A stretch of DNA of 64,000 bases from Isoetes taiwanensis. Lineage: Eukaryota; Streptophyta; Lycopodiopsida; Isoetales; Isoetaceae. The stretch's first letter is position 1. Each line of letters opens with the position of its first letter. Below the pieces are notes generated by a model, which did no database searches, was not told the origin of the DNA, and saw only the letters and a list, made by a program, of their open reading frames with translations. The position numbers were made by a program, and so were the translations under genes. The stretch spans positions 5,255,962-5,319,961 of the forward strand of contig JAJEKV010000054.1 of the NCBI GenBank assembly GCA_021234155.1. The letters run 5' to 3'. This document shows, one piece after another, positions 1-64,000 of this stretch.

Positions 1-175
1 GCTTCGCAGATAGGTCGATCCGATGGAAGGCGGATGAATGACACATCCACTCTTCCCTTGCTGGCTCTGCCCCATGGGAGTGGAGTGGTGGATGGCCCTT
101 GTCGCGCATTTGCCGGGGAATGCTCCTCCTTCGAGTGCGATGGCGGGCATCGTGATAAGGAGTAGGGGGCGTCAC

Positions 176-314
<139 letters not shown>

Positions 315-529
315 GCCTGGATTTGGGTGCTAGGGTTTTACTAGCGGCTGTAACTTCAGAAAGCCATAGCTCTCACATACGGTGTCAGATTGCAACGGGG
401 TTGGGCTCGTTGGAAAGCTTATTTCGAGCTCTTTCCAACGGTGTATAACATCAATACTTTTGATTCAGTTTGACAGTCTGTAATTGGCATTTTCCGGGAC
501 TGTGTACAGGACAGCGGATAGTAGAACAA

Positions 530-1313
530 ATGGCAAAAAAGAAACGGACTGTAGATGGGACTGGCAGAAACAAAAAAGAGGGAACTGAGGATGCTGGGTC
601 GTCATCAGACTCAGGTGCCAGGTGCCGGAACAGGGGGAGCCGGATGTATCAAGAAAACAGGGAACCTGGTTTTTTCCTCCACAGAATCGGAAGCTCCAGA
701 GAAAACTGAGGGTACAGTGACCAAGCAAGATCTGTTAGATGCCGTTGGCCAGATGAGGGCAGCCATGGAATTCTCAACCCTGTCTATGAAGACATCAATG
801 GAGGCCTCTGTCCAAAACATGGTAAGTGATTTGAAATCTTTCTTGTTAGCTCATGTGCAAGCAGAAGTGGAGAAATGTCAGCACAATATGATAATGGAAT
901 TAGAGTAGTTCAAGACGGGGATTAAAGTAGAATTTGAAGCTTTCAAGCAAGAGGTTTTGAGTGAAGATAGTGATTGCGAAGATGATGTAGAAGAGCAGGA
1001 AGAAAAGGACATCTCTAGAATCCAAAAGCAATTATCAGCTTTTATAGAAGAGCAAGAAAGGAGAGAAAAAGCATTGAACATCCGTTTGATTGGCATACCG
1101 GAAGAGACCAGAGAAAAGACCAAAGACATTGTTCAAAGCTTTTGTGAAAATGAACTGGCGGTGATAGATTCGGGCATTACGGATGCATTTCGAATTGGCA
1201 AGCAAACTGATAGGGATCGTCACATTATTGTCAAATTCAGATCAAAGGAAGACAAGATTAATATCTTGAAAAAAGAAGACCATGCTCAAGGGAAAGAAGA
1301 TCCGGATCAATGA
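530..1313 (+). pseudogene. LINE copy A ORF1 (coiled coil + RRM-like)
   Basis: Frames starting MAKKKRTVDG (530) and continuing after a frame change near 600-710. The middle is rich in K/E heptad-like sequence (about 720-1060), as in ORF1p coiled coils. The end carries an L1-ORF1p/RRM-like segment with LNIRLIGIPEE, DAFRIGK and HIIVKFRSKEDKINILKK. This protein normally binds the element's RNA. There is an in-frame TAG at about 906, so the copy is not intact. Identification rests on the DAFRIG...IIVKF pattern, which is shared by many LINE ORF1 proteins. Confidence 0.65.
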
Positions 1314-1464
1314 TGATCTTACTAAGAACCGGTTTCAAGAGTACAAGGAACAAAAGAGATCCTCAAGGAAGCAAGGCAAGGGGAAAAAAAGCGCATCTTG
1401 GCGACGGGGGAAGGTCATGGTGGAAAATCCAGAAAATGCATAGGTATTTGAGACCACTAGGATA

Positions 1465-2309
1465 ATGTGTTGGAACATAAATTCTATTAGTCAGTATAAA
1501 ATAGATGTAGTAGATGATCTATTTTCAAATGTAGATGTTTTGTTCTTCTTAGAAACTTGTGAAAATGAAGAAAAAGGTTTACCGGACATACATGGGTTTA
1601 CTTTGTTGCACTCGTTTGGCACAATAAAGGCCGGGCGCCTAAAAGGACATGGCGGGATTGCATGCTATGTAAGGTCAGGCATGAAACACTTGGTGAAAAT
1701 AATGAATGAAAGAGGATCATTGCAGCATATCTGGGTGGAGTTACAAGGCCAGAAAGGTAAGATCTTTGTGGCGGGATGTTACTTTCCGCCCGAGAGAATC
1801 ACCGATTTATGACTCGGACCACGGATCGGGATGACCCCTTTTTAGCTTAGAACAGAATGTGCTTTCATTCTTTGCCGGATGGTGATGTTCTCTTATTAGG
1901 AGATTTCAACGGGCGCATTGCTACCAAACAAGCAGCTATCGCTAGCATGGAAGGGGATCCCGTATGGGTCGAGATGCTTGATGATAAGGAAGTATCCCAG
2001 GAAGGATGGAGTAGAACCACGGCAGATAGAATAAGATGGCCTACACCCCAAGGCAACCATGTGCTTAATATGTGCAGCGGGCTTGATTTATTGGTTTATA
2101 ATGGCACACAACGGTTTCCAGGTACAGGTAAGTGCACATGCAGAAATGCAAGTGTTGTTGATCTCGTTCTTGCTACATCCCAGTTTGCAGAACAGGTGTT
2201 ACATATGTCTATAGGGGAAGAGATGGAAAAGATCTCAGATCATACACCGATAACAGTTGTGTTGAGCACCAAGAATTACACATGCCACCAGCACGCGTTG
2301 TGTCTCTAA
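1465..2309 (+). pseudogene. LINE copy A APE-type endonuclease
   Basis: Two open segments (1465-1812 and 1857-2309) together give the exonuclease-endonuclease-phosphatase fold. Visible motifs are WNINS near the start, the catalytic-Glu region FFLETCE, GGIACYVR, then LLLGDFNGR (metal-binding Asp/Asn) and ISDHTPI (catalytic His) near the end. The enzyme nicks target DNA for target-primed reverse transcription. A stop and a frame change at about 1812-1857 separate the halves. Confidence 0.75.
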
Positions 2310-2469
2310 GCCTCCTGACACGTATGAAATATCATAAAGTGGAAAGCTATATGAAGAAGTGTGAGGCAAGAGCCTTCACAACAAATTGGCCCAAATGATT
2401 AATCGATAAATTAAGTGACAAGATTGCAGAGTTAGTTCTAGATGTTGCCACTGATTGTTTTGTCTCACG

Positions 2470-3680
2470 CAGAAAGATGAAGGGGTTGCCATGCAATAGT
2501 TGGTTTGATGCGTCTTGTAGAGCAAAAAGAGAGGCATTTAAGCAGGCAAGGGGGGAAGATAGACAGAGATTGAAGAAAGAATATTTTGCACTTACGAAAT
2601 CAAAAAAGAAAAAGTATGTATATCAGAGACAGCAGGAGCTGATCCGTGACACTATAGCAGATCCCAAAAAATTCTGGAATGAGCTTAAGCCTAAGATGAA
2701 GCAGGAGACCCACCTGGAAACCATGGCTTTATTAAGCCAAGTGCGTAAGCTGTATCACATGCCGGAGGCCAATGTCGGTAATATTGACTTACATGATGTA
2801 GGCTGGTGCTTTGATTTGGAAGACTTAGAAGAAGGGTTAAGTCATCTTGCCAACGGGAAAGCGGCTGATTCAATTGGGCTGGTAGCTGAAATGTTCAAAT
2901 GGGCAGGTAACTCAATACATGTTGCATTGTTGTCATTATTTAACAATGTTTTGCGCAAAGGGTTTCCTCGCACTTGGCAGCTGAACAGAGTTATCCCCTT
3001 GCATAAAGCTGGAGATGAGAATGATCCTGGAAATTACCGAATGATTCTGGTTAGTAGTTTATATGCCAAATTATTTGCTGCTATGCTGAATTGTAAATTG
3101 AGCACCTGGGCTGAAAAACATAATGTTAGAGCCACTGGACAGCAGGGCTTTAGACCAAAAAAGATCTGATTGATCATTTGGTTACTTTGCGAGCTATGGT
3201 TGATTCGGTTAAGGGTAAGAAAAAACCCCTTTATGCTCTTTTTGTTGATTATGCTAAGGCATTTGACACGGTATCTCGTAGTAATTTATGGGAGAGGATG
3301 GAGGCCCTAGGGGTACCAATTGAGCTTAGACATGCAGTGAAGATACTTTATGATAAAGTTTTGGTACAGCTATCATCCCCCTACATTGAGCAATCTTGCA
3401 GATGTGGTAGAAAGTAATATTGGAGTGAAGCAAGGGTGCCCATTGTCGCCCACGCTATTTGGCCTATTCATAGACCAACCTGCAGCTTGGATGTCCGAAT
3501 ATGGCGGGGAGGGGACCCCATTGTTTAGAATGCATGGTTCATTTGCTCTTATATCTTTGATGATGTTGTTCTTCTTTCCGATTCGATTGGAAGGCATGCG
3601 AGAAGCATTTAGATTTGGTACATTTCGTGAGCGAGAAAAGTATGAGGGTAAATATGTCAAAGACTAAGATGATGGTATTT
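2470..3680 (+). pseudogene. LINE copy A reverse transcriptase
   Basis: RT fingers and palm are readable across frame breaks at about 3168, 3415 and 3560. Landmarks are NGKAADSIGLVAEMFKWAG, VIPLHKAGDENDPGNYR, ATGQQGFRP, FVDYAKAFDTVSR and GVKQGCPLSPTLFGLFIDQ. The YADD box at about 3550 is disrupted: only DDVVLLSDS-like sequence survives, in another frame. This is therefore an inactive RT gene. Confidence 0.8.
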
Positions 3681-3689
3681 GGGACAAAT

Positions 3690-4795
3690 AAAGTAGATCA
3701 TCTTAAATTTCTCTATCATGGAGAACACCGTGGAAATTGTCACCTCATATAAGTATCTAGGGATACATGTGGACAAGGGGCATATTTGGAACTCTATTTG
3801 TTGAGCATAGAGTAAATGGGGGCCTGAAAGCACTATATAGCATGCTGGCGTAAAAGTGGAAAAAGAAATATGGGACTTTAGCTTTGGCATTACATTATAT
3901 CGAAGTCTTTGGTCCAAACAGGTTTTGCTCTATGGGTGTGAAGTATGGGGGCCGGGATTATCTCGTAGAATCTGGAAAAAGGTTGAGAAAGTGCACGAAG
4001 TTCTTGAGAACAGAATTGGGTACTAAAGCTCAAACTCCATATGATATCTTTGCTTGTAGAGTGTGGCATGATGCCACTAGAGGTGAAGCCCTATGCTTAA
4101 GCGCTTACATATCTCTCTAAGTTGCTATTTGATATGCCAGAAGATAGCTTACCAAGGCTAGCATTAGAAGAAACAAGAGACAAGGGATGGTACTCAGATA
4201 TTAGGGAATGGATGAGGAAGTGGGGGATGGACATTCATGGTATACATGAGAATAAGGGCAATCTAAGAGAGTGGGTGCATGAGCACCTCATTAGAAGAAG
4301 CTGGAGAGTCCCGGAGAAAAAAAAAAACATTTCTATAGACAGTATATAAATCCCACTCTCCAAGAGGCCAAATACCTCAAGGAAGGTGTGTCTTTTGGCG
4401 CCAGACAGATGATCAGCAGGATGCGGCTTAGCTCCCATAGGCTTGGGGTTCAAGTAGGACGTTGGAGTAATATTCCCCATGAATTGAGATTTTGCAAAGT
4501 ATGCAATATGGGAGAAGTAGAAGATGAATTACATGTCATCGTAAGGTGCCCGTCATACTCAGGGATTCGAGATAAGTACAATATCCATTCAAACTCTTTG
4601 CTGGAATTCTTTGATATGCCTGGACATCACATTGGGAAATACTTGAAGGAAATATTGATCTGAGAGAGGCGGTTAATGAGTATTAAAGATTGTAATGTTA
4701 TACATGATGAGAGATGGGAAGAGTCTAATGCATTCTTGTCAGAAGATGCATTAGAGGATATCTTTTATAACGTTGAATATGTACATTGATCCTCT
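3690..4795 (+). pseudogene. LINE copy A C-terminal region with CCHC finger
   Basis: Downstream of the RT are blocks shared by all copies of this family: a GLKALYSM-like segment, the LYGCEVWGP-like region, the LRTELGTKAQTPYDI block, then RMRLSSHRLGVQVGRW and a zinc-finger-like C-x2-C...H-x4-C (CKVC...HVIVRC) at about 4490-4550. Frame changes occur at about 4120 and 4360. Confidence 0.65.
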
Positions 4796-4846
4796 CATAG
4801 ACCTGGTGGTCTACAGACGTAATAAATACAACATTTCATTTCATTT

Positions 4847-5730
<884 letters not shown>

Positions 5731-6835
5731 GCACAAGCACATTTTTGTGCTCACGGATATGCAGGTGAACCTAGAGAAAACAAAAATCATGGCAGTTGTC
5801 ATACTTAAACATGTAGAGTGTTTTCAGTATAATGGGGCCATGGTCTAGGTATATGATTCATATAAGTATCTTGGGTTGTCTATTCATAGGAATCACGGAT
5901 GGAATGCATGCATAGCTCAATGAGTGGAAGGTGGCTAAAGGCACTATATTCTTTGCAAAGTCTTAGTAGAAAAATACATTTATGGTCATGGGAATTAAAG
6001 ATTATGCTCTTCTTTGTTCTAGTGCAAACTGTTGTCGTCTATGGATGTGAGGCATGGGGGCCAAGCCTATCCAAGGGCCTTTGGGAGGACATTGAGCAAA
6101 TACTACAAAAATTCTGGAGGCAGGAATTAGGAGTTAAAATGCAAACTCCATTTTCTATGCTTCTAGCGGAATGTGGGCCTATGCCAATGGAAGGGGAGGC
6201 TATAGTAAGTTGCATTAGATATGTGAGAAAGCTGAAGAAGCCTTAATGTATGATGGGGACATTAGACACTGGGTAAAACATAAAGTGATGGCCAAACTAT
6301 AGATGAACCCGCAACCGAAAATGAGTATGTATGAGCACCAGATGAACCCAAGTTTGAGACAGGCCAAACACCTTCAGGAAAACATTTCGGTGGGTAAGAG
6401 ACATGCGATCAGCCGGATGCGATTGAGCTCTCATAGACTTGGGATCGAAACAGGACGTTGGGGGAAGATTCCTAGAGATAGACGAACATCTAAGGCTTGT
6501 GGTAGCATGGACGTGGAAGATGAGCATCATGTGTTGATAAAGTGCCTTGCTTACATGGGGGTCAGAGATAGATATGGCATATCTGTAGATGATTTGACCC
6601 AATTATTTGTCGTAAACTCTCATGTGGTGGGATCCTTTATTATCGAGGTTCTACAACATAGAGAGAGATATGTAAAACAGTTACATATATTGTTAGATGA
6701 TGAGAGTAGTGATGATTGGGATGAGAGCACTGTGGAAGCCCCTGATGTGGACTTCCCAGATAACTTATTGTAAACTGTTGTACTATCGTCTACTAGACCT
6801 GTGAGGTCTCCATAAACGTAATACCATACCATTTC
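5731..6835 (+). mobile_element. LINE copy C, 3' fragment
   Basis: Another 5'-truncated copy. It begins in the RT thumb (VNLEKTKIM), continues with YKYLGLSIHR-like sequence, LYSLQSLSRK, VVYGCEAWGPSLSKG and LGVKMQTPFSMLLAECGPMP (5899-6246). A separate open frame follows (6303-6773) with RMRLSSHRLGIETGRW and the H-x4-C half of the finger (HVLIKC). It ends with GACCTGTGAGGTCTCCATAA, the CATTTCATCT tail and a CT-rich run. Confidence 0.8.
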
Positions 6836-6876
6836 ATCTCTCTCCCTCCCCCCCCTCCCTCCCTCCCTCTCTCTCA
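6836..6876. repeat. CT/CCCT-rich simple repeat at LINE C end
   Basis: Short pyrimidine run directly abutting the LINE 3' tail, parallel to the CT tracts at the other copy ends. Confidence 0.9.
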
Positions 6877-8414
6877 CAGACCTTTGACCTTTGAAATCAA
6901 TAGAGAGTAATAATGGAAATTCAATAATAATTATTTATTATATTGAAAATTTAATACAACGGTATTTAACACTCGAGATCCGAATTTCCAAATAATCATC
7001 GTCTATCCCCTGGCATCTCTGTTATTGTTCCACGCTTTTGCTGCGCAAACCTCACTGAGCTACCAACTCTTTCTGTAAGAAGAAATAAGACAAAGATGGA
7101 GTTACTCTTGGGGAGGACTAAGTGGGTAAACTATTCCCTTAACCTGAGACAAATTACTAGTCACATAAACATTACACACAAATGTTAATCACACAAAGAA
7201 CATCTTCTTATAACGTACTGTGATTCAGGGATGATCAATCCCTCACTCGGGTTCACACGTATTCATTTCGAACATGGTCATACGTCTACATATCAATCAC
7301 ATGGTATGCATATTGCTCTACTGCCCAGCCCTTCGGCAACGACAAAAGGTGGGATCTTTCATACAGATTCATTCTTTAACATATCATTATATTCGTAAAC
7401 ACAATCAAAAGAATCAATAACAAAGTATTCATGCAAGATTTTCAACAAATTATCGGTCAGTTTCTGTGGTCTTTGCGAGTCCTTTAAAGATTATTGCAAT
7501 CCCTTATGGCAAACCATACCAATAAGTCTAACTTAAGGTTTTGTTAGAAAAACTTAAAAACTTTGTTAGACGATTTTGATGCTTTGAGATTAATTTAGAA
7601 TGAAGTTTTTTTGAATATTGGATCGAATGTTGTTCATTAAGTTCTGGATCATATGAAATTGTCTTGTCAAAGTAATTTTTCTTTGATATTATACTTCATT
7701 ATTAAGGAATTAAGGATCTGTATATGTGATGGAGCTACTGAGTAGTTAGTTTCATGGATGTGGATGAACTTCAAAGTCTAAGATATAGCTCTAGCTACCT
7801 CAAGTAACATTTCTTTGACTTTGGTTTTGACAAACATTTAATACTACGCTCAGTTAATTGAGGTTGATACTTTGATGAAAGAGCAATAGTTGCAAACAAT
7901 TTTTCCTTTTATAAACATTCTTTTTCCAATAAGCCACAACCAAACCTTAAAATTTTCCATTCATAAATTGCCTTGGGGGATCCTAAGGTGTTCTTTTCCC
8001 AATTCCTTTCTCAAAAAAAATTTATTCTTAAAAAATAGTGATGCATTTACTTTGATTCAGACCCTCTATAAGCCTATTACAATGAACATTTTGAGACATC
8101 TACTATGATTGCAACATAGCATTTGACAATTGGTTTTGGTAATCATGTCATTTTTATAAATCTTTTTGGCTTAAGAGCTAAATTTGAACAAACTTTTAGC
8201 CTTTGTTATGGATCACACCAATGAACCATACATTTTATATCTCCAAAACTTTATTCAAGACTTCTTCAGACAATTCATAGTCTCACAATCTGTAATCCAT
8301 CCAGAATTGCTACATAATCTACAATCAAACTATTAGCAATGATAAAAAGATCTCTATTTGAAGTAATAGGTCAAATAGACACAGGACACAAGTTACACCA
8401 ATAACTTAGATTGG
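6877..8414. other. AT-rich intergenic, no gene recognised
   Basis: No frame longer than about 70 codons and no recognisable domain. Part of 7.5-8.4 kb may be the internal region of the minus-strand LTR element that follows, because a primer-site-like sequence borders that LTR at about 8.41 kb, but nothing coding can be read. Confidence 0.5.
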
Positions 8415-9036
8415 CCAAGCTCTAGTTCACTAAAGCGAGAGCTAGATCCAGATACAATAACCAATCTATGGTAGTTCACCACCCAGCTGGGTCATTCAGT
8501 GCTAAGAACAGGTAGAATTATGGCAAAGTCTGACAATTATCTTCCACTAGTAGCTCCTTCGTTAGGCTTAGGCTCAGGAATAGTAATAGATTATTGAACA
8601 AGAACAACAGAAGCTCTAGAAAAAAGTAATGGCTTTATTAGAATCAGATTCAAGAGCGGAGGAGTAGAGCAGCCTTCTTTGACCCCTATCACTCTTTCGG
8701 TCATATCTCCCTCATGCGGACGAACTACAAGAAATGCCACCCAATTCAGAAACTAAACTCCGAGACAGTTTTGGGGGAGTAAAAATCGCCTCCATCAGAG
8801 CTCTGGTTGCCGAGCTATGTGCAATTGAAGTTCAGCTTCTATTTATAAACGTCTCCTGTGACTTTAGCTTTTTTTATTTAGCAAGCCCTTTTAGCATCAT
8901 AACTAAATATAGACCTTAGGTTGCCTTTATTGCCTTGCCTTGCCAATAATTTGTCAAACTTAGACACCCATGCTAGTCCACCAAGTCTAACGTCCAAGAC
9001 CACACCCCACACCCCCGAACTACCATATTCGTATCA
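8415..9036 (-). mobile_element. Minus-strand LTR related to the 16.8/19.1 kb element
   Basis: The reverse complement closely resembles the LTRs at 16.84-17.82 and 19.05-19.73 kb. It has the same order of blocks: a TGATA start, TAGTTCGGGGGTGTGG, GCTAAAGTC then TATAAATAGAA, CTTCAATTG, GAGCTCTGATGGAGGCGAT, TCTGAATTGG, CTCTTGAATCTGATTCT and CCATTAC. It is more divergent than those two are from each other. I cannot find its partner LTR, so it may be a solo LTR or a truncated element. Confidence 0.6.
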
Positions 9037-9149
9037 ACATTACTTCCTAATTACTATCAAACCTCTTCGAAACCTTCATGAACTCTGTATTTCTTAGAGA
9101 ATGTTCTCTAAGGGTTGTTCCCTTCCATATTCCTTTCCAATCTCCATAA

Positions 9150-9365
9150 CTGTGACTATGACTGTTGATGTCTCTTTTGGTATTTCTTGTGACCATGACT
9201 GTTGATGTACTCTTTTGGTACCTCTTGCTTTTGCGAGCCCGATTGGGCGGTGAGCTTTGGCCTTAAAGGCTGAAATTTGAATTATTTTATGATTCCTAGT
9301 GTAATTGATGATAGGGTCATTGGTTGTGCGCTAACCTTTGTTTTAGTATCACACCTTTCTAGACT
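9150..9365 (+). repeat. LTR-end fragment with short tandem duplication
   Basis: A roughly 38-bp duplication (GACTGTTGATGT...CTCTTTTGGTA) is followed by sequence resembling the 3' end of the small LTR family on the plus strand (GGTGAGCTTTGG, a CTTAAAGGCT block, then GCTAACCTTTG). It is probably a remnant of another copy. Confidence 0.4.
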
Positions 9366-10000
9366 TAAAAGAAAAATCTGATGAATCAAATGCTGATCTT
9401 GCTGGTCCATACCATTTTGCTTCAAAGAGGTTGCTTTAAAGGATACTCAAGCATAAAAGAATGGTTTTGTAGCTCGGTTAATGAAACAAAGTGGGTTTTC
9501 TTCCTACATTATTGAACACAAGAAACTACTTGTGCCGAATTCAACCTCTGAGATAGAGCATAAAGAGGGCTGAATTGTAGAAACTAGTTTCGAGACATAA
9601 TCGTTCTGCAGAGATGCATCTTCTCCAAGTGCCCAAGGACATCCACAATAGGAAAGTACCAAATTAAGATTCAATGAAAGGGGCCGGAATTAGGTATCAA
9701 AAGTTGTTTAATGCATGACGAGGATCGAATTTTCTCAGGCAATGCGCAAGAAACACATCAACGCTCCAACATATCCTTAGTCGCCCTCACTAATTCAAGG
9801 ATTGCCTCCTTCGAGCAACCCGACAAACAAATACAAGCATATGTTGAGGCTGCGAAGGAGACAATATAATACGCAACCACATTGAAAGGTTAGAATTCTC
9901 TTACAAAAATTTTAGCATAATGGCAGGACTACAGCTCACTTCCATCAATATCTTCATCATTTAGCATATTTGTCATTTGCAGCATTCTATCAACACTTGT
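9366..10000. other. Intergenic, 3' side of Maf-like gene
   Basis: No coding frame is recognisable. This stretch lies downstream of the stop codon of the minus-strand Maf-like gene and may include its 3' UTR; I cannot identify a clear polyadenylation site. Confidence 0.4.
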
Positions 10001-13000
10001 TTACGATACAGTCAATGCCCCGCATTTAATAAGCTTGTCCAATTCTACCGCAAACCTGCATTATACGATAAAACATAATTATTTCTCTGTATAACATATA
10101 AGACCACCATGCTTGATAGAGCTCTTTTTGCCCAAAGAAATGCTTCCTGGATAAGAAAATTCCTTATCATATCGTCTTACGCACGTTGCCAACCTATTCA
10201 ATTATTGCTTAAGCATAACATAATGCAAATGATATACACTTGCTTTATTTTGATGTTTCTGCTCTAAGAGCATTACAGCTTGAACACTGTCATCTACATA
10301 GATAGTTCAGAAGCTCTTGATGGGTTCATGATTTCAAAGATCACTGTAGTGGATTGGAGATACAAAGTGAGTCCTTGATAAGTTTAGTTCTGAAGCTGTT
10401 AAGGGTTTAGGGTGTGTTTCCATGAGCTTCTTCCGAACCCGACTTGGCGTGGTCACGCGCGCCCAAGTCGGGGCGTTTTCTTTTCTGTGGCTTGTTTTCA
10501 TGAAGCGGCGTTTTTGGGCTCATGGAAACAGGGCCTTAGTGTAAGGTGATGTACCGATTGCCTTGTTGACCTTGTAATCTGAGCCATTGATGATGCCATG
10601 TCATCTATCTCGATCTGAGTGCTCATATGGGTAGGATGAGGCACAAGGCACCACCTTTGCACCAGGGGTACACCTCTTGGACACATAAATGCATGACTGG
10701 ATATCTTGAAGGGTATATTGCTGAGCAGAGGAATTAATGAAGATCCCCCTAATCTTCATTTGCGATGTGTTTTCTCTTTGTACGATGCTCTCTGATGTTG
10801 CTTTACTTAATCTGCTAATAAAATGAGGTTCTCTTGGTGCTCTATCCAACCTTAGTTCTTCAAAGAACTAAGTCAAGAGAGAAATGGATAAGAAGGAAAA
10901 TGTACCTTTTAAAACATCTAAACCTGGATAATGCTGTATCATTTCTGTTCAATAACAGAGACGATATGTTCCAGCTATGACATTATGTTCTCATATGGCA
11001 GTGAACCAGCTTGAAAGTTTCAAGTTTTGCCATTATGACAGAATTTGTGGCATCTCTAAATTTTACTTCTTTTTCCAGCATGCAAGTGGATTTAAATAAT
11101 ATAGTTCTCATTGAAAGTTAATTGCATTCACCTGTGGATGGGGAAGCCGACAACATTGTAGAAGCACCCAGTAACAGACTTCACAAGGGAGCCACCTAGA
11201 CCCTGAAAACGAGATTGTATTGGTGTTATGTTAGGACCAAACATGTTTCCAGCACTTCAATTTGGATGGTTTTGCAGGTTTGTAACGCCCTTATAGACCA
11301 TAATCATTTTAACAAATTACAAGTGTTTGAATTTAAAACTTCAATAAGACTTTTGCAAAATTGGAGTTCAATAATCGATGTAACCTTTCCTGTTACCTGT
11401 ATGCCATATGCGCCAGCCTTATCCATTGGATCACCAGTTGCAATATATGCTTTAATTTCCTCATTATCAATCTTTCCAAACTCAACCTTAACTTGTACGC
11501 AGAGACATCATGAGATTAAGTACGATAACATTCACATTAATGACAAAGAAGAGAAGAATCTTACTACTGTCTCCTCCCAAAAAGTTTGCAGAAGTGGAGA
11601 CGGTTCTATTGTAGGATCTAGACAGACAAATACAAATAGATGGTTGCATTTAGTACCAATTTACTTTCTTGTAAATATAGAGGAAGAGACATATTTGAAT
11701 GCAGGGGTTATTAGTTTAGTGAAAACAAATAAAGGTCCTCACAGAGGTCATCACAGGACAAATAAGAACACATAATAGAGCTCATTACAGAGGCATGAGC
11801 AAAACAAATATAGAAGGGGCGATCACATCTTCCATGAAACAAACCTATGTTAAGTAGACAGTATTTAGATAGGAATGGGCCGCTAAAACCTGCATGATAC
11901 AGACTTGAAATGATGTGATGTGTCCCCAATAGTGATATCTTATGTGCAGCAGTAATGATCTTGCCAGCTCAAAGATTTATAGCCTGTTGATAAAGAGACC
12001 TTCCTTGTGGTACTTGGTTAAGCATGTGATAGAAGTAGATGTGGCCTCTGTCAGGGAATGCTAGCAAGCCAATTGCATCCTTGGTCATTGTCAATGTTCA
12101 ATCGCAAGAAGTGACTGCCCAATTGCAATTACCAATCATCTTATAATAAGCTATAGACATCATATAATAAGCTATAGACAGAATGTCACCCTCACAGCAA
12201 GCATCCTGAAATCAATTCAATCTATAGCATATGAGTTAATGATATCCCATTAGAATTGTTAGCACACTTGCTAAGTGCAATCATCAGAGACCATCATATC
12301 CATAAGGTCAAGAGCTTTAACTTCTTCCAAGGCTCAAAGGTTGCTCGAAAAGCTGCATGGAAGAGAGCTGCCCCAAGGGTCCAATTCATATTCCTCTAAG
12401 ATGTTTCATTTTAAGAGCATGCCACCTTCAGCATACGTTCTAAAGTCTCCTTGTATGTCTAAGAGCATGCCACATTCAGCATACATTCTAAAATCTCCTT
12501 GTATGTGACATGCTCAAATCTTGGACTCTCTCTCAATTGTTGCACAAGAAGGTTAAATTATCATGCTCTTTATGTTCGTGATCAATCCCAGGCAGAACTC
12601 GTATGATGAAGATGGCAGCTAACTGATTCCTCTCATTCACCTAATTCGCATCCTCAAATCTCCAAGAATCAAAAAAGGTATGATGTCAAATCAATCACAC
12701 GGTTGAATATTAAAATGATATTTACTAGTCTAACGAAAAAAACTTTTGGTCATTAAAATCAACAACCATTTTTTATTCCCTCTTGCCTTGCACGCTTATT
12801 TTTGTCTAACTTTCTACCATATTATTCCCCACCTCCCACAATAATTTAGGATCACCTTGAAAGATACTGCTCCTGAAAATGCATTAATCGCCAAATTTAT
12901 TGAGAAATTTTGATAATAAATTCATCCTGCCTAGCTTTTAGGACGTGTACGGACAAGGAATTCTGTGATGGGTTACCTGATTTGAACATTTCTTTTTGAT

Positions 13001-15012
13001 CTAATATTATAACTACTATTTGCAGGATTAGATCTATAACATAAGATTCGAGGGCCAGCTCCTGCAAAGGGAAAAGTAATGACCTTGTAATGTCTCTATC
13101 TTTGCTAATTACGCCTTCATTTCTCTCCTTTGAATTCGTGGAAGCAAGGGGCTATATGTGCCTGAAATACAAAGAGAGAAGACTTGCCTGTTGTTGCTGA
13201 AGGCAAAAGAAGTGCAACACCAGTAAAGACCTTATGCTGACGACCTGGAAATAATACCAATTGACTTTTCAAATAACTTCCATGTACATTATAAGCATAT
13301 GCCCTTAAAATCTAGTATGTTTGTATATAAAGGGTTTGACCTATGATGCGATGTGATACTAAACAGACCAACCAAGAGAAATTCCTTTGAAGCAATATTG
13401 CTAATTGACGCTGCAACAGGCATCATAGGAACTATGTTACAAGATTTGTAGTTCAGAGTAATTTTAATTTAATTTATCCAGTTGAATTCATCTACAATAG
13501 CATAACATTCTGCAGCTTCTGCTCCCAATTGAAACGTGATAGTAATCCATAGTGCCATAATTTTGAATTAAATCATCTAGTTGTATTTATCTACTTGAAT
13601 TCATCTCGTCGATATAATCCAAAGAGTATAATCTGCTACTAACACGCTAAGCCGACTGCTAAAACATCTAGATGTATGTCAATTTGGCACGTTCAAAGAA
13701 AAATCGGACACCCTTGCTCATTCAGAGTTCAAGCTTTCTTCAAAGAGAGAGTTCTTTACCTAATGCACTTTAGAATTCTCTTTCTTATGTTCAAACGCCA
13801 GATTAGACAGCCATGAACAAGGAAGATAGCACTTGTCACAGGTCATTGAAATCAGAAGAATCTTAACTCTCTATCATTTCAAAACAAGCATAATAAGAAG
13901 TGACATGAAATAACAATGTTATACTTATAGTAGGTGTCATTGTTGATACAGGACCCAGAGGTTCGGCTCTTTTTCATTACATCTATCACTGTTAGAATGT
14001 ATGCTTTCTGCCTTCGTTGGAGGAGTTATACAAACAAATGATCCACAATGTCCTTAAGGCATTCAATGAATCATTGCTACTGACTGCCACAATTAGCATT
14101 TGAGACAAAGACTGGAGCTGGGAAATGACTGCTAAGAAACAAACAATTTCATTACCACTCAGACTGGAAAGCATGTTGAATGCATCCTGCGTGCTGCATG
14201 GTTTCTCCAGTATTGCTCCCTGCAATGGAACTAAGAACCTTATTCAACATCAGATTACCTATTTTGCAAGTTGTAAGCAACCTAAACTAGCATCTTACGT
14301 CAAGTTCAACAACAGTATCAGCTCCAATAATCAGATCGCCTCTTTTGCAAGCATTTTCCTGTGTGCAATAACAAATCATGCGTCTGCACCACTATAATTG
14401 AAACAAAGCAGCAGAAAAATGCTAACTCGTCTATCGATAGTCAGACACAGAGATGCGTCAAACATGTGACCAGAGAAATAATTAGGGAAATCCAGTAGTA
14501 TTTGCATGAGGACCCCATGGAGAATATGCTCGTATAATAATGAATAACCAACCTCTAAAACACGCCGAGATACCTCAATGGTCTTGTGTTTTGCAGTTGC
14601 AGCAGCATAATCTATCAGACTAACATGTTATTCAGTAGGTTAAAATAGCAACAATTCAAATTGATTTCTTCAAAACATGTTTGTAGGGTATTTTAGAGCA
14701 AAATGTCACGGCACGTTGAATGATTTTGTGAACTTGATTGCAGTAGTGGGATAAAGATACAGCTCAATATTCGGCAATTCAACTCACCGCCTGGATTACA
14801 AAATACGGATTTATCCAAATTCTCGTCGAAGGCAGAGGGAATGACTTCGATTTGCAAGCCCTGCAAAATCGTCTCAATAAACTTTGAAATGCAAATGAAA
14901 AAGCTGGAGAACGTGTTCATACGAGGCCACGAAGAAGCTGAGCTCGGCGAGGTGATGCCGAAGCAAGCACAATGTGTTTGCCAGAAAGCGAACTCAGGTG
15001 CTGTATCAACAT
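10001..15012 (-). CDS. Maf-like nucleoside triphosphate pyrophosphatase, 10 exons
   Basis: Maf/HAM1-like pyrophosphatases hydrolyse non-canonical or surplus nucleoside triphosphates to the monophosphate. Exons by eye, in coding order: 15012-14923, 14860-14788, 14611-14553, 14358-14299, 14219-14156, 13244-13188, 13061-13017, 11491-11397, 11202-11132, 10055-10001. They sum to 669 bases, that is 222 residues plus stop, and phases agree at every junction. Signature motifs: [14 protein letters not shown] near residue 14 (the nucleotide-binding S-x-S-P-R-R), [24 protein letters not shown] (catalytic Asp), [27 protein letters not shown] and [12 protein letters not shown]. Length fits the family. The start is the first ATG in frame before the SASPRR motif. 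The sixth intron has a GC donor (CAG|GCAAGT). The exon 7 boundaries (13061-13017) are the least certain. Intron 9 holds a small inverted-repeat element. Confidence 0.9.
10410..10535. mobile_element. MITE-like inverted repeat in Maf-like gene intron
   Basis: Terminal inverted repeats of about 17 bp (GGGTGTGTTTCCATGAG on the left; its near complement CTCATGGAAACAGGGCC on the right) flank a core with a second palindrome (CCCGACTTGG ... CCAAGTCGGG). The ends resemble the GGCCCTGTTT termini common in plant hAT-like MITEs. There is no coding capacity. Confidence 0.55.
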
Positions 15013-15284
15013 CTTTGCCTATTCAAAAATTTTCCAAAGGTGTTTTTTGGAGCTGTTCTTTTTTATTTTAATATGCCAGATGCATTAGACATACAACTAT
15101 CTTCAAAGAACTTAAAACAAACCATTAGGCCTACGTCCTAATCTTATATAGAAGTGAACTCCGTTGGTAGCAGAATGTTGTTAGTTAACTTTCACACCAC
15201 GGTTATACTATGTTAATGGTATTTAACTTTAACCTCTAACTATTAGGTCAAATTAAACTAATATATGTGTTAATGTCTCTATGT

Positions 15285-15370
15285 GTTAATGTTTTTTTGT
15301 GTCCATTGAATTAAGGTATGAACTGCAGTTAATGTTTTTTTGTGTCCATTGAATTAAGGTATGAACTCCA
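15285..15370. repeat. 43-bp tandem duplication
   Basis: Two adjacent copies of a 43-base unit beginning GTTAATGTTTTTTTGTGTCC (starts at 15285 and 15328), differing at about one base. It lies upstream of the Maf-like gene. Confidence 0.9.
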
Positions 15371-15472
15371 GAATATGCCAGATGAACATTTACACCTCAC
15401 ACCCATGTACATTAAGACGCTCCCCATACGATCCATGTACGCACATGACGGAGAAATACAGGACAACTAAAA

Positions 15473-15538
15473 ACCAATATCACTTCACCTTTTCTTCACC
15501 TGAAAACCAATATCACTTCACCTTTTCTTCACCTGACT
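15473..15538. repeat. 33-bp tandem duplication
   Basis: Two adjacent 33-base copies beginning ACCAATATCACTTCACC (15473 and 15506). No function is evident. Confidence 0.9.
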
Positions 15539-16636
15539 GTGCGCAAAGGAGACAAAGAGAAATGCAATTACTGACTAAAACTGAAAGTTACAGAATGTAA
15601 CAGAACCAACAAATGTATCCAAATAAAACATGATATATTACAATGTTCAAACCAAGCGTACAAGTGCAGTGCATAGCTGCATGCATGTGAACTGCTCAAC
15701 AACAGTCACAGCAGAGCATGCTATAGCACTGAAATGAACATGCAAAAGAGGATCCGCCATCACCTCGGAGCCTCACTTATAAAACCAGTGCATGAGAAAG
15801 GCACCTGTAGCAGACCATCTCCACAAAACCCACCCCATTCTAAAGCATCTCAAGTACTCCAACTATATAACTCCACCTCGCCTCTACCCTCCAACAACCA
15901 TGTCTCCATCCACATAGTAGCGATTGGAAGAGAAGCTGCACAGCCGATATACTTTACAAGCCAATCCATGGATACAACAAGTGATTGATGAGTGGCAACC
16001 GTCTCCAGCACAGAGAATACAGTTTGTGGAAGAAATCGATTCACAATCAAAGAATCGAATAACACAGCAGAGGAACCCTCAATCAATCCACATGCTACAA
16101 AACTGGAATTACCTAAATACTCCTTCTTGAATATACAGAAAAATCTCTTCACCTCGCATGCAAGCACCCTGCAAGATTCTGACAATGGAAGTCCCATCTG
16201 AATTAGTCGCTGCTACTCCCAAAACAAGCCCTCCAGTTCAGACCAAGCCGAATCGGACAGCAACCTCATGCTCTGCTGCCATCAGAAAATCACCTGGAAC
16301 ATAACCTAAAGCCAAATCTGCCATCGCCAAGCAGCAAAACACAGACTCCACCAGGCCCACGTCGCCAGATCCTACATCTGTAGGCAGCTCCAGGTGTCCG
16401 GCCGGATCCATCGGGCTCCTCTTAGTAGGCTCGTGACTCTCATGCCTTGCTATTTCCGACACTGCCTGAGCCACACCATAGGCAAAAAAAAGTTTGCCCT
16501 CAGACCATAGGACGCACGAAATTCCTCCCCCCTTTTTTCGGCCTACCTACGCAATAATCATAGGAGAGAGAAATTTTGGCGACGTATTAGGTCAAATTAA
16601 GTAGATTACCACCAACATTTATTACCATTATGTTAA
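15539..16636 (-). other. Unassigned region with minus-strand open frames
   Basis: Two minus-strand frames (16197-15850 and 16411-16238, the latter 57 codons from an ATG) are open and have GC-rich coding-like composition. I recognise no family and see no splice structure joining them. They could be a small gene, a non-coding exon of a divergent transcript or chance. Confidence 0.25.
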
Positions 16637-16646
16637 AGTGTAATGG
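16637..16646. repeat. Candidate L1 target-site duplication, left
   Basis: AGTGTAATGG, found again at 35862-35871 directly after the poly(A) run that ends the L1 element. A 10-bp duplication is within the usual size for plant L1s. Confidence 0.6.
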
Positions 16647-16841
16647 TCCATAAAATTTATGGGCAATAATTTCTTCCTTCTCATGTTCGATGCGCCGGCA
16701 GTAGTGGAGTGTGTAGTTGTACGAGGCGTTGACCTTATGTGGGGAACTATTTGATCTACCAGCACTGCACTCCTGGTATAAGGCCCTTTTTCCACGGTTG
16801 GCTTAAAATATGGCTGTCTTATAACTATAAGACAACATTTG
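16647..16841 (+). pseudogene. L1 LINE 5' remnant: DUF4283-like part of ORF1
   Basis: Reading across one frame change gives FMGNNFFLLMFD, then a VVVRGVDLMWGTI-like block, then QHCTPGIRPFF. This is the pattern of the DUF4283 gag-like domain in ORF1 of plant L1 LINEs (typically GNGFFLLRF ... GPW ... L..W.P.F.P). The element is 5'-truncated here, because the candidate target duplication is directly upstream. The rest of ORF1 and the first part of the endonuclease are missing between this piece and 19.73 kb. Confidence 0.5.
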
Positions 16842-17819
16842 TGAGCTCGGGGGAGTGGCCAATATGATTAAGCGTTGGGCAAAATCATATAGAGTTAGTA
16901 AATATCATGATTGGGAACAAAAGACAACGGCAAAGGCAAAGGCAGACCAAAGAAGGCTAAAGTCGCAGAGAGTTCTCTAAATAGAACTTGACCTTCAATT
17001 GGCAATATCTCTGCAACCAGAGCTCTGATGGAGGTGATATTCACTTCACTAGAACCGTCTCAGAGTCTAGTTTCTGAATTGGAGTGGGACATCCCGCAAA
17101 TCATCTGAATAAGAGAGGTATGATCGAAAGAGTGTTAGGGGGGTCAAGAATGACTGCCCTACTCATTGACTCTTGAATCTGATTCTTAGAAAGCCATTAC
17201 CTTTTTCCTAGAGCTTTTGCTGTTCTTGTTTAATATCCTGTTACTATCCTAGAACCTTACTCTTGTTGTATCATATTGAGGACTGCCAGCTCGAGAAAGG
17301 AGCAACAAGAGAAAACTGATTGTCAGATGGGTGAAAGCACGCAAGGGTGTACCATCTAAAGTTCTTTTTAGGGAGTGCAAAACTACCCAGAAAAGTACCC
17401 AGCACTGGGTACTGGGAACTTGCATAAATGTCTCAATAAACAATAAGTTCGAGAGTTGATTCATTTAGTTTAATCTCTAATAGTATTGTGATCCTCTAAT
17501 ACTATAGATTAACATGTTATTGACCTTCAATTCAAAATTTTTGAATTGATTTTAATGGTAAGAAAAAACAGAAAGTGCCAGTTTTAAAAGTACCCAGTGT
17601 AGATACTTTTGAGGGTTCCAAAAGTGGTACACCATAGCATGCTTTCATCCAGATATGCTTTACTGTCTTTTATATTCTAGCATGATATTGCTAGCTGAGT
17701 GGTCCGGTTAGGTGGAGAGTTTTGGGCTAAAGGCCTGGTTTTGAGAATCTTTAATGTTTTAGTGTTGGTTTACTAATTGTTTGATCTTTTGATTACTGGC
17801 CAACCTTTGGTTCGTAACA
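16842..17819 (+). repeat. Left LTR of the small LTR element
   Basis: Matches the right LTR from TGAGCTCGGGGGAGTGGCC to GGTTCGTAACA, but carries an extra segment of about 310 bp (around 17328-17640). That segment is itself flanked by CAGAT-like sequence and contains short AAAGTACCCAG repeats, so it looks like an insertion within the LTR. Confidence 0.75.
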
Positions 17820-18780
17820 AGTGGTGTCAGAGCACGGTTCCGATTTCTCTTGGAGCCTGTGTGTTTTTATTTGACTAAAATTAGTTTACCTATTCTATTA
17901 GAAGTTTTTTAGTATTTCATAAGCAAAGTTAAGAAGTTTAATTCCAAAGAATCAACAATAAGCCTCAGAAAAAGGCATTATATCTCTGAAGCCCTAAACT
18001 TGCCAAAGCTTGCAAAATAAGGTCTTCCCTTCAGTTGAATCTGTAGACTAAGCATGGTGATTTGATTGATCAAGCTCACATCTGCCACATCTGAGCTTTT
18101 AAGCCACCTCTATGAGAAACCTAAAGAATTAGGTAGCTTTAAAAAAAGAAAATTGAAAAGCAGATTTGGATTCCCCTCAGACTCGCCACAGCCTCATTTT
18201 ATTTCACAAATTTGAGGCTAAAATACCAGTCGTTGTAAAATGATTCGATGCCTTTAGGGTATTCCTGAAGAAATTCATGATGCCTTTAGAATGTATTTAA
18301 AACCATTATTTTTGAAAAAGGATCGTGCCATGGTCTCTCCTAGGGTGTGATTGATTAAATCTGCATAAGTATCCGTATTTTATTTGAGCCATTACTTACT
18401 TTGGAATAAACCGTTTCAAGCCTTAGAACTTCCTATAATGTTTATTTGGGTATGTTGAAAGAAAATCATTTAACGCTATGTTAGTAACGAACCATACCAT
18501 TTGATTGGGTTTGCAGGTTCTAATGTCAAAAATGAGTTTTTCACAGGACATAGAAATTATCATGTAGGGAATTATTTTGGGAGATATTCTTACCTTGTTT
18601 TTTGGCACATGAGCAACCTAAGTTTTGGGCATTTGTGGCTATAAGGTAAACGGATATTTGAGTTACATTTGCCTTAGGGAAATTTAAGGTGGAAGTATAA
18701 GGTGTTCTTTTCTTTGTGTAGTGTATAGTAAATCTTGAGACAACTAATATGTCTGTAGCATAATAATTGGAATTGGAATT

Positions 18781-18950
18781 TTTAGCCTAACGGGCTGGAC
18801 TTGAAAGTTTTTAGCCTAAAGGGCTAGACTTGGAAAATTTTTAGCCTAAAGGGCTAGATTTAAAACTTTTTAGCCTAAAGGGCTGGACTTGGAAAATTTT
18901 TAGCCTAAAAGGCTGGAGTTGGAAATTTTTAGCCGAAAGGGCTGGACGTG
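18781..18950 (+). repeat. Six-copy 29-30 bp tandem repeat with AGCC/GGCT hairpins
   Basis: Units begin AGCCTAAAGGGCT at 18784, 18813, 18843, 18872, 18902 and 18931, with spacings alternating 29 and 30. Each holds a small palindrome (AGCC-TAAA-GGGCT). A related GGGCTAAAGGCC motif sits near the end of both LTRs. Confidence 0.9.
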
Positions 18951-19050
18951 ACTATTTCTGATTGTGTAGTTTGTAGCCATGGATTTGGTTATGCTAATTT
19001 TCCACATAATTTCTTGATCGATGACAATCAATCCCGAGAAGGGGAGGAAT

Positions 19051-19729
19051 TGATATGGTTTAAGGCTAATATCTAATAATGAGCTCGGGGGAGTGGCCAA
19101 TATGATTAAGCACTGGGCAAAATCATATAGAGTTAGTAAATATCATGATTGGGAACAAAAGGCAACAGCAAAGGAAAATGCAGACCAAAGAAGGCTAAAG
19201 TCGCAGAGACTTCTATAAATAGAACTTAAACTTCAATTGGCAATATCTCTGCAAATAGAGCCCCGATGGAGGCGATATTTACTTCACTGGAACCATCTCG
19301 GAGTCTAGTTTCTGAATTGGAGTAGCACATCCCATAACTCGTCTGAATAAGAGAGTTATGACCGGAAGAGTGTTAGGGGGTCAAGAATGACTGCTCTACT
19401 CATTCACTCTTGAATCTGATTCTTAGAAAGCCATTACCTTTTTCCTAAAGCTTTTGCTGTTCTTGTTTAATATCCTGTTACTATCCTAGAACCTTACTCT
19501 TGGTGTATCATATTCAGGACTTCTAGCTTGAGAAAGGAGCAACAAGAGGAAACTGATTGTCAGATATGCCTTACTATCTTTATATTCTAGCATGATATTG
19601 CTAGCAGAGTGGTCCGGTTGGGTGGAGAGCTTTGGGCTAAAGGCCTGGTTTTGAGAATCTTTAATGTTTTAGTGTTGGCTTACTAGATGTTTGATCTTTT
19701 GATTACTGGCCAACCTTTGGTTCGTAACA
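19051..19729 (+). repeat. Right LTR of the small LTR element
   Basis: Begins after the purine tract at TGATATGG and shares the body of the left LTR without its roughly 310-bp extra segment. The junction to L1 sequence is at about 19730. Confidence 0.7.
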
Positions 19730-20501
19730 GGTTATCAGTAAATGACTGGAGGAAGGGCATTAATGGGGGATTGTGAATGTCTACGCCCACAATAATGCGC
19801 AGAAGAGGGGAGCATTATGGGCATCTTTGAGGAACAAGGCCAGTGCTTTGGATGCTGGAGTGGCTTGGTTGTTGCTCGGCGATTTCATGGTAGAGGCCAT
19901 TCATGATAGATGTGGCCGAGGATTGGAAGTGGTACAAGATTTCGAGCGAGAATAATGGTTAAAGTTGCTAGATTCTCTACATCTGGTAGAGTCATCTGGA
20001 GACTGTACTTTTACATGGTGCAATCAGTGGACAGGGGTAGGCCGGGCATATGCTAGACATGACAGATGCTATGTGAATACCCTAGTAATGGATCTTGCAC
20101 CCCAGCTCAAGCGGCAAAATATTTTGTTCACCGCGGTCTCTGAACGTACTCCACAGTTAATTTCACAGGGTCTCATTATAGTTTGACCCATGACAACAGT
20201 ATTCAAATTAAATACTAGGTGCTTGAAGGACGCTGATTTCTCTTGGAAATGCCAGCAAATTTGGTTCTGCACTTTTCGGGATAACTTTGGGATGTCATAA
20301 ATGATGAAGGCCTTAGTGGCTGTCAAATCACTCGCAAGGTCTTGGGGAAGACATAAGGCTCAGCAAAAGCGTGAGGCAATGGATGCATTATATAGAGAGC
20401 TTGAAACCCTTAGACTTTGGCCCTTCTGATGGAATACGGGAATATGAGATATTGCGCCTCATTGCAGCTGATGAATCTGAGAGAGCATCTTAGGCAAGGG
20501 T
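19730..20501 (+). pseudogene. L1 LINE endonuclease and linker (interrupted by chromovirus)
   Basis: Frames 19773-19955 and 19965-20186 give the later part of the plant L1 APE domain: VNVYAHNN, LLLGDF (the following Asn is replaced by Met), LHLVESSGDCTFTWCN and YARHDRCYV. RHDR-type residues mark the L1 endonuclease. The stretch after 20186 is the linker toward the RT. It stops at the chromovirus insertion and resumes at 33560 with AWLREGDINSRMFF, the conserved plant L1 block before the RT. Several stops and frame changes make it inactive. Confidence 0.7.
20497..20501. repeat. Chromovirus target-site duplication, left (AGGGT)
   Basis: AGGGT directly precedes the TGTGACG start of the 5' LTR and is repeated at 33555-33559 directly after the CGTCACA end of the 3' LTR. 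Confidence 0.93.
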
Positions 20502-22084
20502 TGTGACGTTCCAAGTAATTATACGGTGTACGTATAAATACATTGACACGTCACTCGGTATAGATACGCCACCTGGGGTATGATAACCTAGGGGGTTGGC
20601 CACAAGGGATTTAATTAGCTATGTTAAATTAATTATAAAGGATAATTATCTAAATACTTGCTATTAAGTCACCTAATGGTGGAAAGGCGCCATTTGGCAT
20701 AACCTGAGTGGCCAGCATGGGGGTTTCTAAACTGAGCCACCAAAGGCAGCGCCACCCCCATCTGTACCCCAATTTCGACCCAGCCAGCACCAAGGAGCAG
20801 CTGAGCGCTCAGAGCACAGTTGCTGAACATCTCCGAATCGCCAAGACACCCTCTACCTGTCGCTGCTACCCCAGTACAGCACTATGGAAGTGCCCCTTGA
20901 CAACGGGTCCAGCCGAAACTCCGGTTAGTGGTAGCTTAACTTGCAAATTGTAGAATAATACTCTAGTATTCTTTTCTGGCTAGTTTTGGTTGAGATTAAC
21001 CCTTCTTTGGTAATTAGGAATACTTTTCAATTATGAATGATGCTCTGTTATGGGATGGTCGATGTCTCTATGAGTTAGTTTAGTAGTTCCAGTAAACAGG
21101 GATTAACAGGGGGGTAGAGGCCTCTGAGCTTGAGTATAGAATGCTCCTAGTACTTCCTTTAATACCCTACTAGTTTCGGCCTGTGCACAAAAGACCACCG
21201 GGTCATAGACGCTATGGTCTGGCTTAGCACCGGACAAGGGACACAGTGGTGAAGTAGGGGGTGGGGTCTTGCACGAGCATATAAGGCTCCTGAGACTCCT
21301 ATAGTGGGCTAGGCCTGATAGCCGGTCACGTAGAGGGCCGGGTATGGGTCTGACACTCCCCGGGTGTAGTGGTGTGACCCGTATGGGGCACCATGCACTT
21401 TGAGTAGAATTAGGGTGAGTAAGTCGGGTACGGATGCGGGGGTCGCTGACGCGGCACGTATTCTCTAGCTCACCCATGGAACCACTGTGATCCTGGAAGG
21501 GGACGCCTCCCCGACCTGCCTCATCGGACCAGGTGTCATGAACCTGGAGTAGGCTCAAAGGGTGATACCTAGAGTCTGCGTCTCCGGAAGGCTATAGCGA
21601 AGCCATAGCGTGAATCGACCCATCTGCAAAGTGTGCGCAGGAGGGGCGGATGGAGTGGACAACCCTAGCTGATGTTCTATGCCAGCAAACGCCATGCCAA
21701 GACTCGGTCTGCTGATCTCCTGAGACCCAGCCGTCAGTCGCTCCTCACTAGAGTCTGAACCGGGGTAGAATCTGGGCTTTGGGTGTTTTCTTAGCTTAGA
21801 TGCATATTCTTTGCCGTTGGTACTTGGATGGATGTGCCACCCCTCGTGGTGGTTATTTATATGTGATTTATGTTGTATGCTAACCTTGTATTCATGCTTC
21901 CGCGACGTAGGCGCCCATCGAAGGCGTGGGCCGAATGACCCCTCCGTGTCCTTCACCTGAGCTTCTCTACGTAGACGGCCCGGGTTAGATGGAGGGCCCT
22001 GCCCGTGGCGAGATGGACGCCATGGGAGGGGAAAGTCCCCGTATGTATACGACCGGGGGTCGTATATATTCAGGGAGCGTCACA
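20502..22084 (+). repeat. Chromovirus 5' LTR
   Basis: Starts TGTGACG and ends CGTCACA, 1,583 bp. A TATAAATA box lies at 20533-20540 and a TGACACGTCA palindrome-like element at 20544-20553, unusually close to the LTR start. Near the end a hairpin (TATACGACC-GGG-GGTCGTATA, 22046-22066) precedes the terminus. The long minus-strand frames in it are shadows, present in both LTRs. Confidence 0.95.
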
Positions 22085-22085
22085 G

Positions 22086-22098
22086 TGGTATCAGAGCC
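22086..22098 (+). other. tRNA-iMet primer binding site
   Basis: TGGTATCAGAGCC begins two bases after the 5' LTR and is the standard plant LTR-retrotransposon primer site, complementary to the 3' end of initiator tRNA-Met. Confidence 0.93.
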
Positions 22099-22370
22099 GT
22101 GATTTCGGTTGCTCGAAATCATAGCACTGGCCAAACACTAACTCGTAGCACGGTAGTTAGGACGAGGCTAAGTTAATGTGTGTTAGTCCTCTTTGATGTT
22201 TGGTTCGGTGTTAGGTTAAATTATGAAATTGTAGCTTTAAAGAAGATAGGGCGACTGGAGGGCCCAAGATTGGAAGAGAAGGTGGTTCCATTGGATCGGG
22301 CGTACTCAAATTACCCTAGAACAGTCGTCTCCCAGCGAAAAATGGTCAAGGGCAGGCCCGAAAACCAATT

Positions 22371-22552
22371 CGGGCGCCGCTTGCTTTTTATCGTCTTGCA
22401 GTCACGAAGGAAGAGCCGAAAATGCAGTCGGCGCCCGACCGTATAGACGGGAGTCAACGCGGCCCCGCCAGGTCAACTCGGGCGCCGCTTGTTTTTCGAC
22501 GACCCCCAGTCGAGGCGGAAGCACGTATAATGCAGCCGGCGCCCGACCGTAT
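22371..22552 (+). repeat. Two 74-bp leader repeats with CGGGCGCC/GGCGCCCG ends
   Basis: Copies at 22371-22444 and 22479-22552 each begin CGGGCGCCGCTTG and end GGCGCCCGACCGTAT, so each can fold into a hairpin with a GC-rich stem. They lie in the leader between the primer site and the first ORF. In retroelements this is where packaging or dimerisation signals reside; that role is inference. Confidence 0.75.
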
Positions 22553-22841
22553 GCCCCGCGTACTTCCGTCGTATAATTATTTTTTGAATAACAAAATTAA
22601 AAAGTTAATAAGAAAAATTTTAAAATTTCAAAAGTTAACTGGCCGTTCAAATTTCTTTTTTTGTTGTCTTATTTCGCCTTGCCTTCAGCGCCTTCGACCG
22701 CCAGAGCTGACGCCCGCCATCGCCACCAGACCTGACTTTGCTCTTCCGCCCTTGTGCCTTGCGAACCCTAGCGCCTCTTTTGCCGTCTCCTTCGCCGCCA
22801 GCGCCTCACTGTCCGCCTTTGTAGACCTTAGTGCCACAGCT

Positions 22842-23651
22842 ATGGCCATTACCAAGAGCGCCCCTGACCCTTCTACCCTAAGCATAGTGGAGATTTATGC
22901 CATGATCGCCCGGTACATGGCTACAGACTCGGCTTTCATCGACATCCTTTTGGATGAGTTGGTGAACCGGTTTGAGAATAATGATAGGATCCCCTATCCT
23001 ATCTATCACTTCTCCGAGCCATTCCTGATCCGGTTGAACCTTCGCCAGCTTTCTTATACCATCGTCGAGCAACACGACATGGTCATGATGCTGATTAAGT
23101 TCTATCCTCCTGAACAAGAGGGGCATACCGAGGAGGAGGACATTAGAACAGAAGCCAAACGCATCAGAGGCTTGGCCCAGGAAGATGACCATTGGGAGAT
23201 AGAGCGAGCAGATACGGCGGCTCGGGGAAGAGAGTACTGGTACCTCGGGGACGGCTTTGCCGTCATAGATGGCAGGGCAATTGAGGTTCCCCCATACCGT
23301 TGGGATGAGGATAACAGCAGCTTTATATGGGGGGAAATCCCCGATATCAGCATAGATTATCTGACAACCATTCAGATGGATATGGGTCAGCGGCCCCAGC
23401 GGTACCATGCTGAACTTCTTCGCCGAAGCGCAGCCCAACATTTCGCTCAGGTTCAAGAAGATCTGAGGAGAGCCCGGGAGGAACGGGAGAGGCTTGAACA
23501 GGAGGAGAGGGCTCGGCAGGACCAGCTGAACCAGCAGGGTGCAGGAGCATCCGGGAGTGGGCGGGACCAATACCCACCGAGCACACGACCATTAAGCACC
23601 GTAAGAAGGCCGTGGCTCGAAAATCCGGCAGTCAATACAAGGATAAATTAA
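22842..23651 (+). CDS. Chromovirus extra ORF A, unknown, coiled-coil C-terminus
   Basis: Open frame of 269 codons from ATG at 22842 (CAGCTATGGCC context). The same frame stays open upstream to 22422, but that part is repeat leader and AT-rich intron-like sequence ending TTGCCTTCAG, so I prefer the later start. The N-terminal half is globular ([20 protein letters not shown], then [12 protein letters not shown]). The last third (about residues 185-235) is strongly charged with many R/E and fits a coiled coil, followed by a Gly/Ser-rich tail. I recognise no family. Its end overlaps the H3 frame by about 150 bases in the -1 register, so a fusion with H3 by frameshifting, or an ancestral fusion broken by one indel, is plausible. 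Confidence 0.6.
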
Positions 23652-24085
23652 AGACTGTCGGAGCTTTTGGCAAGAATACCAGCTCCAGTCGGAGACAGCA
23701 GCGGGTGGATGACTCCCGACCAGCTGTTGGGACCAAGACGGTGCCAGCACCGAAGAGGCCGCCTACAAAACCCGCCCCACAAAGGAAGCCCCATCGGTAC
23801 CGACCCGGTACCGTGGCCTTGCGGGAAATCCGCAAGTTTCAGAAGTCCACCCAGCTTCTGATACGGAAGCTTCCCTTCCAGAGGCTGGTACGGGAGATCG
23901 CGCAGGAGTTCAAAACCGACCTCCGCTTCCAGACATTTGCAATTTTGGCGCTCCAAGAGGCTGCGGAGGCCTATTTAGTGGCGCTTTTCGGTGACGCCAA
24001 CCTTTGCGCGATCCACGCAAAGAGGGTTACCATCATGCCTAAGGATTTAGCCCTTGCCCGTAGGATTCGGGGGGAGCATCTTTAG
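23498..24085 (+). CDS. Histone H3-domain protein encoded inside chromovirus
   Basis: The frame is open from 23498 (after a TGA at 23495-23497) to TAG at 24083-24085. The last 98 codons, from [18 protein letters not shown] (23789), are an almost complete H3 core: alpha-N, alpha1 ([19 protein letters not shown]), loop 1 and alpha2 ([14 protein letters not shown]), then [19 protein letters not shown]. About a dozen substitutions from canonical plant H3 are visible, for example Y54F, D77E, S87F and E105G. There is no CENH3-type loop-1 insertion, so it resembles canonical H3 rather than CENH3. The tail is novel ([14 protein letters not shown]..., Ser/Arg/Pro-rich) yet keeps ARKS at 23615-23626, the local context of H3 K9 and K27. 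No ATG exists in this frame; the first near-start is GTG at 23612. Expression may therefore need fusion to ORF A by -1 frameshift, or splicing. AATAAA follows at 24134. Confidence 0.9.
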
Positions 24086-24207
24086 CATATTTTGCTGGGT
24101 TCTCCGCATTGTAAATATTTTTTTTTGAGAATTAATAAAAACTTTTGTTTGTATTAAGCATAATTTTTTTTATTTTTATATTACTTAGTGTTAAATACGA
24201 AATTTGC

Positions 24208-24229
24208 TGACGTCAGCATAAATAAAAGG
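24208..24229 (+). promoter_or_regulatory. Promoter-like motifs before extra ORF B
   Basis: TGACGTCA (24208-24215), a palindromic bZIP site containing the ACGTCA hexamer known from plant histone promoters, is followed directly by a TATA-like CATAAATAAAAGG. These lie about 75-95 bases before the ATG of ORF B. A pyrimidine-rich run ending CTTCCAG just before that ATG could alternatively be a splice acceptor. Confidence 0.4.
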
Positions 24230-24303
24230 GAGTTAAAAGAACTTTTAAAGTTCATTTCAATTGTTAGATTTGTTTCTCTTTCTCTCTCCTCCCTTCCAGC
24301 GCC

Positions 24304-25707
24304 ATGGCAGCCACCGACTTGCTTGCATGGTACGATGACGGAGAGCACTGGGATCCGCAAGTGGCCTTCGACCAGCTGCGGCCCTTGCTATGCCAGCGCC
24401 TAGATCTCATTACCAACATGCAGCGGCATCCAGATTATGCCGGATTTCTAGACTTCTACATGGAGGAGATGCTCCCTCTGTGTATCCCTCTTGGGGATCC
24501 TCCCCAACTGTATCTGGAGCGGGAGGTAGTCCGGGAGATGTTAGGGGGAGACACCCATGCATATGATGTGCTGAAGGGAAAGCTCCGATGGGGCAAACAC
24601 CTGCCCGTTGTGCAGCATCAGGGGCGGCAATATCTTGAGGTTGCCTTCGCCCTAGCCATCCTCATGGACCAATACGTCGAGGATGAAACCTTGCCTGTAG
24701 AGAAAGGCAAACTGCCTGAGTCTTCCGAGGAGGGGGAAGACGAACACATAGGCATGGGCGACTTCGCCCGTTGGAAGCAGTTAGCGGAAGAGCTGCCACC
24801 ACGCCGTGAGCAAGCTGTAGGCTTGTCAGGGCTAGATGGCCTTCCAGTTATTTATCACCAAGGGCAAGAATATCTTCTCTTGGATGATATTATCTGGACT
24901 TATCACATAGTGGCCGGATTTAGACGCAAGCGTAAAGACCATGTGCTTTATGAGCTTGCGGAGTATTGTATGGACGACTTCATCGACTTCACTTCTATTG
25001 AGCTTCCTCCGGAGGTGCAGCAGCTGCTCCAGTTCCGCCAAGAGACCATAGAGCCGGCTGAGACTCTACTACGTCTTCGGGAGCTGGTGATGCAGGAGCC
25101 GGCCTCCCAGCCCTCACCAGATGCCTTCACGGCTATGGGACCTCACGTCCCAAATATCAATATGGTTGAGGTTCCCTCCGGGTCAGATGACGAGGGAGAG
25201 GATTTATATCATAATCCTGCTCATGTGAAGGAGGAGCAACAGGAACTTAAGGAAGAAGAAGTCCCTATGGATTTGGATAAAGAAGTGGCCACGTCCGAGA
25301 CCCCACAAGGGAAGGTATTGGGAAACCACCTTACCCGCTTCTTCTTATCAGCCTTCCGGCAGGGCCAAGTTCTTTTTATAGCCCGAGATTTAGGGCCGGA
25401 GGCTGAAGCTTCATGGTGGACCCTCCGTGCTCTCTCCACATTGGCCGGGCACAAGAAGCTCCCCTATCGCACGTTTACTTATGTACTCGTGCGACGGGAT
25501 CTTGCCTTGACGGCGTTGGGCCAGGACATTGCACCTTGGATGAGCATGAAACTTCTTACAGCAGCCCCCTTGGCTGTTGCTTATCCACCAGAGGTTGCAT
25601 CCATTGCGGCTGCCACAGTAGACCCCGGGGTGACTCTGCTGCGACACGACCGCCTCCACCACCTCCTAGGCCTACGAATGAAGAGGGAGGACCTAGTTCC
25701 TAAATAA
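24304..25707 (+). CDS. Chromovirus extra ORF B, acidic protein of unknown function
   Basis: Uninterrupted 467-codon frame starting at an ATG in good context (CGCCATGGCAG). Visible parts: an N-terminal region (about 1-130) with MAATDLLAWYDD; a repeated pattern of VVQHQGRQYLEV (about 101) and VIYHQGQEYLLL (about 179), hinting at two related halves; an acidic linker (about 275-340) with SDDEGEDLYH and KEEQQELKEEEVPMDLDKE; and a C-terminal hydrophobic region (about 350-467). No catalytic motif or known family is recognised. The acidic tract is reminiscent of histone-binding proteins, but that is only compositional. An open frame this long in a copy whose pol is broken is noteworthy. Confidence 0.7.
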   Translation: MAATDLLAWYDDGEHWDPQVAFDQLRPLLCQRLDLITNMQRHPDYAGFLDFYMEEMLPLCIPLGDPPQLYLEREVVREMLGGDTHAYDVLKGKLRWGKHLPVVQHQGRQYLEVAFALAILMDQYVEDETLPVEKGKLPESSEEGEDEHIGMGDFARWKQLAEELPPRREQAVGLSGLDGLPVIYHQGQEYLLLDDIIWTYHIVAGFRRKRKDHVLYELAEYCMDDFIDFTSIELPPEVQQLLQFRQETIEPAETLLRLRELVMQEPASQPSPDAFTAMGPHVPNINMVEVPSGSDDEGEDLYHNPAHVKEEQQELKEEEVPMDLDKEVATSETPQGKVLGNHLTRFFLSAFRQGQVLFIARDLGPEAEASWWTLRALSTLAGHKKLPYRTFTYVLVRRDLALTALGQDIAPWMSMKLLTAAPLAVAYPPEVASIAAATVDPGVTLLRHDRLHHLLGLRMKREDLVPK

Positions 25708-25900
25708 TTGTACTACACATTTTTGTATTGTGTATGATTGTAAAATTTTGGCTTGGCAAATTCTTTAGCCATTCTATAATATAATATACCCCTTTTCTCA
25801 TCAATTGTGATTACTGTCTTGATGAATACAATTGAGAATTGTTCTTTTCCATGATGTCTTCTTCTAATTATTGGCGTTTAGAATATAATGGAATTACGGA

Positions 25901-26389
25901 ATGTTCTATATTCATTACCATTGTCTTGCAGAAGAGACACTTCTGGAATATGAAGAGAGGATTACAGATCTGATCAGGAGGGAGGATCCAAGGCCGCCCG
26001 AACAGGACTATGGCCAAAGATATGGAGAATATTCTGAATGGGATGAAGGTTACGAGATGGAACCCCCGCCACCAGGAGAACCCTATGATCCAGCCAAAGG
26101 GATGGAGATAGTTAATATCCTCAGGGACAGAGCTTTTGAGGACCTGAAGAAAACTCTGTGCCGCACATGGGACTACTGGAGCATGACCAGGCACGAAGCC
26201 TTTGAGGACGCTAACGACCACCTGTGGCAACTCTTTTATGCTTTGAGGAGGCTTTTCAATCTCCTCATTATTAGCCCAACGTGGGAATACCAACCAGTCA
26301 TTGTCCAGGCCTGGGCACGCTACAAGCTCGTTAGGGCTGTGCGTGAGAGTGTTCGCTATTCAATCCTGTACCCCTTTGCGAACCCCTAG
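25901..26389 (+). CDS. Chromovirus extra ORF C, unknown
   Basis: A 162-codon frame from ATG 25901. A TTGTCTTGCAG acceptor-like sequence ends at about 25931 in the same frame, so the true first exon may begin at EETLLEYEERI. The first third is acidic and Pro/Tyr-rich (REDPRPPEQDYGQRYGEYSE, EPPPPGEPYDP). The rest is helical and Trp/Tyr-rich (LCRTWDYWSMTRHEAFEDAN, then LWQLFYALRRLFNLLI). I recognise no domain. It ends 250 bases before gag, with AATAAA at 26545. Confidence 0.5.
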   Translation: MFYIHYHCLAEETLLEYEERITDLIRREDPRPPEQDYGQRYGEYSEWDEGYEMEPPPPGEPYDPAKGMEIVNILRDRAFEDLKKTLCRTWDYWSMTRHEAFEDANDHLWQLFYALRRLFNLLIISPTWEYQPVIVQAWARYKLVRAVRESVRYSILYPFANP

Positions 26390-26637
26390 GCCGGGTCTTT
26401 CTAGTTTCTTTTTGTGTTATATACTGTGTGTGAGCTCAACTTTAAGCTTCAGTCGTATCATGTTATCCTTGTGTAATACTCCTGTATCAACTTTTGACAG
26501 TACTAAGGTGTGAAACTGTAATAGAAAAGTTTTCCTCTTATAATAATAAATTTTCCTTGTATTCTCTCTCTACCCTTTGTCCGACATGATAAAATTTGTA
26601 AGAATTTATGTGTTATAAGTATGCTTATACCTTTTTC

Positions 26638-27830
26638 ATGCTCGATTTAGACGGTGCACGTAACGCCACCTGGCAAACACCTTCAAATGCCAGTAGACTC
26701 ACACCCGAACAGGAACTGATGTTAATGAAAAGGCAGTTAGGCGAGTTACAAGCCTATGTGTTGCATGCCAACCCACCGCAGCAAACCCAGGAGGATGGAC
26801 CGGAGTTACCCCCGCTACCACCGAGTCCACCTGCACAACAGCCATCTCCCCCTGGAGCCAGTCCTGTACCTGCACCAAGGAGGCCCCATGCTAAGCGTCA
26901 CCGAAGTTCCTCTAAGGATAGTGCCACTTCCTCACGCTCAACTACTTCAGTGTCTTCTGGATCATCGGTATCAGCTGGTGACCACGCAAAGCGCCGGGAT
27001 AAGGAATACCGTGAAGGCGGTTGATCTGACTATAACCGGTATATGGAAGAATAGGAAATTGGCCCGGTTTGATGGCAAATCCAGGCCGGACTAAATGCGA
27101 GAATCCTGGTTTGGACGAGATGAAGGAGTTTGGGAAGTCTTATGGCATGGCGGAGAAGGATCTGAGAAAGGTTGCCACCACCAACCTTACTGGGAGCTGC
27201 CGTGTATTTGGTGGAAGGGCTATGCGGGGCCAAGCATCCGGACAAGAGCGGATGCAACCGGGGAAGTTTGCCAAGGCTTTCAAGTCACATTATGTGCCTC
27301 GCGGCGCACAAGTGCCGACAAATTCAGACCTTTTATAGGTTGGAGCGAAGGGTATGACGGTTCAGGGCTTATAATCGATGAATTTATCTTTGCTGAGGTT
27401 TGTATGTACCGTGTATGACTGAAAAGAGAGCCGTAGAGGGTTATATTGAAGGGTTGGCCCCATCGATCAAACGGATGGTTAAAGCCATAGACCCAAAATC
27501 AGTTGCGGAGGCTGAGGCTAAGGCATTGAGCCTCGAGGAGGACACACCAAGGAACCAAGATCCGGCGTCCCGCTCCCCTACCATGAGCCTCGCCATCCAC
27601 ACCATACAAACCCGGCCGCCAAGCCCGGGCCTCTCAGCCGAGAATTCCTATGGCGCGCGGGAAAGAAAGTTACCTTCACCACGGCGGATAAACAGAGCAA
27701 TGTCGGTAAGGAAGTACGGAACCTCTTACAGTCAATTCCTAAAGAGGCCCGAGAACAGCTCCGCCGGGATAAGGCATGCTACAGGTGTATGCGGCCCGGG
27801 CACTTTATGCACAATTGCCCTTATGTTACG
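26638..27830 (+). pseudogene. Chromovirus gag (frameshifted) with CCHC knuckle
   Basis: Starts MLDLDGARNATW and runs to a stop at 27022-27024 through a Pro/Ser-rich region. Typical gag blocks then appear in three frames: EKDLRKVATTNLTG, FAKAFKSHYVPRGAQVP, then RAVEGYIEGLAPSIKRMVKA (about 27433-27490). The nucleocapsid knuckle CYRCMRPGHFMHNC (C-x2-C-x4-H-x4-C) lies at 27777-27818. Gag would assemble the virus-like particle and bind RNA; here at least three indels break it. Confidence 0.8.
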
Positions 27831-27839
27831 CAGACTGCC

Positions 27840-28570
27840 CAGCTGGCCATGGCCGACCTCGATTGGGACGATCTGGAGTCGACCTTACCTGTCGAAGACG
27901 AGGCTCCCGAGTATATTCACGGTGCGTCTCATATCCTTGCAGCTATAGAAACCGGCAATGCCGAAAGTCAGCCTGCTGTCATTTCCACCATAGGTCAAGT
28001 AGACAGTAAGCCTTTCATAATTCTTATGGATACAGGAAGTACACATAATTTTGCTTCTCCTAGGATGGCCCAGGTCTTACAGCTTGAAACATTAAGATCC
28101 CGACCGAGGCCTGTTACTCTAGCCAGTGGTAAGGTCAGGCATACTCATGGCCGCCGCATCAATCTTAAGATGCAGTTGCCAGGTGCACCAGTTGCTTTGG
28201 GTGCCGAATTGATGGATATTGGCAAATATGACCTCATTGTTGGTATGGAATTCTTGGCATCTGCAAAAGCCAACATAGACTACGAGAAGAGAGAAGTTAC
28301 CTTCAACACCGCTAATGGAGCCCGCGTGACTATCAAAGGTGAACCATTCAACCCTATCATGCAGTCTATGTCCATCAGACAGTTACCTAAAGCTATACGC
28401 AAGGAAAAGCTCCTTTACGTCATTATGCTTGCTTCCATAGAGTCAGATACTAAACAGAAGCAAGTAATCGATACCCTACCAGAGGGGATTGCTCATCTTC
28501 TCCGGGAATTTAGTGACCTTTTCCCAGATGAGATTCAGAAGCTTCCTCCTTCTAGAGGGGTGGAATGTGA
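27840..28570 (+). pseudogene. Chromovirus aspartic protease
   Basis: In the 314-codon frame 27789-28733. The catalytic motif ILMDTGSTHNF (DTGS at 28029-28040) is followed by MDIGKYDLIVGMEFLA, the second conserved protease block (usually D.ILGMDWL). The frame is open and leads directly into the RT. The protease cleaves the Gag-Pol precursor. Confidence 0.88.
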
Positions 28571-29371
28571 AATAACTTTAGAGCCAGGTACCAAGCCTAC
28601 CAGCAAGGCCCCGTACTGCATGAGTCCTCCAGAATTGGCAGAACTTAAGAAGCAACTTCAGGAGCTACTAAACCTAGCGTTTCGCCTTTTGGCGCTCCTA
28701 TTCTCTTCGTTAAGAAAAAGGACGGCTCGCTGAGGATGTGTATTGATTATCGGCAACTCAACAAGCATACTATCAAGAATCGCTATGCTTTGCCTCGAGC
28801 CGATGACCTAATGGATCAGTTGCAAGGGGCTAAGTATTTCTCAAAGATTGATCTACGCTCCGGATACCATCAGATAAGGATCAAGGAGGAGGACATCCAT
28901 AAATCCGCTTTTCGCACTAGGTATGGGCATTATGAATTTACAGTTATGCCTTTTGGATTAACTAATGCCCCAGCCACGTTCATGCGACTAATGAATGATG
29001 TCTTCCGACAATACTTGGATGATTTTGTTGTTATTTTCTTCGACGACATTCTCATCTATAGTAAGACCCTCGAGGAGCATGAGAAACATCTTAGATTGGC
29101 CCTACAAAAGCTAAGGCGTCATCAGCTCTATGCTAAGTTCTCTAAGTGCAAGTTTGCCACTCCGAAGGTCGATTACTTGGGCCATATCATCTCGGCAGAG
29201 GGAATTGCTACAGACCCCGCAAAGATAGAGGCCGTAAGAGAATGGCCTATTCCAGGAAATGTTTCCGAAGTCCGAAGTTTCTTGGGATTAGCAGGATATT
29301 ATCGAAAATTTGTAAGGATTTTGCGAAGATTGCAGCCCCTCTTACAAATCTCACAAAGCAAGAGAAGGTGA
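28571..29371 (+). pseudogene. Chromovirus reverse transcriptase
   Basis: The N-terminal part ([27 protein letters not shown]) ends at a frameshift near 28690, after which the second frame (28736-29371) holds [42 protein letters not shown] and the catalytic box as FFDDIL (29039 on; both Asp present), then LGHIIS and [14 protein letters not shown] second frameshift at about 29330-29370 separates it from RNase H. Without those indels the RT would be standard for a chromovirus. Confidence 0.9.
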
Positions 29372-29850
29372 AAGATTGGATGGAGCACTGGAAGACAAAA
29401 GTTCAGGAAAGCTTCCAGCAGCTTAAGGATGCCTTAACATCAGCACCAGTTCTCACATTGCCCGATCCTGACCAGGATAAACTGGTGGCGACGGATGCCA
29501 GCAAGATTGCCACCGGGGAGTCCTAATGCAGGAGGGGAGGGTTATTGCCTATGATTCAAAGAAAATGAACGAAACAGAGCAGCGATATCCTACCCATGAC
29601 CAGGAATTGTTAGCCGTTGTCCGTGCCTTGCGAATATGGAGACACTACCTTCTTGGTAGAAGATTCCAGTTGGATACGGATCATCAGAGTCTCCGTTATT
29701 TATCCACCCAGCCGAATCTCAATCTCCGCCAGAGAAGATGGATGGAATTCCTGGAGGAATATGATTTTGAGATTATGTACAAGCCTGGCAAGCACAATGT
29801 GGTTGCGGATGCATTGTCACGCCATCCCTTGGCGACCCGAACCCATTGCA
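29372..29850 (+). pseudogene. Chromovirus RNase H
   Basis: The connection region (SAPVLTLPDPDQD) and LVATDAS, the first catalytic Asp, end at a frameshift stop at about 29524. The next frame continues GRVIAYDSKKMNETEQRYP, HDQELLAVVRALRIWRHYL, TDHQSLRYL and NVVADALSRHP, the conserved end of Ty3/Gypsy RNase H. One deleted base near 29517 accounts for the break. Confidence 0.88.
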
Positions 29851-31410
29851 ATGCCATTTCTACACTCACCAGTGAGTTTGGGAAACAGATAGAGCAGACC
29901 TTGGCCACAGATCCGGAGTTCCGTGACATTTGGGATAGTTTGGCTAAGGAAGCTCGCACGGATAAGGAACGCGACGCCTTTCGTGCGTATAAGAAAGAGG
30001 GCAACTTATTATATCATATGGATAAGTTGTGCGTACCTCAGACGTCGGGAGTCCGTAAGCTAATCCTCCACGACACCCACAACAGCCCTATAGCTGGACA
30101 TTCAGGGTTTATGAAAACCTACTTTAAGATTTGTTCCAGTTATTTTTGGCCTTCTATGAAAAAGGACATTGTCAGATACATTAAGCAGTGTCAGGTATGC
30201 CAGCAAACTAAGGCTGAACAGTTAAGGATCCCAGGTGAGTTACAACCTCTAGACGTGTCCAACGCCAAATGGGAAGTGATAACCATGGATTTCATTGTGG
30301 GCCTTCCACGAACTCTCCGGGGGATGCCTTAATGGTAGTCGTCGACAAATTGTCGAAAATGGCTCATTTCTTGCCATGTCGTACCACGGATACAGCTTTT
30401 GATACTGCTCTGCTATTTGCCAAGGAGATCTTCAGATTACACGGAATGCCACGAGTCATTGTATCGGCTGGGATCCCAAATTCGTAAGCGCATTCTGGAA
30501 AGATTTCTTTGCCACCATCCAGACCAAGCTTGCTATGAGTACGGCATATCATCCTCAAACAGATGGCCAGACAGAACGTACCAATCGCATTATAGAGGAT
30601 ATGCTAAGAAGTTATGTGTGGAGTAAGCAATCACAATGGGCTGACTATATTTATCTGGTCGAGTTTGCCTATAACAGTATGAAACAGGAGTCTTCCAGAA
30701 TGTCTCCCTTTATGATAAACTATGGTTACCAATGTCTAACTCCAGACACTTGGCATAACCCCGTTTCTAAGGTGGAGGTTTCTCAAAAACTCCTCCTGGA
30801 GATGCAAGCTCTGGTCGAAGAAGTTCGTGGCTACTTGTTGGCTGCACGCAGTCGTCAGAAGAGTGTAGCCGATAAGCACAGAACCCCACGCGTTTTCCAG
30901 GTGGGCGAATCAGTTTGGCTTAAAATCAAAGTAAAGCAAGCCAAGCTTAGGATTGGCAACTGTAAAAAGTTGGCCCCCAGATGGGCTGGACCATTCAAGA
31001 TTATTGAGCGCGTTGGAGAGCAGGCATATCGCTTAGAATTGCCGCCCCGCTTGAAGATCCACAAGGTCTTTCACGTGAGTCTTTTGAAACAACACACCCC
31101 TGATCCAGAGGAGGTTTTGGATTCCCCAACCCTCCTGGAAATGACGGAAGAGCAACTCGAAATAGTGCCTGAAGCTCTTCTTGATCGAGCTTACAAACAA
31201 ACCAGAAGGACTCAAATGTTGCAATACTTGGTTAAGTGGAAACACTTACCAGTTGAGGACGCTACGTGGGTGATGAAGATTGACCTTGACAAGCATTATC
31301 CGAACTTCATGCGCGAATCTGAAGGCCGCACCATCAACGATGCTATCAACCCCGCAACTGGCGGTAAGCTTAGAAGCTTGATTGCCACAAGTGGCGCCTT
31401 AGAGGGGTAG
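29851..31410 (+). pseudogene. Chromovirus integrase with C-terminal chromodomain
   Basis: H-H-C-C finger HNSPIAGHSG ... CQVCQQTK at about 30070-30215. The core begins [13 protein letters not shown] (first catalytic Asp), is frameshifted at about 30330 and again at about 30470, where the second-Asp block (normally SDRDP-like) is damaged, then resumes at 30535 with STAYHPQTDGQTERTNR (catalytic Glu region). The GPY-like module WAGPFKIIERVGEQAYRLELP follows. The chromodomain lies at about 31168-31314 (LLDRAYKQ ... YLVKWKHLPVEDATW). Chromodomains of chromoviruses read methylated H3 tails and steer integration to heterochromatin, which matters because the same element encodes an H3-like protein. 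Confidence 0.9.
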
Positions 31411-31971
31411 ATGCATCGTAAATAATAACAAGTTACCGATGATGAGATCACTTTGTGTTCTCTAGGACGTGGTGTACTGTCAATAGTGACCTGACCACAA
31501 CTTGTTGCAAAGCATATAAATGGGAACTCGACCAATCCCGATGCTGCAAGGAACTGCAAACCATAGACATCATAGGTTCCCTGATAAATAGTATTTTCTT
31601 TTAATTATTATAAGGGGGTGGTCCCTTCAACCACAATTTCATCATATATACTGATATACTGACATGTCCAGGCCAGTAAGCAGTGCGTGACCTGCCCATG
31701 CTAGAGGGTTACTGATGACCCAAACTCTTCAGTTTTATTTTGTCTACATGTTTCTTTGTGTGTCCACTGATGTTAGTATTGGACTTCTGTTCTTGAACTT
31801 TGTGATTATGATAATCATGTAAAATGCACCACGGTGCTTGAATTGTTTTGCAAACTTTAAAGTTTTGAATATATGTATTACTTTTGCAAAAAAATAAGGA
31901 ATTACCTTCCTTCATAATGTATTTCTTTCTACATTCGTAACTAACCCCAATGCTGAGGACAGCATTAATCC
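31411..31971. other. Chromovirus 3' untranslated interior
   Basis: Between the integrase stop and the polypurine tract. No coding frame is recognised. Confidence 0.6.
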
Positions 31972-31985
31972 TAAGGAGGGGAGAA
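31972..31985 (+). other. Polypurine tract
   Basis: AAGGAGGGGAGAA directly before the TGTGACG start of the 3' LTR, the primer for plus-strand DNA synthesis. Confidence 0.9.
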
Positions 31986-33554
31986 TGTGACGTTCCAAGT
32001 AATTATACGGTGTACGTATAAATACATTGACACGTCACTCGGTATAGATACGCCACCTGGGGTATGATAACCTAGGGGGTTGGCCACAAGGGATTTAATT
32101 AGCTATGTTAAATTAATTATAAAGGATAATTATCTAAATACTTGCTATTAAGTCACCTAAGGGTGGGAAGGCGCCATTTGGCATAACCTGAGTGGCCAGC
32201 ATGGGGGTTTCTAAACTGAGCCACCAAAGGCAGCGCCACCCCCATCTGTACCCCAATTTCGACCCAGCCAGCACCAAGGAGGCGGTGGCGCTTCAGAGCA
32301 CGATTCTTTGAACATCTCGAATCGCCAAGACACCCTCTACACATTGCCGCCGCTACCCCAAGACAAAGACTATGGAAGCACCCCTTGACAACGGGTCCAG
32401 CCGAAACTCTGGTTAGTGGTAGTTTAACTTGCAAATTGTAGAATAATACTCTAGTATTCTTTTCTGGCTAGTTTTGGTTGAGATTAACCCTTCTTTGGTA
32501 ATTAGGAATACTTTTCAATTATGAATGATGCTCTGTTATGGGATGGTCGATGTCTCTATGAGTTAGTTTAGTAGTTCGATGCTTGAGGGATTAACAGGGG
32601 GGTAGAGGCCTCTGAGCTTGAGTATAGAATGCTCCTAGTACTTCCTTTAATACCCTACTAGTTTCGGCCTGTGCACAAAAGACCACCGGGTCATAGACGC
32701 TATGGTCTGGCTTAGCACCGGACAAGGGACACAGTGGTGAAGTAGGGGGTGGGGTCTTGCACGAGCATATAAGGCTCCCTGAGACTCCTATAGTGGGCTA
32801 GGCGATAGCCGGTCACACGAGGGGGCGGGTATGGGTCTGACACTCCCCGGGTGTAGTGGTGTGACCCGTATGGGGCACCATGCACTTTGAGTAGAATTAG
32901 GGTGAGTAAGTCGGGTACGGATGCGGGGGTCGCTGACGCGGCACGTATTCTCTAGCTCACCCATGGAACCACTGTGATCCTGGAAGGGGACGCCTCCCCG
33001 ACCTGCCTCATCGGACCAGGTGTCATGAACCTGGAGTAGGCTCAAAGGGTGATACCTAGAGTCTGCGTCTCCGGAAGGCTATAGCGAAGCCATAGCGTGA
33101 ATCGACCCATCTGCAAAGTGTGCGCAGGAGGGGCGGATGGAGTGGACAACCCTAGCCGATGTTCTATGCCAGCCAACGCCATGCCAAGGCTGATCTCCTG
33201 AGACCCAGCCGTCAGTCGCTCCTCACTAGAGTCTGAACCGGGGTAGAACCTGGGCTTTGGGTGTTTTCTTAGCTTAGATGCATATTCTTTGCCGTTGGTA
33301 CTTGGATGGATGTGCCACCCCTCGTGGTGGTTATTTATATGTGATTTATGTTGTATGCTAACCTTGTATTCATGCTTCCGCGACGTAGGCGCCCATCGAA
33401 GGCGTGGGCCGAATGACCCCTCCGTGTCCTTCACCTGAGCGTAGACGGCCCGGGTTAGATGGAGGGCCCTGCCCGTGGCGAGATGGACGCCATGGGAGGG
33501 GAAAGTCCCCGTATGTATACGACCGGGGGTCGTATATATTCAGGGAGCGTCACA
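31986..33554 (+). repeat. Chromovirus 3' LTR
   Basis: Collinear with the 5' LTR (1,569 against 1,583 bp), starting TGTGACG and ending CGTCACA. Differences cluster around 32280-32370 and 32570-32580, plus short indels such as at about 33185, so the two LTRs have diverged since insertion. Confidence 0.95.
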
Positions 33555-33559
33555 AGGGT
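33555..33559. repeat. Chromovirus target-site duplication, right (AGGGT)
   Basis: Exact copy of 20497-20501. The L1 sequence resumes after it. Confidence 0.93.
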
Positions 33560-35861
33560 GAAGGCAGGGATCGCATGGCTGAGAGAAGGTGATATCAATT
33601 CTAGAATGTTCTTTAGGGCAGCTCGGAAAAAGAAATATGCAGCGTCAATGTCGTCATTAAAAATGCCTAATGGCCAGATTCTTCATCTGCCCGCGGATAA
33701 TAAACAGTTTGCATTTCAACACTTTTCTCACTTCTTCCAGGAAAAGAGTTATCAGTATTGTGATGTCTTGGAAGAAATTGTGTTCAACAAGATATCATGC
33801 AAGGTGTCAGTGGATAAAAGGCAAGAATTACAACTAGCACTCATTAAGCAGGAACTTGAGAAAGTGTGCCGCATAACTGGGACTTTTTGAAAGGATGATG
33901 CTAGCCTTTGGTTGTGAGGAGAGTTTCACAGCCATGGTTCTAAAACTCCTTACTTCTGCTAAAGCCAACATACTTCGTCATGGCGAGTCTTCGCTGATCT
34001 TCAGTGTTGGCTGCAGAATTCATCAAGATTGCCCATTGGCTCCTTACTTATTCACCATTGTCGCAAAAGTGTCTTCTCAATTGTTGAACTCTGCTTTGGA
34101 TGCGGGTGCCATAGAGGGTTTAAGGATGTGGATGGGTCGCAACAAATTGAAAGTCATTACGCCGATGATTCCTTCCTTTTCTTCACAAGTTGACGAGATG
34201 AATTTGATAAACATGAAAGAGCTTTTGGACACATGCTCTATTGCGTCAGGCTGTCTAATGAGCTGGATAAAGTGCTCCACATTTTGGCTTTCATCCGAGC
34301 TAATTCCCATCATTTTGTCTAACTTCCCTTGGCATATATAGCCACAGGGTAGATGCTCCAAACTATTGGGTATCCCATTGGGCATCGACATTTCTGCCAC
34401 GGGTATTTGGGAAGATATTTTGGTTTGCGTCGACATCTCAATTGGTGGAAAGGTGGAAAGCTCTCATTAGCCGGCATCTGTCATCCTGGCTCCAGAGAGC
34501 GGTGGTTAAGATTGCATGGTGGAAGTGTGTGCATCCCAAAGCTGCGGGAGGACTGGGAATCTTAGACCTTTCTCTCCATAGCAAGGTTCTGATTTTAAAG
34601 ATTATTTGGGAAATCCTTAGGAATGAGCTTGATTCTCCCGGCATGGTACTGCTTTTTTAGTCTCTTTCTCACTCGGTTGTTTTTCATAAGCATGTTGTTC
34701 CTGTGCGGCTTCCTTGGACGCTATTCTCAAATACCAAGCCATGTGTCAATGCCTCTCCATTTCTGAAGGACCTAATACGAGCCTGGGAGCAGGTTCGCCC
34801 GTTGTTTGAGATCGATACATCATGTTGCATCCAGTTGACATCATCGCCATGGTGGATCCCACTCGCCCTGAGTGCGTTACGATCTATATTGGCCTCATAT
34901 GTTGATCCTCAGATTCAGTGCAAATGGTCACAACATGGGGTTTGCTCGGTGGAAACTTGGTATTGATGGTCAGTTAGTGCCTTGGCAATTATTCCGTGAC
35001 ATGTTTCGACTTAAGGAACGGGACAGGACGATCTGGGCTCGAGTGGCAAATAATCTTCCATTATACCCCCCCACAAGGGACAGGACGGGTATGGCGATGT
35101 AACCCAAAAGATCGATCCTTTAAACTTTGTCAAGTCCTGCTATGAGCTTCTGGCAATTCAAAATGAGTTGCCTTCCTCTGACGGATGGGCTCTACATGTT
35201 CCAGGAGACGATTGGAGTAAAATTTGGAGGTAGGTGTGGATTCCAATTTCGCCTACTAAGACTCGCACGTTATTATGGCAAATAGTGCACCGACCTTTAA
35301 GGGTGAACACGTACGCTCACATGATAAAACTGTTTATCAGTGAATGCGACATCCATACTAAGAACCTGGAACACTGTACATTTTTGTGCACAGAGATTCA
35401 GCCTATATGGCATCGGGTCTGATGCTTATTTCATATTACTCTGAGCAGTCAAAGAGGTTCTTCTGGGAATATATCCTAGTAGATGGCCCCAAGTAAAGAA
35501 ACTAGCTTTCCATCTATGTAAAGCATGGTTACTATGGCTTATATGGAAGAGACAACGCATGAAGTTTTTCAGGAATGAAGAGTTGCAACCTGGCACATTG
35601 ATCCCTCAATTGAGGTGCAAACTGTACCTCTCCCACCAAGCTTCCACTCGAAAAGAACAGTTTAAGATGGCTATTTGGGAAAGGACACTCTTATTGTAGA
35701 CAGTCGCCGTGTACTCATTCCGTGAGAATGGCTTTAGGCTATGTTTATGCAGTATATGGGCTATCATCCGAGCATGATTGCTTGGGCAAGTGTACTCCTA
35801 TATCACTCTTCATGTACTTTGATTCTTATTAATTAATTATATTTTATCCTTCAAAAAAAAC
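33560..35861 (+). pseudogene. L1 LINE reverse transcriptase, zf-RVT and poly(A) end
   Basis: Continuation of the L1 interrupted at 20501. It begins AWLREGDINSRMFFRAARKK, the pre-RT block of plant L1s. The RT N-terminal half is largely deleted after VCRITGTF (about 33885). The palm continues with LAFGCEESFTAMVLKLL, CPLAPYLFTIVA and, in another frame, HYADDSFLFF (YADD codons 34158-34169), then CSIASGC. After it come AWWKCVHPKAAGGLGILDL, a zf-RVT-like segment (RTLLWQIVHRPLRVNTYAH, then LEHCTFLC, to about 35420) and LCKAWLLWLIWKRQR. It ends in a short poly(A) run at 35853-35860. Many frameshifts make it dead. Confidence 0.8.
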
Positions 35862-35871
35862 AGTGTAATGG
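35862..35871. repeat. Candidate L1 target-site duplication, right
   Basis: AGTGTAATGG directly after the L1 poly(A) run, matching 16637-16646. Confidence 0.6.
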
Positions 35872-38800
35872 AATTACATTTTCCAAGTTTTGATTATTGT
35901 TATGTTAAAACCTAATGTAACAAAATTTTATGTACTTGTCTTACCAAGAGGCTCAAAGGGTCAAAGGCCGTTGCAACAAATTCTTTCTTGAGCCATTGCA
36001 AATGGTAACTTACGTTGAGTGCAGGGCACTCTTAGTGGCCGATTTGAGAACTGTGGATATAATCCTTGGAATAGGATGTCAAACTTAGTACGATATAAAG
36101 CCCAACTATTGTGAAAGGACTATTGAAGTGTTTATTGATGGACATCCTATAATCTTATAATCTTGAAAGCAGAATATGTAAGTTAATGTGAATCTTTGCT
36201 TTTGTATCCTGAACCAAAGACCTTAATACAAAATGACGACGATATTTCATCTATTTGAGAGATTCTGATTCTGCACCTCAAATCCCTCTTGAACTGTGTA
36301 GTTTCTATAGACAATATGATGATTTATTTAAAGATAAAGAGATTTTGGACCTTCCTCCACCTCAACTGAAGATCATGGTATTTATTTACAACCAAATTCA
36401 AAGCCTCCAAATGGAGCACCAGTGATAACCAACACACTTCCAGAAGGAGTTTCGCCGATTTGCAAGAATTAGCTCCAAACTTCATCAACAAGGTCAAGCC
36501 TTTTTACTCACTTTCTACTCTGTAACCTATAGAGAGATCATGCACCTTGTTATTGTTTGTACTATTCTAGACATGATGTTGCCTTCAGCGACAAGATACC
36601 TCCAGAGCACCAAAGGACGAAGAGGATTCGCAGGGCAAAAAAGGGGTGAAGAAAATTTTGAAATTTTGGGAGTTCAAAAGAAACATAAGGGCATTTATCA
36701 GGACTATGTTATTGTGAAAACTCATATCCCAGCAATGTCTATAAGCGGCCATTTTCTGAATTGTGAGCTTGATGAAGTTCCAACTGAGCATGTCCTCGTC
36801 ATGACGGTCCTATGAGTTTTGTTTTCTCTAAAATCTATCAATAAAACATCACGTGCACTCGCAAGTAAGAACCTCTTTGCCATGCATATTCACCGTGCTA
36901 TCATTGGCCTTCAAGGCTACTTAACTTCTTTTGAAAAAGATCAGGGAATCTAGATTAAGAGCATACTCTAGAGCCACCTTTCTTGCATAAATATTTGAAA
37001 ACCACATCATTGTATAAAACATTTTGCACAGGCAAATTTCCACATTGCATGTGGTTGACCCAGCTGTCATAATATATGCACATTATCAGTACTCAAAATA
37101 GTAACAAACTCATGTTGTAAATGGGAATTTGCTGCAATCTAGTCAAATAGGATGCATTAAAGAGCTTGCCTCCCAAAACTTGCCCTTCATATAGACAGCA
37201 AATACTATAATGCTCTTTCTAAAGGCAGTTATTTATCCCCTAAAGCCTAAGTTGACTGTGTCAATAAGCTGATGCTATATGATTAAGAGTCTGCGTCCAC
37301 ATTGCACTACGGAACAGAGCAAATGCTTTGAAACATTATAACGACCCATCTTTGAACCTGAACTGGACATAAAGTATACTTACATAAGACACAGTTCTGT
37401 TAAATTCAATTGTAGTCACTGAACCGAAGGCATTCTTCTGTACATGTGAAGCAAGCAACCTAATCAGGAACTGGTAAGTTTTTAGATATTTTTTTCCACT
37501 GATATCGCATGCTTGGCTATCTAATGGTGCCAACTTCATAACAAAAGCCAAATTGCTTATTTCAAACCTTAACAGCCCATTAACAGTACATATGGATTAA
37601 ATAGCAACCATGTATTAAATTATTTATCAGTGGCCATTACCTGAAGAAATGGATGTGATAATGAAGCTGACTTGAATGATAGACCATCAGCTGTTACGGG
37701 TTTCTATTGCTTGTTTCCTGTCCAGGTAATACCAAAATGTACCAACAGAGTGTCTCAAGCCTTAGACCATTTTTTGTGCTTAATGCAATATTATCCTTAT
37801 ACATCAAGAAATAATTAGCATGGTTAAATAGATAAACAGCTGCTCACTGAAATGTAAACAAGGGAAATACCGGATCTTAGTTAACGAAAGTCCTAAGTTT
37901 TATTCTTTCTTCTGGATAAACTGGCGAGAAAACATCAGATAGCCATTCCCACGATCATTTCGGGGATTGTAACTTGGTTCATAAATGTGTAGATGCATGC
38001 CCTTTACAGATGATCACATGCAGCCACAATAAAATGTACCTGGAAACGTACCTTTGTTGCCAATGAGCCCGCTTGAAATATCCTTTCTGAATGAAAGCTG
38101 CAGCTGCGAATGCAGGTCTTCGGCAGGGTCTTTGATCAACAGGTTGAGCGGGATAAGAAAAAGGCGAGGCCATAACTGGCAGTTGTAGCATAAATAATGA
38201 ATAGCATTAGAGCAAGTTGAACATGGACTTTTGAAGAACTAGAGAGAACCCAACGTTAGAAGAAACGACCCAAATAGGATTCGCCAAGCTCTTAGTGTTG
38301 CATCACCTGGACCACATTGCGCATGAAAGGAACAGCCATCACCTCTGCTCGCATGGCCTTCGCCGGATAAGGTAATCGGAAAATGTAGATAATTCCAATT
38401 CAGAATAATCTTATATATAGTTAGATTACTACCACGCATTATCCAGAAATGGGAGACCAAGGAGGCAGACGTTTCCATCAAGCACTGTGAACTGAAAGAG
38501 TTGTGGTGCGGATGAATAAAGATTAATCTAGAGAAGAATAAGGTGGCAACATAATACCAGAATAGTAGCAATTTCCACACGTCAGGTAGAAAATGAGGCG
38601 ATATTATTTGCAAACCTAAGGCAGTCTTGAATTTTAGTCGAATAGAAAATAACATCCAGCTCTAAGCATACATAGGTGGTCTTCCTCGTGCCTTGACTAC
38701 AGTTTGATGTTCATTAAAAATTCAAAATAACTACAAAATACTGTTCTAAAATGTTCTCGGGAACATAAAATGGTACATGAAAACTTTACATGCAAGTAGT

Positions 38801-38942
38801 CTTTCTTAATGGAATTGAAAGGAAGAAAAACAAATTCTTATATCAATTTGTGTACCTTTCTGGCAAAACACAAGCTGATGCATGCCACGTGAATGTCATG
38901 TTCCATATTCACATTATTTATATAAGAAAAGGTACAAATATT
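35872..38942. other. Intergenic: decayed pol-like fragment and unassigned exon-like pieces
   Basis: On the plus strand, 36.01-36.45 kb reads ADLRTVDIILGIGCQ and later ELCSFYRQYDDLFKDKEI ... LPPPQ. This faintly resembles the protease end and RT start of a Gypsy pol and is probably a decayed fragment. On the minus strand, splice-bounded pieces at about 37.39-37.47 kb (LLASHVQKNAFGSVTTIEFN), 38.05-38.16 kb and 38.31-38.39 kb (FRLPYPAKAMRAEVMAVPF) look coding-like, but I cannot join them or name a family. The 3' UTR of ATG6 also lies at the upper end. Confidence 0.35.
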
Positions 38943-42594
<3,652 letters not shown>

Positions 42595-45500
42595 CTTACA
42601 AATTATGAACACGCTTTGTTGAAAAAGAAGGCAGTCTGAATTATCAAACGGGATCGACTTGTTTCTGTTTTACATGTTCAAAGAGGAAAACGCCCTAAAT
42701 TGTAAATAAGAAAAAAAAAGGGAAGGAGCTATTTAGCAGGGTTGCCTAACCCCCCCTGCACAAAAGGCTGCAATTCTAGCTATGCCACGTGTCGTGCCAC
42801 GTCACCCAAAATCAATTTGAGCCGTCCGATTCTCTAATTTCGAATCGTACGGCCAGGGAAATTAGAAAACTCTAAAAATTCTCTGCCGTGCCTTTCGCAA
42901 CTCGGCTATGGCGACGGCCGTGTTTCTCTTTCTTGCTATGGCGGTGGCATAGCTCTTGAGCTCTGCTTGGCACTGCCTTGAGGTACATGCACTAGTTAAT
43001 TTGAATGTGCTTTTGAGAGGGTCTCAATTATGGGCGGGGACGTTCTGCAGTAAGAAGACATTCCGCCGTAAGTAAAGTGTGGAGTGCAAATATATTAGGT
43101 CCCATTTGATCGTGAATGCAGATTTGATAAGGAATCCGGAGATGATTCTCCTTAGTTTCATGCACATCACCGCTCCCATCACCATGGTGACACTTACAAA
43201 CGCATCACATTTAGTACCATCATTACTTGATGAACATGTTTTTCCAAATGGCAATGTTTCGATGCATTGAGGTGCTGGATCCAGTAGTGTGAATGCAAGT
43301 GCTACTCGAAGCAATATCAATGGAAGCAATGGGTACAATAGCAAGGTTAAGATGGATTGAACAAGAAATTATGGGACTTCTGCAAGAGTGAGAATAGATG
43401 CAAGGCGTGGCATGGTTGATGTAGAGCACAATCATTCTCAGAAGACGTGAACTTACATGAAGAGTAGCAAGAAGCCTAACACTTCATATAAAGATGACTC
43501 TACTAACTTCCGCGTTGATTCGTAGAGGTTCGTAACAAAGAGAGATATGTAGGGAAGTTGCACTTGGCATTTGAGATTCTCGACGTGGAATAGGGTTCAT
43601 GTCGAGTAAATCGTCCGCCTATGATAAACTAATTACTAATATGAAGGTAAAAAGAACTACAAGGGGAATGCATTAAGTGGAGCCCTTGTAAGCACAATTG
43701 TTGGGTTGGTCATGAGTAACCCGGGATTAATACCATCCGAGGCTCATGTCTATGGCATAGTGAACAGTTACCTACTTCCTTTAGTCAGTTAACGCGGCCA
43801 GATACCTGAGATATGAAATGGGTCTTGACATCAACCGAAAAGCTTTTGGTTGGTTGGATCTCATAAGTTGTCTATGTAGACATTTATCTTCGTTTATGCA
43901 TCTTTTTGTTTCTTAGAAGGCAATGCATTCTCACCACTAGGTGAATTTCCTAGGATTACTTTAGTGCGTACTTCATGACATATACGTTTTTATAATGTTC
44001 ATAATCCATGGTAGATAGGTAGATATCTATGTAGATAGGAAGGTCGCAGTAGTCATTTTTTTACTGAACCAAGCAGAGTCAAATTGATATCCAATTCTAG
44101 CGTGAATATCAATTTAAGTTGTAATATAAGTTAGTAATGCCAACATTATTGGAGAACCTGCGTGTTTCAGATTCAGCTTTTTAGTTTTATCTTTTCTCGG
44201 TCTTCTTGCACTTTTAATGGCTACTTTTTCGAATAGTTGCAACTATTGTGGATACCATAGTGGCAATGGTTGTAGTACCTCTTCTCTCCCTTGGCTCGAC
44301 GATTGGAAAATCATTTGCCGCAGCTTATGAGGCGCCACATTGATGGAGGTGAGATCCAACTTACAATTTTACGTGAAAAGTTGTTTCGTAATATGTGCTC
44401 TTTATTTACATTCGGGCTAGAGGGATGGTGCATGCGGTTGACAAATATAGCATTTTCTATTTTAAGAATTCGCTTTTATGCCAAGAGATTGCATCTTTTA
44501 GGATTAGCAAATGTTTGCATCCGTGGATGGGCATGGACATTATCAATTGCTTTCCTCTTTGACCCCATTTTAAAAGTGCTAGCTAGTTAAAAGGGCCACC
44601 GCAGATAGTCTTTTATTGTTTATTGCGGTTTCGATAGATGCGTGCAAGGTCCAAACATAAAATTCAGAGTAAATATTTAAGCGGCAATTCTTTTGTCACC
44701 TTGAGCACATGAGGTTTGAAATGGCCGATATTACTCCCCATCGGTTCTTGATGGTATGGTTTCGATCAGAAATGATATTGCGTTTCGAGGTGTTTGAGTT
44801 TAATCATCAAGTAATAGCATCGGGCCTTGCCGCAAACAACCCGATTTGTGCCATATAATTTATCACTCCCTTTGCCTTAGCTTCTTCTATTCCTTCTGAA
44901 CACATGTCGCATATTTCGTGAATATATTTGAAAATTATTGTGCATTTTACTAGAACTTTGCTAATACCCTATGATAAGCACAAAAAATGCATGTGATTAT
45001 GAGTTACAAAGTGTAAATGATGGTGTCCATCTCCGCTCGAGGGAAACATAAGAAAGTAACATAATTCAAAGCCAATAAAATATGATTTAATCTCCTATTC
45101 GTGAAATTTTAGTTCTATGCACGCTTTATCTGGCCGTGAGTAAATTCAGCTCATAGGAACTACTTGTAGGAGCACTATGTATGCCTTTTGGGGTTGTGAG
45201 AATTCTCTAGAAATTATTGATGTTGAGGTTTTACCACCGCAGAGAACCAGATAAACATGTCCTCTTGCGTGGAGTAAGATGGCTCCATATATCACAGAAC
45301 TCGACATTCATTGTTTGCAATGAGACTTAAATGATGGTTTTATTTTATGCAAGCTTTTAGTACTTCTTTATGGTTCACGAAGTGATAATGTTCTTGGCAA
45401 GATGTTATGCGTAAGATTCTAAAGCACATGTGAAACAACATTCTCTCAAGAACGTAGTTTCTTGGACAAATCATATTGATAGGATAGCCTTCGTGGTGGA

Positions 45501-46037
45501 AGTATGCAAACACCCCGCTATAGCCCCGATAAAAAGTGGAAGTCTCATAGAAACAAAGGTTGTGTTTGAAGAAATACATATGAAAATTGTCATGACTTGA
45601 ATGCTACGATTGTCTCTTATGCCCAACACGACAAATTAAACAACCCTCTATGTTGTTCTACAACTATATGAATTAAAGCCGGATAACATTGGTTTATTAG
45701 CATTCTTTAGGTATATGCCGTGGTATGCAAAAGAGATGAAGGTAAGCAAATATATCGATCTATTGTTAGCATTGGTCTAGAATGGAACGCCATTATTAGA
45801 ACAATTGTATTGAATATGTATTGACAAAGTTGTTGTATTTTGGGTTATATAATACATTTATTTGGGTTATACAAGCACAACATTAAGCTCATGGATCCGT
45901 CATTTATTTTGACCTTGTAAATACTAGAGTTGAGCATCACCATTTACGTGCACAAAGAATAAGGCGCTTTGAGAAATTTATTTAACACAAATCAAGTGCC
46001 TAAACAAGAACTTAACCGATATGGACTGGTTTGATAA
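42595..46037. other. Upstream of ATG6; mostly unassigned, possible decayed transposon
   Basis: The first few hundred bases should include the ATG6 promoter and 5' UTR; no sharp TATA box is seen. Around 43.27-43.45 kb a plus-strand frame contains SARVRID...RGMVDVEHNHSQ, which vaguely recalls the FAR1/MULE-type zinc-finger block ending in HNH. A 99-codon frame at 44291-44590 has no recognisable family. GC content is low and no complete gene is readable. Confidence 0.3.
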
Positions 46038-46335
46038 TGTAGCCGGTTCAAAACGTGCCGCAATCAACAGGTCAATAATTCATGCTTACCAAGACCAATT
46101 TCTATCTTTCGTTACACCATCGAAACACAACACATTCGAAAACATAATTTTGCTCTTCTTTGTTTTACTCATAAAAATTGGATAATTATTGAGCATCTCT
46201 ATTATTATGTAGCCGGATCAAAACGTGCCGCAATCAAGAGGCCAATAATTCAGAGCTTCGCATTGAATTACTATGGTGTTACACCATCGAAGTACAATAC
46301 ATCTGAAAACAAAATTTTGCTCTTCTTTGTTCCTT
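46038..46335. repeat. Divergent tandem duplication, unit about 171 bp
   Basis: TGTAGCCGGTTCAAAACGTG at 46038 recurs at 46209 (one change), and both copies run on through CCAATAATTCA-like, GTTACACCATCGAA and TTTTGCTCTTCTTTGTT blocks with small indels. Confidence 0.8.
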
Positions 46336-47229
46336 TTCCTTCGCCTCAACCCTGCCCTTCTGCTAGTTATTTATTTATTTATTTATTTTTATTTTTATTT
46401 TTTAAGCAGGCTTGCCTAACCTAACCTGGGGTGCAAGATACGTTACTTGCCACCTCATCTAATATTGTTTCCAACCATTGGATCTTTAAAATTATGCATC
46501 AACGGTTCACGAAATTAGAAAAGCCCTGAAATTAGCCTCCCGGCCTCCTATGACCATGGCTCTCCAGTATCATTACGCGATCGATCCATGTTTTGTGTTG
46601 GTGTAAACTGAGAAGAATGAATTTTGGATTGAGAAACTTAGGCGGAAGGCAGAGAAGAGAGAAGGCAGGACTGAGTAGTGTGTTTTGTTAAGCTTTGGGT
46701 TTTGCATAACAACTTTCTTGAAGAGCTTCGACATGCTACGGTTTTGTTACTGCAGCCTTGTTCATGTTCAAGTGTTCAACTATTGTTGTGCCCAACAATC
46801 AAAGGAGCAGTCCTTCCAATCCTCTGCTAGTGCTCGCCTAGATATCCGAAGCAAACCCCTGTGCATCAACCAACCTCCGCCCTCGGCCGGAGGAACCCTG
46901 GGCCGAACCACGACTTGCTGTGCTCAACCATGGCTTGCTCTGCTCAACCATGGCGACTGCCTAAGCATACTGGATTTAGTGGATTTGGAAATCCACAAAA
47001 CAACATCTCCACTGAAAAAAATATCTTGCAATCTGTTCACTACTCACTTTACAAATTTGCATTCTACTCTGTACTCAACAGCAACAACTTGCTACACAGT
47101 GGCTCGAATTAAATTGGGTTTTCTCGAATTGTCTTCAAGATCATGCAAGCATTTACGTTACTCAGCAGCTGCACTATTGGGATGTCAGATCAGTTCTGCT
47201 ACAAAAGTAGCCGAACATTGTTACATTGA
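46336..47229. other. Unassigned region upstream of LINE D
   Basis: Contains an ATTT-rich simple repeat at about 46.37-46.40 kb. An open plus-strand frame from about 46.69 kb runs into the LINE RT downstream, but its first 180 codons match nothing I know. They may be host sequence fused to the 5'-truncated LINE by chance. Confidence 0.35.
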
Positions 47230-49400
47230 AGAAAAAAAGGCAGCCGAGGTTCCGGTGGGCATGATTTGGAAGGATATTCAGGGAGCTACCAATTGGAACG
47301 GAATGTTGAATCCAATCGTTCCAAGCCTGAACTCCATAGGCCGACAAGAGCGGCATGCAATCCTGACCTGTCTCTTCACGGCATTATTCAATAAAGCATT
47401 GCAAGAAGGCTTCCCTCCGCAGTGGACCACTAATAGAGTTGTGCCCATATACAAGGCAGGGGACCCTCAATGCCCGGCCAACTATCGTACTATTATGGCA
47501 GGGGCCGCTGCTCAAGGATGCCAGCCAACCTTTTTTTTTTTTCCTCAAAAAAAAAAAGAAAAACTGTTGGCTGGCATCCTTGAGCAGCGGCTGACAATAT
47601 CGGCAGAGGAGGCAGATGTGCGAGCTCTCACACAGGCAGGTTTTCGGCCCAGGCATTCCACCATTGATCATATGTTCACTCTGCGCACATTGATTGAGGA
47701 TAGCAGGAATCACCGACAAAACCTGTACTGTTGTTTCGTGGATTTCGCAAAAGCTTTTGACACAGTGCCCCGGGGGACAGGTTATGGGACAGACTGCGGC
47801 AGCTGGGGACCCTCCTTGACTTGCAGAATGCAGTATATAGGCTATATGAGCATGCTCAGGCCGTATCACATCGTCAGGACAGCCGGTAATCAGTAGTATT
47901 GGAGTGCGTCAGGGTTGCCCCCTCTCCCCCACACTCTTTGGCCTATACATTGACCAGTTGGAAGATTGGCTCTCTGAGCATGGAGGTGCGGGCAACCATC
48001 TCATGCATCACACAATCTGGCAACTCATATATGCTGACGATGTCAACCTCCTGGCATATACTCCAGAGGACATACAACGTCACCTGGATGCTCTTTGATA
48101 TTTTTTGCCGATTCACTAGCATGCGAGTTAACTTGGCCAAAACTAGGGTGTGCTAGTTTCATCATCCCATCAGCCACGGCTTCCCTCATTCATTTACCAG
48201 GGACAAGATGTAGAGGTGGCTCCGACCTACAAGTACTTGGGGATCGAGTTCTCTACTACCACCCATTGGGATGCTGCCATCAGGTTGCGGGTCATGGCGG
48301 GTTGGAAAGCACTATATGCCATGCAGAACAACAGCCACAAGGCGGAGTTGTATACCTGGGAACACCAGTCACACTTGTTTCGGGCCTTGGTCGAGCCGGT
48401 CCTTTTGTATGGGGCAAAAGTGTGGGGTCCGGTGATATCCCTTAACACCTGGAATGACCTCGAGCAGGTGCAGAAAGCCTTCTTGGCACGAGCCCTTGGC
48501 GTAAAGTCCACAGTTCCATACCAGATCCTACTCCAGGAGACGGGTTTTCTGCCCCTTCAACGGGCTGCATTGGAACGTCATATCATTTACTTCCAGAAGG
48601 TGGTCGCTATGGGTGATACACGTTTGCCCAACCTTGCTTTGGCCATGGCGATGGGTCCCCAATGCCTGAAAGCCTGCTGGAAGGACAAGCAAGCTCAGTG
48701 GTTCTCACGATGGGGTGTACAAACAAACAGACGCGTACATGTAAGGACAAAGAAAGATCACAAGGCACTTAAGCTGTACCTAGATGCTACTTTCCTTTGC
48801 AAGCTCTAGGATGCAGATGCTCTGACGCACGTTAAGCTGGCACACTATCAGCAGCAAGTCAATCATAGGCTCACGAGAGGCCCACAGCAGTACTTGTACA
48901 CCCAGTTGCCCATGAAGAAGCGCAGACTTATAGCTTCCATTCGCATGGGTGCACATCGCCTCCGCATTGAGACAGGACGTTGGGCTCGGGAAGCACGAGA
49001 GCAAAGGCTTTGCCAGTGTTGCCACCAGGGCGCCATTGAGGATGAATGTCATGCCCTCCAGATCTGCCCAATCCGAGAGCGGTATGTTCGATTACTAGTG
49101 CCTGGCCAACCGTTGCATGAGTTATTGAATACGGCGTCAGTGGGTTTGTTGGGGTCATACCTCCAGGAGGTTATGGATGCACGGACTCAGTTGAGTCCTC
49201 CGGGACGGTATTGAACTGTCCTATACAATTGTACAACGTGCCAGCATACTTATTACTGCTAAGGTTTTTCCCTCGAAAACCCTTCGGGGCGGGGTTTTTT
49301 TAATCCTGTCAATAATAGGCTTGCTGCCCTCTTTTTGTTTGGGTCCCATAGGCCAATCGGTCTCCGTGGACGCTAAAAAATCTATTCTATTCTTCCCAAT
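47230..49400 (+). mobile_element. LINE copy D (same superfamily), 5'-truncated
   Basis: Relative of the LINEs at 0.3-6.8 kb with better preserved frames. RT motifs: LFNKALQEGFPPQWTTNRVVPIYKAGDP, ANYRTIM, AGFRPRHSTIDH, CCFVDFAKAFDTVPRG, GVRQGCPLSPTLFGLYIDQLEDW and an intact LIYADDVNLLAY (YADD 48030-48041). The C-terminal region continues in 48150-48809 (YKYLGIEFSTTTHWDAAIRL, GAKVWGPVI, ARALGVKSTVPYQILLQETG) and 48894-49214 (ASIRMGAHRLRIETGRW, finger CQCC...HALQIC). Frame breaks occur at about 47780-47900, 48095-48150 and 48809. The 3' UTR holds CTCGAAAACCCTTCGGGG and GGTCTCCGTGGACG, shared with the fragment at 53.6 kb. The start position is approximate. Confidence 0.85.
47504..47591. repeat. 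88-bp hairpin inside LINE D RT frame
   Basis: Perfect 26-bp arms (47504-47529 and 47566-47591, GCCGCTGCTCAAGGATGCCA...) flank a T12/A11-rich loop. The right arm encodes the expected RT residues (LLAGILEQRL); the left arm is its inverted copy. It lies where family members read directly from NYRTIM to KLLAGIL. Confidence 0.95.
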
Positions 49401-50151
49401 CCATGGCCAACTCCTTCTAAATTGAAACCATGCAAACACAAATCAAATTAAATAGCAATCTCTGTGCCAACAAGCACCTCAATTCGTTGCAAATATACCC
49501 TCCACATACAATTTGGAATACAATACATGGTCCAAATCTTGGCCCAACCATGCCAGAAATATCGCCCCCAAATACCAAACAAAAATATTGGAAGCTTAAT
49601 GCTTCATGTCCTTTTTTTCAATTTATGCATCTTTTGTTTTAGGACTTCAATCTGAAATGCATGGTGCTGAAGTATGAATAAGACTATAGTATGCAAAAAT
49701 AAATGTTTAACCTTGTTACTAAACTTCTCTTATCGATCACTCCCAATAGTCATATTGTGAGCCTAAATGGGACTTGGTCATCTCTCTAAGGAATATTTAC
49801 AAAGCGTGTGCCAATGAAGATTCTCGATTATCAAAAAAACTCTGGGCCAACGGCATCTACCTCAATAGTGGCTAGGTCCAAATTCCAGAACTTTGAAATA
49901 AATGTACATTCCATTTCCTAAGTGTATTGCCTGATCAATAAATAGAGGTGCACTGTGATAAAAATGTTGTAATCACTTTTTTAAGCATATAAACATAGCA
50001 AGGTTTCATGCTCTTAAGAGTATGGTTGCCCTATAGCAAACTTCGATCAAATCCCAGAAATAATATACATTTTGAAAGGCTCAGGAGGCTCACTTTTATC
50101 CACGTTAACTAGGCAGGTAATGTGCTTGGAATGCCTCCAACAATGGTTCAA
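49401..50151. other. Intergenic between LINE D and UBC12
   Basis: No gene recognised. The part nearest 50.15 kb should be the UBC12 3' UTR. Confidence 0.5.
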
Positions 50152-51038
50152 TCATATGCATCTTGGAAAATAATGCCCTGCTATATAATTACCAGCCATG
50201 GATCGTTTAACATTTGCTTCAAACTGTCTAGGATTTCCCTTTAAGACTTCTGCAGCTTCATGGTTGAGTGGGTCATCAGGATTAGGATCCTGAGAGCATG
50301 GATAAATATGAATGTAAGAGATAGTTAAACCCTAGTAAGATCAAAAGTACAAACCAATACCAAGAATAAATACTGCAAGCCATAGATAATGGAGTTGATG
50401 CTCAAGACAGGCTTCCAATCCTCCCTCAGAATATTTAAGCACACATTGCCTTCCAAATCAATATTTGGGTGGTAAATCTGAGCGATACCATGCAAACAAA
50501 ATACACACGTATTAATGTAGCATATATTAGCTGACTAGTTGCAAATGGCAAGATTTTTTCAGGGTAAAGAAAAATCAGACTAAGCCAGGTACCTTGGTCT
50601 TGCATTTCACTTTTGGAGCTTCATGAGGATATATCTGGGATACATTGAATGTAAACACGAAATTCCCACCTCTGCAATTATACGTCCAGATGTTCTTTAC
50701 AGGAGTAGAAGATCTGACCATTTTCAATTCATCATAAGTAAGGCTGCAACTTACTGATAGTATCCCTCATCAGGCCTAATCGTGATCTCAAAGCTTAGAA
50801 GGTTGTCTTTCCCATTTGGAAATATGATTGATGTTGTTTTAGCCAAATTTAGCTCACTAATGTCTGCAACAATAAGCTTGTACTATAAAACTATTAGCTT
50901 AATATAGCCACAAAGCATAAGATCTGGACCTTTCTGTAATCTCAATTCTCCAGCACTTTGTTTTTTATTTGCTGGTCGGCCATTGGCACCTTCTGCAGCT
51001 TCCTTTTGTTTTTGCTTCACACTGAACAGCTTAATCAT
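50152..51038 (-). CDS. UBC12: NEDD8/RUB-conjugating enzyme E2, five exons
   Basis: Transfers the ubiquitin-like RUB/NEDD8 from its E1 to cullins, activating cullin-RING ligases (RCE1 in Arabidopsis). Exons: 51038-50930, 50863-50755, 50671-50593, 50477-50361, 50289-50152. The total is 552 bases, 183 residues, with all GT-AG junctions in phase. The N-terminal extension [17 protein letters not shown] is the UBC12-specific E1-docking tail. The UBC fold follows with [49 protein letters not shown] (catalytic Cys in NVCLN) and [14 protein letters not shown], ending FPRCI. The start is the ATG opening the conserved tail. The conserved exon layout and clean frame suggest a functional gene. Confidence 0.96.
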
Positions 51039-53593
51039 GTTGAGAGAATAGCTGCTAAAGAAAGATAAATTCATGATCAACATAAACCTCTACTTAAAAA
51101 TCATGCGCAGCTGCAAAAGCTATTGACATGGAAGCAGCATCTGGAAAAATTTGAAGGAAAGACATATGTCTAGCGAATCATCCAGATGTGTAAAGGGCAT
51201 GAAAATGAAGGAAGTATTGAGAGTAAGAACAAGAAAAACGCACATCCTATGTTTTGTGCCATGGTGTAGGAGTAACTTCTGTTTTAAGAAGCGCAGCTAT
51301 TTACAAATCCAAGCATAACTTTGAGAAGCTCGTAAACTAATTGCTAAATTTTAGATGACGCTTGAAAATCTCATTTAACGGCCGAAGGTAGGGCATCATC
51401 CTCAACTCACAATAACGAACATAAGAGAGTGAAACAAAATTGAAGGAAGGGAATCGCATAGCATAGAGTTTATGGCTGGATCTTTACATGCACACAAAGT
51501 TATTCAACTGCAGCAAATGCCCCTGCCGTCTAAAAATATGATATTGACAACTTACTTGTTCTTCTGCCAGCCGATTCAGCAGCTTCCAGTTCCCGAGGGC
51601 AGAATTCAACACGCCAATCATCCGACAGCGAACCGTGCGGGATCTCTCTTTCCACAGATTAATTCATCAGATCGTAGAGGATTTGTTATTGATACCTAGC
51701 GACGGTATATGCTATTGTGCTATCGGGATTCTTTACATTTTAGCGAGTTGCCCACCTGGGTAGCTCAAATAACTCTAATGAGTCTTTCAACTCTAATCAC
51801 TCTTTTTAAATACAAAAAATAAGGTTCGCAAATTATCTTTGAGTATGATTTTGGTAATGGTTTGGCAGAAAATGAGGGTTAGGGTTTTGATAAAAAAAAA
51901 TTGGACATTGGCTAAGGCTAATGTTGGCAGTTGCGAACTCGTGGCAGCCGCCATTCGAGCATGGTGGCCAGTGGAAGAAGAAGAAGCAGAGAAGCAGAGG
52001 AGGAGCGGGAGAAGCAGAGAATCGGGAAGAAGCAGAGGAACGGGAAATTTTAAAAAAGCGAGATGCGGAGGAGCTGAAAGATGCAGATGCAAGTTGAAAT
52101 TTCAGGCTTCCGTCTTTGTGGCTATGGCGTCTGATGCAAACATGCTTGCAAAACCGGGTTTTGTAGAGGCAGGGGAAACAACAGCAGGTGGAAAGATGGC
52201 GAGGCTGAGAAGGGCCTCACCAGAGCAGCGCCCAGATGCAGTGGCTATGGCGTCTCATGCAAACATGATTTCTTCTTTGCTTTCTGCTTTGTTTATGTAC
52301 CCACACAGGTCGTTTCTGAGGCTTCTTCTGGAGGCTTCTTGGATTCGGAGTTTGCACTTTGAATCCAGAATTGAGGGCTTTGAAGTTTGCAATGTCAAAG
52401 CTCAAATTGAAGCTCTAATTCGGATTGTGCACTGGTTCCGCAGAGGTTCAGAAGAGGACCTCAATTTCTGGTGAAAATGCCACGGTTTCAATAGATGCCA
52501 CATTCTGTTCTTCACTCTCATTTCTCATTTGTTCTTATCTGTGTTTTGTGAATGCACAATGGTTGAATATTCATTTCTTATGTGTATGAATTTAAGTATA
52601 CTATATATGTATATACGTAGTTAGGCATATGGGGTGCGCAAATTTATACGTGGTGCTGATGTGTAAATTCCATGGCCCTTCATTTGGCATATTCATGGAA
52701 TTATGCTTGGATCCAATGATCCAAAAAAAAACAATAAGGATAGTGCAGGAGCCGTTGCTTCAACCATTGAACTTTGATAGGAGAAATCGTGGCCGTACAC
52801 GTGGCAAAAAGAAAAAAGAAAAGGAGAAAACTGCGGATGACGTGGGCGACCCCGCCATCTTCAGGTCCGACCAATCCATCTTATTGATTTCGGGAACCTA
52901 GCTATTTTGAAACCATTTCTAAAACTCTCCCTAAAGAAAATCGATATAGAGTATGCATACATACTAACCGAACGGACAAGAAATAAACTCTGATCTAGGA
53001 TAAACACAGACAAGAAATAGAAGAAAGCAGAATGTGAAGCACAGAGAAGCGAGCAGGGAATCGGTGGGGGATTTGAACCCTTGATCCAACCAGCCAACAA
53101 CCAATGAATAAAATCATCCCGGAGCCCAAAACTCAGAAGCGATCTGTGGGTTTGTTGGTCGCTGCCAGAAAACAAGGAAAGAAGGAGATCGAAATTGGTA
53201 CTCAAAGGTAATTTGCAGAGGAATGGAATTCCAAACATTTGAATCCCCGTGTCATCGTTCCTATACAGCACCAGAAAAGAAAGCCCTGCAAAAACGCCCA
53301 TCTCCAGCACAGGGGAAGAAGTAAACGATCTGCAATTCATCACTTGGAGGCCATAGGGAAAAAAAAAATCCATCCGACGTCTGCAAGGTTTTTCAAAAAA
53401 AAACAACCCCATTAATGACTGAAAGGCTCATGGGGGAACCTAATAGATGTTTGTTCCTAAATATAAAGTCATAGACGGGTTTTGATACTTCAAAGTCAAA
53501 GTAAGTAAGGTGGAAGGAGTTAGATCAGACCCATAAAAGAACAAGAAGTACCAGAGGAAGAGCTTACCCATGCATATAACAAATATATGAAAT
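51039..53593. other. UBC12 upstream region and unassigned sequence
   Basis: A plus-strand frame (51839-52474) is open for 211 codons and includes two copies of GTGGCTATGGCGTCTSATGC-like sequence about 120 bases apart (52120, 52240), each opening with MAS.ANM. No family is recognised and the frame begins in low-complexity AAG/GAG-rich sequence, so coding is doubtful. A 183-codon minus-strand frame (53412-52861) is also unrecognised. Confidence 0.3.
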
Positions 53594-54560
53594 TTCTTGA
53601 GATGAAATGAAATGGAGTGGAATAATTTTTATCGTCCACGGAGACCAATCGACCTATTGGTCCCAATAAGAGAGCGCTTATTACTGTCCGGGTTAAGAAA
53701 CACCCACTCCGAAAGGTTTTCGAGGGAAAAATCATGGCGGTAATAAGAGTGATGTCAAACTGTACAAATATACCTATTTGTAACACATTTACAAGTCAGA
53801 TGAGTGGCCGGGAACATAGATGATCCCACATATCCGTGACCTTTTGAAGGTATGATCCTAGCATCCGTACTGGTCGTACTCAGTATCACATGTGGCGGCT
53901 GGTCAGGCCTGACCATTTCAGCATAGCATGCCCGAATTAATCAACTCTGGAGGGTATGGCACTCATCCTCACGGCTCCCATTTGGAAGCATCGACAAAGC
54001 CTGTCCTATCGTGGTTTCTCAATCCATTTGCCTATCTCAATTTGAAGATGATGTGCACTTATGCGAATCGAGGCAATGAGTCTGCGCCTTTTAAATAGCA
54101 GATAGGTACGCAGGTGGCATTGCGAGCTTCGTTTCAATGTGGGATTTATGTGGCCCCGGTAATGTGCTGCCTTGACTTGTTCAAGAGCGCTGGCATCCCA
54201 GAGCTTACTGAGGAAGCAAGCGACAAGATATTGCCTCAGGTTCTGGTAATCTGCCTCTGTTTGCACCTATATGCACCTATGCTCCTGCATGTTCCATTTG
54301 GAGAGCCACTGAGCTCTCTTTTCCTTCCAGCATGCCTTGGGGCAACGTGGCCCCATTACCATGGTATAAACCAGTCTAGGGAGACAGGCATTATCCATAG
54401 TGACCACCTTCTGAAAGTAGACGATCTGGCGATCAAGGGCTGCCCTCTAAAGGGATAAGAAACCAGCTGCAACATGATTTGATATGGGACCGTGGACTTC
54501 ACCCCAGTGCCCAAGCCAAGAAGGCTTTGGCTGCTTGAAATCTGGTGTCAGCCCCCTTAG
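53594..54560 (-). mobile_element. LINE copy E, minus-strand 3' fragment
   Basis: The reverse complement matches LINE D: a KAFLAWALGVKSTVPYQI-like block near 54.5 kb, QKVVTM, RRRLIASIRISAHHLQIEIGKW (about 54.03-54.09 kb), then the 3' UTR with CTCGAAAACCTTTCGGAGTG and GGTCTCCGTGGACG, and a CATTTCATTTCATCTC tail at about 53.6 kb. The finger region between is degraded. Confidence 0.75.
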
Positions 54561-56504
54561 ACCATCTTCCAGATCCATATGTTCCCAAGTATCTTTACTC
54601 ATTTGTCTTCTCTAGTATTTTCCCTTTATATGTAAATTGTTTGTGCTTTGTTTCTGTTTGAAAGTCACAGTCCTTGTCTTTAATAGGTTGACTGTCAGGT
54701 CTATTTCTATCCAGAATTCCTCTAGTACTCCAGCATTCAGTGCATCTCTCTTGTTTTTATTGACATCCTGCTTAAGCCATCTACATATAGCATTATTGGG
54801 AGTTTTGTGTCCCCTAGTGTTGGTGCATCTCTCTCCCCTTATTTTTCTAGTATGGATTCCTGGAGTGCATCTATGTATATCCCAAAAAGGATCCTTGTTT
54901 TACCCCTCTATCGCATTCGATTTCTTGACCCTCTTCTTTTATCTTTGCATAAATCCGTTGGTATAATCTGACAATTGACTTGAAAATATGAAATATAGAA
55001 AGAAATTTAAATACTAATTCTAGTCATATACGTTTAAAGATCAATTGTTAAAGAAATATCCTCAAGATGAGCATGCAACTGCAGTTTAGAAAGTGGTTAC
55101 CATTTTAAGAGTGATAATCGCCATTCATGATAAAAGTATTCTAGCTTCAATGAATAAATCCCTACTTATTCCAAAAAGTAGAACAAATATAAACTTAATG
55201 CCCAGTTTTACCCGATCATTTGATGAAGCTCCATATCATCCTCTTGCCGGGTTTCAGGGACATCCAACCATGTTGTATATTGATAGCTTAGCTCCACGGT
55301 TAGATTTTGTATTTTCGAACATTTCCTTAGCATTGTTGGAAGCTCTCTTCTGGCCATTGCCATTTTTGGAATCATCCCTAGTGCTCTGATATTTTTGCCA
55401 CTCAATGGCTAGATGGCTAAGGAGCTCAATAGGCAAAATTCTTTATTCAATCTATCCTCATCAAAATCAAAATAGCAAGTAGAATCAAATCTCATATGCA
55501 TTTAAAATGCTGGATTGAGAAATATAGCAGACGGATTTTGTATGTGTTATGTATGTGGTGGGTAGTGTTGCTCTAGTGGACATCTTTTCCAATGGGTCTT
55601 GAGTCCCCCATGTACTCTTTGTATTCTTTTGAGTAATAAAGGTCCACGTTCATAAAAAAACAAGATGCTATCGCATCAATGGGTTGCCCTTTAGAGGAGC
55701 CATTGACGCATGCACAATGATTTAGGATATGAAATGGTGGCAAACCTTCGTCGTGCCACCATTTCAGAGACTTCGTATTAGGCCTAGCAATCCGACATAA
55801 AAGTTAAGCAACAAAGCCCTTTTGCCATGCTTCATACTAAGATTTTCCCCTTTCAGGAATATTAAAATAATGAATTGGAACGATGAGCCCAAAAGAATAA
55901 TTCAATGGTTATTCAACTTGGAAGTTGTTGAAAGACACTTGCCAGATCCAGAATTTCACTTAGAGGAAAAGATGGCCTCCAAGATTCATTAGTGTCAAAG
56001 CTACTCTTGAGCAAATTGAAGGCGTTGAGCTTGCAGATCATTCAATGCGGAGGGACAATGAAAAAACCAGAACTCAAACAGAGGTACGGTGGTTTTGTTT
56101 ACAAAACATTTTGCATGACACTTGAGGTAGAAAGGAGTTATGTGATGTCGCATTGTATAAATGGTTCACAAAGCCTCTCATTTATGCAGAATCACATGGC
56201 TAGACTTGGTCAGGTTGCATAGTTCCTGCAACATCCAAGTATCAACTCCCCTTTAAATTTGAAAAGTTGTATCCATTCACCTTACTTCCCTTGGCAGTGA
56301 CCTTTTACTATAGAACTCATAAACATAGAGCGAATCCTTGTATATGACGTGGTTCTATGAAGATGGTTAATCCATGTGGCACTGCATCATTGGCTTCAGA
56401 ACATCAAGATTGGGCAAAGCAGGGAAAAAAAGAATAACAGTTTTAAGATCCTCAACCAGCATTCCTTTTGCTAGAAACAAATGCCCCATAATGGACCTTG
56501 TCCC
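54561..56504. other. Unassigned intergenic sequence
   Basis: Scattered short frames only. A minus-strand stretch at about 55.22-55.40 kb (SNNAKEMFENTKSNRGAKLS in one frame) has coding-like composition but conflicting frames and no recognisable family. Confidence 0.3.
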
Positions 56505-57251
56505 TCACATCAATAATTCCTGCAACAAGAATTTCAAAGACAACCCAAAAAAAAGTCTAATGCATAATATAACGCAGGTTTCCTCATTGAGCAGATATAT
56601 TGCCCCTTAAAATATAGAATATGTAAAAGATCGTACAGGAATTTGTCAAGACACCAATCTTGAATATACCTGTGCTTGCAGCATTTCTTGCAATACCCCA
56701 GTGTATTCCATTATACACCTACAGCCAACAAGATCTAAAGGTAAAAAGATTTATCTAATTTGACCTATGACTTTACTAAGTCATCACAAAAATGTAGAGC
56801 ACTCCTCCATCAGCAAACATTAACTAAAGAAAGAAATCATAAGCACAATTTGTGCTAGGACAGTTCTCTTTCCTTTCTATTAGACTTCAAGAACAATAAG
56901 CAAAACATAACCATTAGCATTAACCTACATTCGGTCTGGCCAAACTGGTAACTTGACTTCATCGAAATCAAATGCGTCCTTCAATGTAGATGGGCCAACA
57001 AGCTTCAAGAGAGGCACAAAAGATGATGACTTCCCCCGCTCCACCAGAAATTTAACCTGCAGCACCCATTCAACAAGTTTCATATAAAAATCCAACCTTT
57101 CAAAATCACTACATACAAGCTATGGGAGAACATCAGATGTCCACTCCAGCTATGCAGAGCACGAAAATAAGAATCCGAGGTATTCTTGAGAAGGCCAAGG
57201 TCTATTTATAACTTTAAAATAGTCTTGGAGCTTCCCAGCGCGATTGTCCAT
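56505..57251 (-). CDS. Small four-exon gene, unknown function (76 aa)
   Basis: Exons by eye: 57251-57213, 57056-56929, 56718-56670, 56519-56505. They sum to 231 bases (76 residues plus stop) with consistent phases. Exon 2 is the clearest: VKFLVERGKSSSFVPLLKLV followed by a DFDEVKLPVWPDR block, bounded by CTGCAG and AAT|GTAGGT. Exon 3 reads CIMEYTGVLQEMLQAQ in the phase set by exon 2, and exon 4 adds four residues and the stop. The first exon (MDNRAGKLQDYFK) is least certain, as its donor AAA|GTTATA is weak. I recognise no family. The protein has no signal peptide or membrane segment and a charged, helical look. A longer protein with exons I missed is possible. Confidence 0.45.
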
Positions 57252-57524
57252 TCTGATGCTCTCTGTGTGCAGGATAGACGATTTTGAAAAATCTTTAAAC
57301 TGAGGTTTTCCATGTTCAGATACGGCGAAGGGATGCCCATTCTAACTACGCGATTCTGAGGTATTATAAAACACCACAAGGACATATTTATCTTTCGGCT
57401 CCCCTTAAAGACTTAGGGATAGGTTCTATACGTACAAAATTAAAATTCCTGACGTATAAAGTAAAAAAATACGTATTTTTTAATAAAATACGTATTTAAC
57501 GATAAAAACCCGCCGTAGGAAAAA

Positions 57525-57794
57525 AAATTTCACAGACGCTGAAAGCTTTTGGCGAAAAGCTGTGAAAAAACTTCGGCGTCGCTGAAATACAAATTTCTGT
57601 AGAAAAGTACTGGTCGACTTTTACAGACGCTGAAACTTCAGCCACAGACGCTGAAAAGTTTTTTTCACAGACGCTGAAACTATTTCACGACGACGCGGAA
57701 ACCGGGCGATGTTCGTTCAGACTGGTTTTCACGTTGCAGACGACAAAAAGTTTTCAGCAGACGCTGAATCAAGTTTTCAGCGTCTGTGAAATTT
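57525..57794. mobile_element. Foldback/MITE with CAGACGCTGAA repeats
   Basis: Perfect 20-bp terminal inverted repeats AAATTTCACAGACGCTGAAA (57525-57544) and its complement (57775-57794) bound a 270-bp element. Internal direct copies of CAGACGCTGAA occur at about 57623, 57643, 57666 and 57757. No coding capacity. Confidence 0.8.
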
Positions 57795-58834
57795 TTATAT
57801 ATTCATGGGCTGGATTCAGTTTTTGCGCCGCAAACAAGGTATTTCCTGCGCCCAACCTTGCAATTTGCCACCCAAAACCTTTTTTTTTTTTGTTTTTCTT
57901 AGTTTTTAGGGTTTTTTTTGTTGTTTTTTTGATAGGTAGGCCAGGTTAGGTCCGCAGTTAGGCCCTCGCCTGTTGCCCCCCTGTGTAAGGGGCGTAACGA
58001 TGGTGAGTGCCTTGTTCTGTGGGCTGAGCTTGGCCTATTTTAGAAAAAAAAAAAATAATAATAATAATTTAAGCAAATAATAATTTAAGTAAAGTAAAAA
58101 AAAAAAAAAAAAAAAAACCAAAAAAGAAAAGAAATTGGTTGCCTTCCCTTAAACAACAACTGAGAGGGCTTTTTTAGGGTTGCGTGTTGCCAAGAGCATA
58201 GGCATGCCCCTTGCCTGGTATTGCCGCATTTATTTGCGCCATGCCGAGGGTGGGTGGCCTTCTTGAAGCTTAAGGCAACTAGGGTCTCCCTTTAGTAAGA
58301 GTATAACCCTCACCGACGCCGTTGTTGGCCTTGGTCACGCTGGTGTCGAAGGTGTCGCGTTGTACTTTTATTAAGGGTTAGGAGAATGTTTTATCAATTC
58401 ACACCCTAGTTCCTGATGGTGTTGTTGATGAAAGTCCGACACTAATATAGGAACTGGCGTATGTTTTGATAAGCATTCGATTGGTCTCGTCTTTTGAAAA
58501 AAGCGTGACCTAGGACAAGTGCAATGCATTTAAAACTTGCTAGCCTTGCATTTTGGAAGTAGCTGGGCTATAGATCATAAATCGTGTTTTGGTCCTTTTA
58601 TTTGTTACCCTATCCTTGGCCTTGCACATACATACTCATGTTAGGGTCTTAGTGTAGGAAGCATAAAATTAGTGTTTTGTTTTGGTTAAAGTGAGTTGAT
58701 TTACCCTCATGTGCTAAGCACTAAATTGAAAGTTTTATCTTTGCTTGACTTGTAGGTGTTGTTTGTTGTCGGGCTATGATTATCGCGGAGTCGCATTTTG
58801 CTAGCCTGCTAGACAATCCCTTAAAACAAGAAGT
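57795..58834. other. Low-complexity and unassigned sequence
   Basis: Contains T-rich runs (about 57.88-57.93 kb) and an A-rich, TAA-rich block with a 22-base A run (about 58.04-58.12 kb). The rest shows no gene. Confidence 0.5.
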
Positions 58835-61800
58835 ATGACTTCAGAAGAGAGAGCGGAAGTTAACTTGCAACCAAATGTGGCATTAGTGTCTCAGATAGAG
58901 CCGCAACCAGTAGAGGCATTGGCGTCTCAAACACAAAGCTCTGAGTCGCAACCCGAAGTCATCTTCGCAAAGACCGCCACAGAAAAAGAAGTAGACCACA
59001 ACAAGCATGGTCTACTTTGAGACCAGATTTCATGAACTGGTTGTGTAATCGGTTTGGCAATGCCTCATTTCGGGATTTGGAATTGATTACTAGCAAAGTG
59101 AGGAAGGATGGCTAGACTACCATGCAGGGCTGGTAAAAGATGCCGAGAGGGCTTTTAAGCTTCGAATGATGGAGCTAGAGCCTGAAAAGAGTGAGCAAGA
59201 GAGGTATACATGGATAGTGGGTAATATTAGCCGCACTACCGGCAATATGATCACAGAAGTTGCAAATTTGAGTAGTCATCGCTGAGGCTAGAGTTGAAAG
59301 AAAAAGCCGCCACATGGAATCTGGCGTGGACCAATGTAAAATTGAAGAAAGAGGCCCATCAACCCCCATCTTGTTAAGAAAGTGTTGGCGCAAAACCATA
59401 AAAAAAGCCAAACGTCCCGGTGAGACAGATAGGGAGTGGGAAGCTCGTGAGAAGAGCAGATGCCAAGACTACTTGGTTTGCCATGGTAGATTCATCACAA
59501 ATAATAAAATGCATAAACTAATTGGTTCTCGGTTCATATGGCGCAGTTGTATAAGTGCAATATTTTAGGGTCTAGTTTTATTAAGGATGAACCTTATTGT
59601 GTAAAACTTCAACATAATAATTTCAAAGCATAGTACGTAACCCAATAAGTTAGTGGAAGCTATCTTTGAAGAACATGAGGGAGTCAGGGAATGCAAGTTA
59701 GGCACGGGTGTATAATCTGTTGCATTGGTAGCACAACCGCCTAGAAAGACAAGGCTTAATTTTCCCTTTTTTGGAATGGAGGTTCGTTGGCAACCTTCTT
59801 TACAAGTCATGGGTCCAATGCCTTTGCAGAGCTTGCATTTAAGAAGTTGGGAGCTGTCCCCAGAGTTGAGACGGACTTGAGGTCGTTTTTTGAGGAGCGC
59901 AGAAAAAGAAAGAATTATTTGTTGCCTCTAGGGTTGGGGACTTAGCAATGTCATTCGTGGCGGCTACTCTAAAGCTCCATCAAGAAAGATATTTGCATAT
60001 GGACTTGCATCCAGGGCAATATATTGCTCCATTTTGATTATGGAAAGGAGAAGGGATGTATTAATCCTCAGGCTGTATACATTGGCATTTGTGATTGGGG
60101 TGAATCCAGGTTGATCCACGAGATAGTGGAGGTAAAACGATGGCATTACAAGGGTATGGATGGCGAAGGTAAGAAAAGAATTGAGATGGAAAGGGCCAGG
60201 CATCCATATATGCATGATGATCTTTTTTTGGTAGTGGCTCAAGACAAAGGTTCGCAAGGGTTGACTTTGATTTACACGGGCAGCAGACATTGTCTACTAC
60301 TTAGCTGACTTTGCTAGTAAGCACTCCTACATGGAGTCAATAGGAAACTTGGAGCAGCAAGGCAAGCATCGGAGAATGTGCGACTATTTGAAACATTGCG
60401 TTGAGTCGCCAATGAGGGACAAAACACGAAAATTTGATATGGCCCAAACTACTTGACACAATGCGGAGCGATTTTCATTGCTCTCCAATTCCGTGCACGA
60501 GGCCACAATTGGAATCAGATTGGATTCTTCAACTTGGCCAGGGTGGCGACGATGCATTAGACCAAGCTGGTCCTAGTCACGCCTAGCGTGCATATTCACT
60601 TACATTCAAACATCCTTGTATTACATAATATTCCAACTAAATTCATTAAACACTTATCTGATGCTACATGAAAGATTATTGTCTATGTGTGTTGTGTAGC
60701 TTAGTTTTCCTTTTCGTGTGTTTTTTGTGTTATTTATTCTATGCTTTTTTATATGTCGCAGCCTAATCTAACATTATAAAGACAAGAAGTCAAAGCACAC
60801 CTATACAAGTCAGTCAGTGCACCTATAGAAGTCAGCAGTCCAAATTATGTCCCACCGAACGGACGAAGAATTGAATCCTGACACACGGAATGTGGGTGCG
60901 TCAGAGCAGCAGGATCAGCATGGATTTTCGGTTCCCTCTAATTTGAGGACCCCCTCTACTCAGTCTCCTTGGCATGAAGGGTTGGAGAACGAGCTTGAGA
61001 TGTCACCGCTTTCGGCAAATGGAGAGAGCAAGCAAAGACATGCAAGGGCGAATGAGTTTCGTGACCAGCAGAAAGTTAAGAAGGTTGCGTGCGATGGATG
61101 AAGTTTCAAAGAGGGATAATTGCACCATCACAGAGGTGCATAATGTAGCTGGCGAGGCAGGGCCTGGCTATTGTCCAAGTGGAGCAGACTACGACGATGT
61201 AATCACAAATTTGGACAAGAATGAGTTTGAAAGTGAGTGGCCTAGTAGACGGGGTAAGTATAAGGCTCACGAGTGCAAGAATGCTGTGGTTCGAGCAAAA
61301 GCACTCGGCGCCATGTCCAAGTGAAGGGACATTTACCCCACAACGGTGAGTTTAGTAAGAGTTTTGGCGCAAGAAGTATACTACGAGCTTGTGAAGGAAG
61401 TGCCCGTAAATTATGGGAGTAGGAAATGGAGGCAAGGAAGCGGTAGTGGCAAAGACGAAGAGGGTCAAGCTATCGGAAGATAGCGAGAGTGGGCCACATG
61501 GTGAGCCCATCACCATTACATACCTTGTTGCCGACGCTTATCCAAACTTTTTGAGGTGACAGGGGTAGCCGCGGCTGGAGCCGTGAATGACCTTGTGGAT
61601 ATTCGGGCCCAACTAGAGAATGAGAGAAGTCGGAACCTGACACTTTCTGAGGAGAATATTCGCTTGAAGGACCGTGCCGATGGGTATGATAAGATGGCCG
61701 CTGAATTAGAGGACGCTTAAACGGCAACTAGCGGCATTAAACGGGGAGGAGGCAACGGTCCTTAGAGAAAACAACGAGCACTTTGCGCTAATTTGACCAA

Positions 61801-62303
61801 ATCGTTAGACTCGACCCTTTTAGGGTGACTTTGAGCAGTCGATATCCTATCTCCCTCGAGTATTTGTATGAGAGTCATTGGGAAGAGCTAAAGGTTGTTG
61901 ATTACGCACATTGCCAATTTTGTGGTGACAACCCCACACGTGGGCTGGTACACTCTAGGGTGTGGGCATCATCGATGCACATGCGATGTGTTCTTGATTG
62001 GATGTTGCAAAGCCGCTTCGTCCAACCTTGCAAGACGGATGGATTTTTCCCGAAGTTACAATATGCCATATTTAATATGCAAGGTCGCATGCCGGGCGTA
62101 AGCCACATTTGACCGCCGCAGGAGGGATGGGCAGATGCACACTTTTCAAACCTTTCGCGAGATGGAATTGTGGAGGGGGGTGGAGGAGCCGCGTGAAGGA
62201 GAGACAGTGCCAGACATTAACCAGTTCTTACCACCACCTCCAGGGCCGCAGGGTGATTATATTGATCCAAATGACCAATGAAAATGAGATATTACATTTT
62301 TAG
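58835..62303 (+). pseudogene. Decayed open frames of an unidentified repeat or gene
   Basis: A series of plus-strand frames with protein-like composition but frequent stops: 58835-59020, 59314-59568 (CRDYLVCHGR-like; ITNNKMHKLIGSRFIWRSC), 59830-59940 (AFKKLGAVPRVETDLRSFF), 60024-60308 (AVYIGICDWGESRLIHEIVE), 60847-61101, 60974-61324 and 61825-62112 (HCQFCGDNPTRGLVHSRV, with Cys/His spacing like a zinc site). The segments read like one or two long proteins degraded by indels. I cannot name the family; a transposon-borne gene is my best guess. Confidence 0.35.
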
Positions 62304-62639
62304 ACATGCCAAATTTTGACCTGTATCATTTTGTGAATGGCGGGTATAATGACGTTATTTCAAACAAGGTGTAATGATGTTATCAAAGGATCGAGTAGTG
62401 CTCATAGTAAAAGCATCGAGACTTCCAAATCGCTCTTTCGTTTTCTGTTTGACGAGTAAAGGCATTGAGACTTCCCAATCTCTTTTATCCTGGCTTAGTC
62501 TCTTTTGTTTGTCCTAGTGGTCACCCCGCTCACCCCGGCCGAAGTCTCCTTCGTTTTTCGTTTATCGTGATCTAATTTGCCCCTAGGATGACATCGCCAC
62601 TCGGTGGCTTAATTAGATACGTTAAGGTGAAACTTCGAA

Positions 62640-63000
62640 AAGGAGTAAGCCAAGAGCGACCCTCTTGGATGGTCATGGTTGGATGGTGAGTGAGTCAAAA
62701 CATCTGCACACGCAACCCTCTTGAATGGTTGTCAGGTCACCAGGCCTTATATTCTCAGTGGCAAACAATATAGACTTCTCGAAATTCTTGTTACCTCCTT
62801 TAGAAGGAGCGAGCTTTGCTCTCACTCTCTTTTGCGTGTCTCTGTGTCAATGTATCTTAGATACTTTGCTAGGTTATATTAGATACGCCAAGCAGGAAAC
62901 TCGAAAAGGGAGTAAGCCAAGAGCGCAACCCTCTTGAATGGTTGTCAGGTCACCAGGCTTTATATTCTCCATGGCAAACAATATAGACTTCTGTAGAAGG
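62640..63000. repeat. Diverged direct repeats, about 210 bp apart
   Basis: The block CGCAACCCTCTTGAATGGTT plus TCAGGTCACCAGGC and GGCAAACAATATAGACTTCT occurs at about 62716 and 62925, with GGAGTAAGCCAAGAGCG before the second and a variant before the first. A further partial copy (TCTTGAATGGTTGCC) follows the satellite at 63594. Confidence 0.8.
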
Positions 63001-63034
63001 AGCTTGCGATTCTGTGGGTTCATTAGATGTCGTT

Positions 63035-63595
63035 GATTGATGAGTTCAAGCATCGAGACTTCCCAATCTTTCTTTCCCCTCCTCTTTGGGCAATGTAGCT
63101 TAGTTTACATGCTAAGTTCCATTGTTCAAAGAGGGGTGAAAGCAAGGGTTGGGAAGTCTCGATGCTTGTACTCAGGTCTCTTTCATCCTGGCCTGGAGCG
63201 TGATCCTTCGGGTTAATTGGATGTTAGTGATTGATGAGTTCAAGCATCGAGACTTCCCAATCTTTCTTTCCCCTCCTCTTTGGGCAATGTAGCTTAGTTT
63301 ACATGCTAAGTTCCATTGTTCAAAGAGGGGTGAAAGCAAGGGTTGGGAAGTCTCGATGCTTGTACTCAGGTCTCTTTCATCCTGGCCTGGAGCGTGATCC
63401 TTCGGGTTAATTGGATGTTAGTGATTGATGAGTTCAAGCATCGAGACTTCCCAATCTTTCTTTCCCCTCCTCTTTGGGCAATGTAGCTTAGTTTACATGC
63501 TAAGTTCCATTGTTCAAAGAGGGGTGAAAGCAAGGGTTGGGAAGTCTCGATGCTTGTACTCAGGTCTCTTTCATCCTGGCCTGGAGCGTGATCCT
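63035..63595. repeat. 194-bp satellite, about 2.9 copies, palindromic monomers
   Basis: Units start GATTGATGAGTTCAAGCATC at 63035, 63229 and 63423 and are nearly identical. Within each, about 120 bp forms an imperfect palindrome: CAAGCATCGAGACTTCCCAA ... TTGGGAAGTCTCGATGCTTG, with inner CCTCTTTG/CAAAGAGG and CTTAG/CTAAG pairs. Diverged forms of the arm (GCATCGAGACTTCC, GCATTGAGACTTCCCAATC) occur at about 62.41-62.48 kb. Confidence 0.95.
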
Positions 63596-63631
63596 CTTGA
63601 ATGGTTGCCAAATCGCCATTTGGATGCCATC

Positions 63632-63741
63632 TGGACCTATAATTTGTACCTCCATTCCTTTGGGTGGCACATGCCATGCAAACCCATTTGGGTATTCAGA
63701 GCATGTGCCACCCAGAGGAATAGAGTACTGATTATAGGTCC
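63632..63741. repeat. 110-bp imperfect inverted repeat
   Basis: GGACCTATAAT ... GGGTGGCACATGC on the left pairs with GCATGTGCCACCC ... ATTATAGGTCC on the right, separated by about 25 bases. It is another MITE-like hairpin directly after the satellite. Confidence 0.85.
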
Positions 63742-64000
63742 GTGATAGCATTCAAAGCCCAATTTGGCATACCGGGTTATTCCCGACTTGGGTACCGGTA
63801 CCTTGTGAACCTTCGATGGATCGATTTCGTCCGGCTGGTCCGAGGTCTGTTTGGCCCCTTCGCATGCGTAGATTACTTCTCATCAGCAAGATTCTGGCGC
63901 ATGCGAAGAGGCAAGCAACAACGGAGGTCGAGACGGGTCTGATCCAACGAAGGTTTTCAGGGCACTGCGGTTACACATGAAAGAAACATAGAAAGAAACA
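63742..64000. other. Unassigned window end
   Basis: A short inverted pair GCATGCG ... CGCATGCG (about 63861 and 63898) is seen, but no gene is recognised before the window ends. Confidence 0.4.

Follow-up and report, generated by a model that had tools for sequence, protein, structure and literature searches.

Ogre/Tat LTR retrotransposons carry an ORF upstream of gag, and bdelloid LTR elements reportedly carry captured ORFs; we know of no histone in either. Chromoviruses, the chromodomain-bearing Ty3/Gypsy elements of the Metaviridae, have been surveyed in fungi and lycophytes. In the parts of that survey available to us, the majority of fungal elements have one or two ORFs, some carry a captured dUTPase, a figure legend marks an 'add. 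ORF' of unknown function, and a histone gene is not reported (PMC2864245). Capture of histone H3 by a transposon has been described for hAT DNA transposons of Dothideomycete fungi. According to the accessible portions of these accounts, the H3 copies of P. fijiensis are mostly truncated, and all except the original gene are RIP-inactivated (PMC6710886, PMC3538342). No LTR retrotransposon with a histone gene was noticed in our literature search, outside which most subscription papers lie, and the word 'histone' is absent from the main texts, as far as these were available, of the genome papers on Isoetes taiwanensis (PMC8566536) and I. sinensis. Here we describe a chromovirus family of I. taiwanensis that carries a histone H3 core joined to an ORF of the element.

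A chromovirus with additional frames ahead of gag

The window (the whole stretch of 64,000 nucleotides from I. taiwanensis that was analysed) contains a single chromovirus LTR retrotransposon of 13,053 bp (~13.05 kb), complete with LTRs, target site duplication (TSD), PBS and PPT (Table 1). We take the PBS to be of the initiator Met tRNA type. Pfam matches place reverse transcriptase (RT) and RNase H ahead of integrase, and the chromodomain at the integrase C-terminus scores 34.0 bits against PF00385 (cut-off 25.1). The protease, RT, RNase H and integrase domains together with this C-terminal chromodomain identify the element as a chromovirus. In the window copy, gag-pol is broken and spread over several frames.

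The element is surrounded by sequence that looks LINE-like by eye. Frames at 46679-48809 resemble, again by eye, a non-LTR (LINE) reverse transcriptase, and a 71% similar piece is found in L066. Directly upstream of the element, at 16842-19732, are direct repeats of 487 and 173 bp with 92-94% identity, spaced 1.9-2.2 kb apart, that probably represent another repeat element.

Table 1. Features of the element, in window coordinates.
Feature	Position	Strand	Basis
TSD AGGGT, 5' copy	20497..20501		
5' LTR (TGTGACG...CGTCACA)	20502..22084	+	K2P 0.033 vs 3' LTR
PBS TGGTATCAGAGCC	22086..22098	+	sequence
ORF1 frame (MANTKSAP...), in other copies the N-terminal portion of an ORF1-H3 fusion; not in frame with H3 in the window copy	22842..23651	+	
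H3 frame, linker/tail and histone fold	23498..24085	+	open over 195 codons
H3 core, K37 to C-terminus, 99 residues	23786..24082	+	match to histone H3
Palindrome TGCTGACGTCAGCA ahead of ORF2, in variable AT-rich DNA	24205..24218	+	kept as TGACGTCA in 26/29 aligned copies
ORF2, 467 aa	24304..25707	+	one database homologue, P0122, 42%
ORF3	25889..26389	+	matched in 5/7 long copies
gag region, split over several frames in the window copy	26608..27948	+	
Frame with zinc knuckle (by eye) and protease	27522..28733	+	RVP_2 E 1.6e-12
Reverse transcriptase frame	28649..29371	+	RVT_1 E 1.5e-36
RNase H / integrase zinc-binding frame	29481..30332	+	Pfam matches
Integrase C-terminal part and chromodomain (about 31165-31311)	30403..31410	+	PF00385 E 2.9e-8
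PPT AAGGAGGGGAGAA	31973..31985	+	sequence
3' LTR	31986..33554	+	sequence repeat with 5' LTR
TSD AGGGT, 3' copy	33555..33559		

H3 is a family trait of the element

The I. taiwanensis genome (1,658,258,908 bases in 1,110 contigs) was searched with the H3 frame, and the best 150 of 9,982 first-look candidates were scored. All have E<1e-85 at 79-100% identity and mostly span query residues ~21-194, which correspond to the core plus the unrelated tail. Among these best 150 of 9,982 matches, 57 have an open frame of at least 400 aa and a stop-free match, and 31 contain a stop. We examined 48 copies: that of the window, seven that were returned and 40 picked by rank spread across the 150. ORF1 lies 5' of H3 on the same strand in all 48, at a distance within 100 nt of the window spacing in 47 and about 0.8 kb longer in the remaining one (L005). 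ORF2 sequence is found within the fetched stretch in 45 of the 48, the exceptions being L037, L039 and L040. Four copies (L014, L022, L026, L038) have an ORF2 only about 46-70% identical to that of the window and a main H3 segment at 82-94%; judged by their sequences, they are further subfamilies.

Seven copies were read at length, six over ~16.5 kb and the seventh over 10 kb. Five of them show 5' LTR, ORF1, H3, ORF2, ORF3, gag, protease, integrase pieces and 3' LTR in order. One of the five (L056/L057) is without RT, its protease continuing into the integrase region, and another (L053) has its 3' LTR in pieces only. L060/L061 matches ORF1, H3 and ORF2; LTR, ORF3, gag and pol have no match there. 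L062, which is cut by the fetched stretch, includes a partial 5' LTR, ORF1, H3, a partial ORF2, gag, protease and RT; no match to ORF3 or the gag start was found within that stretch. TSDs of 5-6 bp, identified by eye, flank each of the four copies for which both ends were read. LTR divergences of the copies are 0.0175, 0.018, 0.043 and 0.0955, a spread indicating that insertions took place over a long period.

The association also holds when anchored on RT instead of H3. An RT search of the genome listed the best 150 of 29,701 candidates, of which 39, the window's included, have a listed H3 match 3-20 kb upstream on the same strand. The spacing is 5.0-5.3 kb in 28 of these 39 pairs. Control orientations gave 3 pairs; the pairing used the best 150 of 9,982 H3-frame matches, and the pair counts are lower bounds. 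When ten more RT places, chosen by eye on recurring contigs, were compared with the matches of a canonical H3.3 query, 8 had an H3 2.5-20 kb upstream. Three RT places without a listed H3 were read in detail. The first has a broken H3 (L068) at the expected place and belongs to an older subfamily. At the second, the ORF2 start adjoins LINE-like sequence where the H3 end is expected, and the third has a weak LTR match only. H3 is thus a trait of the element family, located at the same place across copies, including copies with their own LTRs.

The H3 core and the ORF1-H3 fusion

The last 99 residues of the H3 frame are a histone H3 core (PF00125, E 2e-41), and the closest solved structure to the frame is 7ux9, 'Histone H3.3' (E 1.8e-53). 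No insertions or deletions interrupt the alignment of the fold to H3.3. Compared with canonical plant H3.3, 13 of the 99 core positions are changed in the window copy; one of these changes, E77, is common to all three host H3 genes read (L063-L065). The first-pass annotation had described a near-complete H3 fold with about a dozen changes inside Gypsy LTRs and a target duplication, in agreement with these results. It overlooked the fusion to ORF1 in other copies, and that in this copy gag-pol is broken and the fusion is out of frame. No ATG lies ahead of the histone fold in the H3 frame of the window copy, whose sole Met is close to the end of the fold.

The histone fold is intact in most copies of a 39-copy set, and about ten core substitutions have reached or approached fixation: Y54F (39 of 39), E59Q (36 of 38, with D in 2), V89I (37 of 38), T107A (36 of 38, with V in 2), and S86T, H87F, G102A, E105G, I124L and Q125A (36-39 of 38-39 copies). 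Changes 86, 87 and 89 sit in a segment that is presumably read by H3 chaperones and distinguishes them. Residues 41, 87 and 90 are diagnostic of the H3.3 type versus the H3.1 type. Position 41 is Y in 29 of 39 element copies and F in 10, position 87 is F in 38 of 38, and L90 is present in 37 of 38. The host H3 genes read have Y41 and L90 regardless of whether position 87 is H or S.

In the window copy, the ORF1 and H3 frames overlap at 23498-23651 and are mutually out of frame. No -1 slippery heptamer was seen by eye in this overlap, and the broken fusion frame was therefore taken as damage of the window copy. A single open frame of 404-452 aa from the ORF1 start to the H3 end is found in 17 of the 48 copies, two of which (L025, L031) read beyond the usual stop; several have small deletions. 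The fusion is composed of ORF1 (~230 aa), a basic linker (~70 aa) and the H3 core.

The sequence ahead of the fold does not resemble the canonical N-terminal tail (ARTKQTARKS...): the ~70 residues before the fold beat shuffles at P<0.05 in none of 39 copies, and we thus reject a relic of the H3 tail. The four residues directly before GSQY spell ARKS in 24 of the 39 copies and ARKT in 4, and differ from both in the remaining 11. Speculatively, ARKS could mimic the H3 K9/K27 context. ORF1 contains no recognisable domain, and a protein search with it gave no database match at E<=0.001. A comparison of ORF1 with ORF2 found no homology, and scans of viral contigs and genome contigs for relatives of either gave no lead. 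The predicted structures are poor, with a mean pLDDT of 41 for the fusion (H3 part included) and 36 for ORF2, and do not reach the confidence that a fold search requires.

Strong constraint on the H3 core

Selection was assessed (NG86) on 39 of the 48 copies. The filter dropped frames shorter than 160 aa or without the RPGT motif (L020, L022, L028, L033, L035, L036, L037, L040 and L048 were left out), and pairs sharing too few codons were dropped. Pooled over 97 codons of the H3 core, pN is 0.018 and pS 0.397, giving a pN/pS of 0.046; the median dN/dS over 692 pairs is 0.029. In the same 39 copies pN/pS is 0.18 for ORF1 and 0.26 for the tail, and the ratio for ORF2 is 0.23 (25 of 48 copies; one HSP over 400 residues). 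The core ratio drops with distance, from 0.114 (7 pairs) to 0.066 (83), 0.045 (264) and 0.043 (199), a trend that near-neutral change after insertion, combined with filtering of the older changes, would produce. By rising distance, ORF1 gives 0.34, 0.16, 0.18 and 0.19, and the tail shows no drop (0.20, 0.23, 0.23, 0.29).

Because the copies were picked for their similarity to the H3 frame, pN is biased downward. We estimate this bias to be too small to bring pN from ~0.4 to 0.018: at a pS of ~0.4, neutral cores would differ at an estimated ~90 nonsynonymous sites compared with the ~4 seen, which is more than a choice of the best of ~10,000 explains. Judged by these substitution patterns, very strong purifying selection acted on the H3 core as the family amplified. 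The ORF1-H3 fusion is almost certainly a selected gene of the element.

Relation to host H3

The canonical H3.3 query listed 150 matches in the genome, 15 of which are intact 136-aa frames at 97-99% identity and the other 135 are at 72-87%; host H3 genes split by introns could sit among these lower matches or be absent. Across 38 copies, the element cores are 83.5-89.7% (~88%) identical to the host genes L063 and L064, with a mean pS of 0.91 and 0.98, respectively; this comparison took in these two genes and left out L065. The near-saturated synonymous sites suggest that the capture is old. E77, which occurs in all three host genes, is present in 27 of the 38 element copies. Derivation of the core from a host H3 is supported by its sequence. 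The element differs from host H3 in its missing canonical tail, about ten fixed core changes and an altered C-terminus.

The broken H3 of L068, which precedes an RT of this chromovirus family by about five kb, has Q125 and, as in H3.3, H87. It resembles an intermediate state, nearer to host H3, and hints at an H3.3-like source.

The first-pass annotation had put forward a host origin of the H3 and proposed to look for it in other copies and to compute dN/dS across them. The identity to the two host genes bears out the first point; other LTR-bearing copies carry H3 at the same place, and the core is strongly constrained across the 39 of 48 copies compared. Its further suggestion, that the element may employ the H3 to mark, enter or compete in chromatin, would be compatible with these results.

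CENH3 also combines a diverged tail with a conserved histone fold, and has a longer loop 1 and a diverged fold. The tail of the element H3 is likewise diverged, but its fold aligns to H3.3 without gaps, unlike that of CENH3. On the comparisons made with H3.3 and with two host H3 genes (~88% core identity), we reject an origin from CENH3.

ORF2, ORF3 and the intervening DNA

A database search with ORF2 identified P0122 (ena) as the sole homologue at E<=0.001, 41-43% identical to the best-matching Isoetes copies. As judged by this one match, a relative of ORF2 exists elsewhere, probably in another organism. The best hit of a PDB profile search with ORF2 has an E of 0.56.

The DNA upstream of ORF2 was aligned for 29 of the 48 copies, those in which the start motif was found. 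The palindrome TGCTGACGTCAGCA, taken in the window alone, is a single match that is not above chance. A TATA-like regular expression matches in 13 of the 29 aligned copies only, and a pyrimidine run ending in AG directly precedes the ORF2 ATG. This region with TGACGTCA may be a promoter, possibly internal, or a splice acceptor. The AT-rich gap between ORF2 and ORF3 (25708-25931) ends in ATTACCATTGTCTTGCAG, which resembles an intron end by eye, and the two ORFs may be joined by splicing.

A possible nucleosomal role of the fusion

Transposon silencing works through histone-tail marks, and the findings suggest that this element uses a nucleosome part of its own. If expressed, the fusion protein would pair with H4 and enter nucleosomes. 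We infer this from the near-complete preservation of the core: it has about ten fixed changes, and those at 86, 87 and 89 fall in the segment that chaperones presumably read. A nucleosome containing the fusion would lack the canonical H3 tail and display ORF1 instead, and could represent the element's foothold in chromatin. Its most likely use would be to mark chromatin for the element's own integration complex with its chromodomain integrase, or to hold the element's own chromatin open. We consider it reasonably probable, from the pattern of conservation, that the ORF1-H3 fusion acts in nucleosomes, and we lean to a similar degree towards an element that makes an H3 that enters nucleosomes, with ORF1 replacing the modifiable tail. 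There is perhaps an even chance that the selected fusion is the element's own histone variant in the full sense, which enters nucleosomes with its tail replaced by ORF1 and sets up a private chromatin state usable by integrase or transcription.

The H3 tail lysines K9 and K27 carry silencing methylation. Their absence could make the fusion an anti-silencing histone that is placed on element DNA and keeps it active. This would fit the intact fold and the lack of a recognisable H3 tail in all 39 copies, but ARKS, which stands before the fold in 24 of them, could itself be a methylation mimic, and there is no known mechanism that would direct the fusion to element DNA. We regard this explanation as unlikely.

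Less likely still is a packaging or import factor, whose basic H3 part would condense element cDNA or RNA in the particle, or carry it to the nucleus, outside of nucleosomes. The fusion is indeed encoded 5' of gag in the same element. A mere nucleic-acid binder, however, does not need near-total conservation of the fold, including the residues that face H4 and H3'; the assignment of the kept residues to contacts with H4, H3' and DNA is our assumption.

The changes at 86, 87 and 89 would also suit a decoy that titrates host H3 chaperones or H4 and thereby disturbs host chromatin assembly. Such a protein would have no need of the DNA-contacting residues, which are kept, and we consider this role very improbable.

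A host H3 pseudogene that landed a single time in one LTR element would agree with the broken gag-pol and fusion frame of the window copy. We reject this explanation, because the H3 segment recurs genome-wide together with ORF1 and the unrelated tail, at the same place and in copies that have their own LTRs and TSDs. Passive capture followed by repeated conversion by host H3 genes, which are numerous (at least 15 intact frames among the matches listed), would account for low divergence without selection and has next to no probability, as the element cores have their own fixed changes and are near-saturated at synonymous sites compared with two host genes.

With an H3 core of its own that lacks the canonical tail and is kept by selection, a retrotransposon family would have a tool acting directly at the level of chromatin. 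The family also provides a naturally occurring H3 variant whose fixed changes include some in the segment presumably read by chaperones, and makes it testable whether a mobile element can write its own nucleosomes.

Comparison with known systems

Nearly all of the best 120 of 7,987 matches in a protein database search with the H3 frame are multi-H3 or host-type proteins, as judged by names and lengths. A scan of viral contigs (IMG/VR) with the H3 frame gave a sole match, a distant H3-like stretch with 38% identity (L001:1054-1338).

The element resembles other chromoviruses in its LTRs, PBS, PPT, the order of protease, RT, RNase H and integrase, and its C-terminal chromodomain. It differs by three frames added between the 5' LTR and gag, the first of which is fused to the H3 core in other copies. 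The presence of extra ORFs in an LTR element is shared with Ogre/Tat and bdelloid LTR elements, to which it is likened by description only.

H3 capture is already known from the fungal hAT elements; in the accounts as far as available, these too form a transposon family in which an H3-like coding sequence is carried along and multiplied. A Pfam scan of nine frames gave no match to a hAT domain. The fungal elements are DNA transposons, whereas the Isoetes element is an LTR retrotransposon in which H3 is fused to an ORF of the element and its core is strongly constrained.
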